Virus record (IMG/VR): IMGVR_UViG_3300028883_000076 | Span: 1-43,163 of that record | Length of the DNA: 43,163 nucleotides | From: a virus | Direction: 5' to 3' (one strand) | Position numbers and translations under genes: made by a program | Notes under the pieces: generated by a model | Databases searched by the model: none | What the model was told of the DNA's origin: nothing | Seen by the model: only the letters and a program-made list of their open reading frames with translations | Part shown: positions 1-43,163 of the stretch, in pieces | How the letters are laid out: the number at the start of each line of letters is the position of its first letter | Position numbering within the stretch: the first letter of the stretch is position 1

Positions 1-51
1 TGCTAGTTGATTTTTTGGCAGTACCATGCTGATACGGGTTGTTTTTGCCAT
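1..51 (-). CDS. RHH regulator, first 17 codons (duplicate of the gene at 42883-43077)
   Basis: This is the 5' end of the ribbon-helix-helix gene, cut by the window edge. It encodes residues 1-17, identical to the start of the complete copy at the other end, and reads leftward off the window. It is not a second gene; joining the ends of the circle merges it with 42883-43077. Confidence 0.9.
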   Translation of the reverse strand, partial: MAKTTRISMVLPKNQLA

Positions 52-74
52 GTCGTCTCCTCTCTACTATTTAT

Positions 75-103
75 AGTATATATCCTGCACGAATTTATGT
101 CAA
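75..103 (-). promoter_or_regulatory. Leftward sigma-70 promoter of the RHH gene
   Basis: On the minus strand a perfect -35 TTGACA (98-103) is followed after 17 bp by a -10 TATACT (75-80). It sits just upstream of the AGGAGA ribosome site and start codon of the RHH gene (start at 51 here, 43077 in the other copy). The same promoter appears at 43101-43129. It probably starts the leftward transcript that reads the RNA locus, methyltransferase and replication genes. Confidence 0.8.
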
Positions 104-122
104 GTGCTTTACTGGCTAGTAC

Positions 123-139
123 CCCCTAAATTTTAGGGG
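123..139. promoter_or_regulatory. Palindromic operator candidate between divergent promoters
   Basis: The palindrome CCCCTAA-ATT-TTAGGGG lies between the leftward promoter (-35 at 98-103) and the rightward promoter (-35 at 165-170). The same 7-bp arms with a 3-bp spacer recur at 7892-7908, ahead of the second RHH operon. Its centre is about 63 bp from the predicted leftward start site. RHH proteins bind palindromes as dimers, so self-regulation is a reasonable inference, but no binding is shown. Confidence 0.6.
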
Positions 140-164
140 ATAGGGAGCAATTCCACAAAAACGC

Positions 165-193
165 TTGACAAGGTATATACAGTGTTATATAAT
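165..193 (+). promoter_or_regulatory. Rightward consensus early promoter
   Basis: A perfect -35 TTGACA (165-170), a 17-bp spacer and a perfect -10 TATAAT (188-193). Transcription should start near 200 and read the whole plus-strand early block. A full consensus with ideal spacing suggests strong, immediate-early expression by the host polymerase. The leader (about 200-262) has no gene that I can support. Confidence 0.9.
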
Positions 194-274
194 GTAGACA
201 AGTTGAGAGCAAAGCCAAGCGGCACATCGCCGCAAACGTAGCGCCATTGAGCGCAGAGCTATAGGAGGCTCATG

Positions 275-721
275 ATGCAGATCAATACTTTTATACCAAA
301 GTGGATGGATAAGGACTTAGGCTGTGCAATCGCTGTGCGCGATGCCAGCAGTGGAGCGCCAACCTTCACGCTGGTCGAAGACTGGGGCTACCCTGCGCCG
401 GTCGCAAACCTGATCGATGTGCCGCTGTCGCACCTGAAGGCCGTTGTTACCACCGCGCAGCGGTATCGCCGGCGCGCAGGCTGGCGGATTGACGCCATAC
501 ATGCGGCAATCAGGACCGTCAATCAGCAGTGGCGCGAAGACCGGCTGGCAAGCCGAACACGCGAGTCGTACCAAGCCGAACTGGAAAGTCGTCGGCACGA
601 CGTTGACTTCCTGGCCGCGTTTGGTCCGGAAAGCGACGACGAACCGTACTTGAGCGAACTGGGCGAGTTGACGCTCGCCAAGCTGCGCAGCGGCAGCCTT
701 GATTTTATTATCGAGGACTAG
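275..721 (+). CDS. Hypothetical early protein (148 aa)
   Basis: First gene of the rightward early operon, about 75 nt after the predicted start site. Two ATGs are adjacent (272 and 275). The AGGAGG at 263-268 is only 3 nt from the first but 6 nt from the second, so 275 is preferred. I do not recognise the family. The product is soluble and mixed alpha/beta, with an Arg-rich helical middle (about residues 60-110) and an acidic C-terminus ending in DFIIED. Being first behind a consensus promoter suggests a role very early in infection, which is inference only. Confidence 0.75.
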   Translation: MQINTFIPKWMDKDLGCAIAVRDASSGAPTFTLVEDWGYPAPVANLIDVPLSHLKAVVTTAQRYRRRAGWRIDAIHAAIRTVNQQWREDRLASRTRESYQAELESRRHDVDFLAAFGPESDDEPYLSELGELTLAKLRSGSLDFIIED

Positions 722-765
722 CTAGCACAACGGGGGGCGCGCATCCGACACGCGCACAACGAAGC

Positions 766-796
766 GGCTCCGGTACATGGCGAATGAACCGGAGCC
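766..796 (+). other. Intergenic hairpin, copy 1 of 2
   Basis: A perfect 9-bp stem GGCTCCGGT (766-774) / ACCGGAGCC (788-796) encloses a 13-nt loop. Nearly the same element, including the preceding ACGAAGC and the loop core CATGGCGA, recurs at 7172-7202. No T-run follows, so it is not a classical terminator. An ATG inside the loop (777) would extend the next gene, but the hairpin and lack of a ribosome site argue against that start. Confidence 0.65.
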
Positions 797-815
797 AAAG
801 ACAAAGGTTAGGAAC

Positions 816-1085
816 ATGTCCAATATTTTATCACACCTTCAATATTTGAACGACACTGAACTAGCACAACTGCGCCAGCTGCCAACACTGAGCGACAATG
901 AGATCGCATCATACGCCGCCTCGTTGCGCGGGCTGGGGGCGGCGGTTATTGTTGACGACAGCGCCGTTTTCGTGTCCGAGGTCGGGGCGCGTGACGGCGT
1001 TGTTTTTGTACGTGACGGGCTGCTGGAAGCGCACCTCGCAGCGGCACTCGCATCGCTGGCAGAATACCGCCAGCTTACAGCGTAG
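816..1085 (+). CDS. Hypothetical early protein (89 aa)
   Basis: Small acidic protein of unknown family with an N-terminal helical stretch rich in Leu and Gln, then a Val-rich beta segment. The reading frame is open back to an ATG at 777, but that codon is in the hairpin loop and has no ribosome site. The ATG at 816 follows GGTTAGGA and gives a clean N-terminus (MSNILSHLQ). It is followed by a structured intergenic RNA (1106-1235). I can assign no function. Confidence 0.65.
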   Translation: MSNILSHLQYLNDTELAQLRQLPTLSDNEIASYAASLRGLGAAVIVDDSAVFVSEVGARDGVVFVRDGLLEAHLAAALASLAEYRQLTA

Positions 1086-1105
1086 CGCAGTCGGCAAACG
1101 CCAAT

Positions 1106-1235
1106 GCTGGCGGGTCGTGCGGGGTAGGGTAACTGAGCCGCGACGAGCGAACCCGCACAGGGACCGACTAGGCGCAAGGTCGGGCGCGTGAGAGCGCGCA
1201 AATGTGGCCAGCACGACCACACAATACCCGCCAGC
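1106..1235 (+). ncRNA. Structured 130-nt RNA element between early genes
   Basis: The gap between two early genes folds extensively. GCTGGCGGGT (1106-1115) pairs perfectly with ACCCGCCAGC (1226-1235). Just inside, GTCGTGC (1114-1120) can pair with GCACGAC (1211-1217); the two helices compete for two bases. Within are hairpins CCGAC 1164-1168 / GTCGG 1179-1183 and GCGCG 1184-1188 / CGCGC 1195-1199. An alternative, GTGCGGG 1117-1123 with CCCGCAC 1152-1158, competes with the inner closing helix, so a two-state RNA is possible. No open frame with a ribosome site fills the gap. I recognise no known family. Confidence 0.5.
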
Positions 1236-1260
1236 AGCGGCATAGCCAGGGAGAATGACG

Positions 1261-1743
1261 ATGGAAACTAGACCGGATAACATCACACTGCGCGAAGACC
1301 GCGACGCTGACCCAGAAGCGTATGATATGCCACAATACAACAACCCCTTCGATGACGAACCGGCCACGACGCGGCGCAAGCCCCAATGCGCATATTATCG
1401 CTTGCAGATGCAGGCCGCCATTGCTGAGCGCAACACCGCGCGCTGGCGCGGGAAGCAAATGCTAGAAATGGCAAAAAAAACCAGACAGCTAAAAGCTAGG
1501 CTGAACGCACAGCAACGCGACCTGGATAGCTTGCGCGCGGAATTGCGTAAGGCACAGCAGGCCGAGCCAGCCGGCCCGGCGGCGCTGAGTCACAAAATCG
1601 GACGGCTGGAGCGCGATCTGGACCAGAAAAAAAACCAGCTAACACTCATTCGGCGCGCGCTTGCTCGACACGGCTATACCGGCGTTGACACCGTAACGCT
1701 GGTTGAACGCGCATTAAAAGACCTCCAACAAGGTATTGCATAG
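1261..1743 (+). CDS. Coiled-coil early protein (160 aa)
   Basis: ATGs lie at 1255 and 1261. The AGGGAG at 1248-1253 is 1 nt from the first and 7 nt from the second, so 1261 is chosen. The N-terminal third is acidic and likely disordered. From about residue 50 to 140 the protein is highly charged and helical with Leu/Ala/Ile heptad spacing, broken by a Pro/Ala/Gly hinge (AEPAGPAA), so two coiled-coil segments are likely. It may form rods or bind a partner. The family is unknown and no enzymatic motif is visible. Confidence 0.75.
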   Translation: METRPDNITLREDRDADPEAYDMPQYNNPFDDEPATTRRKPQCAYYRLQMQAAIAERNTARWRGKQMLEMAKKTRQLKARLNAQQRDLDSLRAELRKAQQAEPAGPAALSHKIGRLERDLDQKKNQLTLIRRALARHGYTGVDTVTLVERALKDLQQGIA

Positions 1744-1753
1744 GAGAGGAAAA

Positions 1754-1972
1754 ATGTCTGTAAATACCAACCGGAAAAATACACTGTGCATTTATCCCGG
1801 CTGCACGCGCGGCGCTCAGCACAACGGGCTGTGTCACGAACACATGCAGGACGTGTACCGTGCATGGCAGGAAGCGCACCGCGCCAACGGCGTAAGCGTC
1901 GAACAGTTCACGGCGCAATTCGCCCGCGAACACCTCGCCCCGTCGCGCCTGGCACAGCAGGAGCGCGCGTGA
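1754..1972 (+). CDS. Small zinc-finger protein (72 aa)
   Basis: The start at 1754 follows AGGAGAGG at the right distance; an upstream in-frame ATG at 1736 lies inside the previous gene. Residues 12-30 contain C12-X4-C17-X9-C27-X2-H30 with GLCHEH, a short zinc-binding module frequent in small phage and HNH-associated proteins. No nuclease residues follow; the remainder is a basic-acidic helix. It is probably a nucleic-acid or protein adaptor. Its stop codon overlaps the next start (TGATG), so the two are translationally coupled. Confidence 0.75.
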   Translation: MSVNTNRKNTLCIYPGCTRGAQHNGLCHEHMQDVYRAWQEAHRANGVSVEQFTAQFAREHLAPSRLAQQERA

Positions 1973-2343
1973 TGTGGAGTGCGCAATGGAACGAGAGCGG
2001 CCCGCGTGGCGAGTATGTCAATCGCCACCGCATCGAAGCGGAGATCGACGATCACACCGTGTGCCCCCCGCCATCGGTCGAGCGCGCAGTCGGCCTGTTG
2101 CGTGGTGAGTTCGTCGCCATCATGCAAGACATGGCGCGCGACGTGCTCGGCAATAGTGACCCGGACGGCGCAACACAGCAGCGGGCGATCCACACCCGCG
2201 CGGTGTTCACACCGCCAGAGAAGGCGCGTGTGGTCGCGTGGGAAGCGCGCGTAGACGCGCAGACGGCAGAACTGGTACATTCGCACCTGCAAGCGGCACA
2301 GAGCGCCGTAGCGGGCAAATTTAGCAAAGGAATAGCAGCATGA
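1972..2343 (+). CDS. Hypothetical early protein (123 aa)
   Basis: Starts at the ATG overlapping the preceding stop (TGATG) and ends by overlapping the next start (ATGA at 2340), so it is the middle of a tightly coupled three-gene unit. The product has a Trp-rich N-terminus, then long amphipathic helices with many Ala, Gln and Arg. No motif is recognisable. Its neighbours are a zinc-finger protein and a recombination-like protein, so a DNA-metabolism role is possible but unproven. Confidence 0.7.
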   Translation: MWSAQWNESGPRGEYVNRHRIEAEIDDHTVCPPPSVERAVGLLRGEFVAIMQDMARDVLGNSDPDGATQQRAIHTRAVFTPPEKARVVAWEARVDAQTAELVHSHLQAAQSAVAGKFSKGIAA

Positions 2344-3500
2344 ATGAGATTGTCGCATACGATCCCGAACAACATAATGAGGTTGTGGCGCGCAACCAAG
2401 CGCTACTCGACCTGCGAAGTCGGATTTTCCGGCAGGGCTTGCACTACGGTGAGCCATTCAAGGGGTCCGGCAAACCAACATTATTAAAGCCGGGAGCCGA
2501 GCTAATTCTGGCGCGTTTTAAGTTGTGGCCGGAGTTTATTGATCGCGGCGTCACCGAACGATGGGACAGCGAGCCGCCGATCTTCCATTATCGTTATGAG
2601 TGCCGCCTGAGACATCGCGTAACCAATGAGGTATGGGGGGCTGGCATTGGTTCATGCAATAGCCTCGAAGATAAATACCGTTGGCGCAAACAGGATCGCT
2701 TGTGTCCTAATTGTGGCGCTCCGAAAATTATCAGGAGCAAATACCCCGACAAACGAACCGGCGAGTTTGGCTGGTATTGTTTGAGTTGCAAAACACCGTT
2801 CCCCCCTGGTCACGAGGCCATTGAGGATCAGCCTGTAGGCCGGGTGCCAAATGATGAGATTTTTACACTCATCAACACACTGGATAAAATGGCGCAAAAA
2901 CGCGCATTAGTTGCGGCTGTTCTGGTTGCAACAGGTGCATCAACGTTTTTTACCCAGGATGTTGAAGACTTCCCCGGCTATGCGGGCGAAATTATTGACG
3001 GTGAATTCGCGTCGCCAGATGACGACCCCGCGCCGACACCGCCACCCGCTTCCAAGCCAGCGGCGCGCAAGCCAGCGCCATCAACCGGACAGAAACCGGA
3101 CACCCCCGCACCGGGAACGGTGCGGGATCGCGGCACCAGCGCCGATCCGCCCGAATCGCGCGACGCTAAGCGCGAAACACCGCCCGCCGCGCAGGAACAG
3201 CTATTCGTCACCATTGGCGACCTGTGGTCTGATTTGTCTGGGAACTTGCTGAATATGACGATCCGTGATTTGCCGCCCGGTGTGAACATTGGTGCAATAG
3301 TGTATCCTAAAATCGGCGATCTTGGCTACGAGAACGCTGAGCACATGAAGCGCGCGCTGGGCGTCCAGTCGTCCAAAGATTTTCGCAACAGCGACGACGA
3401 CGAACCCGGCAGCGCAACCCTGGCCGATTTGCTGGGGGCGATTATCAACAACAGCCCGAAATATGCCGTTGCCGACGCAACGCAACGTAAATCGAGCTAA
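2340..3500 (+). CDS. Zinc-ribbon protein, possible single-strand annealing or recombination function (386 aa)
   Basis: Largest early gene, coupled to the previous one by ATGA. Residues 1-110 form a folded domain with YGEPF, KPTLLKPGAE and a GIGSCNSLE motif. A zinc ribbon follows (C122-X2-C125, C147-X2-C150). Residues 171-210 carry NDEIFTLINTLDKMAQKRA and FTQDVED, a pattern I associate with phage and bacterial proteins near Erf/Rad52/RecT-like annealing modules. A Pro/Ala-rich linker (about 225-285) leads to a C-terminal domain (about 290-375). The annealing role is inferred from this resemblance only; a profile search would decide. Confidence 0.6.
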   Translation: MNEIVAYDPEQHNEVVARNQALLDLRSRIFRQGLHYGEPFKGSGKPTLLKPGAELILARFKLWPEFIDRGVTERWDSEPPIFHYRYECRLRHRVTNEVWGAGIGSCNSLEDKYRWRKQDRLCPNCGAPKIIRSKYPDKRTGEFGWYCLSCKTPFPPGHEAIEDQPVGRVPNDEIFTLINTLDKMAQKRALVAAVLVATGASTFFTQDVEDFPGYAGEIIDGEFASPDDDPAPTPPPASKPAARKPAPSTGQKPDTPAPGTVRDRGTSADPPESRDAKRETPPAAQEQLFVTIGDLWSDLSGNLLNMTIRDLPPGVNIGAIVYPKIGDLGYENAEHMKRALGVQSSKDFRNSDDDEPGSATLADLLGAIINNSPKYAVADATQRKSS

Positions 3501-3511
3501 CCGACGATAGC

Positions 3512-3533
3512 GGGGGCGGTGTGTGCCGCCCCC
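3512..3533 (+). other. GC-rich intergenic hairpin
   Basis: GGGGGCGG (3512-3519) pairs perfectly with CCGCCCCC (3526-3533) around a 6-nt loop, 11 nt after the stop of the zinc-ribbon gene. No T-run follows; a ribosome site and the next gene come directly after. It may protect the upstream mRNA end or attenuate transcription. Confidence 0.5.
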
Positions 3534-3551
3534 ACGAATGGAGGAGTGACC

Positions 3552-3935
3552 ATGAGCTATACAACCGCAAATTTTGCACTGCGCACTGTTACGGATGGCC
3601 GCGTTAAAATTTGCCACCGTATATACAGGCCGGTTGAGTTTTATCGTGAGCGCGATAATATGTTGCGGCCTGACGATCTAGCTTATCGCGGTCAACTAGA
3701 CGGGATGCGCCTGGCATTTGGCCGGTATTGGGGACATGACGTTTATCACCACTTTGCCGAAGACTATGCACATTTTGTCTCGCTTTGGGGTACCGCTCGA
3801 CGTTATGGCGCCGCCTATGGCGATGACGTTGACTGGCCCGGCCCTAACTGCATAAATGGCACGTTCCAGTGGGTGTGGTGGTACACCGAGGAAGAATGGC
3901 GCGTGCGCGCCGAGAGGGAATTATCATGGGCGTAA
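3552..3935 (+). CDS. Hypothetical early protein (127 aa)
   Basis: Start chosen at 3552 behind GGAGGAGTGACC; an upstream in-frame ATG at 3519 is inside the hairpin. The protein is rich in Tyr, Trp, His and Arg, with several aromatic clusters (GRYWGHDVYHHF, FQWVWWY). There is no signal peptide or membrane segment. I do not recognise the fold. Its end overlaps the start of a small membrane-protein gene (3926). Confidence 0.7.
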   Translation: MSYTTANFALRTVTDGRVKICHRIYRPVEFYRERDNMLRPDDLAYRGQLDGMRLAFGRYWGHDVYHHFAEDYAHFVSLWGTARRYGAAYGDDVDWPGPNCINGTFQWVWWYTEEEWRVRAERELSWA

Positions 3936-4033
3936 TGATCGCGTTGTTTGTAGGCCCGCTGCTGATCACCGCGCTGCTGTGGTGGTCGGTAGGCGACGGC
4001 GTGTGGTGGACGGGAGGCCGTGATGATACGTAA
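3926..4033 (+). CDS. Membrane microprotein (35 aa)
   Basis: Short gene with AGAGGGA 9 nt before its ATG, overlapping the previous gene by 10 nt and the next by 11 nt. The N-terminal 22 residues (MIALFVGPLLITALLWW) form one hydrophobic helix, followed by a short charged tail ending GGRDDT. The tight overlaps and the ribosome site support a real gene despite its size. Location in the host inner membrane is inferred; the function is unknown. Confidence 0.5.
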   Translation: MGVMIALFVGPLLITALLWWSVGDGVWWTGGRDDT

Positions 4034-4193
4034 ACTGTGTACGGCACTGCTGTGCGGTTGGGCCGCGTGGTGGCTCTCAGAATGGCACGACCGCCGACTG
4101 CGGCGCGTCGAGCGCGTGGCGTTCCAGGGCGCTAGCTGGGATGCATTCGACGATGCGCTGGCGGCGCTGGCAGAAGGGGGCGACGATGACTAG
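4023..4193 (+). CDS. Small membrane-associated protein (56 aa)
   Basis: GGGAGG at 4012-4017 lies 5 nt before the ATG. The N-terminus (LCTALLCGWAAWWL) is a short hydrophobic helix with two cysteines, followed by an Arg-rich stretch (HDRRLRRVERV) and an acidic C-terminus. The basic patch after the hydrophobic segment favours a cytoplasmic C-terminus. It overlaps both neighbours, as expected in a compact early operon. No family recognised. Confidence 0.5.
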   Translation: MIRKLCTALLCGWAAWWLSEWHDRRLRRVERVAFQGASWDAFDDALAALAEGGDDD

Positions 4194-4545
4194 GCACTGG
4201 AATACCATAATCGCGCCGACCGTCTACGAGGATACCGACGCTGATCCGTATGCGCTAGACCAGATGATCCGCAATTTCGAGGAGTTGGCCTATGCAAAAA
4301 GCGTTTCCACGCTAGGCGCAGTTGATGCGATACAATGCACGGGGGGGCGGCTGTACCGCCACAAGTCGCGCCGCCCCCACATTTGGCTGCTGAAATATCG
4401 CAGTGTATTCGCCATTGTACGTCAGGTACGCCAGGACGGCAAACGCGGCACGCTCGTGCTACTGGCCGTGTGGCGACGTGACGACGATACGTACAACCCG
4501 GAACGCCTGCGCGCGCTGATTGAGCGCGTGGCAACGGGGAAGTGA
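4186..4545 (+). CDS. Hypothetical early protein (119 aa)
   Basis: The frame is open to 4141, but the ATG at 4186 has an AAGGGGG ribosome site and overlaps the preceding gene by only 8 nt, so it is preferred. The product has an acidic N-terminal half and a basic beta-rich core (RPHIWLLKYRSVFAIVRQVR), then a C-terminal helix. The compact basic core recalls small toxin-like folds, but no diagnostic residues are seen, so no function is assigned. A G-rich/C-rich pair inside the gene (about 4342-4378) could fold. Confidence 0.65.
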   Translation: MTRHWNTIIAPTVYEDTDADPYALDQMIRNFEELAYAKSVSTLGAVDAIQCTGGRLYRHKSRRPHIWLLKYRSVFAIVRQVRQDGKRGTLVLLAVWRRDDDTYNPERLRALIERVATGK

Positions 4546-4552
4546 GGAGACT

Positions 4553-4939
4553 ATGAACACGAACGATCAATGTGGCACGGAACTGAACCGCGCTATTGCG
4601 CTGGCGCTCGGATGGCGCGTGGAACGGTTCCCCGGCGATGTGTATATTGTGCATTCGCCGGACGGCGACGAGAATCGTTATGTCAAAGCAGCGTGGGCCT
4701 GGAAGTATGTTGAATTCCATACCCGCGACTGGGCACACAATCACGGCGCGGCGCTCACATTGTGCCTGGAGATTAGCGCAGACTTAAGCTACGATATGGT
4801 TATCGCGCATGGACCGCCTGACAAATCGTATATCGCTGAATTTGAGCGCATGACAAAAGACATTCACATCGCATCCGGGGACACACACGCAGAGGCGCTC
4901 GCCCGGCTGGCGCTGGCCGCGCTGAGTGAGAAGGAATGA
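4553..4939 (+). CDS. Phage ABA-sandwich-like protein (128 aa)
   Basis: ATG at 4553 behind GAGGAG. The pattern ELNRAIALALGW near the N-terminus, aromatic residues in the middle and a closing ALARLALAAL helix match small phage proteins described as the phage ABA sandwich or DUF2591-like family, in which an N-terminal helix starts ...A.A.GW and the last helix is ARLALAAL-like. Such proteins are common in early and accessory regions and have no established role. The assignment rests on pattern resemblance only. Confidence 0.55.
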   Translation: MNTNDQCGTELNRAIALALGWRVERFPGDVYIVHSPDGDENRYVKAAWAWKYVEFHTRDWAHNHGAALTLCLEISADLSYDMVIAHGPPDKSYIAEFERMTKDIHIASGDTHAEALARLALAALSEKE

Positions 4940-4940
4940 C

Positions 4941-5180
4941 ATGAACAACAACCCAAATATTGTGAAATACACATCGTGGAAGCTTCTGAACTGGCGCGCG
5001 TTGGGGAATAATCAACACCTCTACACGTATGAATGCACGGGATATGACGCCAGGGGGGTATTGTGGCAGTTCGTGGAAAAACGCCGATCCGTTTTGCATG
5101 ATAATGGCGCGGCTTCTCTCCTCATGCCCCGCCAGCACAGTTTCGTGCGGATTGAGGAAAGAGGAAACCATGACGACTGA
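4941..5180 (+). CDS. Hypothetical early protein (79 aa)
   Basis: Start placed at 4941 (MNNNPN), one base after the previous stop, with AAGGA just upstream. The product is a small basic protein with Tyr/Trp-rich beta-like segments (LYTYECTGYDARGVLWQF). It overlaps the next gene by 11 nt. Nothing in the sequence indicates a function. Confidence 0.6.
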   Translation: MNNNPNIVKYTSWKLLNWRALGNNQHLYTYECTGYDARGVLWQFVEKRRSVLHDNGAASLLMPRQHSFVRIEERGNHDD

Positions 5181-5562
5181 ATATGAGTGGGAAGATCAGC
5201 GCAGTCGCCAAACGCGACTGGCAATTAGTGTCTTGTCCGCAAACCGCAGCGGGAAGCTGATGCTTGACGATGGCACGCTCGTGCCCCGTGAGGCAGTCGC
5301 ATCACACGATACACCCGATGCTGAACGCGCAGGCTATCAATGGATAGTGTGCGACCGCTGCGGCGGCTCTGGCGTCAATATGTTGGAGGATGCAACCTGT
5401 TATCTCTGCGACGGCACAGGCATCATCATGTGCGGCGCGGTCGAGGTGTATCCCGATTACATGCGGCAGCGAAAGCGAGTGCTTGTGCGATATAACGGGC
5501 AGATGCCAGGAAACATTCGTGATTTTTGGATGACTAGAAGTAAACCGAACAAGAGCGATTGA
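5170..5562 (+). CDS. DnaJ-type zinc-finger protein (130 aa)
   Basis: Start at 5170 behind AAAGAGGAAACC; the longer frame back to 5029 lies inside the previous gene. In the middle are two CxxCxGxG-type repeats, CDRCGGSG and CYLCDGTG, the zinc-binding signature of DnaJ cysteine-rich domains and many small phage proteins. There is no J domain. It probably binds zinc and a partner protein or unfolded chain. The N- and C-terminal segments are charged and unrecognised. Confidence 0.7.
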   Translation: MTTEYEWEDQRSRQTRLAISVLSANRSGKLMLDDGTLVPREAVASHDTPDAERAGYQWIVCDRCGGSGVNMLEDATCYLCDGTGIIMCGAVEVYPDYMRQRKRVLVRYNGQMPGNIRDFWMTRSKPNKSD

Positions 5563-5563
5563 C

Positions 5564-5601
5564 CCGTCAAGAGGCTTGACGGCTGATAATGACCATTATC
5601 A
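5564..5601 (+). terminator. Two adjacent hairpins after the zinc-finger gene
   Basis: CCGTCAAG (5564-5571) / CTTGACGG (5575-5582) is a perfect 8-bp stem with a 3-nt loop, starting just after a stop codon. One base later TGATAAT (5584-5590) / ATTATCA (5595-5601) forms a second 7-bp stem. No clear T-run follows, so partial termination, mRNA-end protection or a binding site are all possible. Confidence 0.45.
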
Positions 5602-5628
5602 CGGATAATAAATGAGGAGCACAACTGA

Positions 5629-6030
5629 ATGAGTGACACAACGATAGACCTGGACGCAATCCGAGATCGCTCTACCATTCCAGGTAATACCACCTGGAAG
5701 GCTGAAATAATGAACGGCAAACATGTTGTATTTGTCGTTACTCCATCTGGCAAACAGTGGGCGGTAGCAGAAACGTGGGATTGCCTGATGAAAAAAGGCA
5801 ACGCGGCAATCTTTATCGCCCACGCGCCCGGCGATATCCGCGCGCTCCTCACGCACATCGACGACCAGCACCGCAACGTCGAAAAATGGCGGCATGTTGT
5901 AGACGGCATCGCGGACACGCTGGAAGGGATCGCGCACGAGGCCGAGAACAACCCCGGCTATGACGCTGCGTACTGGTTGCGTGAGTTGATCGACGAACTC
6001 GGCATAGTGACCGGGAGGGCAACCGAATGA
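5629..6030 (+). CDS. Ea22/Ead-like phage protein (133 aa)
   Basis: ATG at 5629 behind GAGGAGCAC. The N-terminal half (residues about 10-80) reads as a short beta domain followed by AAIFIAHAPGDIRALLTHI, the pattern of Ea22/Ead-type accessory proteins of tailed phages (AFIA...P..I..LL..I). The C-terminal half is helical and acidic. These proteins are not known to be essential and their biochemical role is unclear. It is coupled to the next gene by an ATGA overlap. Confidence 0.55.
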   Translation: MSDTTIDLDAIRDRSTIPGNTTWKAEIMNGKHVVFVVTPSGKQWAVAETWDCLMKKGNAAIFIAHAPGDIRALLTHIDDQHRNVEKWRHVVDGIADTLEGIAHEAENNPGYDAAYWLRELIDELGIVTGRATE

Positions 6031-6377
6031 GCGATTTTGAATATATCCGCGAAAAATACAATGTTCCGGCGTATCGCAATCGCGTAGTGACGTGGCAGGG
6101 CGTGCCATATAGAATTGCCTCGACAAATGGGGCGGGACTTGTTTTGCGCAGTGAGGTGCTAGCACACCCGACAGACCCCGACCTAGCCTATGATGGCGGG
6201 GCATCAGCGCAGAGTATCATCGACGCGCTGGAAACGGCGCTGCGGGGCCTGCTGGCTGGCGTGGAAACATACTTCAGCGAGTCCAATATCGACATTGACG
6301 ACTTCCACACCTACGGCCCCGGCATGGCGTGGTTCAAGGGCGCAATCGAAGAGGCCCGCGCGCTGCTGGGCGAGTAG
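6027..6377 (+). CDS. Small phage protein with SH3-like N-terminus (116 aa)
   Basis: Starts in an ATGA overlap with the preceding gene. The N-terminus (YIREKYNVPAYRNRVVTW, then a short beta segment and HPTDPDLAYD) follows a pattern seen in many small phage proteins with a compact beta-barrel fold. The C-terminal half is helical (ALETALRGLLAGVE, EEARALLGE). No catalytic motif is present. The pairing with the Ea22-like gene suggests a shared accessory module; the role is unknown. Confidence 0.55.
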   Translation: MSDFEYIREKYNVPAYRNRVVTWQGVPYRIASTNGAGLVLRSEVLAHPTDPDLAYDGGASAQSIIDALETALRGLLAGVETYFSESNIDIDDFHTYGPGMAWFKGAIEEARALLGE

Positions 6378-6399
6378 CGCGGATAGGCTGTGAATAGCG

Positions 6400-6422
6400 T
6401 CTGATTATTTAATATAATCAGA
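6400..6422 (+). promoter_or_regulatory. AT-rich inverted repeat over a TATAAT box
   Basis: TCTGATTAT (6400-6408) and ATAATCAGA (6414-6422) form a perfect 9-bp inverted repeat with a 5-bp spacer in the gap before the repeat-protein gene. TATAAT lies at 6413-6418, but I see no good -35 at 16-18 bp. The TGATTA/TAATCA half-sites also occur in the inverted repeat at 7939-7966. It is an operator or a weak terminator. Confidence 0.5.
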
Positions 6423-6443
6423 GGCATAATCAAGGAGAGGATC

Positions 6444-7154
6444 ATGTGTAGATTTTTCAGTTGTGTAGTATTGACCGTTGGCGAGTTCCCGATCCGCTGG
6501 ATGCCGCCGACATCAAATTATCACTCGCATGAGGACGTGATCCGCGCGCTCAATTTGCGGGACAACGGCGATGGGCGTTTTATCCGCCTGGAATGCCTGC
6601 CGCCCTTCAGTGCGGTGACATTGGATGAGACCGCTGCCCCCGCTGTATCGTGGTGGCGTGAGCATGAGCACGAGATCGCACCGCGCGTAATGGCAATTGC
6701 GCGCCGGATCGCACCGCTGTACGCCGACTACGATGACAAATGCGACGCGCTGTACGCCGACTACAAGGCCAAACGCGCACCGCTGTACGCCGACTACGAA
6801 GCCAAACGCGCACCGCTGGATGCCGACTACACTGCCGAAGTCTCCGCGCTGTACGCCGACTACGATGACAAATGCGACGCGCTGTACGCCGACTACACTG
6901 CCGAAGTCTCCGCGCTGTACGCCGACTACAAGGCCAAATGCGACGCGCTGCACGCCGACTACAAGGCCAAACGCGCACCGCTGTACGCCGACTACGAAGC
7001 CAAACGCGCACCGCTGGATGCCGACTACGAGGCCAAACGCGTACCGCGGTACGCCGACTACGAGGCCAAATGCGCACCGCTGGCCGCCGACTACGAAGCC
7101 CAGTGCGCGGCGCTTGATGGTTATGTGCCAGCGGTAGCGCCGCCGCGCAGCTAG
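6444..7154 (+). CDS. Hendecad-repeat coiled-coil protein (236 aa)
   Basis: Start at 6444 behind AAGGAGAGGATC. Residues 1-89 are a folded head starting MCRFFSCVV with SHEDVIRALNLRDNGDGRFIRLE; the same head style precedes diverse short repeats in other phage proteins, from memory. Residues 90-221 are twelve 11-residue units of the type APLYADYEAKR, with Leu, Tyr and Ala in fixed positions and alternating charge. An 11-residue period suits a right-handed or straight coiled-coil rod. A short tail (DGYVPAVAPP) follows. Function unknown; a spacer or filament-like protein is possible. Confidence 0.75.
   Translation: MCRFFSCVVLTVGEFPIRWMPPTSNYHSHEDVIRALNLRDNGDGRFIRLECLPPFSAVTLDETAAPAVSWWREHEHEIAPRVMAIARRIAPLYADYDDKCDALYADYKAKRAPLYADYEAKRAPLDADYTAEVSALYADYDDKCDALYADYTAEVSALYADYKAKCDALHADYKAKRAPLYADYEAKRAPLDADYEAKRVPRYADYEAKCAPLAADYEAQCAALDGYVPAVAPPRS
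6711..7106 (+). repeat. Twelve in-frame 33-bp tandem repeats
   Basis: Twelve units of 33 bp encode residues 90-221 of the host protein. Each codes for a variant of (A/D/S)(P/A)LYADY(E/D/K/T)(A/D)(K/E)(R/C/V). Units 2-3 and 8-9 are nearly identical at DNA level, as are units 4 and 6, so local duplications have mixed the block. Repeat number may vary between related phages. Confidence 0.95.
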
Positions 7155-7171
7155 CGACGACGAAACGAAGC

Positions 7172-7202
7172 GGCTCCGGTGCATGGCGAGTGTACCGGAG
7201 CC
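7172..7202 (+). other. Intergenic hairpin, copy 2 of 2
   Basis: A 9-bp stem GGCTCCGGT (7172-7180) / ACCGGAGCC (7194-7202) with a 13-nt loop, a near copy of 766-796. It follows the repeat-protein gene and precedes the gene at 7246. Both copies share the leader ACGAAGC and the loop core CATGGCGA. The conservation of loop as well as stem suggests selection on the RNA, perhaps for a protein or RNA contact. Confidence 0.65.
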
Positions 7203-7245
7203 AGTAGACAACCGAATGAGTGACAAATTGTAGGAGAGGTGAGAG

Positions 7246-7677
7246 ATGAACGAAAAAAACTACATGGTTGGAGATGGTCGCGGCGGCTTCGCATATACCA
7301 TGCCGTATGAACAGGCGTGCAGGTTGGCAGCCGAAGAAAGCGACGAACACCAGAGAATCTTCATTGTCGAAGGGCTGCCAACAAATGGCCCCGTCGCTTT
7401 TGCGTATGACGGCAAGATATATCCGGTTGATCCTCATGTCCACCGCTATGAAAAATACGAAAAGCGCGGTGAAAACATGGCACTGTGGCTATTGCAGCAG
7501 GTACACCGCATGTCAGAGCAGATTTCCCTGATGGATGAGATTGTGCGTTCAGCCTGCGACTGGCTCCGGGCCTCAAATGTTGACCTGAATACCCGTGAGG
7601 CAATCTCGCAAATATTACGAATTGCCGTCGAGAACAAATACACAACGCAAGAGTTCATCGACCGAGTGAATGTATAG
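7246..7677 (+). CDS. Hypothetical early protein (143 aa)
   Basis: Start at 7246 behind TAGGAGAGGTGAG. The N-terminal half is beta-rich with Gly/Tyr (DGRGGFAYTMPYEQA, then IFIVEGLP). The C-terminal half (about 80-143) is helical and Leu/Ile-rich. No membrane segment or metal motif is visible. It lies between the repeat-protein gene and a small helical gene. I do not recognise it. Confidence 0.7.
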   Translation: MNEKNYMVGDGRGGFAYTMPYEQACRLAAEESDEHQRIFIVEGLPTNGPVAFAYDGKIYPVDPHVHRYEKYEKRGENMALWLLQQVHRMSEQISLMDEIVRSACDWLRASNVDLNTREAISQILRIAVENKYTTQEFIDRVNV

Positions 7678-7691
7678 GGGGCGATCCCCCT
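7676..7691 (+). other. Short hairpin at the end of the preceding gene
   Basis: AGGGGG (7676-7681) pairs with CCCCCT (7686-7691) around a CGAT loop, overlapping the last base of the gene that ends at 7677. A ribosome site for the next gene follows. No T-run is present. Confidence 0.5.
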
Positions 7692-7707
7692 GCCCGGAGA
7701 GGACCGT

Positions 7708-7905
7708 ATGCCACAAAATCCGCACGACCTGCTACGCTGCCGACGCGCGCTCTACGTGAGCGGCAAAACGACCGACGCCACAGCCCGCCTTGACCTCAGT
7801 ATTATCGCCCGCGCACTGGGCATACCTGCCAGCACGCGCGCTGCCTGGATTGGCACAACGCTGGCAGAGTGGCAGGCGGCAAAAACGAAGCCCCCTAAAA
7901 ATTAG
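7708..7905 (+). CDS. Hypothetical small helical protein (65 aa)
   Basis: ATG at 7708 behind CCCGGAGAGGACC. Basic, Ala-rich protein with a central segment (LSIIARALGIPASTRAAWIG) that could be a helix-turn-helix, but it is too short to be sure. Its last codons and stop lie inside the 17-bp palindrome at 7892-7908. It is last in the first early transcript before a new promoter. Confidence 0.6.
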   Translation: MPQNPHDLLRCRRALYVSGKTTDATARLDLSIIARALGIPASTRAAWIGTTLAEWQAAKTKPPKN

Positions 7906-7908
7906 GGG
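7892..7908. promoter_or_regulatory. Palindromic operator candidate, second copy
   Basis: CCCCTAA-AAA-TTAGGGG has the same arms and spacer length as the site at 123-139. It lies 20 bp upstream of the -35 box at 7929, and its centre (7900) is about 65 bp before the predicted start. Site 1 stands in nearly the same position relative to the leftward promoter. Both downstream operons encode an RHH protein. It could also act as a weak terminator for the preceding gene. Confidence 0.6.
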
Positions 7909-7928
7909 GTGATTTTCCTGATTGCCTA

Positions 7929-7958
7929 TTGACAGCACATGATTACACGTGCTATAAT
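7929..7958 (+). promoter_or_regulatory. Second rightward promoter
   Basis: TTGACA (7929-7934), an 18-bp spacer and TATAAT (7953-7958): both boxes are perfect consensus. Transcription should start near 7965 and read the two genes ending at 8942. The -10 box is embedded in the inverted repeat 7939-7966, so a bound repressor would block polymerase directly. Confidence 0.88.
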
Positions 7959-7966
7959 GTAATCAT
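7939..7966. promoter_or_regulatory. Operator candidate overlapping the -10 box
   Basis: ATGATTACA (7939-7947) and TGTAATCAT (7958-7966) form a perfect 9-bp inverted repeat with a 10-bp spacer that contains most of the TATAAT box. Its TGATTA/TAATCA core also occurs in the repeat at 6400-6422. Arms one turn apart would suit a dimeric HTH or RHH repressor. The protein that binds is unknown. Confidence 0.65.
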
Positions 7967-7987
7967 AGTCAAATAGGAGGCGGCACA

Positions 7988-8200
7988 ATGAACTACAACG
8001 AGATGGCCCAGGAAGAGCTTGACCAGGAATTCGCTTATCTTCGTGAATGCTGGGAAATCTATCAGGCTCTCTTGCTCGATGCCATCACCATCGGCGATTA
8101 CGAAATGGCCGCCAGCCACCTGGATATGGTGGACTGGTGCGAGGCCCTGGGCTGGGAAGTTATCGCAGAGTTCGAGCGCCGCCAGATGGAGGTAAAGTAA
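7988..8200 (+). CDS. Hypothetical acidic helical protein (70 aa)
   Basis: First gene behind the promoter at 7929, with TAGGAGGCGGCAC before the ATG. The product is strongly acidic and all-helical, with many Glu, Asp, Leu and Trp residues. The size and charge would suit an antitoxin-like partner or a DNA mimic, but no specific signature is present. It ends one base before the RHH gene. Confidence 0.65.
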   Translation: MNYNEMAQEELDQEFAYLRECWEIYQALLLDAITIGDYEMAASHLDMVDWCEALGWEVIAEFERRQMEVK

Positions 8201-8201
8201 C

Positions 8202-8942
8202 ATGAACGCCAACACAACTAGAACTACGTTTACACTCACTGTTGCCGAGAAGACCGCGCTGGACGCTGCGCGCGGTACCGTCACCCTGGCCGCCGCGCTG
8301 CGTGAAGCGGTGCGCCTGTACATCGAGAAACACGGCGGCAACGTGCCAGAGGCTACTGTACAGGTGGGCGGGGTACGCAATCAAGCACCATCGTATGATG
8401 AGATCAGAGCAATGATCGAAGTAGTAGACGAGGAAGCCAGCAGCTTACCACCAGGAAGCCTGCGCATCATCTGCCGCGAAACCGACTCTAGCTGGATAGA
8501 TACCAGCTACATTATTTCTGCGCAGCCCGTTACGACTGACACAGATGATGAGGCTTATAAATTTGTCTACGGCGATGCCGAAGATGAACAGCCCAGCGTC
8601 ACTGTTTGGCGGCTCGAAGACCCCAACGAAACCGAAATAGTCAAGACGCGAGAAGAGGCTATCGACTGGATGATCGAAGGGGCAGACCTCTATTACGCCG
8701 CCGAAAAGGCACGAGATGAAGACGACCATCACAGGCCTGAATTTGTGAACGTTAGCGAGCGATATGGTGGACTGGAGGCCGTAACAATTGAAGATTATCG
8801 CATGTTAAACCCTGACAGCGAGTTCAAAATCAGTTCTGAGCTTGGCTCCCACTCTGAGGATTATGCTGTCATTCGTGAATATCGCGCAGATCATCCCCCT
8901 GGAGATTTTGAGGTCGTAGCCCGCCAGCGTGGGCACGAGTAG
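8202..8942 (+). CDS. RHH-domain regulator with large C-terminal extension (246 aa)
   Basis: Residues 1-45 (RTTFTLTVAEKTAL, then ALREAVRLYIEK) form a ribbon-helix-helix DNA-binding unit: a short beta strand followed by two helices. Residues 53-61 (VQVGGVRNQ) closely match residues 48-56 (VQLGGVREQ) of the other RHH protein of this phage (42883-43077), directly after the domain in both. The rest (about 62-246) is a very acidic alpha/beta domain that I do not recognise. Last gene of the early block, followed by a strong terminator. It may act on the palindromes at 123 and 7892 (inference). Confidence 0.7.
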   Translation: MNANTTRTTFTLTVAEKTALDAARGTVTLAAALREAVRLYIEKHGGNVPEATVQVGGVRNQAPSYDEIRAMIEVVDEEASSLPPGSLRIICRETDSSWIDTSYIISAQPVTTDTDDEAYKFVYGDAEDEQPSVTVWRLEDPNETEIVKTREEAIDWMIEGADLYYAAEKARDEDDHHRPEFVNVSERYGGLEAVTIEDYRMLNPDSEFKISSELGSHSEDYAVIREYRADHPPGDFEVVARQRGHE

Positions 8943-8949
8943 TCACATT

Positions 8950-8973
8950 GCCCCGCTTCGGCGGGGCTTTTTT
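8950..8973 (+). terminator. Rho-independent terminator of the early block
   Basis: GCCCCGC (8950-8956), a UUCG tetraloop (8957-8960), GCGGGGC (8961-8967) and a run of six T. It ends rightward transcription exactly where the leftward late block ends (lysin stop at 8972). On the minus strand the hairpin is not followed by T, so it works in one direction. Its CCCCGCTTCGGCGGGG core recurs at 32091-32106. Confidence 0.92.
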
Positions 8974-10438
8974 ATTGTACCATCTCCGTCACGCAATCAT
9001 GATCGCTGTGCCAAATGCCGATCTGCCCCAGGTTCCACCAGTTAAACAGCCCGATCCCTGCATCACTGAGCGCTGCCGCTGTGGTTTGATATGCGTTGGC
9101 CTTCTCTGCACATGAGTAGCTAGCATCCCAGTTGCCGGAGTAGCCATCCGTGACGCCGATCTCCGTGACGGCAGTCAGGCCCGGCCAGGAGCGCAAATCG
9201 TAAACCCCGTGCTGGTCGAGATAGTCTGCAACCAGGTCATAGCGTCCCGCCCCCGTAACGTATGGATCATTGACCCAGGGACTATCGGAGCGGCTCCAGG
9301 TTGCGTGTGCTGCACCGTGCCACGCAATGCCGTGATAGCTGCCGTCCGGGAGTGGATTAGCGGCGACCCACTCCAGATAAGGCACGAGGTCCAGCCAGGC
9401 GTAAAAATCCGGGTTGCCCGGTCCAAATGAGAACGCCAGCATCGGCACACCATACCGCGCTTCGACCAGTTGCGCCATGCTGATTGACCATTCAGCGAGC
9501 ACGTCATAGCCGTATGTCGGCCCCCATTCGTTCATGACCTCAATGGCATCGCACAACCCCTCGCCCGGCTGTGGCAAATGCGGCCATAGTTTGGCCGCGT
9601 ACACTTCCGGTGTGAACCACTCGTCGCCCAATGGCCCATCGCGCAGCGTGCCGCCAACGGTCAGGCTGCGGCAGATGACCAGCACGTCAGGGTTGGCGGC
9701 CTTCACGCGACGGCAAACATCCCATGAGCCGTCCAGACATTTGACCGTGCCGACCTGCTGCGCATACGGTTCGACTGCGCTCCCCCCCAGGCCCATAAGG
9801 ATATGAAACCCCGCGCGCGTTGTCGTTTGTGGCGGGGTGTTCTCGGTCGGAATGTTTGTGCAGTCGGCTGCACTGTCGATCTCAACGTACCATCCAGCGA
9901 CATACCCCGGCACGTTTGGCTCATACCATATCCGATACCATACGTTGCCGTCACTGTCGTATTTACGTGCCTCAAGGGCCAGTACGTTACCCTGGCCCAC
10001 CTGCCCGATCCACGCGCCCCACACGTCATCCCGCACATTGAGCGCCCCTGCCGTGACGGTTCCCCAGCATTTGGGCAGCAACGTGGGCGTGATGCTGGGC
10101 GTCGGCGTGACCGACGGCGTGACCGGCGTCGGTGTTGGCGGCACGCCTGTCTCCTGCGTTGGCGATGGGCTGGCGCTTGGTCGGGGCGTGTTGGTTGGCG
10201 GCGGTGTTATCGTTGGCGATGCCGTCGCGCTGGGGCTGGCTGTCGGCGTTGGTGTTGGCGATGCATTCGGCGGCGCTGTAGCCACTGCCACTCGAATGCA
10301 GACATCATCCGCCCGGCAGTATTCGCCCGGCGGAATGTCGATGATCGTTTTGTCATTCTGCGCACCCACGCCCCATGCCACAAACAGCGCGGCGGTGATC
10401 ACGATGCCGAGCGCAAACGTAACGACTGAGCGCCTCAT
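8972..10438 (-). CDS. Endolysin-like secreted glycoside hydrolase with SH3 domain (488 aa)
   Basis: Last gene of the leftward transcript. Residues 1-27 are a signal peptide or anchor (ALGIVITAALFVAWGV). A Pro/Thr/Ser linker spans about 57-120. A bacterial SH3-like domain follows (about 123-190: GALNVRDDVWGAWIG ... GYVAGWYVEI), likely a cell-wall binder. The C-terminal 280 residues look like a clan GH-A TIM barrel: MNEWG supplies the expected Asn-Glu acid/base and VTEIG the nucleophile Glu. It probably cleaves host wall glycan. The linker style resembles Chloroflexota secreted proteins. ATGA overlap with the holin-like gene supports a lysis role. Confidence 0.75.
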   Translation of the reverse strand: MRRSVVTFALGIVITAALFVAWGVGAQNDKTIIDIPPGEYCRADDVCIRVAVATAPPNASPTPTPTASPSATASPTITPPPTNTPRPSASPSPTQETGVPPTPTPVTPSVTPTPSITPTLLPKCWGTVTAGALNVRDDVWGAWIGQVGQGNVLALEARKYDSDGNVWYRIWYEPNVPGYVAGWYVEIDSAADCTNIPTENTPPQTTTRAGFHILMGLGGSAVEPYAQQVGTVKCLDGSWDVCRRVKAANPDVLVICRSLTVGGTLRDGPLGDEWFTPEVYAAKLWPHLPQPGEGLCDAIEVMNEWGPTYGYDVLAEWSISMAQLVEARYGVPMLAFSFGPGNPDFYAWLDLVPYLEWVAANPLPDGSYHGIAWHGAAHATWSRSDSPWVNDPYVTGAGRYDLVADYLDQHGVYDLRSWPGLTAVTEIGVTDGYSGNWDASYSCAEKANAYQTTAAALSDAGIGLFNWWNLGQIGIWHSDHDCVTEMVQ

Positions 10439-10815
10439 CCTGCATTCACGGCCCCACCGGGATCGCCCTGCTCCGGCTCATCAGGAATACCCAGCGCATT
10501 GTCGATACCGTCTGCCAGCGCGCGCAGGAATACCGGCATGAAGGCCGCCGCGTGTTTGTTCCAGTCAGCCGCCAGCACTTTATCCAGCAGGCCATCCAGC
10601 TTCACTAGCGCGGGATCGTCGAGTTCGTCTACCAGTTCGATCATAGCTTCGAGCTTGCCGCGCCCTACCAGCCAGATGTCTCGGATTTTCTTCACGCCAA
10701 AATGCGCGGTGGCTAGCGTTACCGCTGCTGTCACGGCAATGAGTAGCGCCCCCGCTGCGATGGTCGCCAGCGCTTCGATAACGTCTGGTTGTGCAAAGAG
10801 ATCGTTGTAGTTCAT
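10435..10815 (-). CDS. Holin-like membrane protein (126 aa)
   Basis: One strong membrane segment near the N-terminus (about residues 13-38: ALATIAAGALLIAVTAAVT), followed by a soluble acidic helical domain, is the layout of LL-H-type holins. It sits directly upstream of the lysin with an ATGA overlap and directly after a coiled-coil membrane protein. It would open the inner membrane for the lysin. No sequence motif is diagnostic, so position carries much of the call. Confidence 0.6.
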   Translation of the reverse strand: MNYNDLFAQPDVIEALATIAAGALLIAVTAAVTLATAHFGVKKIRDIWLVGRGKLEAMIELVDELDDPALVKLDGLLDKVLAADWNKHAAAFMPVFLRALADGIDNALGIPDEPEQGDPGGAVNAG

Positions 10816-10818
10816 TAT

Positions 10819-11370
10819 TTATGTCCCTACCTTTTTCGCTTCTTTGTCGGTCGATTGTTCAGCGCCGGATTGCGCGCCATCACGACGATCTGCAAGGTCT
10901 AGCCCCAGCAGCGTCAACGCGCGCTCATACGTTGCCTTTTCGGTCGTGAGTACAGCCGTGCGCTGCTGCGCCTCAATGAGCGCATTCTCTAGCCGTCGAT
11001 TTTCGTGCGTCAGTTCCTCGATACGTGCGCTTTTGGCCTCAATATCCGCCTGCGCCTTACCTTTCCACGTCTGCAAATCCTGAAGCGACCGGCACAACAC
11101 ATCGATTTCATTGCGCAATTTTACTAGTTCGACATCGGCCTTCTGTCGTTCGTCTTGCAACGTAGCGACCAGCGTGCGTGTATTCGCGTGCGCGTCCTGC
11201 TCACTGCGCAGGTCACGCCGCAATTCAGCGATCAACTGGTCAGTTCGCCGCTGCTCACGCTCTATAGCATTGTCGCGCTGTTTTGCGCTGAGACGCAGCG
11301 TTAGTGCCACCGTGCCGACTAATCCCGCCACAGCGCCCACCAACGCCAACGCTACCTGTAGGATTTCCAT
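10819..11370 (-). CDS. Membrane-anchored coiled-coil protein, spanin-like (183 aa)
   Basis: An N-terminal membrane helix (about residues 4-27: VALALVGAVAGLVGTVALTL) is followed by a long charged coiled coil (about 30-155) and a Lys/Asp-rich tail. Inner-membrane spanins (Rz type) have this plan: N-terminal anchor plus periplasmic coiled coil. It lies in the lysis cassette next to the holin-like gene. No separate outer-membrane lipoprotein is seen, and a Chloroflexota host may lack a classical outer membrane, so a holin partner or lysis regulator is an alternative. Confidence 0.5.
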   Translation of the reverse strand: MEILQVALALVGAVAGLVGTVALTLRLSAKQRDNAIEREQRRTDQLIAELRRDLRSEQDAHANTRTLVATLQDERQKADVELVKLRNEIDVLCRSLQDLQTWKGKAQADIEAKSARIEELTHENRRLENALIEAQQRTAVLTTEKATYERALTLLGLDLADRRDGAQSGAEQSTDKEAKKVGT

Positions 11371-11458
11371 TCATTTCCCCCACTCCGGGGCCGTTTCGTG
11401 TTATAATACATCTGCCCGTGCTGCGCGCTGGCCCTCTGCTATCGCGCGGTGCGGGTGT

Positions 11459-11767
11459 TTACAATGGGACTTGTGGCAATGGTGGCGCGTCATTGTCGCG
11501 CGGCTTGATCTTCCATCGTGCATCAAGCCAACAGTTTAGCACTCGTGTCACAATTCCGTCTTGCCCTTGTTGGTAAATCTGCAAATCAGGTGCCCAGGGT
11601 TCATAGGGGGCATCCCAGCACGTATACCCCTCGGCCCAGTCGTCTTCCCAACGCTGTGCCGTGAATGGCGGCACGGGATCATCTCCGTCTTGTGCGCCCG
11701 CCTGGAATGGCACAAACAACAACGCGCACACTATAAATCCCAGCAAAAACGTCGCTACCTTATTCAT
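11459..11767 (-). CDS. Small secreted protein in lysis cassette (102 aa)
   Basis: Start at 11767 behind AGGAGGAAGCACC. Residues 1-25 are a classical signal peptide (FLLGFIVCALLFVPFQ, then AGAQ as a cleavage site). The mature part is acidic, Trp- and Pro-rich and has two cysteines that could form a disulfide. It opens the lysis cassette behind its own candidate promoter. Function unknown; it might assist the lysin or act outside the membrane. Confidence 0.65.
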   Translation of the reverse strand: MNKVATFLLGFIVCALLFVPFQAGAQDGDDPVPPFTAQRWEDDWAEGYTCWDAPYEPWAPDLQIYQQGQDGIVTRVLNCWLDARWKIKPRDNDAPPLPQVPL

Positions 11768-11797
11768 GGTGCTTCCTCCTATTCTGTCTATATTTAT

Positions 11798-11803
11798 ATT
11801 ATA
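11798..11803 (-). promoter_or_regulatory. Candidate lysis-cassette promoter (-10 only)
   Basis: A perfect TATAAT on the minus strand lies in an AT-rich gap just upstream of the secreted-protein gene. The -35 region at 17 bp reads GTAGTT, a poor match. It could need an activator, or it may only be AT-rich leader. The location between tail and lysis genes is where a late promoter would be useful. Confidence 0.35.
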
Positions 11804-11842
11804 CAATATGACAGTTGCGAAACTACATCAGCTTTTAGGAGA

Positions 11843-12382
11843 TTAATCGCTTGATTGTTTGAAGCTGATTTTTGTCAGCACAATATAATAATCCGTGCTG
11901 CTGGCGTTTTTTCCGTTCACGGTGCCCCGCAAAACGTAGGTGCCCGGATTGGTAACTGATATTGAGGTTACGGTTTCAACGTCATTATATGTTGCCGGTG
12001 CCGCATCATACCAATCCTGCCCGGTTTCGATGCTTACCCCGCCCAATGTCCAATCAATTATCCCGCGCGAGTTTCCCTTGCTTCCCAGGATTGTCATAGT
12101 GTAAGTGCCGGCTGCCAGTGTGACGGATTGCGTGAATGTATCGCCGTCTGCTGCTGTGTTCTGATATGCACGGGAATTGTAGTATTGATCGGCTGTTACA
12201 ACAACCGTTATCGCATTCCCCGCCGTAACGATGCTATCCTCATGCCACAGCGTCGCGCGCTTTGGGAAATTATCAGCGAGATACTGTACATTACCATCCG
12301 CGCCAATATAATCGTTTAGCTCGGTATGAGTGACAATATCGTTATTGATCCATGTTTTTGTAGTCGTCCATGTGCTTGTCAT
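11843..12382 (-). CDS. Tail-tip accessory protein, paralogue of the upstream C-terminal module (179 aa)
   Basis: The product is beta-rich and Thr/Ser/Asp-rich, typical of phage adhesins. Residues about 30-100 (KRATLWHEDSIVTAGNAIT, then AYQNTAADGDTFTQ and the Gly-rich strands) match the C-terminus of the tail protein encoded just upstream (KRAMLWHDESTVTAGNAIT, SYQNAAALNDEFTN). A stem region (TWINNDIVTHTELNDYIG) precedes the module in both. This looks like a duplicated receptor-binding or carbohydrate-binding sandwich, one copy fused and one free. Confidence 0.7.
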   Translation of the reverse strand: MTSTWTTTKTWINNDIVTHTELNDYIGADGNVQYLADNFPKRATLWHEDSIVTAGNAITVVVTADQYYNSRAYQNTAADGDTFTQSVTLAAGTYTMTILGSKGNSRGIIDWTLGGVSIETGQDWYDAAPATYNDVETVTSISVTNPGTYVLRGTVNGKNASSTDYYIVLTKISFKQSSD

Positions 12383-12383
12383 A

Positions 12384-15362
12384 TCAATCCCCCAGCGCCG
12401 GATTAAACCAGAATTTAGTAAATTGCAACTTGTAACCGCTGCTAGCCACGTTTTGTCCGGTGCATTTTATTTTCAGTGTATGCCAACCTGTGTCCTCGAT
12501 AAAAATACCGGCGATTTCATTTGCAGATCGAGTTGTCACAGCCTGGTATGTATCCAGCACGTAAAATAAGTTATCATCAATGTACATTGTGCCCTCGCCA
12601 CCATCTGAGTCGCCAGTGTACAAAAAACCAAATTCGTAGTTTCCGCGCCGCAGCCAGCACCCGTTTGTAAATTCGTCATTGAGCGCCGCCGCGTTTTGGT
12701 AGCTCGTGATGTTGTATCGTTGGTCGTTGTCGGTTGTGCTGGTAATCGCGTTGCCAGCCGTAACCGTGCTTTCGTCGTGCCACAGCATCGCGCGCTTCGG
12801 AACGTTGGTATAAATGTGTTGCAGGTTATCGCGTATGTCACTGTTTAAATCTGACGCCCCCACCAGATCGCCGTCGTTCCACGTCATCGGGTCTAACAGC
12901 GGCGCGCCGCCCCCCAGGCTAAGCCTGGTTGTGTCGCCCAATCTCCCGTAAGTCGCATCGCCCAGGATCCAATATGAAGAATCACTTAGCGGTCGCGTGA
13001 AAATATGAATATTGGCACCACGTGCAAAGTCCCAGGAAAATTGATAGCCGATAATCAGCAGCTTGGCATCAGTTATGCCGGTCTGCGTTTCGGTGATTTC
13101 GATAGTGTCGCCAATATCCAGGCCCCACAGGTTAGTTCCGTCCACCTCTGTCACGCCCGTGAAAACCAGGCCATAAACGCGATTCGCGACCACATTGCTG
13201 TACCGACCTTTGAGGTACTCCGCGATGCTCTCTGCAAAAGTGAAATCGCTGGCAAATGGTACAACATAACTCATGTGCAACCGATCATACTCGCTCACAC
13301 TGGTTGAGTTTTGAGCAACCACACGTTGTTCCTCATACGTGATCAGCGCGGTGCCGCGCACTTTAAAGCCATGCACATAGCGTTTTGCATTGGACTTGTT
13401 TGTAAAATTGGCGCGCACCTTTCCGCCAGCGATTGCCAGCGAGACAATAACATCGCTATTGAATGTCTCGCTTGTGCCATCGCTGTCGGAATAAACATCA
13501 TAATCGGTGCCGGCCACTGGCGTGATCAGGTCTTTTGCTCCGGCAATGGTGCCGGTCGCTAATTCGATATACGGAATGTCCACTGACCCGCGTCTGGTTT
13601 CTTCAACCTCGGTAGGATTCCATGATGAATTTTTGACGCCGCCCGGTAGCATAATTACGTAATTCGCTCGCGCAACTGTGCCCACACTGGCCTCGCCGCG
13701 CGGGATATACCGCACAGTTACAACGTTACGCACGCGGTGGAGCGAAATATCTGTTTCGACGATTTCAGATTCGTCTCCAACGCTCATACTGGCCGCGACA
13801 GTCTGCCGCTTGAAAAGCCATTCACGGTTTTTAAATGTGAATGTTCCGTCTTTGGTTACGTAAACGTAACCAAACTCTGACATTGCTAAATCGCGCAGGG
13901 CTTCATACCCGGTCGTTTTATTGAACTCCCAGGTATCCCCGGCCAACTCAATTGTCTGTTTTCCGGTATCCCAACTGGTCAAACCGGAGAGCGCATCGCC
14001 CCCTCCCGTCAGTGTCGTGCTAGGTGTCCCGTCGCCCTCTTGCGCGACCCCATCAAAAGCCACGTCTTCAAAGTCTGCGGCAACCGTGATACTGTTTCCC
14101 CATGTTCCCGCCGCATTAGCTGTTATTTCTACGCGATCCGCCAGCGCCAACACCAGGCCCACGTTAGTGTGCGTGCTCCATGTACTGCTTTTGTAATCCC
14201 GCCATGCCTTAAAAGTGGCGGTGACCGTGCTGTTTCCACCCCATGCCACATAATCCGTGCCGCTGGTTGCGCGATCTGTGCTTAATACTACCCAATATCG
14301 TCGCCGTTGCTCAAACTCAACATCATCTGCAAAATCAATGCGGTGCCAAGCGTAACTGGTTGTCAAATCGGCCTCGTCATAAGTGCCGGTCGCGTTGGCG
14401 TCAACGAGACTACCGGACGGCGTGGCATTCCAGCTGCCTTCAATGCGCACGGTTAGCGTTCCGGCGGGGCTGCCAACTTTTTTAAGCCGTAGCCAAATAT
14501 GATCGTGTTCAACCGGCCCGTCTGGAAGGTCTGCGTCATAAAGCCAAAAGAAAAAACCCGCCAGGCGCTCATAACTATCAGTGGACTCCTGCAACAAAAT
14601 ATCGGTGTCTACCCCGTCATGATCAAAGCGGAATCCCGCGTGACCCTGCGCGGTTACTTTCGCGTGTCGGGTTGTGCCCGCTCCATAATTACTGCCCGAT
14701 CCTAGGTCGGCGTTAATTGCCCGCGTCAAATTGCGCGCAGTCAACTTCACATCCGCCAATGTTCCTGTTTCTATCAGCACTTCATCAGCGCTTGAAACAG
14801 CGCCGGACACCAGGGTATAGGTTGTGCCGCCGATAGCGATTGTATCGCTATCGCTGGGGTCGCCCATGAACTCTAAAACTATATCTGCTACCGACCCATT
14901 TAGTGCAGTGGCTAAAACCTTTTTGGCAACAACGTCTGCTGTTTCGTTTTCCTGGAGCGGTAGCGCAATCTGCGCGCGCTGCAATTTATCCAGGACATCA
15001 ACACACGACAACAACACCTCCCGACTGCCGTGTATGTGACCGCTGATCGGCTGCCAGCTTTCGGTATAGCCGCGAAACACGGTATAAGTCGATCCCCCAT
15101 CCGGCGTCACATCAATTTTAACAGGCAGTCCCGGCAGCAGTTTTCCGTAGTATGTTCCGCTGCTGTAGGCCGGGCTAAATTGCCGATTCGCATTATGCAG
15201 CGTTACGCTGGCATTGCCCGCGCGGGCGATATGCTGTGTATCGTCGCGCATACCCAGCAAGCCGTCAATGCTCTTGACGTAATCGCTGATGTCATCGCCA
15301 GCCGTCGCAAAACTGCCATCGTTGTCAAAATCGACATACACTCCAATCGTTTCGCCCGCCAT
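12384..15362 (-). CDS. Large tail-tip protein (992 aa)
   Basis: Follows the tape measure gene with a 1-nt overlap, the usual place of the tail-tip or baseplate hub. The N-terminus (about 1-150: ISDYVKSIDGLLGMRDD, FRGYTESWQP, then VDVLDKLQ) resembles the first domain of siphovirus tail-associated proteins. The middle is a series of beta domains with many Thr and Asp. The last 170 residues form a distinct module, duplicated in the next gene. It probably combines hub, fibre and receptor-binding functions. No peptidase motif was recognised. Confidence 0.7.
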   Translation of the reverse strand: MAGETIGVYVDFDNDGSFATAGDDISDYVKSIDGLLGMRDDTQHIARAGNASVTLHNANRQFSPAYSSGTYYGKLLPGLPVKIDVTPDGGSTYTVFRGYTESWQPISGHIHGSREVLLSCVDVLDKLQRAQIALPLQENETADVVAKKVLATALNGSVADIVLEFMGDPSDSDTIAIGGTTYTLVSGAVSSADEVLIETGTLADVKLTARNLTRAINADLGSGSNYGAGTTRHAKVTAQGHAGFRFDHDGVDTDILLQESTDSYERLAGFFFWLYDADLPDGPVEHDHIWLRLKKVGSPAGTLTVRIEGSWNATPSGSLVDANATGTYDEADLTTSYAWHRIDFADDVEFEQRRRYWVVLSTDRATSGTDYVAWGGNSTVTATFKAWRDYKSSTWSTHTNVGLVLALADRVEITANAAGTWGNSITVAADFEDVAFDGVAQEGDGTPSTTLTGGGDALSGLTSWDTGKQTIELAGDTWEFNKTTGYEALRDLAMSEFGYVYVTKDGTFTFKNREWLFKRQTVAASMSVGDESEIVETDISLHRVRNVVTVRYIPRGEASVGTVARANYVIMLPGGVKNSSWNPTEVEETRRGSVDIPYIELATGTIAGAKDLITPVAGTDYDVYSDSDGTSETFNSDVIVSLAIAGGKVRANFTNKSNAKRYVHGFKVRGTALITYEEQRVVAQNSTSVSEYDRLHMSYVVPFASDFTFAESIAEYLKGRYSNVVANRVYGLVFTGVTEVDGTNLWGLDIGDTIEITETQTGITDAKLLIIGYQFSWDFARGANIHIFTRPLSDSSYWILGDATYGRLGDTTRLSLGGGAPLLDPMTWNDGDLVGASDLNSDIRDNLQHIYTNVPKRAMLWHDESTVTAGNAITSTTDNDQRYNITSYQNAAALNDEFTNGCWLRRGNYEFGFLYTGDSDGGEGTMYIDDNLFYVLDTYQAVTTRSANEIAGIFIEDTGWHTLKIKCTGQNVASSGYKLQFTKFWFNPALGD

Positions 15363-18300
15363 TATGTCGTTCCTATCCGCACGCCGCGCCGCTGCATCTC
15401 GCGGATGAACTGGTCGGCGGCGCGCACCGGGTCGGTTTGCCCGCTGATCTCAATGTTGGCATATACAACTGCCCCCCTGCCAATTTTGTGATTAGGTACA
15501 ATCTGGCCGTCTGTCGCGGGAACAAATAATTCCCGACCGCGTTCGCCAACCACTGTTGGAACGCCACCGCGCACAGACCCGCCCGCCGCGTTCTTGTTGT
15601 CTCCCCAAAGTGCTCCGAGAGCACCTGTTCCGGCCTGCCACCATCCCCCACCGCCACCATCGCCGCCGGGAACATTGGGCGAAATATCGAAATTACTAAT
15701 AGTCGTGATTGCGCTGGCAATTTTTGATACAGTGTTTGAAAATTCCCGCCACGCATCAGTCACGCCGTCAAATCCTAAAATGCTATCAATGACGCTGCCA
15801 ATATTGCCCGCTATCGATGCTATAGCGTCACTAATGATTGTGGCTTTATCCGCGAGAGTCGCCCACACATCATTAAACGTTATCCCCTCAAATTTGTCTA
15901 TGACGCCACCAATCAACAAAGCAATGCCGGTCAGTGCGCTTTGTATTCCAGCTAGCGTTTCATTTAGCGCTGACCAATCATCCGGCACCTCTAGATCAGA
16001 AATAAATGACCGCAGATCATCTAAACTCACATTACTAAACAACCCCGTCAGCGTTCCGGTTATGTCGCCTAAAATATTGTCGAATTCAGTTAGCTTGGGA
16101 ACAGTTTCGTCAATGATCTGTCCCATTTGATCTCTATATTCACTCCATGCGATTTTAAGATCATCAAAAAACGCCCCGAAATCATCGACGATGTTCCCCA
16201 TTTGGTTTTTATATTCAGACCAGGCAGCCTTGAATTTTGAAGCGTCAAAAATCTCCATCTCATCTTCAAAATTCATCTCCTTCATTTTTTGGAAGAACTC
16301 ATCAAGGGCATCAAAATCCTGCCCGGTGATGTCCTCAATCCAGCCTAAAACCTCTTGCATTGAGCTTAGGTTTGCGCTTGTCGTGGCATCGCTTAGATTT
16401 AAAATCCCCGCTCCTAGTTTTTCTAGTGCGCCGCCAAAATCTCCCGCAAGGAGGCGATCAATGGCAGAAATGAAATCTGAGACGGCAGAACCTAGCGGTC
16501 CTAATGCCTCGCTAATTGCAGTTAGTGCGCCCCCGATTGCCTCACTAGCACCAAGCAGCGCGAATCGAGTCCAGATAACCTGAAATTTGGCGAGAGCCTG
16601 TAATAGCTCCTCAATATTTTCGGTTTCTGTTCCCTCTAGCTCGTCAAAAAAATCACTGATACCCGATCCTAGATCGCGCAATCCGTCAGCTATAGGAGCT
16701 ACTAGCTCTGCGCCAAACTGTTTGAGCTTTTCCATGTCAATGTCAATGCCGGTCAATCGTTCAAATGTTTCTAATCCCCCCTTTATCGCGGGACTGGCAA
16801 AGCCCTCGATTGCGTCTCCCACATTGACGAAAAAATTGCTTAGGTGATCTTTGGCCGTATTCCAATCTCCGTCCACAACGGCGCTCGCGGCATTTACCAG
16901 ATCACCCAATGCGCGCCCAAATGGCTCTAGTGCGGCAGTTACCCCCTGAACAAAACCACCAACCAACGGCTCAAATGCCTCGTATACACTATGCCCGAAG
17001 CCGAGCAACGATTCCCCTGCCCGTTTTAGCATCCCCATATCGATATTGTCTGTAATGGCAGAACGCAGGCCGCCGAAATCTGTGGCCAGCGCGGCAACCA
17101 GGGCGGCAATGCCTGCCGCTGCCAACCCCAGCGGCGTCAGCAGAAAGCCGACAGCCGTAACAATTCCGCCAATAATCGTGATTAATGGACCTGCCGCAAC
17201 TGCCGCCGCTGCTAACGCAACGCCGACCTGTATGATCTCAGGATTAGCATCGGACAGCCGGTTGATTAGCGGCGTGAGGAAATTCAGGAAATCATTGAGT
17301 GGTGGCAAAATTACGCTGCCAACTGTGATTCCCAGGTCCCGCAGGTTGTTTTTCAGCCGGTTAATTCCGCTTTTGGTTGTTTCCGCGCGCTTTTCCGCCT
17401 CAGATACTAGCGCAGTGTTTTCGCTCCAAGCGCGATTAGCTAGCTCTAATGCTCCGGTTAGCAACCCCGTATTCTTTGATGTTCCCGAAATGTTTGAAGA
17501 TAGCTTTTCATAAAGCGTTTGCGCCTCCCTCATTTGATCAATGGCGCTTGGCGGCCCCAGCATGAATTGTAGCAACCCGGCCTTGCCACGCATTGACCAA
17601 AAAGTTTTTTCTAGCCGGTTGGTGTTCATCATCCAGCGCATTTTTTCCATCGCGCGGCTAAATCGCGCGGATGACGCTTCTGCTGCAACCTCTGAAATAC
17701 CGTCAGCAATATCCAGCAACGCGCCGCGCGTGAATGATACATCCTTACGCGGGAATAATTGCATTCTTGCCTGAATAAGCGGAACCCGTTCGAGCTTCGC
17801 CGTAATTGCATTTACGCGGTTTTCGAGATCGTTGGCAAACGCCAGCGGAAGCCGATCAATTTTTTTTGCAAAATCGAGTGCATCAACCATGTTTAGCGTC
17901 ATGGTAGAGAATGCGTTAGATACTCTGGCACTTGCGGGATCGGCAATATGCGCCATATCCATGATATTCAATGCGGTTCGCGCTAGCGTATTATTGACAT
18001 CGGCAAATTTTGAATCTGCCACACTTGCGGATGACGCAAGGCGAAGCAGCGTGTCGGATACGCGCGCCTCGTCTAGCCCTAAGCCCTCCAGAAACGCCAA
18101 TTGTTGCCAGTCTTCAAGCTGTCCTAGCCCGATCAAAAAGGCATCGAGCGCCTGGGCGGGGTCTGTTCGCCAGGCCTTAGCGAACTCATCTGCCGTCATG
18201 CCGGAAACAGTCGCAAAACCCTCAAGCGCCTCTTCACCCTCAAACACTGCCACCGTCATTGTTTTAATCGTCTTTGACATGGCTGTACCGCCAGCCTCGG

Positions 18301-18991
18301 CGCGAATGCCCACACTCGCCATTGCTGCTGATAAGGCAAGTATTTGCGCCTCCGTCATACCGGACATGCTACCGGCAGCCGCGACACGCTGTGCCATATT
18401 CATGATGTCTTTTTCGGTTGTGGCGCTGTTATTACCCAATGCAACGATTGTGGCCCCGAAGTTGTCAATATCATCGGGATTCATGCCCGTCACGTTTTGA
18501 AACTGCGCCGCCAGAACCGCCGCTTCTTCCGCTCCGAGGTTGGTGGACATGGCTAACATGCCCATCGTTTCGGTAAATTTCAGAATATCTTCAGTTCGCA
18601 CGCCCAACTGCCCCGCAGCTTCGGCAATGGCGGCGAGTTCAACGTGTGCGTTCTCCATTGATGAAACGGGGTGATCCGCGCTGGTTGCCAGTTCGCGTAA
18701 ACCAGCCTCTAGCGCCGCCAGCTCATCCTCAGTGCCGTCAACTGTCTTGCGCACGCCTGCGAAGGCGTCTTCCCATTCAATAGCGCTTTTGGCCGCAACA
18801 CCGCCCATCAGGGTCAGCGGTGCTGTAAGTGCGGTGATTTTTGCGCCCGATACCATAATGTCGCGCCCGGCGGCCTGCGTTCGACGACCGAATGACGACA
18901 GCCCCCGCTCCGCTTTTTTCAGACCGGGGGTCATATTGTCTTGTAGGTCCAGTACGCCATACATGCTGGCTACGCGCGTTCCGGTTGGCAT
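15362..18991 (-). CDS. Tape measure protein, TP901 type (1209 aa)
   Basis: Longest gene of the window, directly after the tail chaperones. Residues about 75-260 carry the conserved TP901 core (FAGVRKTVDGTEDEL, SMENAHVELAAIAEAAGQL, MLAMSTNLGAEEA). Several hydrophobic helices occur around residues 570-640 (LAAAAVAAGPLITIIGGIV). Long amphipathic helical repeats follow, and the C-terminus is compact (GERGRELFVPATDGQIV). It sets tail length: 1209 residues would predict a tail of roughly 180 nm at 0.15 nm per residue. Likely ejected with the DNA. Confidence 0.92.
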   Translation of the reverse strand: MPTGTRVASMYGVLDLQDNMTPGLKKAERGLSSFGRRTQAAGRDIMVSGAKITALTAPLTLMGGVAAKSAIEWEDAFAGVRKTVDGTEDELAALEAGLRELATSADHPVSSMENAHVELAAIAEAAGQLGVRTEDILKFTETMGMLAMSTNLGAEEAAVLAAQFQNVTGMNPDDIDNFGATIVALGNNSATTEKDIMNMAQRVAAAGSMSGMTEAQILALSAAMASVGIRAEAGGTAMSKTIKTMTVAVFEGEEALEGFATVSGMTADEFAKAWRTDPAQALDAFLIGLGQLEDWQQLAFLEGLGLDEARVSDTLLRLASSASVADSKFADVNNTLARTALNIMDMAHIADPASARVSNAFSTMTLNMVDALDFAKKIDRLPLAFANDLENRVNAITAKLERVPLIQARMQLFPRKDVSFTRGALLDIADGISEVAAEASSARFSRAMEKMRWMMNTNRLEKTFWSMRGKAGLLQFMLGPPSAIDQMREAQTLYEKLSSNISGTSKNTGLLTGALELANRAWSENTALVSEAEKRAETTKSGINRLKNNLRDLGITVGSVILPPLNDFLNFLTPLINRLSDANPEIIQVGVALAAAAVAAGPLITIIGGIVTAVGFLLTPLGLAAAGIAALVAALATDFGGLRSAITDNIDMGMLKRAGESLLGFGHSVYEAFEPLVGGFVQGVTAALEPFGRALGDLVNAASAVVDGDWNTAKDHLSNFFVNVGDAIEGFASPAIKGGLETFERLTGIDIDMEKLKQFGAELVAPIADGLRDLGSGISDFFDELEGTETENIEELLQALAKFQVIWTRFALLGASEAIGGALTAISEALGPLGSAVSDFISAIDRLLAGDFGGALEKLGAGILNLSDATTSANLSSMQEVLGWIEDITGQDFDALDEFFQKMKEMNFEDEMEIFDASKFKAAWSEYKNQMGNIVDDFGAFFDDLKIAWSEYRDQMGQIIDETVPKLTEFDNILGDITGTLTGLFSNVSLDDLRSFISDLEVPDDWSALNETLAGIQSALTGIALLIGGVIDKFEGITFNDVWATLADKATIISDAIASIAGNIGSVIDSILGFDGVTDAWREFSNTVSKIASAITTISNFDISPNVPGGDGGGGGWWQAGTGALGALWGDNKNAAGGSVRGGVPTVVGERGRELFVPATDGQIVPNHKIGRGAVVYANIEISGQTDPVRAADQFIREMQRRGVRIGTT

Positions 18992-19252
18992 TTATCGTCG
19001 CTTTCGCCGTACCAAATGGGCGGCCTGTTGCCGCTGTTGCATCTGGGCTTGTCGCCACTTACTGATCTCGGACTCAGCCCGCATCATTTCGAATACAACA
19101 CATTGGTCGTAATATGACATGACATCCCACTCGCGCGGACTTATCCCCAACCAGCGTGACGCCCTGATCCGTTCTATATCGTGGGCTTCGTCAGGGTCAA
19201 ACGTCACGCTGTTGGGGTTCATGGCGCTCAAAATGAGCGCCCCGCCTAGTTT
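18992..19252 (-). CDS. Tail chaperone T segment, made by -1 frameshift
   Basis: This frame continues the upstream chaperone after a -1 shift at 19249-19255. The reading is AAA CTA GGC ... and runs without a stop to 18992. It adds about 85 residues, basic and Gln-rich at the end (MQQRQQAAHLVRRKRR), giving a fusion of about 217 residues. A separate start (TTG 19231 or ATG 19222) is possible but has no good ribosome site. By analogy with lambda gpG/gpGT the fusion binds the tape measure during tail assembly. Confidence 0.85.
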   Translation of the reverse strand, partial: KLGGALILSAMNPNSVTFDPDEAHDIERIRASRWLGISPREWDVMSYYDQCVVFEMMRAESEISKWRQAQMQQRQQAAHLVRRKRR

Positions 19253-19255
19253 TTT
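19223..19255 (-). promoter_or_regulatory. Programmed -1 frameshift signal
   Basis: On the minus strand the heptamer A AAA AAC (19255-19249) is in the right phase, directly before the zero-frame TAG stop (19246-19248). After 7 nt a perfect 7-bp hairpin follows: GAGCGCC (19235-19241) / GGCGCTC (19223-19229), loop of 5. A slippery heptamer with a stimulatory hairpin 5-9 nt downstream is the standard bacterial -1 frameshift design. The downstream frame is the -1 frame. Confidence 0.9.
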
Positions 19256-19644
19256 GTTACGCTTTCAGGCGATCCCGCCTCGCCAAACGCCTCTTGCAAT
19301 GCGCCGCTCATGTTCCCGCGCAAATAGCCCAAGCTCTCCGGGTCGCTCCAGTCGATATTGTCCGGCGCACTCGTCACCAGCCAGTCGCGCGGCATAGACA
19401 CCAGGCGTTTGACAATCATCTCATTAGCTTCGCGTTCGAGGTCCTGTGCCTGTTGCTCCAGTTGCTCGAATTCATCGAAGCTCATTTGCGCCAGCAAGCT
19501 GTCATCATTCATCTTGGCGTTGACAAAGCGCGCCTTGCGATAAACTTTAGCGATGTGCTTTGATTCGGCACGGCTGAAGTCGGAAAAGTCAAACTCCGGC
19601 TTGTTGCCATTGTCACTGTGCAATTTCGGTTTATTGTCAGCCAT
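19246..19644 (-). CDS. Tail assembly chaperone, G form (132 aa)
   Basis: Short acidic helical protein between the tail tube gene and the tape measure gene, the fixed place of the gpG-type chaperone. It starts 2 nt after the tube gene ends. It ends with ...VTKN-stop, where the KN codons are the slippery site. Most ribosomes stop here and give the short form; a fraction shift and add the T segment. The two forms coat and recruit the tape measure. Identified by position, size and frameshift rather than sequence identity. Confidence 0.85.
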   Translation of the reverse strand: MADNKPKLHSDNGNKPEFDFSDFSRAESKHIAKVYRKARFVNAKMNDDSLLAQMSFDEFEQLEQQAQDLEREANEMIVKRLVSMPRDWLVTSAPDNIDWSDPESLGYLRGNMSGALQEAFGEAGSPESVTKN

Positions 19645-19646
19645 GT

Positions 19647-20057
19647 TTAGCTCCAGGTTGCCCCAGCGAACATATTATCGGTTGGGTCTTGCGACCCCTC
19701 GCCGCTGACCGAAAACGTAACCATCTCTTTACTCACGTTTACCGTGTGCGGTGCGCCGGTCAGAATAAAATACTGCGTATGCTTCGGTGCGCCGCTGCTG
19801 TTTCCTTCCGGCCCATAGATGATCTGCTTTTCGCCCTGCAAAATTGAGAACGCATAGCCACTAGCATCATCATACGCCAGCGTAAACGAGATCGTGCAGT
19901 CTTTCAGCCCCTCAGCGCGATTGACCCAATCCGACCCACTGCCCGCCGTCACGTCCTGCGAGGTAACAGACGGCTCCAGGGTCACATCAACTACATAGGA
20001 CGATACATCCGTGCCACCAACCGACAGGTAATAGTCGTTTTCGTTGAGTGTAGCCAT
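19647..20057 (-). CDS. Major tail tube protein (136 aa)
   Basis: Beta-rich protein with a conserved start (YYLSVGGTDVSSYVVDV), a central KDCTISFTLAYDD strand pair and a final KEMVTFSVSGEGSQDPTD strand, typical of siphovirus tube proteins with a single beta-sandwich fold. It lies between the tail terminator and the chaperones. 136 residues is at the small end of the family, without an added Ig-like domain. Hexameric rings would stack around the tape measure. Confidence 0.85.
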   Translation of the reverse strand: MATLNENDYYLSVGGTDVSSYVVDVTLEPSVTSQDVTAGSGSDWVNRAEGLKDCTISFTLAYDDASGYAFSILQGEKQIIYGPEGNSSGAPKHTQYFILTGAPHTVNVSKEMVTFSVSGEGSQDPTDNMFAGATWS

Positions 20058-20488
20058 TATCTAGCCTCCATGATTGCCCGGAACCGCGCGCCCACATGGT
20101 ATATCGTGCGACTGCCTGCAAATTCTTCGGGCATATAGAACGTTTCTTCTTGCGTTATCGAGAGAATGATCCAGTCATCCCCGCCGTTTACGTAGTCATC
20201 CGGGCTTTCCTGCTCGCCCTTGTCGTTCAGTAATTCGCTAGCCCGCGCCATTGCCGCCGAAGCGGTGCTCAGGCTATTCGCCACTGCCTTTACAATGATC
20301 ACAAACTCAGCATCTTGCGCCTTAATGGCATTGCGCTCACCGCCGCCTTGCCAGAAGATCACCAGGTAAGGATAACTTGCGCCCTCGCTGGCGATGTCCT
20401 GGTAAACGCCCGACCACAAGTCATCAGCGCCAGCCAGCCGCGCAAAAAACGCCTTTTGCGCCGCCCACAATGCCAGTTCGCGCGTCAT
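20057..20488 (-). CDS. Tail terminator protein (143 aa)
   Basis: Size, position (between the HK97 gp10-like gene and the tail tube) and composition fit the tail terminator or completion family: an N-terminal helix (LALWAAQKAFFARLAGA), then strands (YPYLVIFWQGG, AEFVIIVKAV), a helix and a closing strand (IYHVGARFRAI). It overlaps the preceding gene by 4 nt and abuts the tube gene. It would cap the finished tail and join it to the head. Confidence 0.75.
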   Translation of the reverse strand: MTRELALWAAQKAFFARLAGADDLWSGVYQDIASEGASYPYLVIFWQGGGERNAIKAQDAEFVIIVKAVANSLSTASAAMARASELLNDKGEQESPDDYVNGGDDWIILSITQEETFYMPEEFAGSRTIYHVGARFRAIMEAR

Positions 20489-20862
20489 TTGACCAGCCCT
20501 TCCATTTTCAGATGCTTGTCAATCATGCCGCGCTCGCGTTCGAACGCCGGCCCCATGAACGGACGTGGAGCCATCTTTTCCGTGCCTAACTCCAGATGTA
20601 CGCCATATTCAACCCCGTCCATAATCCGGCGCGCGAACTGTCCGGCGCGTTCCCAGCGTATGGACGCACGCAGCGTACCCGTGTCTACGCCTGGCGGCGC
20701 ACCGGGGCTGCTGGGCGAAGTGCCAAAGCTCATGCGAATGTCATTGACCATGCCTTCGGCCTCTTTGTCCATGAATTGCTCCAACTGGCGCGGCGTCTCT
20801 CGGATCACCTGCTCCAGCCTGCGCTTATCAATGGACACAGAAAAGCTCGCACCGTTAACCAT
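20485..20862 (-). CDS. HK97 gp10-like head-tail protein (125 aa)
   Basis: Shows the HK97 gp10-like signature: an N-terminal helix (RRLEQVIRETPRQLEQF), the central PPGVDTGTLRASI, and YGVHLELGTEKMAPRPFMGPA, where the (E/L)xGT..M.PRPFM..A pattern is diagnostic. Proteins of this group sit at the head-tail junction or help tail assembly. It overlaps the neighbouring genes by 1 and 4 nt. Confidence 0.88.
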   Translation of the reverse strand: MVNGASFSVSIDKRRLEQVIRETPRQLEQFMDKEAEGMVNDIRMSFGTSPSSPGAPPGVDTGTLRASIRWERAGQFARRIMDGVEYGVHLELGTEKMAPRPFMGPAFERERGMIDKHLKMEGLVK

Positions 20863-21209
20863 CAGTCACTCATCCTTACAATAACCGCCTGGTTGTCAGT
20901 CGCCTGCGTTCGCTGCGTAATGAGGTCTACCACATCATACGTGTCTCCACTCGACAGAATTACGCGATAATCGACCTCTAGCGTCTGGTCATGCGGCACG
21001 ATCAGCCGGTACGAGTCCACAATCGTTTCACGCGATCCGACTGGCTGCGCCTGCTCCATAAAACGGTTACCGATGGTGATCACGCGGCATTTCACGCCCG
21101 TCGCCACATTGCTGAATATTTCCAGGCGTTCGCCCGCCTCGCCAACAGCCTCATTCCGTTCCTGTATCGTGCAGGTATCGGTCATGAGCGCCTCAGCGGC
21201 CTTGCGCAT
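20862..21209 (-). CDS. Head closure / stopper-like protein (115 aa)
   Basis: The frame is open to 21296, but that would overlap the previous gene deeply. The ATG at 21209 gives MRKAAEALMTDTCTIQERN, the usual beginning of head-closure proteins (xMxDTCTIQ). A beta barrel follows: VKCRVITIG, SYRLIVPHDQTLEVDYRVILSSGDTY split by turns. It would plug the connector after packaging. ATG 21185 is an alternative start. Confidence 0.75.
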   Translation of the reverse strand: MRKAAEALMTDTCTIQERNEAVGEAGERLEIFSNVATGVKCRVITIGNRFMEQAQPVGSRETIVDSYRLIVPHDQTLEVDYRVILSSGDTYDVVDLITQRTQATDNQAVIVRMSD

Positions 21210-21222
21210 GGATGCCAGCGCC

Positions 21223-21417
21223 CTACTTGTGATCGGCGTTCGCACGCGCGATCCTTTCCTCGATGGCCCGGCGCACCTTGTCGCCCTCCGGTTCATCGAT
21301 CACCATTACCAGATACGTGCCTGGCTCATGGCCGCAACAGGCAACCTGAAACGTGTAGCCCTCTTCGGCTGCCTTGTTCAGCCCGTCGATGGTCATGTGG
21401 ACAAAGCGACTAGCCAT
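21223..21417 (-). CDS. Hypothetical small protein in connector region (64 aa)
   Basis: Overlaps the adaptor gene by 8 nt. GAGGAG lies 10 nt before the ATG at 21417 and 4 nt before an in-frame ATG at 21423, so the N-terminus is uncertain by two residues. The product has a CCGHEPGTY motif in a beta-like stretch, then a charged C-terminal helix. Similar small genes occur between adaptor and stopper in other phages without a known role. Confidence 0.55.
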   Translation of the reverse strand: MASRFVHMTIDGLNKAAEEGYTFQVACCGHEPGTYLVMVIDEPEGDKVRRAIEERIARANADHK

Positions 21418-21769
21418 TGGCATACGGCTCCTCATCGGCATCACTATCGGCGCGATACACATACGTCGCGCTACTGGCAAACACAGGGATGCTAAACTCC
21501 ACGCGCTTTTGACCCAGTAGCATCTCGTATCCCTTGCGTGCCTTCTCGTGATTGACCGTTAACCAATCCGCTTTAAAGTCGGGCCTTGACAGTTGCGTGA
21601 TGATGTACTTCAGGCAGGCCACGACCGCGCCGCCCACCGTGCTCTCGCTGCTCAGCAGTGCGTTGATGGTTTCATCCGTCAGGAAATACCCATCGCTGTC
21701 GGTATCCCCGATATGGAACCGCACCTTATCAAGATCGGTACTCAGGTCGCCTACCCAGGTGAACGTCAT
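21410..21769 (-). CDS. Head-tail connector adaptor, gp6-like (119 aa)
   Basis: All-helical protein with VRFHIGDTDSDGYFLTDETI near the N-terminus, a hallmark of HK97 gp6 / SPP1 gp15 adaptors (the VR..IGDtd...LtDeeI pattern). A central helix contains VVACLKYIITQLSR and the end is a beta-like tail. It would form a 12-mer ring beneath the portal. Its place between structural head genes and the stopper is canonical. Confidence 0.85.
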   Translation of the reverse strand: MTFTWVGDLSTDLDKVRFHIGDTDSDGYFLTDETINALLSSESTVGGAVVACLKYIITQLSRPDFKADWLTVNHEKARKGYEMLLGQKRVEFSIPVFASSATYVYRADSDADEEPYANG

Positions 21770-21778
21770 GATCAGCCC

Positions 21779-22495
21779 CTACACAAACATCAACTGAAAG
21801 CCGCCCGCAACGATCAGGTTGTCGGCGCTGGCATCGATGGCCCGCAAGCGGATATCCGTCTTAGCAGGGATATAGTCAGGGAACAAAAACTGCTCCCAAT
21901 AGGACTGTGCCGAACTCACCCCGATTAACTGATGGGTTTGCCACGATCCGCCATTTTCACGGGCATCTAGCACAAAGTTAACATACCCGCCCGCCTTATT
22001 CATGACACTGGCGGACCACGCTACGATATACGCCCCGCTGTAGTCTGCCGGAACGGTATACACGCCCTGGATGCCGCGCCCGTGCCCGATGGGGATTTGA
22101 AGCTGTGTCGATGATCCGTTGACGTCCAGCGTGATAGTCCCCGCATTGACGCCGCCGGTGCCCACCGTAGCTACATACGCGCTCAGAATGCGTATGTAGT
22201 CATTGGCCGGATGCACATCAGTCGTGCCGTCCAGCGCAATGGTTTCACTCTGCAACAGCCAATCGCTGTCCAGGCCCGTCAACACAATCGTGCGCGCCCC
22301 GGTGCCTGCTGCGTCATCGGCTGCATCACTCGACACAATGTCAATGTCAGCGGCGGCCTGGACTGCTGCCGCCCACGTGTGATTGCCATACGGTGTCACG
22401 TCTTCATCGGCGCTGCTGGCATCCAGGTCGGCATTGTATCCGCGCACATACTCGTGATCGGCCACATTCGTAGACGGCCTAATCTGTACAATCAT
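21779..22495 (-). CDS. Virion structural protein, beta-rich (238 aa)
   Basis: The start at 22495 (MIVQIRPS) follows AAAGGCGG; the longer frame to 22660 runs through a G-rich hairpin. The protein is beta-rich with Ala/Asp/Thr. The second half (SETIALDGTTDV, IPIGHGRGIQGVYTVPADYSGAYI, DIRLRAIDASADNLIVAGGF) resembles structural proteins of marine siphoviruses that lie near the capsid gene. It is likely a head-surface or neck fibre component; the exact role is unknown. Confidence 0.6.
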   Translation of the reverse strand: MIVQIRPSTNVADHEYVRGYNADLDASSADEDVTPYGNHTWAAAVQAAADIDIVSSDAADDAAGTGARTIVLTGLDSDWLLQSETIALDGTTDVHPANDYIRILSAYVATVGTGGVNAGTITLDVNGSSTQLQIPIGHGRGIQGVYTVPADYSGAYIVAWSASVMNKAGGYVNFVLDARENGGSWQTHQLIGVSSAQSYWEQFLFPDYIPAKTDIRLRAIDASADNLIVAGGFQLMFV

Positions 22496-22551
22496 TTGAT
22501 CCGCCTTTCGACAGGGGGAGCGAGTCGCCCCGCCCCCTCCTGCTGTGCCCG

Positions 22552-23493
22552 TTAGGTCGTCGGGTTCGTTGACAGGAACATACCCGCGTTCGGGGCAGCC
22601 CCTGCGCCATAGATATGCGTTACCGTGTCTGCGACTCCGGTGTAACCAACGAACTGACACTCACCGGACAGGATGATGTAGTGCGTCGCCGAAGCAGTTA
22701 CGTTGAACGCATTGGTCAGGTCTTGCGCCCAGTTCACGGACATATTATGGAATAAACAATCCTTCCATGTGTTTGTGCCCGCGCCGCTCACCTTGACAGC
22801 AAACTTGCCCGCCGTTTCGGATTGCGAGGCGACTGTGCAGTCCCAAAACGAATTCTTAGAACCGCTCATGACAATCTCAGCATTTGCAGCACCGCGCGTT
22901 ATCGTGTCCAGACCGATGTAGCAGTTGCGGAAATGATTTTCCACGCCGCTTACAGTTAGGCTGTACGATGCCGCCCGCGCCGCCGGGGTTGCATGACCCA
23001 TGCCGGCAATCATGCAATTGATAAACGCATTCCGATGCCCGCTGACCGTTAACGCGCCTGAGTCAACATCTGCATCCGAAAAATTACTGATCTGCACGTT
23101 GGCGCAAATACTGCCATCGCTTGACCACGTAATCACCTCGGTCACATCGTTGTCAGCGCCCGCCACTATCCGGCATCGCTGCCCCACGCCCGGCAGCGGA
23201 CTCGAAAGCCCGATCAGGTGCGTGTAATCATTGGCCCACGTCAGCGTCTCGGTAAGCGTGTCCGCAGTCGCGCCGCCGATCATAAACACAATATCATTGT
23301 TGCCGCTGGTCGTTAGCGCATAAGCGTCTGCAATGCTAGACAGCGCGTCATCTGGCGCTTCGCCCGAATTGCCACTGTCACCGTTGGCGGGGTCAACCCA
23401 AAACACTCTGGACGAACCGCCAACCGGCAAACCAAAGGGCATCACCGGCATCCCAAAGCTCGTTACCCCGTTAGGGAAGTTGGTAAAAGACAT
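22552..23493 (-). CDS. Beta-helix virion protein (313 aa)
   Basis: After an N-terminal linker the sequence FWVDPANGDSGNSGEAP begins a right-handed parallel beta-helix: repeated short strands with Asn/Gly/Ser turns (NVQISNFSD, ALTVSGHRNAFINCMIAG, LTVSGVENHFRNCYIGL, IVMSGSKNSFWDCTV). About ten coils are visible. This pectate-lyase-like fold is common in phage surface proteins. It directly follows the capsid gene, so a head-fibre or vertex decoration is more likely than a tail spike. No catalytic residues recognised. Confidence 0.65.
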   Translation of the reverse strand: MSFTNFPNGVTSFGMPVMPFGLPVGGSSRVFWVDPANGDSGNSGEAPDDALSSIADAYALTTSGNNDIVFMIGGATADTLTETLTWANDYTHLIGLSSPLPGVGQRCRIVAGADNDVTEVITWSSDGSICANVQISNFSDADVDSGALTVSGHRNAFINCMIAGMGHATPAARAASYSLTVSGVENHFRNCYIGLDTITRGAANAEIVMSGSKNSFWDCTVASQSETAGKFAVKVSGAGTNTWKDCLFHNMSVNWAQDLTNAFNVTASATHYIILSGECQFVGYTGVADTVTHIYGAGAAPNAGMFLSTNPTT

Positions 23494-23510
23494 TTTCCCC
23501 TCCTTTGGGG

Positions 23511-24404
23511 CTAGCCAACCTCGTTACCGTACACCCAGGACCAGTGCGTCCAACCGTAGCTATAGCGCATACGGAACTCATACACGATCTCGGTGGTGGT
23601 TTCTTTAACAACGGTCGGAACCATCGTTGAGCGGTTGTACCAACGCAGGAACCGGCGCGACCGCATTGGGTCAATCAGGAACCAGTTATTGGTATCGCTC
23701 AGGTAGTCCCACATCATCCACTCGAAGCCTCGTACTGCGTTGGCGTCATTGTTAGCCGTGCCTGGTTTCGCCAGCGCCTCGAACATCTCGATAGCGTTGC
23801 TTTCCAGTTCGGTCGGGATGAGCACCAGGCGGCCATTCGCCATATACGGGTTTTCCTGGCCGTCATTCCATGCACGCATGGACGACCGCGCCGCCACAAC
23901 GTTGGCATAGGTCAACGCCGAGGTGCCAGTGTTGTCGCGCGTGGTGCCGGTGTTGTCCGGCCCTACGGGATGCGACGCATTACACAGTGATACGCTGTCA
24001 GGTCCGGTATAGCTGGAGCTAAAAGCGTTGTTGAACACCGAAGCCGCGTGAGTTTCGCGACGCTGCGCCGCGCTCACACCCACCGAATTGAACGACTCCT
24101 GAATAAGCCCGGTCTCGTCGTCTTCGATGTGTTTTTTCTTGAGCGGCCACGCCAGGGTATACTCCTTGTGCGTGAAGGTGGTCGGATAGCCGCGATCCAG
24201 GTCAGCCGATGCGGTTTCCCCGTCCTGTTCGTATTTCTCCCACAACTCAACAGGAATGCCGCCCACGCCCAGCGCGTACTCATTCGCCTTGTTACTCTGA
24301 CGCACGTCAAACAGCGACGGAATCAGCGACGGGACCATATCCAGCCCCTCAAGGAAGTATTCGTACACGACAGGCTGATAATCCTTTGCCCAATTAACAG
24401 ACAT
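23511..24404 (-). CDS. Major capsid protein, Mu gpT-like (297 aa)
   Basis: Encodes the shell protein with an HK97 fold of the Mu gpT-like type: VPSLIPSLFDVRQSNKANEY near the N-terminus, YTLAWPLKKKHIEDDETG, ARSSMRAWNDGQENPYM, LVLIPTELESNAIEMFEA and a closing WFLIDPMRSRRFLRW. Length fits the family (about 300 residues). It follows the scaffold and a small decoration-like gene, the usual order. No N-terminal delta domain is present, consistent with a separate scaffold protein. Confidence 0.85.
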   Translation of the reverse strand: MSVNWAKDYQPVVYEYFLEGLDMVPSLIPSLFDVRQSNKANEYALGVGGIPVELWEKYEQDGETASADLDRGYPTTFTHKEYTLAWPLKKKHIEDDETGLIQESFNSVGVSAAQRRETHAASVFNNAFSSSYTGPDSVSLCNASHPVGPDNTGTTRDNTGTSALTYANVVAARSSMRAWNDGQENPYMANGRLVLIPTELESNAIEMFEALAKPGTANNDANAVRGFEWMMWDYLSDTNNWFLIDPMRSRRFLRWYNRSTMVPTVVKETTTEIVYEFRMRYSYGWTHWSWVYGNEVG

Positions 24405-24416
24405 TGTTCAGCCCCC

Positions 24417-24848
24417 TTAGCTCGTGGCTTCGCCGCGTGCGCGGATAGCCGAACGGACATAAGTCACTTCGTCAGCAGCCGAATTAGACACGACCACCAG
24501 GTCAGTGTCCCCATCAGCCCCGACAGTTTGAGCGCCAGTCGTGCCGGTAATGTCGAGCAGAGCGCCCTCATTCCGTGCATTGGCATCATAGACGGCATAA
24601 ACGGCCATACCGTTCATGTCCCAGATAACGTCGATGGTGGTGGTGCTGTCCGTGCCGGATTTCGTTTCATTGGCAACGCCGATCAAGCCGGTATCGCCGC
24701 CGGTAGCGAACAGGTCCACTTCGCCCGACTCAAGGTTTAACATATCGCCTTTGGTCAGGGTTTCGGTATCCTTGAACGTGTAGGTACGGATCACAGGGTC
24801 TTTACGCCCGTTGATGTACCCTACAAAGTGGAAACCGTAAGTTTGCAT
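24417..24848 (-). CDS. Head decoration-like protein (143 aa)
   Basis: Start at 24848 (MQTYGFHF) behind AGGAGGTAAGTAAA; the open frame to 24935 is inside the scaffold gene. A small beta-rich protein (TKGDMLNLESGEVDLFATGG, then GLIGVANETKSG and MAVYAVYDANA) lies between scaffold and capsid genes, where decoration or stabilising proteins are usually found. The KGDML...G.VD.A..G pattern suits DUF2190-type capsid decoration proteins. Confidence 0.65.
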   Translation of the reverse strand: MQTYGFHFVGYINGRKDPVIRTYTFKDTETLTKGDMLNLESGEVDLFATGGDTGLIGVANETKSGTDSTTTIDVIWDMNGMAVYAVYDANARNEGALLDITGTTGAQTVGADGDTDLVVVSNSAADEVTYVRSAIRARGEATS

Positions 24849-24849
24849 T

Positions 24850-25410
24850 TTACTTACCTCCTGATAGCAGTCCCAGCAACTCGGCATAGCGTTCGTGATC
24901 CATGCCGACTTTATCAGCCGCTTGGCGCTGCTCAATGGTCAAGTTAACGGTCTTGAGGCTGTCGCCTCGTGCGCCTGCGTCCATATCGGGCGCAGCGGGC
25001 CGCGTGAGTTTTTCCTCATTGGCATCCAGCCAGGCCAGGGTCTTTCGCGGATCACCGTAGTCAGGCACCAACGTGCGCTGATCTTCCGGCAGTCGCTCAA
25101 TCCGGGCCTTGACTGTGGCGTCCAGCGCCGCGCGCATTTCGTCAACCTGCGCCTTGTACGGCTCAAGGTCGGCCAGTTGCGCGGCCCGCTGTTCGGCCAA
25201 TTCTTTCCACTGCTCTTGTTCCTTTAACCGCTGCTCGTCGGCTTGCTTTTGTTCCTGCTCCAGCTTCGCCAGCCGAGCCTCAAGAGCTTTGCGCGTTTCG
25301 TTCACTTCATTGAAGCGCGACTGTGGGATCATGTGCTCACGCGCGGTATTTTGCGGCTTCGCAGCCGGATCGGGCTTGTTCAGCCCGTCGATGTTGGTTT
25401 CGTCAGCCAT
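24850..25410 (-). CDS. Scaffolding protein (186 aa)
   Basis: Highly charged, helical protein: MIPQSRFNEVNETRKALEARL begins a long coiled coil (about 25-100) with many Glu, Gln and Lys. A middle LVPDYGDPRKTLAWLDANEEKL and a short C-terminal helix-turn follow. Charge, size and position directly ahead of the decoration and capsid genes are those of internal scaffolds of the gp20 type, which are expelled or degraded on maturation. No protease is encoded nearby. Confidence 0.82.
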   Translation of the reverse strand: MADETNIDGLNKPDPAAKPQNTAREHMIPQSRFNEVNETRKALEARLAKLEQEQKQADEQRLKEQEQWKELAEQRAAQLADLEPYKAQVDEMRAALDATVKARIERLPEDQRTLVPDYGDPRKTLAWLDANEEKLTRPAAPDMDAGARGDSLKTVNLTIEQRQAADKVGMDHERYAELLGLLSGGK

Positions 25411-25455
25411 CGCTAGCTCCTTGTGTATCCGTGTTTTTCGTGCAACGCCACGAGT

Positions 25456-25824
25456 CTACTGTCGTAATTTGCCGGCGATGTACACCACCGGCTTCCATGC
25501 CTTGCCGTTATATTCCGCCCACACGACAAATGAGCGCCACTCAAACAATTTGCGCCGATAGCCCTTAACCGGGCTGTCCGGCAGTAGCGCCAGCAGGCCG
25601 GAAGCAATGCTAATCGTCTCGCCACGCCGTAACAGTTTGCGCATAGACTGGATGTCAATCTGAAGCGCATCCACCACGCTGGTCTCGTTGTCGTCAGGCA
25701 GCGGAATCTCGACCACTTCCGGCTTCGCCGGTTTCTCGTCGTCTTCGCTCACCACGACTTCAACGTCTTCAGTCGGTTCGCTGTCCATTTCTGGCGCATC
25801 AACGACTTTTCGCTTATTTGCCAT
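25456..25824 (-). CDS. Hypothetical head-region protein (122 aa)
   Basis: Overlaps the MuF-like gene by 11 nt. The N-terminal half is very acidic and Pro-rich, likely disordered. The C-terminal half (about 55-122) is basic with aromatic strands (FEWRSFVVWAEYNGKAWKPVVYI). Such acidic-then-basic proteins occur next to scaffolds and could be an assembly factor. I do not recognise the family. Confidence 0.6.
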   Translation of the reverse strand: MANKRKVVDAPEMDSEPTEDVEVVVSEDDEKPAKPEVVEIPLPDDNETSVVDALQIDIQSMRKLLRRGETISIASGLLALLPDSPVKGYRRKLFEWRSFVVWAEYNGKAWKPVVYIAGKLRQ

Positions 25825-26860
25825 TGCTGTAATACTCCTTCGCTGCCCCGCCCAATATTCCCTTCAGGCTGGCCTCACCTATCATCCGCCCAAACACATC
25901 GTCCTGGTATTCGCGCGGAAAATCCTTAAACGTGATTGCGCCAGCCTGGTACGCTTCGTATTTTGCTGGCCCCATATACGCCCGCTGAATGTCCTCTGGC
26001 AGGGCGTCGAACTGATCAGGCCCCGGTACAACATTCGGCGCCGCACGACCCCGTACCTTTGTTACGCTGATGCAGCGTCCGTTGTGGTGGTCGTCGATCC
26101 GTGCCTCAAGCGGTAAAATCTCGCCATGCTGCGCCCAGCACGCCATACACGTCCGATTGTCTAGTGTGGCGATCCTGAGCTGGTATTCCAGAATGTCAGC
26201 ATTTGCCACACGATGCAGCCGCTGCGCTTCCCTCGATGATGTCAGATACAACGTGCGCATCATCTGGTTGGCATAGTGCGCGGGCAGGCCCTCGACGGCT
26301 TCTGCTATCATCTTCGCCATTGCGCTAGGTCCAATGCCCTCAGCGATCATGCGAATAGCCATCTGCCGTATTTGCTCAGTAACGCTCGATTGATAAAGCG
26401 CCAACTTCGCCGCCCATGCGTCCGACTGGACAAAGTTCACCAGCCGCGCCACTGCTTCGGGATCGGGACTGTTCCATGTCACCCCGATTAAGCCAAGCTG
26501 CTGATCGGTTAATCCGGGCAGTGCTGTCTGGCGTACAATCTGACCTGCCGTTCCAACGCCATTGAACTGCGCCCGAACTGCCGCACTATCAACCAGCGCC
26601 CGATTAGCCCGCTGCACTTCATCCAGATCGACCAGCAGCGCGCGCAAAACCGGGTTGTCTGCCCGTAATGGAAGGCCAGCCGCCGCAAGTCGCGCCGCTT
26701 CTGCCTCAAGTTCTCGCAATCGCTGCGCAATCACGCCGCCGGTCGAATTGGCGGCGATGGCGTTCAGCGAAGCACGCGCGGCCTGCTCATATCCGCGATC
26801 TAACAACGCGCGGATGAGGTCGCTAATCGTGCCCCGCCGTCCACCAGCCCCGGTCGTCAT
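25814..26860 (-). CDS. Minor head protein, MuF-like (348 aa)
   Basis: The C-terminal half contains the phage head morphogenesis (Mu gpF / SPP1 gp7) signature: LYLTSSREAQRLHRVAN, then LRIATLDNRTCMACWAQHG and DDHHNGRCISV, where the C-X2-C ... HH..C arrangement is conserved. The N-terminal half is helical and Ala-rich. Such proteins bind the portal and are packaged in few copies; some are injected. It follows the portal and one small gene. No toxin domain is fused at the C-terminus. Confidence 0.88.
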   Translation of the reverse strand: MTTGAGGRRGTISDLIRALLDRGYEQAARASLNAIAANSTGGVIAQRLRELEAEAARLAAAGLPLRADNPVLRALLVDLDEVQRANRALVDSAAVRAQFNGVGTAGQIVRQTALPGLTDQQLGLIGVTWNSPDPEAVARLVNFVQSDAWAAKLALYQSSVTEQIRQMAIRMIAEGIGPSAMAKMIAEAVEGLPAHYANQMMRTLYLTSSREAQRLHRVANADILEYQLRIATLDNRTCMACWAQHGEILPLEARIDDHHNGRCISVTKVRGRAAPNVVPGPDQFDALPEDIQRAYMGPAKYEAYQAGAITFKDFPREYQDDVFGRMIGEASLKGILGGAAKEYYSNGK

Positions 26861-26863
26861 GCG

Positions 26864-27286
26864 CTATGCGACAATCTGCACGCCGCTGACAACAAACTTT
26901 ACCTCTAGCGAGGTGGCCGCCTTCGCCACGCCCACGATGGTTAGGTAGTCATCTTCGGCCAGATCAGCCGCCGGGCAAATTTTCCCCGCTGCCGACAATA
27001 CATACACACCAGCATCACCCGCTGCCGACAGCGACAGGTTGTCGCACGTCAGCGTGCCGCCAGTGAGGATGGCAATCTGCTGATCTTCGCTACCAGCGCC
27101 CAGCGCAATCCCCGCCGCCGCGTCGCTGCTGCTATCAGTGCAGTCGGCGATATACCACTCATTGTCGCTGCTACTTTGGTACAACACCATCCCCTGCGTA
27201 ACACTATCCTCGCCCAGCGTGCCCAACTGCACAGCGGCCCCGCTGCCCGCCACAACACTCGCTGCCGTAAAGCTCACATCTGCCAT
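26864..27286 (-). CDS. Beta-rich head protein, decoration-like (140 aa)
   Basis: A Ser/Ala/Gly-rich protein of short strands (SVTQGMVLYQSSSDNEWYIA, AAAGIALGAGSED, DAGVYVLSAAGKI, YLTIVGVAKA) between the portal and MuF-like genes. The pattern of G..LGaG...Q and a final V..S...V suits a small beta barrel that decorates capsids or caps tail fibres. It is unusual for the place between portal and MuF genes. Function is inferred from composition only. Confidence 0.6.
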   Translation of the reverse strand: MADVSFTAASVVAGSGAAVQLGTLGEDSVTQGMVLYQSSSDNEWYIADCTDSSSDAAAGIALGAGSEDQQIAILTGGTLTCDNLSLSAAGDAGVYVLSAAGKICPAADLAEDDYLTIVGVAKAATSLEVKFVVSGVQIVA

Positions 27287-27297
27287 TGCTATGCCTC

Positions 27298-28761
27298 CTA
27301 TGCCGCCGGGATTTCTACCGGAGCGGCAAAGTTCTCAAAATTCGGTTGATTGTTAAGCCCGGTCAACATGCCCAGGCGGTTAACCATTCCTGCGTTTTTT
27401 TCATCAATGAGCGCCTGTATTTTCTTCTCGTCCCATTCAAATACCGGGGCCATCTGGCGCAGCGCCTCTTCAACAAAGCCCATTTCGGCCAACACCTGCG
27501 CATTGGCGATCACTTCCGTGTCGTTGCGCACTTCGCCCGGCTTCCATATGCAATTGACCGTGCCCAACTCTGGCGGCGTGCTGCCAAATGCTGCCTGAAC
27601 GCGCCACGCCAGTTTAATTACATCTTCCCAGCAGTTGCCCGCCTTTACCTGAAACCGCTGTACTTTCCCCAATAGCCCGATCTCGCGCTGCTTGAGCGCC
27701 TCCCCACTGCTGGCGCTGCTGCCCATAAACTCCGGCGCGGGCGTGCGCGTGATCTTGCCCATTTCCGCCGTCAGCCATTCGGCCTGTTGAATGTAGGGCA
27801 CAATCTCGCCCTGCTCCATCATGCCGATGTCGATCTTCTCATCGGAGTTAAGCGGACGGTCTTTGCTAATTTTTATCCACATGCCCGGCGCGATCTTGGG
27901 AGGTGGGTCCCATCCCACCGCAAACCGAAGACCAAAGCCCGTCATTTCCGCCGTAGCCACCATGCTAGTCAGCGTTCGGTTTAGCGCGTTTTGCAGCGGG
28001 ATGGCGTTCTCTATCTCGCTCAGTCCATGCGGGCTGTACGTGCTGCCCCGGTTGGGGAAGTGGATCACGGGCATCCCAATCGGGCCATTGCGCCACGTCC
28101 AGGGGAACCGTCCGGTATCGCCGTCTTCGACAGGCCGTAAGCCGCCCCCGTGCATCCCCACGTACTTCTCGACGTGATCCGGGTAGTACACATTCACGCG
28201 GGTTGTATCCCCGATGCGCTCCTGCGTCTCCTGCCATATTTTGATAGCGATCAACACTTCCCCGGTTGGTGACGGCACGAACATCATGCCCGAAACGCCA
28301 TCATACGCTGGTTCGTGCGTCAGTTTTACCCGGCGTTCGGTTTCATCCCACGACGCCATCACAAACGTACTGCCATCACGCAATGCCGCCTCGTGTACGT
28401 TGGCTTGCATTCCGTCGAGCCGGTTCGCTGTCAGCAGTTCGGTAATCCACTGATTAGCTGCGTCGCTGTCGGCGTCGATGTGGTCAACGACCAACCGATC
28501 CGCTTCGGTCTGGATGATGATGTCCATGTAATTGTCATTGAAGCGATCAAGCGTCGATGACGTAGACGATCTGACCCGCAGCAGTGCGGCCATTTCTGTG
28601 GTCAGTTCTGCGTCGTGATCGCCTTCAGCGTAACGACGAAAGAGCGCCACCTTATCAGCCATCATGCGCTGGTCTTCGGCCCACGCATCAAGCGACATGC
28701 GCCAGTTTAGCGCCTGTGCCTCAGATGTCTGCAATGTGGATTTGACCAATGCAAAGCTCAT
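27298..28761 (-). CDS. Portal protein, SPP1 gp6-like (487 aa)
   Basis: Start at 28761 in an ATGA overlap with the terminase gene; the longer frame to 28824 is inside the terminase. The protein shows the usual portal order: N-terminal helices, a central wing with VIHFPNRGSTYSPHGLSEIE (the NR...G.SEi pattern), LQNALNRTLTSMVATAEMTG, and a long C-terminal stem and crown helix (about 380-480). Length fits the SPP1/Gp6 family. It forms the 12-subunit DNA entry ring and docks the terminase. Confidence 0.88.
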   Translation of the reverse strand: MSFALVKSTLQTSEAQALNWRMSLDAWAEDQRMMADKVALFRRYAEGDHDAELTTEMAALLRVRSSTSSTLDRFNDNYMDIIIQTEADRLVVDHIDADSDAANQWITELLTANRLDGMQANVHEAALRDGSTFVMASWDETERRVKLTHEPAYDGVSGMMFVPSPTGEVLIAIKIWQETQERIGDTTRVNVYYPDHVEKYVGMHGGGLRPVEDGDTGRFPWTWRNGPIGMPVIHFPNRGSTYSPHGLSEIENAIPLQNALNRTLTSMVATAEMTGFGLRFAVGWDPPPKIAPGMWIKISKDRPLNSDEKIDIGMMEQGEIVPYIQQAEWLTAEMGKITRTPAPEFMGSSASSGEALKQREIGLLGKVQRFQVKAGNCWEDVIKLAWRVQAAFGSTPPELGTVNCIWKPGEVRNDTEVIANAQVLAEMGFVEEALRQMAPVFEWDEKKIQALIDEKNAGMVNRLGMLTGLNNQPNFENFAAPVEIPAA

Positions 28762-29957
28762 GCGTACCTGCTCGTGTCTACTGATAACGTGCGATGCTGA
28801 AGCATCAACTCGGTTAATCCCCACACCAGCGCGTCTAGCCGGTCAGGGCTTGGTTCACCTGGAACCCAGGAGCACATCTGATCCTCTAATTCGGGCAATA
28901 TCCCCTTGTGATATATGCGCCCCTGTTCGTAAAGCGCCGCAATCGGTTCAGCTCGCGTATACTTGCCCCGCGCCGCATGAACACCCTTATAGCTCAATGT
29001 GGGGTTCACGGTGCGCAAAACGCGCTCTACCAAATCGCCGCCGTTGTTGACCTCAGCCACCACGCGATCCGCCCGATGCAGCACATACGCCCGATCCACT
29101 TTGCGCGCCCACGTATCCGGCGAAAAGCGGCCCGATACATCGTCTATCACATACCCGTTACCGTCCGACCCTAGCCCAGCGATAACAATCCCGGTTTCGT
29201 CGCTCTCTTCGGTTGCGGTGACGGCGGGATCGACTGCCACAATAACCCGTGATAAATACGGCACGTCTTGCACCCGCGCTGTATCGAGTAACGCGCGAGT
29301 CCACAATGCTCCCGGCACATCGTCGAGGATTTCGGCCAAATATTCCTGTCTAAACAGCCGATCACTCTGGACGGCGCGCGCTGTTTCGATTTCTGCCGGG
29401 TCGAGATAGGGATTGTCCACGCTCCTGAACTGGAACGCGGCCCATTCGCCGTCCTGTTTGCCACTGGCATATTTGAATACATCGGCAAACCAATTACCCC
29501 CCTTTGGCGTGCTGATAAACAGCGCGCGCCCTCGCCGATCCGACAGCGCCGGTCGTATGGCATCAGTCCACACTTCCGATTTCATATACGCGCATTCGTC
29601 GAGCACAGCCAGGTCAAGCCCTTCACCGCGCAACGCATCCGGGTCGTGTCCACTGCGAACCTGAATGCTTCCCCCGCCCGGTAACGTCACAATGCGATCC
29701 GCGCGGTTGACCTGCGAGCCGGGAATTTGCGCCGCTAGCTGCTGAATGAGCCGCCAGCCAACGCGCGTCATTGGATACGTTGGCGCAATCCACCACACAC
29801 GCCCGCCGCGCAATGCCGTATTGTAACAAAGCGCCACGCCTAGAAACGTCTTTCCCCAGCGTCGCCCCGTGACAAGAACAACAAAGCGCGCCGTACACGC
29901 TAGCACCTCGTGTTGTGCCCTGTGCAACGCGGGCATTGTGATCTGACTAATCGTCAT
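28758..29957 (-). CDS. terL: Terminase large subunit
   Basis: ATPase and nuclease that packages DNA into the prohead. In numbering from ATG 29960: Walker A TGRRWGKT (31-38), Walker B LAVLDE (118-122), then a C-terminal RNase H-like nuclease with D244 (VAVDPAV), E303 (VVAEVNNGGD) and D376 (SPDRLDALVW). All catalytic residues are intact. Length of about 400 is short-normal for the family. A second ATG at 29957 is equally possible. It overlaps terS by 11-14 nt, and the portal follows by ATGA overlap. Confidence 0.93.
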   Translation of the reverse strand: MTISQITMPALHRAQHEVLACTARFVVLVTGRRWGKTFLGVALCYNTALRGGRVWWIAPTYPMTRVGWRLIQQLAAQIPGSQVNRADRIVTLPGGGSIQVRSGHDPDALRGEGLDLAVLDECAYMKSEVWTDAIRPALSDRRGRALFISTPKGGNWFADVFKYASGKQDGEWAAFQFRSVDNPYLDPAEIETARAVQSDRLFRQEYLAEILDDVPGALWTRALLDTARVQDVPYLSRVIVAVDPAVTATEESDETGIVIAGLGSDGNGYVIDDVSGRFSPDTWARKVDRAYVLHRADRVVAEVNNGGDLVERVLRTVNPTLSYKGVHAARGKYTRAEPIAALYEQGRIYHKGILPELEDQMCSWVPGEPSPDRLDALVWGLTELMLQHRTLSVDTSRYA

Positions 29958-30396
29958 CATCGCTCAGCTTCGGCGCATCAGGCCATTGCAGAACAATCGC
30001 GCCGCCGTCTCTGCCGCTGACCTCGTGCTGTGCGCGCTGGATCGCCTTGCCCAGTTCCCACTCGATAATATCGGTAGCAACTTTGTCGCGCAGCTTAGCA
30101 TCTTTGGACTCCAGTAGATCGAGCTTGACCTGCATGGCCTTCAATAGCGCCTGTTTTCTGACCGAAAGCGCCGCGCGGTGCATATCCTCACGAGCCAACA
30201 AAAGCGCCGCATCAACATGATCCGGCCAGGCATAAACGGTATTTGGCTTTAACCCCACATCACGCGCAGCATCGGCCTTGCTAAATGATGGGTTGTCCAG
30301 CATAGCGGTCACAAAACGCCATTGGCTATCCGTAAGCAAGGCAAACGGATCGGCCAAAATAGTTGATTTTTCTTGCTGCGTTTCGTTTATCGCCAT
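29947..30396 (-). CDS. terS: Terminase small subunit
   Basis: 149-residue protein directly upstream of terL. Residues about 20-60 (DSQWRFVTAMLDNPSFSKADAARDVGL, then KPNTVYAW) are a helix-turn-helix typical of DNA-recognising small terminases (T.kQ..Fv..mL.....A..aG). A helical oligomerisation region follows and the C-terminus is acidic (SDDDD). It would recognise the packaging site and deliver terL. The structured region 30397-30657 upstream is a good place for that site. Confidence 0.85.
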   Translation of the reverse strand: MAINETQQEKSTILADPFALLTDSQWRFVTAMLDNPSFSKADAARDVGLKPNTVYAWPDHVDAALLLAREDMHRAALSVRKQALLKAMQVKLDLLESKDAKLRDKVATDIIEWELGKAIQRAQHEVSGRDGGAIVLQWPDAPKLSDDDD

Positions 30397-30451
30397 TGGT
30401 CGCTTTTGGTCTGCAAACGGTCGAAAACTGTCCGGCGTTATCCCCCGCCCC

Positions 30452-30487
30452 GCTGGTCGGCCTCGCCATGTTTCCGCGCCGACCAGC
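30452..30487. other. 10-bp inverted repeat upstream of terS
   Basis: GCTGGTCGGC (30452-30461) and GCCGACCAGC (30478-30487) form a perfect 10-bp inverted repeat with a 16-nt loop in the 261-bp gap before terS. It could be an RNA leader hairpin or part of a packaging site. Phage pac sites often lie in or near terS. Confidence 0.55.
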
Positions 30488-30503
30488 CCAGGGAGGAGTT
30501 ACC

Positions 30504-30641
30504 ATGAGTGCAGCCAACTGCACTGCGCGTAATGCCCCGGCGGTTGCTCCGGTGTGTATCGCGCGTCGGGGCGAATACGACGCTAGCCCGTCCGCCGGAT
30601 GCGAAAGGGCTAGCTATAGTATATCATACAATTGTGTCTAG
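30504..30641 (+). CDS. Possible plus-strand mini-ORF (45 aa)
   Basis: The only plausible plus-strand frame inside the late block. GGGAGGAGTTACC gives an ideal ribosome site before ATG 30504. The product begins MSAANCTARNAPAVAPV, has four cysteines and no recognisable domain. It has no visible plus promoter, and its start lies beside the palindrome at 30508-30523, so the apparent ribosome site may be chance. Low confidence. Confidence 0.25.
   Translation: MSAANCTARNAPAVAPVCIARRGEYDASPSAGCERASYSISYNCV
30508..30523. promoter_or_regulatory. GTGCAG-CCAA-CTGCAC palindrome
   Basis: Perfect 6-bp arms around CCAA in the gap before terS. An almost identical site, GTGCAG-TCAA-CTGCAC, lies at 40307-40322 upstream of the primase gene. 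The two share 15 of 16 bases. A regulator or terminase site is possible. Confidence 0.4.
30618..30626 (-). promoter_or_regulatory. Candidate late promoter, extended -10
   Basis: On the minus strand TG-A-TATACT (30626-30618) is an extended -10 element in an AT-rich island of about 40 bp. I see no good -35, as is common for extended -10 promoters. Transcription would start near 30611 and read terS, terL and the head genes. It is the best promoter-like sequence between the replication and packaging genes. Confidence 0.45.
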
Positions 30642-30657
30642 TTTTGTGGTTTTGGTG

Positions 30658-30990
30658 TTACGCTGTTTTGCCCCGGCATTCAGCAAGCAAAAGAGCCGGA
30701 TTGCCAGCATATCCGCAATTATGACCGCCAAGAGGAATTGTTACCACATATCCGGCGCGCGTCAATTGCTGCAATCCGGTATGTGTCTGCTTCAGTGAAT
30801 AGCCAATGTGATCGGCAACCTCTCGGATCGGCATACGTTTCCCTTGCTTGAATTTTAGCGGTGCTTTATCCATCAGCCACAATGCCACCGGCGACAAATG
30901 CGCGCGGGGCTGCAACACCACGCGCCACAGGCGCAGGTCTGCGGGTGTTATGCCGACGGTAGCGTATGCGTCGGGCCAGGTCGTGCTCAT
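30658..30990 (-). CDS. Winged-helix DNA-binding protein (110 aa)
   Basis: Residues about 35-90 (PVALWLMDKAPLKFKQGKR, then IREVADHIGYSLKQTHTGLQQLTRAGYVV) form a winged helix: helix-turn-helix plus a wing strand (YVVTIPLGG). RBS CAGGAGGAG precedes the ATG. It stands just before the late gene block, so a switch from replication to late expression is a reasonable idea. The palindromes at 31010-31028 and 31056-31073 lie just upstream and could be its own operators. Confidence 0.65.
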   Translation of the reverse strand: MSTTWPDAYATVGITPADLRLWRVVLQPRAHLSPVALWLMDKAPLKFKQGKRMPIREVADHIGYSLKQTHTGLQQLTRAGYVVTIPLGGHNCGYAGNPALLLAECRGKTA

Positions 30991-31009
30991 GACTCCTCCT
31001 GATTGTGAT

Positions 31010-31028
31010 CCAAGTCCTCTAGACTTGG
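31010..31028 (-). promoter_or_regulatory. Inverted repeat in the leader of the winged-helix gene
   Basis: CCAAGTC (31010-31016) / GACTTGG (31022-31028), perfect 7-bp arms with a 5-nt loop, 20 nt before the start codon of the gene at 30990. No T-run on the minus strand. It is an operator or leader hairpin. Confidence 0.45.
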
Positions 31029-31055
31029 CGCTAAGTTGATAGGTTTTGGTGCGAC

Positions 31056-31073
31056 TTGCAGCAATTTCTGCAA
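31056..31073 (-). promoter_or_regulatory. Second inverted repeat before the winged-helix gene
   Basis: TTGCAG (31056-31061) / CTGCAA (31068-31073), perfect arms around CAATTT, directly after the stop codon of the membrane HTH gene. Its size suits a small HTH dimer. Together with 31010-31028 it fills the 83-bp gap. Confidence 0.4.
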
Positions 31074-32054
31074 CTATCTACCGTGTCCGTTGCGCTCATG
31101 GCGTCGCAGCGCGCGGCTTACAGTAGCCTGGGAAGCGCCGGTTTCAGCGGCAATGTCAACCCCGCGCCAGTTTTCAGCCTCCGGGGTTGTTTTCAGGAAA
31201 TCTATCACATCTTGCTGTGAAACTTGCCCGGCTTGCGTGCGCTTGCTGGAAATTTCTGAAATTTCTGCAATCTTTCCAGAAAAGAAGTTGTCAGCATTCA
31301 TTTCGCGCAGGGCAATTAGCTCTCGGCTTCGGCGCTCAACCTGCGTAATATCAAACTGTTTCCCAAACACATTAACCCACATTTCCCACAATGCCCAGCC
31401 ATAGGTATCGCGCCAGTGGTCGTTTTTCGTCGGATCACTGACGAGGCGATCATATTCGTCTCGCGCAGCGCGATATGCGAGTTCATTGGCTTGGCGGCGT
31501 TCCAGTTCAGGAACCAATGTAATCTCGAAGAAAAATGCCACCGACAATACCGCGAGTGGCGGGAAGACGGTTTCGACCCATCCCCAGGTTGATGCGGGGT
31601 TCGTGATTTGCCAGTTGCCTACAAACGCTACGACTGTACCCAGCGCAACCGGCACAGCCGCCGCCCATCGCGCCGTCTTTTGCTGATGCATATAGACCTG
31701 CATGGCAACGGCAGCCACAATAACCAGCACTTCAGCCGCCATCGGTGTCAAAATGCCCACGATAACAGCTAGGCTACGGTTTGGGACGGACATATAAAAC
31801 TGATCATATCCGGCGTAGTACAGCCGGAACGCGCTGATCATCCCAGCAGCAATAGCAACGAAAACCAGCGCAATCGCCACCAAGCGCGAAAACCAGGCCG
31901 GAACAGTCGTAATAGTATAGTCGGCGAAAGATTCCCGCGACGGCTTGCGTGCATATTTGTCCACCACGTTTCGCTCAGCATTTCGCCGGGCCTGAATGCG
32001 CTGTGTGTCTGACAGCGTAGGATAGTGCGTAATTTGTTCAAATGTCTCACTCAT
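31074..32054 (-). CDS. Membrane-anchored helix-turn-helix protein (326 aa)
   Basis: Start at 32054 behind GGGAGGATTATACC. A soluble N-terminus (1-50) is followed by four membrane helices at about 56-79, 94-121, 129-148 and 160-181. A cytoplasmic helical region comes next, and a C-terminal HTH (about 278-322: VSQQDVIDFLKTTPE, VDIAAETGASQATVSRALRRH). A DNA-binding domain tethered to four membrane helices suggests anchoring of phage DNA or a membrane-sensing regulator. The layout recalls DUF2637/SpdB-like membrane proteins of mobile elements, but I claim no homology. Confidence 0.7.
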   Translation of the reverse strand: MSETFEQITHYPTLSDTQRIQARRNAERNVVDKYARKPSRESFADYTITTVPAWFSRLVAIALVFVAIAAGMISAFRLYYAGYDQFYMSVPNRSLAVIVGILTPMAAEVLVIVAAVAMQVYMHQQKTARWAAAVPVALGTVVAFVGNWQITNPASTWGWVETVFPPLAVLSVAFFFEITLVPELERRQANELAYRAARDEYDRLVSDPTKNDHWRDTYGWALWEMWVNVFGKQFDITQVERRSRELIALREMNADNFFSGKIAEISEISSKRTQAGQVSQQDVIDFLKTTPEAENWRGVDIAAETGASQATVSRALRRHERNGHGR

Positions 32055-32090
32055 GGTATAATCCTCCCTGGATCATTCAACTTTGCACAT

Positions 32091-32106
32091 CCCCGCTTCG
32101 GCGGGG
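32091..32106 (+). terminator. Hairpin identical in core to the early terminator
   Basis: CCCCGC-TTCG-GCGGGG followed by TTTGTGTT on the plus strand. It lies between two minus-strand genes (resolvase and membrane HTH), so as a terminator it faces against the known transcription. On the minus strand no T-run follows. It may stop antisense transcripts or act as an RNA-processing hairpin. Confidence 0.5.
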
Positions 32107-32112
32107 TTTGTG

Positions 32113-32520
32113 TTATGCCGCACGTGCCACAATCTCGGCGCGCGGGTTATCCTTGTCGAATAGCAGTTCGGCGGTGTACCGTACCACCTGCCGATCATCG
32201 TCGTATACAATCCCGTTCATGCCGTCTGCCAGCGCCTTGACGTAATTGTCAAGATCACCCCGACGACCGTCCCGACAGTATACCCGCAGTTCCAGCGCCA
32301 CATCGCCCACCATTGGATCGCGCGGTCCCATTGCCTGCCGCGCTGCCCACTTCACGCTGGTTTCGTACATGCGCGTTTTGTGCGGCGTGTAGGCGTGCCC
32401 TCCTTTGCCCACACGGGGGCGGCCCTTCGGCGTTGGTTGGCCTTCGACGGTAAAACGCACGACCGTGCTAGGTTGGGCCAGTCGCGCCATATAGCGCGCG
32501 TCTGCTGTCGGCCAAATCAT
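32113..32520 (-). CDS. rusA: RusA-type Holliday junction resolvase (135 aa)
   Basis: Carries the RusA signature: VRFTVEGQPTPKGRPRV near the N-terminus, YTPHKTRMYETSV, then the acidic active site RGDLDNYVKALADGMNGIVYDDD with the conserved D(L)DN and DD residues. It cuts four-way junctions that arise during replication and recombination, which helps produce packageable DNA. Length is normal for RusA (about 120-140). It overlaps the upstream HTH gene by 4 nt. Confidence 0.9.
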   Translation of the reverse strand: MIWPTADARYMARLAQPSTVVRFTVEGQPTPKGRPRVGKGGHAYTPHKTRMYETSVKWAARQAMGPRDPMVGDVALELRVYCRDGRRGDLDNYVKALADGMNGIVYDDDRQVVRYTAELLFDKDNPRAEIVARAA

Positions 32521-32852
32521 ACCTGTTTCCCCTGTCGCACAATCTGCGCGGCGTAGTCAATAATGCGCCCGGCCATCTGCGTCGCCAGCACCTCGACGGT
32601 ATCCCGCGTGAAGACCGACGCGCCCCAGTTCGCCTCGCCATGCGGTGGCTGCCAGATTTCGCGCGGATCGAGGCGCATCGCGTGACAAACGCGCATCATG
32701 ACATCGAACGTTGTAGCATGGTGTCCGTGCTCAATATAGCTGATGGTCGAAAGACTAACACCCGCACGCCGCGAGAGTTCGCGCCCTGACCACCCGCGCC
32801 GCTCGCGCGCAGTACGGAGCATAACGCCTATTTTGCAGGCTTCATCACTCAC
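32517..32852 (-). CDS. XRE-family HTH regulator (111 aa)
   Basis: Start is a GTG at 32852. Residues about 8-62 (IGVMLRTARERRGWSGRELSRRAGVSLSTISYIEHG, read with turns) are a classical Cro/CI-type HTH. The C-terminal half is helical and may dimerise or bind a partner; there is no S24 peptidase domain, so it is not a cleavable CI repressor. It lies inside the replication block without its own visible promoter. Confidence 0.82.
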   Translation of the reverse strand: MSDEACKIGVMLRTARERRGWSGRELSRRAGVSLSTISYIEHGHHATTFDVMMRVCHAMRLDPREIWQPPHGEANWGASVFTRDTVEVLATQMAGRIIDYAAQIVRQGKQV

Positions 32853-33043
32853 GCCACATCCTCCCTCACCTCATCGTCGTTGTCAGTATCACGTTCGGTC
32901 CAGCGCGCAGCATGGTCAAGCAGCGCGATTAATTCGCGCGCCGTTATCGCCACCACGCCGCAGAGATTATCACTGATCAGCAGTGTGGCATCGGGATCGA
33001 ACAGGTATGCGTTCCATGCCAGCGCCTCAAGCCTTTTCACCAT
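32849..33043 (-). CDS. Hypothetical small protein (64 aa)
   Basis: Start at ATG 33043 (MVKRLEAL) behind GGGAGGG; ATG 33046 is immediately adjacent and less well spaced. Overlaps both neighbours. Hydrophobic core segments (ATLLISDNLCGVVAI, ELIALLDHAARW) and an acidic tail suggest a small folded domain. No family recognised. Confidence 0.6.
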   Translation of the reverse strand: MVKRLEALAWNAYLFDPDATLLISDNLCGVVAITARELIALLDHAARWTERDTDNDDEVREDVA

Positions 33044-33300
33044 CATCCCTCCCAAATCTCCGGCGTTTGATATTCGCCGACAACAAACTTGTTAATATAC
33101 CAGCCGCCCTCAGCCATCGCAGCGGAATCCGCCCAATCTGCGATTTTAACTCCGAGCCACTCATCCGACCATTTCAGTTCGGGTTCGTCCTGCGCAGCGG
33201 CGAGTTTGGCTGCCTCCATAGACGAGAATACACCCGCGATATACTCTTCAGGATCATATCCGCCATACAATCGACGGAATATTAAAACATAAACTGTCAT
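33043..33300 (-). CDS. Small phage protein (85 aa)
   Basis: Starts in an ATGA overlap with the phosphoesterase gene. The sequence VYVLIFRRLYGGYDPEEYIAG, then VFSSMEAAKLAA, resembles a widespread group of small phage and bacterial proteins with a beta-strand, a loop of acids and the F(S)S.E.A helix (DUF7336-like, from memory). The role is unknown. It belongs to the compact nucleotide and replication cluster. Confidence 0.6.
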   Translation of the reverse strand: MTVYVLIFRRLYGGYDPEEYIAGVFSSMEAAKLAAAQDEPELKWSDEWLGVKIADWADSAAMAEGGWYINKFVVGEYQTPEIWEG

Positions 33301-34508
33301 GCAATTTTCCTCCCTGGTCGCCGCACTACACGCGGCGCGACCAACTCAATGCTGCCAATATCGGTTTTCCACTCGTGACCGTCCTGGTACTGAATGCAGC
33401 GCAGGAACCCCTGCACGCTGGGTCGCCATTTGGCCTGATAGCCGAATTTGTACGACTCTGCGCGCGGCAGTCCTGCCATGCCTGGCTCGATCAATGTAAC
33501 GTAGCCATTGCCCGCGCTGATCAGCGTCCGGCTGTGAACGTGGAAATGACAAATCACGCGAATGCTCTCCAGACCCAACACGTCTCGCCAGTCCTTAAAC
33601 CAGTCGCGCCACAGTCGCCATACCGCACGCTGCGTTTTTGTGCTAGTGAAATTCATATGGCTGAACAGAATATCCCCCAGCACATAGGCATACTCACTCC
33701 CCGGTACCTGATCATCTATCGAGCCGTCGGGGAAACGATACTGCCATTGCTGCGATACCTCAGTCACACGTGGTCCCAAGCCGTGCAGCAAAACCTCCAG
33801 CGGGTCGCGGTAAAACGCCAGCAGCCACTCCGGCAACACTTCGGCGGCTGTTTTGGCGGGCCACACGTCATGATTGCCGGTCATGACCCGCAGTTCTCCG
33901 CGCGTTTCCTCAAGCAGCGTTTCCAGTAACGCGCGCATTTCCGCCAGTTCGTCGCGCGCTTCAGCAGCGCGGTTGCGCGTGAGATCGCGCCGGGTCGTGA
34001 TCCCGTGCCGACTGGCGAAGGAGTTATCCAGCAAATCGCCGCCGAGCACGTAAATATCCGCGTTCGTGTGCACCATTTCCGCGACAATGCGCGGATCGGG
34101 TTTGCTGTGGAAATCGCCAGCGGCGACTACAACCCGCGTCGGCATCGGCTCCCGGTAAAAATATGGCTCAGCGTCATAGGTTGTATGCAGATAGCGCCGC
34201 AATACCCGACGACGATCATCTGTTGACACAAACTCGCGCTCATGCGACAATGGCGGCTCGTGCGTGGCGCTGGGGGCGACGGTAGCGCCGCCCTCAGTAC
34301 CCCTGCCGTTTTGCCGTGCGCGGTAGAGATCACCCGCTACCGCGCCATAGCTGCGATCTGTCAACTCCGCCATTGCCTGATACAAGTTCGGCGGTTTCTC
34401 ATTGGCCTCCATCCACTCGCGCAATAACTGCATAAAATGCCAGCGTCGCGGCGCGTCCTCGTCGGCTATCGCCTGCTGAATGCCATGCAGAATGTCATCG
34501 CGCGTCAT
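33297..34508 (-). CDS. Calcineurin-like metallophosphoesterase (403 aa)
   Basis: The start at 34508 (MTRDDILHG) overlaps the dUTPase stop by ATGA; the longer frame to 34853 is a shadow of the dUTPase. Residues 1-115 form a helical N-terminal domain. The catalytic part shows the metal ligands in order: GDFH (131-134), GGDLLDN (156-162), GNHD (211-214), FSH (about 282) and HFHVHS (321-326). Similar phage enzymes act on nucleic acid or nucleotides. The substrate cannot be told from the sequence. It lies with DNA replication genes. Confidence 0.85.
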   Translation of the reverse strand: MTRDDILHGIQQAIADEDAPRRWHFMQLLREWMEANEKPPNLYQAMAELTDRSYGAVAGDLYRARQNGRGTEGGATVAPSATHEPPLSHEREFVSTDDRRRVLRRYLHTTYDAEPYFYREPMPTRVVVAAGDFHSKPDPRIVAEMVHTNADIYVLGGDLLDNSFASRHGITTRRDLTRNRAAEARDELAEMRALLETLLEETRGELRVMTGNHDVWPAKTAAEVLPEWLLAFYRDPLEVLLHGLGPRVTEVSQQWQYRFPDGSIDDQVPGSEYAYVLGDILFSHMNFTSTKTQRAVWRLWRDWFKDWRDVLGLESIRVICHFHVHSRTLISAGNGYVTLIEPGMAGLPRAESYKFGYQAKWRPSVQGFLRCIQYQDGHEWKTDIGSIELVAPRVVRRPGRKIA

Positions 34509-35125
34509 ACGCCCGTGCTCCCAAATCCAGCCGCCCCGCGTTCGGTCGGCTCCAGCGTCTCGACGCGCTCCCACGTCGCGCGCGGCACCGGCAAAAGCAC
34601 CAGTTGCGCGATCTTGTCGCCCGCATTTGCCAGCCGGGTAACGGTGCCCACGTTGGCGATCATGACAATGATCTCCCCCGTGTATCCGGCATCGATTACC
34701 CCGCCAACGACAATCAGCCCCTTGCGCGCCATACTGGAGCGCGTGAGAAGCTGCCCGTACCAGCCCGCCGGGATATTCACTCGCAACCCCGTTAAAACCT
34801 GCGCAACCGTTTCTGTGTAAAGCCACGTTTGCCGCAATGCGCGAATATCCCATCCGGCATCTATGCCGTGCGCTTTGGTCGGTTCATGACCATCCACATC
34901 GACCACAAACGGTACGCGCAGATCGTCATGCAACACCGGCGGCATTGCGCCATTGCGCGGCGTGCCGTCGAGTGTGCCCTCAGAATAACGAGGTAATGGC
35001 AGTATAACAGTTTCACCACATTCAATGCAGCGCCCGGTGCCATCGGCGTTTAGTTGGTAATGGCCGGGCCGGTTGCCGCAATGCGGGCACATCAAATTCC
35101 ATGCGGTAATCGTATCGTTACTCAA
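34505..35125 (-). CDS. dut: dUTPase with N-terminal zinc ribbon (206 aa)
   Basis: Hydrolyses dUTP to dUMP and keeps uracil out of DNA. All five trimeric dUTPase motifs are present: DAGWD (89-93), RSSMARKG (129-136), GGVIDAGYTG (141-150), GDKIAQL (169-175) and RGAAGFGSTG (196-205). Before it, residues 13-36 hold a zinc ribbon, C-X2-C (C13, C16) and C-X2-C (C33, C36), which ordinary dUTPases of about 150 residues lack. The fusion could target the enzyme to DNA or RNA, or add regulation. It lies between SSB and the phosphoesterase. Confidence 0.92.
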   Translation of the reverse strand: MSNDTITAWNLMCPHCGNRPGHYQLNADGTGRCIECGETVILPLPRYSEGTLDGTPRNGAMPPVLHDDLRVPFVVDVDGHEPTKAHGIDAGWDIRALRQTWLYTETVAQVLTGLRVNIPAGWYGQLLTRSSMARKGLIVVGGVIDAGYTGEIIVMIANVGTVTRLANAGDKIAQLVLLPVPRATWERVETLEPTERGAAGFGSTGV

Positions 35126-35143
35126 AACGGCATCTCCTTTTCA

Positions 35144-35533
35144 CTAAAACGGATTGCCAAAGTTATCCATGCCTGCGACTATGACCGGTCCTTCATCGTC
35201 ATACCCACGCCGACCCAGGAATTGCACATTCTGCGCGGTCAATTCCAACGACGCGCGCGGCTCGCCATCCTGGCCCATGTACGCACTGGCGGCAATACGC
35301 CCCGCAACCATGATCTGCATCCCCTTGTGAACGTACTGGTTGCACGTTTCCGCAAGGCCGCGCCACGCCGATACGCGAAACCACTCGGTTTCCTCACGCT
35401 GTTCACCGTCCTGCGTCCACTTGCGCGACACAGCCACGCTAAAGCCGCAGACGGCGACGCCGCTTTGCGTGTAGCGCAGTTCGGGATCACGGCCAACGTT
35501 TCCTACAATCACTGTGTATTGATATCCAGCCAT
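35144..35533 (-). CDS. ssb: Single-stranded DNA-binding protein (129 aa)
   Basis: OB-fold protein of bacterial SSB type: VIVGNVGRDPELRYTQSGVAVCGFSVAVSR (read in parts), EWFRVSAWRGLAETC, YVHKGMQIMVAGRI and LELTAQNVQFLG match the core of the family. The C-terminal tail is short and ends DNFGNPF, acidic with a terminal Phe, recalling the partner-binding tip of host SSB. It binds single strands at the fork. It directly precedes the dUTPase gene. Confidence 0.93.
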   Translation of the reverse strand: MAGYQYTVIVGNVGRDPELRYTQSGVAVCGFSVAVSRKWTQDGEQREETEWFRVSAWRGLAETCNQYVHKGMQIMVAGRIAASAYMGQDGEPRASLELTAQNVQFLGRRGYDDEGPVIVAGMDNFGNPF

Positions 35534-35745
35534 CAGTTATCCTCCATGCCTAACCATTCTCGAACTTCAGGTGGTAATTCTCCAAATTCGGACGGTAATT
35601 GCGCAATTGCGGCCTCACGATCTTCGGCAGATTTTGCAAACATCACACGCATGATAAGCGATAATTTTGCACCTGATGGAAACACCTCGTCAAAATCTTC
35701 ACGCGATACGCCCGCTTTGCGCAGCAAATCATCCATCGCATCCAT
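35533..35745 (-). CDS. Hypothetical small acidic protein (70 aa)
   Basis: Start at 35745 (MDAMDDLLRKAG) behind GGAGGAGTGAC; the longer frame to 35823 lies in the previous gene. Helical and acidic with an amphipathic middle (KLSLIMRVMFAKSAED). Its end overlaps the SSB start by 1 nt. Perhaps an SSB or replication partner by position; no family recognised. Confidence 0.6.
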   Translation of the reverse strand: MDAMDDLLRKAGVSREDFDEVFPSGAKLSLIMRVMFAKSAEDREAAIAQLPSEFGELPPEVREWLGMEDN

Positions 35746-35746
35746 G

Positions 35747-36016
35747 TCACTCCTCCACTTCTGGTTCTGGCACAACCTCTTCTGGCATGTAAGTCTCATA
35801 ATCCCAAAAAGTCCAAGCCACATGGCCTTCTTTTACCTGCCACGCGACAACCTTAAGCCCCATCTGAGCGAATTGTTCTGGCGTAACCCAAAACATCGCA
35901 ACATAGGCCGGTTTTACACGCTGGGTCACTTTATCAAGCAAAATCGCCGGGGCAACGGCCATAGACTGCACCCCATCATCTCGGCTCGATATCACATCCA
36001 ACAAGATTACGTCCAT
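35747..36016 (-). CDS. Hypothetical protein (89 aa)
   Basis: ATG at 36016 with exactly the same GGAGGAGTGAC ribosome site as the next gene. Beta-rich core (VILLDVISSRDDG, AYVAMFWVTPEQFAQMGL, HVAWTFWDYETYM) and an acidic Pro/Glu tail. No motif recognised. Part of the operon between the replication proteins and SSB. Confidence 0.6.
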   Translation of the reverse strand: MDVILLDVISSRDDGVQSMAVAPAILLDKVTQRVKPAYVAMFWVTPEQFAQMGLKVVAWQVKEGHVAWTFWDYETYMPEEVVPEPEVEE

Positions 36017-36017
36017 G

Positions 36018-36299
36018 TCACTCCTCCTCGTTATTCTCCTGAACGAACGTCGCGCTTACATGCTGTGTGGATAGCGGCTTGCGTGGCAGCGGTGCGACCA
36101 TTTCCACTTCTGCGCCTTCTAGTTCCTGAATTTTCTGCACACAACTCACCGCAAATTCGTACAACTCCCGCGTACTCTCCCACCCCGGCAGACTGTGCCG
36201 CCATGCGTGGCCCGCTAACACGTCGCGCGCCCAGTAGGGCAGCTCAGCAATTCGCGGATCGTTTTCCATGCGCTCTACTACCGGACGCTGATCACTCAT
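36018..36299 (-). CDS. Hypothetical protein (93 aa)
   Basis: Start at 36299 (MSDQRPVVE) behind AGGGAGCGGGCT. Helical and acidic; residues about 20-50 (ELPYWARDVLAGHAWRH) are aromatic-rich. It overlaps the microprotein gene upstream by 8 nt. Unknown function. Confidence 0.6.
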   Translation of the reverse strand: MSDQRPVVERMENDPRIAELPYWARDVLAGHAWRHSLPGWESTRELYEFAVSCVQKIQELEGAEVEMVAPLPRKPLSTQHVSATFVQENNEEE

Positions 36300-36390
36300 A
36301 GCCCGCTCCCTGGTCGCGGTCGGCCAACAGCGCCAACCCGACCACAAGCAGCGTTAGTTCAATGACCATAAACACTATCACTGCGCTCAT
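36292..36390 (-). CDS. Membrane microprotein (32 aa)
   Basis: Short gene from ATG 36390, overlapping the HTH-like gene (stop at 36387) by ATGA and the next gene by 8 nt. It is almost entirely one membrane helix (VIVFMVIELTLLVVGLALL) followed by ADRDQGAGYE. Double overlap and a complete frame favour a true gene. Role unknown. Confidence 0.5.
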   Translation of the reverse strand: MSAVIVFMVIELTLLVVGLALLADRDQGAGYE

Positions 36391-36980
36391 ACCACTGCCT
36401 CCTGTGCATCGTCTTGCATATCGTTGTCGTCCTGCTCTACTTCCCGCCATGCGCTGACCTGCACGCGGTCGCCGTCGCGCAGCACGCCGAGCGCGCCCCC
36501 GTCCACCGGCATGAGTGCCAGCGACCCACCGAACCAGACCACGCGCATGTTCACCGTTGATAGCACCTTCTCGACCGTGCGTTCCTGCACGCGCTTACCG
36601 GTTTCGAGCCGGTACGTGTCGGTGAGCGCCGAGGCCGACAGCGACTCGTCCGACGCCCGTGCAACCCACAACGCCGGATCGTCCGTGCCCGCCGCTGCCA
36701 GGAACACGCCCCACAGCAGCGGGTAGTCGCGTTCTGGTGTGCCGTGCGGGAAGGTCCGGCTCACCTTCATGCGGTTGAACACCGTCCGGCGTGACATACC
36801 CGTTTCCGCGCCGAGGTCGGCCAGTAGTTCCTCCTGCGTCGCGTACCCCAGCGCTGCGCGGCTGTCCGGTTCGCACGCCGCCAGCAACACGTCGCCCTGC
36901 ACGAACAACGCCATGCGCTCGTATTCGGCGGCGGTGCGCAGCGCGTCGGCCACCGCTTGCAGGCTGTCGAACGTGCTCAT
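36387..36980 (-). CDS. Helical protein with HTH-like segment (197 aa)
   Basis: Start at 36980 in an ATGA overlap with the helicase gene; the frame to 37073 is a shadow. The N-terminal half has ALRTAAEYERMALFVQGDVLLAA followed by LGAETGMSRRTVFNRMKVSRTF, which looks like an HTH. The middle resembles helical ParB/KorB-like partner regions; the C-terminal segment is beta-rich and acidic. Its coupling with the helicase suggests a loader or partition-like partner, but that is inference. Confidence 0.6.
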   Translation of the reverse strand: MSTFDSLQAVADALRTAAEYERMALFVQGDVLLAACEPDSRAALGYATQEELLADLGAETGMSRRTVFNRMKVSRTFPHGTPERDYPLLWGVFLAAAGTDDPALWVARASDESLSASALTDTYRLETGKRVQERTVEKVLSTVNMRVVWFGGSLALMPVDGGALGVLRDGDRVQVSAWREVEQDDNDMQDDAQEAVV

Positions 36981-38401
36981 GACTCGCCCCCCGTCCGGCT
37001 GACCGGAACGTTTAGCGGCGTCGTTGGCAATAAAAGACCTGTCGGCGGATGGATCGGGAAATCTTCCCAACATCCGCTATCGCCATGCCGTGACAACTTC
37101 AGCATGATCCGCAGGTGGTTCTTGTCAAACGTTTCGCCGTCTGCCTCTTTCGGGTAGCCCGTTGTCAACAGGTAGTCCGCCGTCGCCGCAGGATCGCCGC
37201 CACCTTTCACCCCGGGACTGTAGCTCGTACTGTCGCTTTTCACCGTCGCCTCATTTAATTGAGCCAGCACGCACAGCGCGATCTCGTGCTTTTGCGCCTC
37301 ATGCTGCAATGTCTGCGCGTTGTGCGAGGTCGCCTCATAGATCGTCGTGCGGTTGGATTGCAACAATTGCAGGTAGTCGATAAACGCCACATCCAGGCCA
37401 TACATCTGCTTTTCGCGCATCAGCAACGTTTGCACACTACAAATATCCGACAGCCCGCCGTTTTCAGGCGTCGAGTCGTAAATCCGCAGGCTATTTTCCA
37501 GCGCCCTGTATGCCTTAATGCCCTGGTCAATGGCGGCAACCTGACGCTTATCCAGCGCGGTTTTGTACCGATTGCGCAACGCCAGCAGCATTTTGGCCGT
37601 GATCACGTTTAGCGGATTGCCGTATTTGTCGCGCTCATTGTATACGCCCTCGGTGATCATCCACTGCACAGCCAGCATGGCGACCAACTGCGCAATCACC
37701 AGCTTTTGTTCACCCTCACGGGCCATGATCGCCACCGAGTGTCCCTGTTGCGCCATGTGCAACGCCATTACGCGCATTAGGGTCGATTTACGCATTTTGT
37801 ACGCGGCGGCAATCCACCACATTTCGCCATGCTGCATCCCGCCGCCGCTGTGAATGTCAAGAAACGAGATTCCGGTAGACATGGCCCGGCGCGGTGGTTC
37901 ACTCATGAACTGTTCAAACCGTGCGCCCGCCGCTGCTGCTGTCGCATCCTGCACATTGCCGCGCAGTTCCAGCCCCAGCGAAGTGATCACCTGGCCGATA
38001 ATGTCGGCACGATCTTCGGTCGTTGTCACCCCGCGCAGCTTTTCCAGACCATAGCTAAGCGTTTGGTTATCGGCGGCAATCGTGCCGTATAGCTTCGCCT
38101 GTTGGATATTGTGCGCCAGCACATCATGTTCGAGCTTCTGCGAATACAAGATCGCGCGTTCTGACAGCCACTCAAGTGGAACCTTGCTATCGCTTGCCTC
38201 GTGGATTTCGGTCAGCGTGATCGGGCGCTGCTGCATATTGAGTACCGTAATCGCGCGGTACGCCTCACGCCATGCGCCGGGCGGAAAATCGGTCGGCAAT
38301 ACGCCATGCTCAAAACGCACCGTTGACCATGCCTTATCGTTCTTGAGCAGCACGGCTAGAATTTCATCCGCGCGTAATTGCCAGTTGTTAGGCTGCTGCA
38401 T
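36977..38401 (-). CDS. Replicative DNA helicase, DnaB family (474 aa)
   Basis: Start at 38401 behind AGGAGGCGACCG. The N-terminal helical domain (1-105) matches DnaB-N (EILAVLLKNDKAW, FPPGAWREAYRAI). The RecA-like domain starts near 175 (STGISFLDIHSGGGMQ). Walker A reads AAAYKMRKST (198-207) with Arg in place of the Gly before the catalytic Lys205. Walker B is VAFIDYLQLL (338-347). Later motifs include CVLAQLNE and a basic loop with GGGDPAATADY. It unwinds DNA at the fork. Its gene overlaps the initiator gene by 14 nt. Confidence 0.88.
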   Translation of the reverse strand: MQQPNNWQLRADEILAVLLKNDKAWSTVRFEHGVLPTDFPPGAWREAYRAITVLNMQQRPITLTEIHEASDSKVPLEWLSERAILYSQKLEHDVLAHNIQQAKLYGTIAADNQTLSYGLEKLRGVTTTEDRADIIGQVITSLGLELRGNVQDATAAAAGARFEQFMSEPPRRAMSTGISFLDIHSGGGMQHGEMWWIAAAYKMRKSTLMRVMALHMAQQGHSVAIMAREGEQKLVIAQLVAMLAVQWMITEGVYNERDKYGNPLNVITAKMLLALRNRYKTALDKRQVAAIDQGIKAYRALENSLRIYDSTPENGGLSDICSVQTLLMREKQMYGLDVAFIDYLQLLQSNRTTIYEATSHNAQTLQHEAQKHEIALCVLAQLNEATVKSDSTSYSPGVKGGGDPAATADYLLTTGYPKEADGETFDKNHLRIMLKLSRHGDSGCWEDFPIHPPTGLLLPTTPLNVPVSRTGGES

Positions 38402-39230
38402 CGGTCGCCTCCTGCTGCACAACTACGGCCATAAGATCGGCGCTACCGGGCTTCGCGGCTTGCTGCTTTTCTTGCACTCGCTGTCGCCGTTCGGTCTCTT
38501 TGCGATATTCCAGACCCCATTTCCGCAGCTTGCTAGGCGCAGTCGGACGCTCCATGTCCTTCTTGCCCAGCCATTTACTAAACGCCTGGAAATCCATGAC
38601 GGCAAAGGGTGAATCGAAATTGAACGGAGCATATTGTTTCTTATCCGCCATGCCCAGGAACATCTTGACGATATCGCCCGCCCATCCAGCCTGTGCCCAA
38701 TCTCCATCGAACCAGTCATTGACCACAATCTCCTGCATGGGTTTGAATGCACTAGGGGTTGAACTATCTGATGTGGTTTCTGGCGTTTCGCTATCGGTTA
38801 CGTTAGTAACCGACTCTGTATAATCTTTATTCTGTAATATTTCCGTGTTTACCGTATCTGGTTCAACCGTATCCGGTTCATCCGTATCCGGTTTTTCAGG
38901 ATATGGTTGATTTTCATCCGTTTTAACCGGAACTTCATGAACATAGTAAGGTCCCCACTCGAAGGTTCCATCATCGCGGCGCTGCTTTTGCCGTGAGAGA
39001 TATCCCTGGTCTTTTAGTTCTGCCAGGATACTATAAATCTTATCCCGGCCAGCCTTGCCTTTGATCATGAGATCGCTAACGGACACGGACCAATCGTCCG
39101 GCTTACTCAGCAAATACCACAGCATACCGCGCGCCTCATAGGATAATTCACGATCCTGTGCAGCTGCGCGACTGGTTGAAAAATAGGGGCGTTCTGCTCC
39201 TCGTGGAGCGCGAATAATGGTCTTAGGCAT
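38388..39230 (-). CDS. Replication initiator-like winged-helix protein (280 aa)
   Basis: Residues about 18-85 (ELSYEARGMLWYLLSKPDDW, KAGRDKIYSILAELKDQGYL) form a winged helix typical of phage replication initiators such as DnaD/O-like proteins. A low-complexity linker (about 115-160) with PDTDEPDTVEPDTV repeats is encoded by three 15-bp iterons. The C-terminal domain (about 165-235) may bind the helicase. Linked to DnaB downstream and PrimPol upstream, this matches the lambda O pattern: initiator gene with the origin inside. Confidence 0.72.
   Translation of the reverse strand: MPKTIIRAPRGAERPYFSTSRAAAQDRELSYEARGMLWYLLSKPDDWSVSVSDLMIKGKAGRDKIYSILAELKDQGYLSRQKQRRDDGTFEWGPYYVHEVPVKTDENQPYPEKPDTDEPDTVEPDTVNTEILQNKDYTESVTNVTDSETPETTSDSSTPSAFKPMQEIVVNDWFDGDWAQAGWAGDIVKMFLGMADKKQYAPFNFDSPFAVMDFQAFSKWLGKKDMERPTAPSKLRKWGLEYRKETERRQRVQEKQQAAKPGSADLMAVVVQQEATDAAA
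38795..38812. repeat. 7-bp inverted repeat beside the iterons
   Basis: CGGTTAC (38795-38801) and GTAACCG (38806-38812) with a 4-bp spacer form a perfect inverted repeat about 40 bp from the iterons, separated from them by an AT-rich run (38818-38850). It is a plausible accessory element of the origin. Confidence 0.5.
38818..38910. other. Putative replication origin within the initiator gene
   Basis: Three tandem 15-bp repeats lie at 38851-38865, 38866-38880 and 38881-38895, consensus ACCGTATCYGGTTCA. A degenerate fourth (GATATGGTTGA, about 38900-38910) follows. Next to them 38818-38850 is strongly AT-rich and could be the unwinding element. Iterons plus an AT-rich stretch inside an initiator gene is the lambda ori design. 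The repeats also encode the PDTxEPDTV peptide, so protein repetition is an alternative cause. Confidence 0.6.
38851..38895. repeat. Three 15-bp iteron-like direct repeats
   Basis: Copy 1 and 2 differ by one base (T/C); copy 3 differs from copy 2 at three positions, at its first and last bases. They are exactly contiguous at 15-bp steps, which keeps each on nearly the same helix face pattern and in frame with the protein. Confidence 0.9.
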
Positions 39231-40239
39231 TGTCGCCCCCGTTCGCCGCGATCCGGGCCGCTATGTGGGGCGAAACATTGGGCGATCCGTGCTGCGACCG
39301 CCACGCGCTTTCAATGGTTTTCAATGCCTCAGATTCGCCTAGACCGTCAGCCAGTGCCCGCGCGCACAGTTCACGCTCGGCGTCCGACTGGCTGTACCCG
39401 TTGGCGCGATACTCGACGGCGGCGGCGAATAGCCGATTGTTGCGATTGCCCTGCGCTGCACCATGCTCCAGGTATTCCCGGCACCAGCGGGGAAGGGCGG
39501 TTCGTGCGCCGTCCGGCAGACTAACCGAAATCTGACGGCGTGCAGGCGGTTTTCCCATTGCGGTGTAATCCGCGAACGTGCTATAGTCGTACTGGCCTGG
39601 AAGCCAGTCCACAATCTCACACCGCGCGCCGTCGCGTTCCGGTTTGGTGTTAATGGTTCCAGGTAGACGGAATACGCGGGCAAGCTCCGCAACGTGCGGA
39701 TCAGACTTGAGCGCCAGCGCGATCCCCTTCAGCGTTGCCTTGATGTCGGTCAGTGTGTGACGTGTGACGGCAACCGGATCAATACGCCACAGGCTATGCA
39801 GTCCACCGCCAGAGTCAATAATCACGGTAGGAGGGATATCGAAATCACACAACGCCTGATATGCGTCGGCTTTGGTTTTGTATGCGTTCTCTTTTAGATC
39901 AATGTCTGCCCACAATACCTGGCAGCACGCGGTATCGGCCTCTTTGCTGCGCTTGCCGCGAGGTTGGCGGCGCTTCTTGGGCGTTAGGGCGTAATACACG
40001 CCGTAGCCCTTTTGGTTAAGTTCGTCCACGTGTTCCCACTCCGGCGACTCTACGCCGAGCCGGTAACTTTGGGTTATCGGACTTGGCCCCACATTGGAAC
40101 GTTCGGGAGGCAAAATGAGCGTTAGCTCAAAGAACACGTCCCCACGCAGTCCCCCGAACAAGTGATTTAAAAACTCGATTGCGTCAACGCTATCTTGACG
40201 CTTCAGTGTTGTGCTGGTAAAATCGTCTGTAGCTGACAT
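39223..40239 (-). CDS. Primase-polymerase, archaeo-eukaryotic type (338 aa)
   Basis: PrimPol catalytic motifs are visible: VLWADIDLK with Asp112 and Asp114, DSGGGLHSLW (142-151) giving the sGGGxH motif, and FRLPGTINTK (190-199), the RepB-type RLPGT-N nucleotide-binding motif. A C-terminal helical domain (about 265-325: NRLFAAAVEYRANGYSQSDAE) resembles PriCT. It would synthesise primers, or act as a primer-polymerase, with the helicase downstream. No helicase domain is fused. It overlaps the initiator gene by 8 nt. Confidence 0.88.
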   Translation of the reverse strand: MSATDDFTSTTLKRQDSVDAIEFLNHLFGGLRGDVFFELTLILPPERSNVGPSPITQSYRLGVESPEWEHVDELNQKGYGVYYALTPKKRRQPRGKRSKEADTACCQVLWADIDLKENAYKTKADAYQALCDFDIPPTVIIDSGGGLHSLWRIDPVAVTRHTLTDIKATLKGIALALKSDPHVAELARVFRLPGTINTKPERDGARCEIVDWLPGQYDYSTFADYTAMGKPPARRQISVSLPDGARTALPRWCREYLEHGAAQGNRNNRLFAAAVEYRANGYSQSDAERELCARALADGLGESEALKTIESAWRSQHGSPNVSPHIAARIAANGGDNA

Positions 40240-40267
40240 AAGGCCTCCTTGTGTCAGTTATGCCCCA

Positions 40268-40291
40268 GCCGCGCCCAAACGCGGCTTTTTT
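40268..40291 (+). terminator. Plus-oriented rho-independent terminator inside the leftward block
   Basis: GCCGCG (40268-40273) / CGCGGC (40280-40285), loop CCCAAA, followed by six T and ATT. It is a textbook terminator for rightward transcription, yet genes on both sides run leftward. It lies in the 73-bp gap upstream of the primase. It could stop antisense or read-around transcripts. Confidence 0.65.
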
Positions 40292-40306
40292 ATTGGGCCG
40301 GACGGT

Positions 40307-40322
40307 GTGCAGTCAACTGCAC
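40307..40322. promoter_or_regulatory. GTGCAG-TCAA-CTGCAC palindrome
   Basis: Perfect arms around TCAA, overlapping the stop codon of the small gene at 40313-40507. It matches the site at 30508-30523 at 15 of 16 bases. A shared regulator of the primase and terminase regions is possible. Confidence 0.4.
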
Positions 40323-40507
40323 TTGAAGCCAGCGCGACGTTTATAGCACCGCGACTGCTCTTGCTTCTCATGTCGATATATCAGCCGAACAATAGCACTA
40401 TAGATTTGCGCATCGGTATACTGGCTCATATCATGGCCACGTCGCGCCATTTCTTGTCGAATGTCATCAATGCGCCAGCGTTGATCGCGGGTGAGATTGT
40501 CATTCAT
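40313..40507 (-). CDS. Hypothetical small helical protein (64 aa)
   Basis: Start at 40507 (MNDNLTRDQRW) behind GAGGCAACT; the frame to 40600 would run through the terminator-like stem. Basic helical protein (RIDDIRQEMARRGHDM, QIYSAIVRLIYRHEKQEQ) with a Lys/Arg/Cys tail. Residues 10-50 could be an HTH or ribosome-like helix pair, but nothing is decisive. First gene after the possible attenuator. Confidence 0.55.
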   Translation of the reverse strand: MNDNLTRDQRWRIDDIRQEMARRGHDMSQYTDAQIYSAIVRLIYRHEKQEQSRCYKRRAGFKCS

Positions 40508-40520
40508 AGTTGCCTCGTAT

Positions 40521-40582
40521 AAAGCAAAAGCCCCTGCGGGAAGATCACGATAGTTGTCTAAGCTACGCGATCCCGCCGGGGC
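40521..40582 (-). terminator. Leftward terminator or attenuator after the methyltransferase
   Basis: On the minus strand GCCCC and GCGGGA arms (40571-40582) pair with 40530-40541 in an 11-bp stem with one mismatch, followed by TTTTGCTTTA. The loop is long (29 nt). A T-rich end after a GC stem fits a leftward terminator for the methyltransferase gene. The loop contains one arm of the inverted repeat 40554-40617, so an alternative fold exists. Confidence 0.6.
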
Positions 40583-40617
40583 CTTTGTAATCGTAATCAA
40601 TCGGGTAGCTTAGACAA
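40554..40617. repeat. 13-bp inverted repeat overlapping the terminator
   Basis: TTGTCTAAGCTAC (40554-40566) and GTAGCTTAGACAA (40605-40617) are exact reverse complements separated by 38 nt. The first arm is inside the loop of the leftward terminator stem; the spacer holds that stem's upstream half. Pairing of the repeat would cross the terminator stem, so the RNA could switch between two folds. As DNA it could be two operator sites. Confidence 0.75.
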
Positions 40618-40666
40618 ATCCTATTATATCGCACCCCGACCGCCCCCGCAAAAACTCACGCTATAC

Positions 40667-42130
40667 CTAGTATCCCGGTCCGACCCAGGCTTTACCCTCG
40701 GCGGCGGCTTGATTGAACTTACGCCACAACGCCTCGTCACGGAACGTTAAATGTACCGTGCCTTTTTTGTGGACGCGGATCGTGAAGAACTCACTCTCGA
40801 ATGTCTCATTCCATTCAGCGTCGGTTTTGCCATGAATGTGATCTGTTATGGCGTCGTCAATCGTGCGCGCTGGCTGTTCTTCTGACGGCTTGCCCGACTC
40901 ATATTTACGGCGTAGATCGTCAAAGTTCCGGCCAGTGAGGAAACAGCACGCTTTGTCGAGATCGGCGTAAAAGTCGCGTTTATAGTATGCAAATGACCAG
41001 CTATCCCAGCGGCTTTCATAACGCACGCCGTAAGGAACGATGATCTTCCGATTGATGCGCCATGATTTATTGGTTTTCCAGCCTTCTGTATGCACCTTGT
41101 TTTTCTCGTGCAAGCCGGTGATCGCATCGAATGCTTCCACGATACACTGCCGCATGATCGGCTGGTAGTTTTGCACGACGGCTTCGAAAAGCGTCATGAT
41201 ATTGTCAACTGTGAACGCCATGTGTGCGTTCTGTTGCCGCGCTAGCTCAAACTCTTCACGTACCTGGCTAGTGGTGACACTGCCTAACTTCGTCTTGTCA
41301 AAAATGTATCCCCAAAAGTGTGCTTTTGCCTGGGTGATCTGTTCATTCAGAGTAGGGCGCTTCTCGCGGCCATACGTGGGATAAATCGTATCAGTGTAAA
41401 AGTCGAGTCTCTGGTTAATCTCGTGTCGTTCTTTGATCAGCCGGATTACAGCGTCATACTGATCTACCAGCGCCTTGATTTTGTTTCGCGGCGCAACCTG
41501 TGACGGCTCAAATGTGCCATCGGTGGCTGGCGCTTCAGTATCGAAGCTAATCCCATCGAATGCCCCGGTTTGATCGACTTCCGGCTTGAACAATACGACC
41601 ATCGCCACATCAACATCAGTGTGCCGCGCAGAAGACCGGAACGCTTTACCCAGGCGCGTTACCCGGCCATGCTGAGCCGCTAACCGATTAAATAGTTTGC
41701 GTTCCTCAGTGTGCGGATTGTCGATGTTCGAGCCATTAAGCAGGGATACAACCGCGCCGCCTGGAGCTACAATATCCCATGCGCGCATAATGTGCTTGGT
41801 TGCATTGCTAAACGGCGGATTCATGATAATGAGATCGAAGCGATATGGTTCATCGAAGTTGAGGAAGTCGTCACCTATCACACGATACCCCTTGCCGGAC
41901 AATACGAGGCGCAATTCTGCATTACTCTCGATGGCATAGCAGTTGTCTTTGCTGACGTGATAGGTAGATGATAGGCGATCTAAAATGTCGCCTTTGCCTG
42001 CTGATGGCTCTAGGATCGTCGTCTTTCCCAATCGGCTAGCAATTGGTGCGACCATGCGCGTGATAACGCTGGGCGGCGTGGGGAAAAATTCACTTACGTC
42101 TGCTTGCGGTTGTGCTGCTGCTGTGCTCAT
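40667..42130 (-). CDS. DNA adenine methyltransferase with DUF4942-like C-terminus (487 aa)
   Basis: Start at 42130 (MSTAAAQPQ) behind GGGAGGAACC; the frame to 42250 runs into the RNA locus. Motif I EPSAGKGDI (41-49) binds S-adenosylmethionine and motif IV NPPF (104-107) is the N6-adenine catalytic motif. A long second half (about 200-487) ends with FTIRVHKKGTVHLTFRDEALWRKFN, which resembles DUF4942, commonly fused to such methylases. No restriction partner is present; it may protect phage DNA or mark replication. Confidence 0.85.
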   Translation of the reverse strand: MSTAAAQPQADVSEFFPTPPSVITRMVAPIASRLGKTTILEPSAGKGDILDRLSSTYHVSKDNCYAIESNAELRLVLSGKGYRVIGDDFLNFDEPYRFDLIIMNPPFSNATKHIMRAWDIVAPGGAVVSLLNGSNIDNPHTEERKLFNRLAAQHGRVTRLGKAFRSSARHTDVDVAMVVLFKPEVDQTGAFDGISFDTEAPATDGTFEPSQVAPRNKIKALVDQYDAVIRLIKERHEINQRLDFYTDTIYPTYGREKRPTLNEQITQAKAHFWGYIFDKTKLGSVTTSQVREEFELARQQNAHMAFTVDNIMTLFEAVVQNYQPIMRQCIVEAFDAITGLHEKNKVHTEGWKTNKSWRINRKIIVPYGVRYESRWDSWSFAYYKRDFYADLDKACCFLTGRNFDDLRRKYESGKPSEEQPARTIDDAITDHIHGKTDAEWNETFESEFFTIRVHKKGTVHLTFRDEALWRKFNQAAAEGKAWVGPGY

Positions 42131-42152
42131 GGTTCCTCCCGGTGTTCTACAG

Positions 42153-42301
42153 TGGCGCGGGCCGGATTTGCACCAGCTGTCTGTGGCTTTTAGTTGGCGT
42201 TTCAACCTCGTGCACTTAAGGTGCCACAACGGGACCATCAGGCCGGTCACTCCGGCAACCCCAACGAACCCTATAGCGTGTTCCTACCACGCCACCGCAC
42301 C
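42153..42301 (-). ncRNA. tRNA-like RNA with large insertion (149 nt)
   Basis: The 3' part has a good T-arm: GCTGG-TGCAAAT-CCGGC, then acceptor strand CCGCGCC and an A. A matching 5' strand GGTGCGG lies at 42301-42295 (one U:G pair), followed by TG and a 4-bp D-arm GCGT...ACGC with GG in the loop. Between D- and T-arm are about 100 nt instead of about 25, with stems GCCGG/CCGGC and TGTGGC/GCCACA. No normal anticodon arm is evident. It is either a decayed tRNA or a tRNA-like module of a larger RNA. It ends 23 nt before the methylase start. Confidence 0.4.
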
Positions 42302-42449
42302 GTGTGCCGGGGTAAGCCGCTTTTCGCAGACGGGGTACGAGGCCCCTTGTCCCCCGGCGTTCTCAGAGGCAGATTACGCGCTGCCAATACCGCGTTCGAC
42401 GGCTCAAACCGTCCACGCCAGCGGTACAATGCGCCGCTAGTCGTCGCAA

Positions 42450-42602
42450 AAGGGCAGGTTGGACTCGAACCAACTCACGGGCCACATCAGACGTTGGCTT
42501 CCCCACTGGCTAGCACTTGGGTTTCTGCCATCCACGCTACCTGCTTGCGGCGTATTCCGCCCCCGGACCATACCGGGTGCTACACCCTGTAGCCTCTGCC
42601 CT
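42450..42602 (-). ncRNA. tRNA-like RNA (T-arm clear, 5' part ambiguous)
   Basis: The T-arm is canonical: GTTGG-TTCGAGT-CCAAC, then CTGCCCT. Two 5' partners exist. AGGGCAG at 42602-42596 pairs perfectly and is followed by a D-arm GCTA-CAGGGTG-TAGC, giving 152-153 nt. ATGGCAG at about 42532 pairs with one mismatch and gives about 82 nt with a loop GTCTGAT (CUG, Gln-like) on a stem with a bulged A. Neither is a normal tRNA. It lies directly after the tmRNA-like gene. Confidence 0.4.
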
Positions 42603-42604
42603 AG

Positions 42605-42720
42605 TGGAGGTGTGCGGACTCGAACCGCAGTCCGAAAGCCTGTTGCGCCGGGTTTCGCGCTGTCTCTGTGCGCCTTCACGCTAGCGCCCGGCCAGACCCC
42701 CGTCGATACCTGTCACCCCC
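42605..42720 (-). ncRNA. ssrA-like: Compact tmRNA-like RNA (116 nt)
   Basis: The 5' end GGGGGTGACAGGTATCGACG and 3' end with TTTCGGAC, T-arm TGCGG-TTCGAGT-CCGCA and CACCTCCA match the tRNA-like domain of tmRNA. The 7-bp acceptor has G3:U70 and A73, the alanine identity. There is no D-stem, as in tmRNA. P2 follows: nt 20-28 pair with 79-87 (wobble-rich, 9 bp), extended by 29-34 with 69-74. The 34-nt apex has a GCGC/GCGC hairpin and codons GCG CTA GCG TGA (nt 34-45, Ala-Leu-Ala-stop). Normal tmRNA is 230-400 nt with pseudoknots; none fit here. CCA is not encoded. Confidence 0.75.
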
Positions 42721-42886
42721 GATTTGCTGCGAACGGTATGGTATTGCGCCCCTCGCCGCGCTGGTCTGGGCGGGGGGCTTGCTTCACGTCGCGCTGCAAC
42801 GGCGTGCTATCGCGCGGATGCGACACCAGCAACAGCAGCAACGCCAACAGCAGTAGATCGCGCGCATCCAGTTCCAGCCGGATCAT
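42713..42886 (-). CDS. Membrane microprotein downstream of RHH gene (57 aa)
   Basis: Starts in an ATGA overlap with the RHH stop and ends with a TGA inside the first bases of the tmRNA-like RNA (8-nt overlap). Residues about 10-23 (LLLLALLLLLVSH) form a short Leu-rich membrane helix after an acidic N-terminus; the tail is basic and Pro/Arg-rich (QAPRPDQRGEGRNT). Translational coupling supports a real gene. Function unknown; a membrane partner of the RHH regulator is possible. Confidence 0.5.
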   Translation of the reverse strand: MIRLELDARDLLLLALLLLLVSHPRDSTPLQRDVKQAPRPDQRGEGRNTIPFAANRG

Positions 42887-43077
42887 TTTACGCTAGCCTG
42901 CTGATCGTCCTGCTCACGAACTCCGCCAAGCTGAACAGTATCCGGTACGCCGAGATAAGTCTCAAGCGCCTCCCGGATAATATTCGAGTACGGTCTTTTC
43001 TCGCGTTCGGCTTGGCGCTTCAGGGCTGCTAGTTGATTTTTTGGCAGTACCATGCTGATACGGGTTGTTTTTGCCAT
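42883..43077 (-). CDS. Ribbon-helix-helix regulator (64 aa)
   Basis: First gene of the leftward transcript, with AGGAGACGAC before the ATG. Residues 1-45 are a complete RHH (CopG/MetJ-like) domain: strand TTRISMVLP, helix KNQLAALKRQAEREK, turn RPYS and helix NIIREALETYL. A short tail carries VQLGGVREQ, also present in the 246-residue RHH protein of this phage. It likely dimerises and binds palindromes, with the site at 123-139 as first candidate. It is not adjacent to a toxin gene. Confidence 0.88.
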   Translation of the reverse strand: MAKTTRISMVLPKNQLAALKRQAEREKRPYSNIIREALETYLGVPDTVQLGGVREQDDQQASVK

Positions 43078-43163
43078 GTCGTCTCCTCTCTACTATTTAT
43101 AGTATATATCCTGCACGAATTTATGTCAAGTGCTTTACTGGCTAGTACCCCCCAAATTTTAGG
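43027..43163. repeat. Terminal direct repeat, right copy
   Basis: Second copy of bases 1-137 (one mismatch, C43153 for T127). The leftward promoter appears here with -35 at 43124-43129 and -10 at 43101-43106. Merging both copies gives a circle of about 43,026 bp. Confidence 0.9.

Follow-up and report, generated by a model that had tools for sequence, protein, structure and literature searches.

What RNAs lie between the repressor and methyltransferase genes of a phage, and what might they do? We analysed a 43,163-base phage contig from an IMG/VR virus record, referred to here as the window, in which the initial annotation had considered either a new large phage RNA or a cluster of tRNA-like decoys on the minus strand.

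A gene for a small Arc/CopG-like repressor (42883–43077; PHROGs, best E value of 4e-5) is located upstream of the RNAs and a DNA methyltransferase gene (40667–42130, with its ATG at 42130; PHROGs phrog_32703, E value of 5e-71, and several DNA-methyltransferase families) immediately downstream, with both genes and the intervening RNA cluster being on the minus strand. The order on this strand is a tmRNA-like gene (42720–42602), a tRNA-like unit designated u2, a spacer, and a second unit designated u3, and the RNA elements end 23 nt before the methyltransferase start. A near-consensus sigma-70-type promoter, TTGACA-17-TATACT (43101–43129, minus strand), was assigned by consensus match only (11 of 12 positions), and this candidate could be the source of a transcript containing the repressor, the RNA cluster, and the methyltransferase. 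Open reading frames overlapping the RNA region had no match in PHROGs.

ARAGORN detected no tRNA or tmRNA, also when introns were allowed at default thresholds, and the single Rfam family found at the gathering score was tmRNA (RF00023). A relaxed Rfam search (E value of up to 5) added a weak overlap with permuted tmRNA and a match to mir-44, the latter probably arising by chance. Direct blastn of the region against phage records returned only T-arm fragments of tRNAs, and no such RNA was apparent in the flanks of the methyltransferase relatives (best identity of 37%). The many stems of 4–7 bp that had been noted are not unusual, given that the fold of the whole 474 nt was no better than that of shuffled sequence (z = –0.39); the conserved signal therefore resides in the tRNA-like shells of the units and not in the number of stems.

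Two tRNA-like units and a mini tmRNA

The tRNA-like parts recognized in the initial annotation were confirmed. The minus strand carries two T-arms, GTTGG-TTCGAGT-CCAAC (42474–42458) in u2 and GCTGG-TGCAAAT-CCGGC (42177–42161) in u3, together with matching acceptor strands at a distance of about 150 nt and one D-arm-like hairpin 2 nt past each 5′ acceptor strand. In u2 (42451–42602, minus strand), which spans 152 nt and starts three bases past the tmRNA discriminator A at 42605, the acceptor AGGGCAG (from 42602)/CTGCCCT is paired at seven of seven positions without a G-U pair. This acceptor strand is followed by AG, a hairpin at the D position (GCTAC-AGGGT-GTAGC), an A, a further hairpin (CCCGG-TATGGT-CCGGG), an extra arm of ~87 nt, and the T-arm. 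In u3 (42154–42301, minus strand), which spans 148 nt with a discriminator A at 42153, the acceptor GGTGCGG (from 42301)/CCGCGCC is likewise fully paired (7/7), with one G-U pair, and a TG linker leads to the D-arm GCGTG-GTAGGAA-CACGC (42276–42292). An insert of 98 nt (42178–42275), whose predicted arms include TGTGGC/GCCACA, replaces the anticodon arm and variable loop of u3. Both units thus combine a 7-bp acceptor stem, a D-arm-like hairpin, and a T-arm with a 7-nt loop with 80–100 nt of other RNA in the place of the anticodon arm, and each, when folded alone, formed the closed acceptor, the D-hairpin, and the T-arm.

Decoding tRNAs have a total length of ~70–95 nt. Their acceptor stem, D-arm, T-arm, and elbow are present in the window units, but an anticodon arm with a 7-nt loop is not, u2 having a 6-nt loop and u3 none. 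Intron-containing or degenerate tRNAs were rejected as identities for the units, since ARAGORN with introns and systematic insert splicing gave none, nor can the stems be accounted for by ordinary tRNAs. The repeated units that had been suggested from spacings of about 150, 148, and 150 nt are reduced to two. The 149 nt between u2 and u3 (42302–42450, minus strand) contain a 7-bp stem, GCCGGGG (42358–42352)/CCCCGGC (42312–42306), but no acceptor/T-arm pair and no tRNA-like unit, and are therefore a spacer of similar length. Nor is ~150 nt a property of the family to which u3 belongs, given that relatives span 64 to >300 nt, and the proposal of a repeat with this fixed length is unsupported.

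Dinucleotide shuffles of the region (n = 4000) gave no such units, and 12 Markov versions of the whole window gave two in total. Application of the same unit tests to ~1.4 million bases of other loci returned mini tmRNAs, one tRNA-like gene in locus L015, and a pair of overlapping, A+T-rich matches in L036, which we attribute to chance. The L015 gene (3879–4050, minus strand; ~166 nt) carries an insert of ~95 nt inside the anticodon loop, with a closing stem of CTCAC/GTGAG, and this insert is shorter than group I introns usually are.

Full-length tmRNA is ~350 nt, and its G3-U70 pair is the identity pair for AlaRS. The tmRNA-like gene next to u2 (42602–42720, minus strand) is only 119 nt long, yet it matches RF00023 with 66.7 bits (E value of 5.6e-24) and retains G3-U70, A73, the tmRNA D-loop GGTATCGAC, and the T-arm. 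In place of the tag and pseudoknots, ~65 nt separate one half of the tRNA-like domain from the other, and neither a tag frame nor pseudoknots were found. It scored 7.7 and 11.2 bits with the models of the anticodon-less family described in the next section and is outside that family. Tag-less mini tmRNAs of 102–126 nt that keep G3-U70 were present in six other, unrelated phage contigs (L014, 1146–1256; L122, 466–568; L123, 13474–13575; L124, 5986–6096; L127, 3424–3546; and L130, 10684–10809). Most of the seven encode CCA, and the motif AAGGCGCACAG is common to the window and L130 copies. Among the 117 pattern matches in bacterial genomes that were listed and examined, there was no mini tmRNA gene; the seven of these listed matches that come with anything acceptor-like appear to be 3′ segments of full-length tmRNAs or chance matches. 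A mini tmRNA might be charged with alanine and then enter stalled ribosomes without offering a message on which to resume.

Two further observations concern tmRNA-like loci. Upstream of the mini tmRNA in L123, six type II hammerhead ribozymes are distributed across 2.5 kb (9828–12349, plus strand). In L249 (S-SSM7, 21023–21057) and L251 (S-CAM1), a tmRNA 3′ part is directly followed by a tmRNA-like 5′ end; these are apparently permuted tmRNA genes, the former being annotated as a hypothetical protein in S-SSM7 and the latter unannotated in S-CAM1.

A family of anticodon-less tRNA-like RNAs in phages

The family was reached through terminase relatives of the window phage. These relatives hold few T-arms, two of which, in records G018 and G014, are located in intergenic gaps. 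The D-arm in G018 was found to be near-identical to that of u3 (TGGCGTGGTAGGAACACGCT versus AGGCGTGGATGGAACACGCT). The G014 record contains an enlarged tRNA-like RNA of 124 nt with a bulged A in the acceptor (L112, 17391–17514, minus strand) that was missed by ARAGORN.

A scan of viral contigs for GGCGTGGNNGGAACACGC identified 111 contigs, with ~5 estimated by chance, and most matches showed a common design, in which a 7-nt acceptor and a C precede the motif, and a stretch of other sequence then leads to a T-arm and the complementary acceptor. We applied a strict unit test (acceptor 7/7, T-stem 5/5, and T-loop), with acceptors swapped among matches as the control. For this first D-loop class, 43 of 89 distinct matches passed, compared with 0.59 on average and at most 2 for swapped acceptors. 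Some contigs contained second units with another D-loop, and a scan for this second class (GGCGTGGACNGTGACACGC) identified 109 contigs, with 73 of 96 distinct matches passing (swapped acceptors: mean of 1.9, maximum of 7). Insert length in the family ranges from 14 to ~270 nt.

In an alignment of 38 units (A2), 98.4% of cells were paired, compared with 77.5% in shuffles, and all seven acceptor pairs and four of the five T-stem pairs showed changes on both sides (11 of 17 pairs overall). Alignment A3 gave the same picture, with shuffles across alignments being 75–78% paired as against 98%. Given that acceptor and T-arm had served to extract the aligned units, the comparison with swapped acceptors is the fairer control. 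The D-stem was invariant in motif matches because it belonged to the search motif, and D-arm sequence conservation is thus partly built in, but compensated D-stems occur in diverged copies found with the models (GTGTG/CACAC in L298 and CAGTG/CACTG in L288).

In tRNA, G18 contacts pseudouridine 55. Across both D-loop classes, counted with a T-loop test blind to base 55 and in rows that are not phylogenetically independent, the D-loop base at position 18 and the T-loop base at position 55 were G-U in 62 units and A-G in 53, with three exceptions and, in addition, one T/T (Fisher p value of 6e-30). This covariation is independent of any stem and is the best evidence for a tRNA-like elbow in the family units, whose tRNA-like structure we consider near certain. 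The A-G combination in place of G-pseudouridine would represent a second solution for the universal 18–55 elbow contact. The covariation that had been proposed as a check on aligned relatives was found for the acceptor, the T-stem, and positions 18 and 55.

The window unit u3 is a confident member of this family. It has the 7-bp acceptor closed by the strand after the T-arm, the 2-nt linker, a 5-bp D-stem, and a loop of the form GNNGGAA or GACNGTGA. With covariance models that both include the D-arm motif used as search key, it scored 56.2 bits (R1, window left out of training; E value of 2e-10) and 56.1 bits (R2). Its equivalent of base 18 is A (42285) and that of base 55 is G (42171), one of the two family combinations, and the A at the former position accounts for its odd T-loop, TGCAAAT. 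The u3 insert has no relative among the other family inserts. Unit u2 scored 25.3 bits with R1 and 26.8 bits with R2, with exact boundaries, and T4 tRNAs scored up to 25.6 bits with R2; u2 is therefore tRNA-like by anatomy, with model scores at about the level of ordinary tRNAs.

The alternative of a cluster of tRNA-like RNAs holds on the architecture of u2 and u3, and the family of u3 is one that neither Rfam nor ARAGORN recognized. At gathering scores, Rfam did not recognize the family in u3 or in 13 family loci, and neither Rfam nor the open-access literature that we searched, which excludes subscription papers, contained a description of an anticodon-less tRNA-like family. Matches in named phage isolates were partial and tRNA-like only. 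These RNAs apparently constitute a large and so far undescribed family of phage tRNA mimics. Given that tRNA finders and Rfam are blind to such genes, a widespread class of phage RNA has probably gone into annotations as unoccupied sequence or as spurious genes.

Context, inserts, and possible roles

At least nine contigs (L296, L297, L303, L311, L316, L329, L336, L350, and L389) have family units at a distance of 2–6 nt from canonical tRNA genes, a proximity that makes common processing likely. Six of these (L303, L311, L316, L329, L336, and L389) are related contigs in which one unit lies a few bases from multi-tRNA arrays (Ile, Gly, Gln, and Arg). In 301 Chloroflexota genomes the motif occurred four times and included two true units (71 and 69 bits), one beside phage-type replication genes and the other beside ParA and FtsK-like genes of a mobile element. 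There was no motif match in 297 Actinomycetota genomes and a single match (21.7 bits) in 299 Pseudomonadota genomes. Chloroflexota are therefore probable hosts of some family members.

Across the family there are more than 40 acceptor sequences, discriminators are mixed, and CCA is rarely encoded. Such variation alongside a conserved shell argues against a single aminoacylation identity and points instead to recognition by enzymes that read the elbow and the stacked acceptor/T-arm, among them RNase P and RNase Z. No anticodon arm is apparent in most inserts, and most are unique (55 singletons), but one structured insert recurs with three distinct, compensated acceptors (L285, L314, and L374), and further groups share inserts (L297/L298 and L303/L311/L316/L329/L336/L389). 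Conservation of the non-tRNA parts in related phages, a point on which the initial annotation was to be judged, is thus absent for most inserts and present for several insert subfamilies. Recurrence of one insert behind different compensated acceptors favours a carrier shell with an active insert. Unique inserts are to be expected both of fast-evolving functional inserts and of functionless ones.

We give an even chance to the reading that u3 is a phage RNA with a tRNA body that carries an unrelated insert as effector, with u2 being built alike. The units would be transcribed together with their neighbours, cut out by host enzymes (5′ end, RNase P; 3′ end, RNase Z or exonucleases), and persist as stable tRNA-like particles. 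The shell would then provide for processing, for stability, and for contact with tRNA-binding partners. The specific function would come from the insert, which would probably bind or occupy a host factor acting on tRNAs or ribosomes. The observations on which this scaffold model is based are the architecture, the compensatory changes, the elbow covariation, the tandem arrays beside real tRNAs, and the re-use of inserts. As a wider proposal, which we put forward tentatively, uncultured phages, some apparently on Chloroflexota, might possess a natural tRNA scaffold, with a shell following a G18-U55 or A18-G55 code and inserts acting as effectors on host targets; other versions of it would be the mini tmRNAs that lack a tag and, perhaps, T4 RNA C.

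The RNA elements of the window all occupy the strand of the two genes that flank them and approach the methyltransferase start to within 23 nt, an arrangement that is also consistent with tRNA punctuation. The units would in this case be cleavage marks for host tRNA-processing enzymes in polycistronic transcripts, so that messages, here those of the repressor and methyltransferase, are stabilised or separated, and the insert would be filler. Highly variable insert length (14 to ~270 nt) and the general lack of insert conservation, with 55 singletons, are in keeping with such filler, which leaves unexplained the insert subfamilies common to phages with different acceptors; arrays that string together several units and real tRNAs also speak against punctuation, and we regard this explanation as rather doubtful. 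Retention of the elbow and loss of the anticodon would suit decoys for tRNA-targeting defences, which anticodon nucleases could not cut and which would occupy tRNA-binding proteins, with the mini tmRNA likewise occupying the ribosome-rescue machinery. Phage tRNAs are able to counter tRNA-cleaving defences (PMC10264068, PMC11555353), and for the tRNA-like domain of YrlA, competitive inhibition of a nuclease has been proposed (PMC7790460). A simple decoy has no need of conserved inserts, however, and most anticodon nucleases read the anticodon itself; we regard decoys as unlikely.

We consider it very improbable that the units are degenerate or intron-containing ordinary tRNAs, even though family units occur within tRNA arrays and the 166-nt tRNA-like gene of L015 has its insert inside the anticodon loop. 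Decay would be expected to abolish the 7/7 acceptor, T-stem pairing, and 18–55 covariation, all of which are kept in more than 100 units; removal of the insert leaves no convincing anticodon arm in u3; and ARAGORN with introns allowed at default thresholds finds no such gene. The family as a whole provides a strong structural model and a set of interchangeable inserts with targets to be sought.

Comparison with known RNAs

GOLLD and ROOL are phage RNAs of unknown function that are often found near tRNA islands (PMC12286853). They are very large, complex single RNAs, and neither was matched here in Rfam at the gathering score or at E values of up to 5. The proposed new large phage RNA of this type was set aside on this basis, together with the fold of the 474 nt (z = –0.39) and the conserved parts being separate, tRNA-sized shells. 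A 26-nt segment, GGTGCAAATCCGGCCCGCGCCACTGT (42174–42149, minus strand), resembles the P6/J6-3 core of the cobalamin riboswitch (RF00174), whose hairpin also has a T-loop. The riboswitch, also in permuted order, was rejected: the GGGAA element and B12 box are absent, the profile match covers 33 positions with an E value of 0.036, and there is no Rfam match. Two T-loop hairpins probably look alike here by coincidence.

Like the units, the bacterial Y RNA YrlA is non-coding and has a tRNA-like domain (PMC7790460), but no Y RNA family was matched at Rfam gathering scores in the window or in 13 family loci. With tmRNA (RF00023), u2 and u3 share the acceptor, T-arm, reduced D-arm, and an insert in the place of the anticodon arm, whereas they lack G3-U70, the tmRNA D-loop sequence, and an RF00023 match, and no tag frame was identified in them.

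T4 RNA C (species 1 RNA, rnaC) is a stable phage RNA whose function is still unknown (PMC9697503). Its gene (NC_000866, 70908–71046; 139 nt) is located in a tRNA cluster, and the RNA has the T-arm CCGGG-TTCGAAT-CCCGG, near-paired ends, and a non-tRNA middle. Its ends are paired at only five of seven positions (two U-U), however, and it is without the family D-arm; it resembles the family in its ends only, and its scores of 24.5 (R1) and 26.8 bits (R2) are no better than those of T4 tRNA-Ser and tRNA-Leu. The anticodon-less family offers a comparative handle on the role of phage RNAs that, like T4 RNA C, are stable but are not tRNAs.
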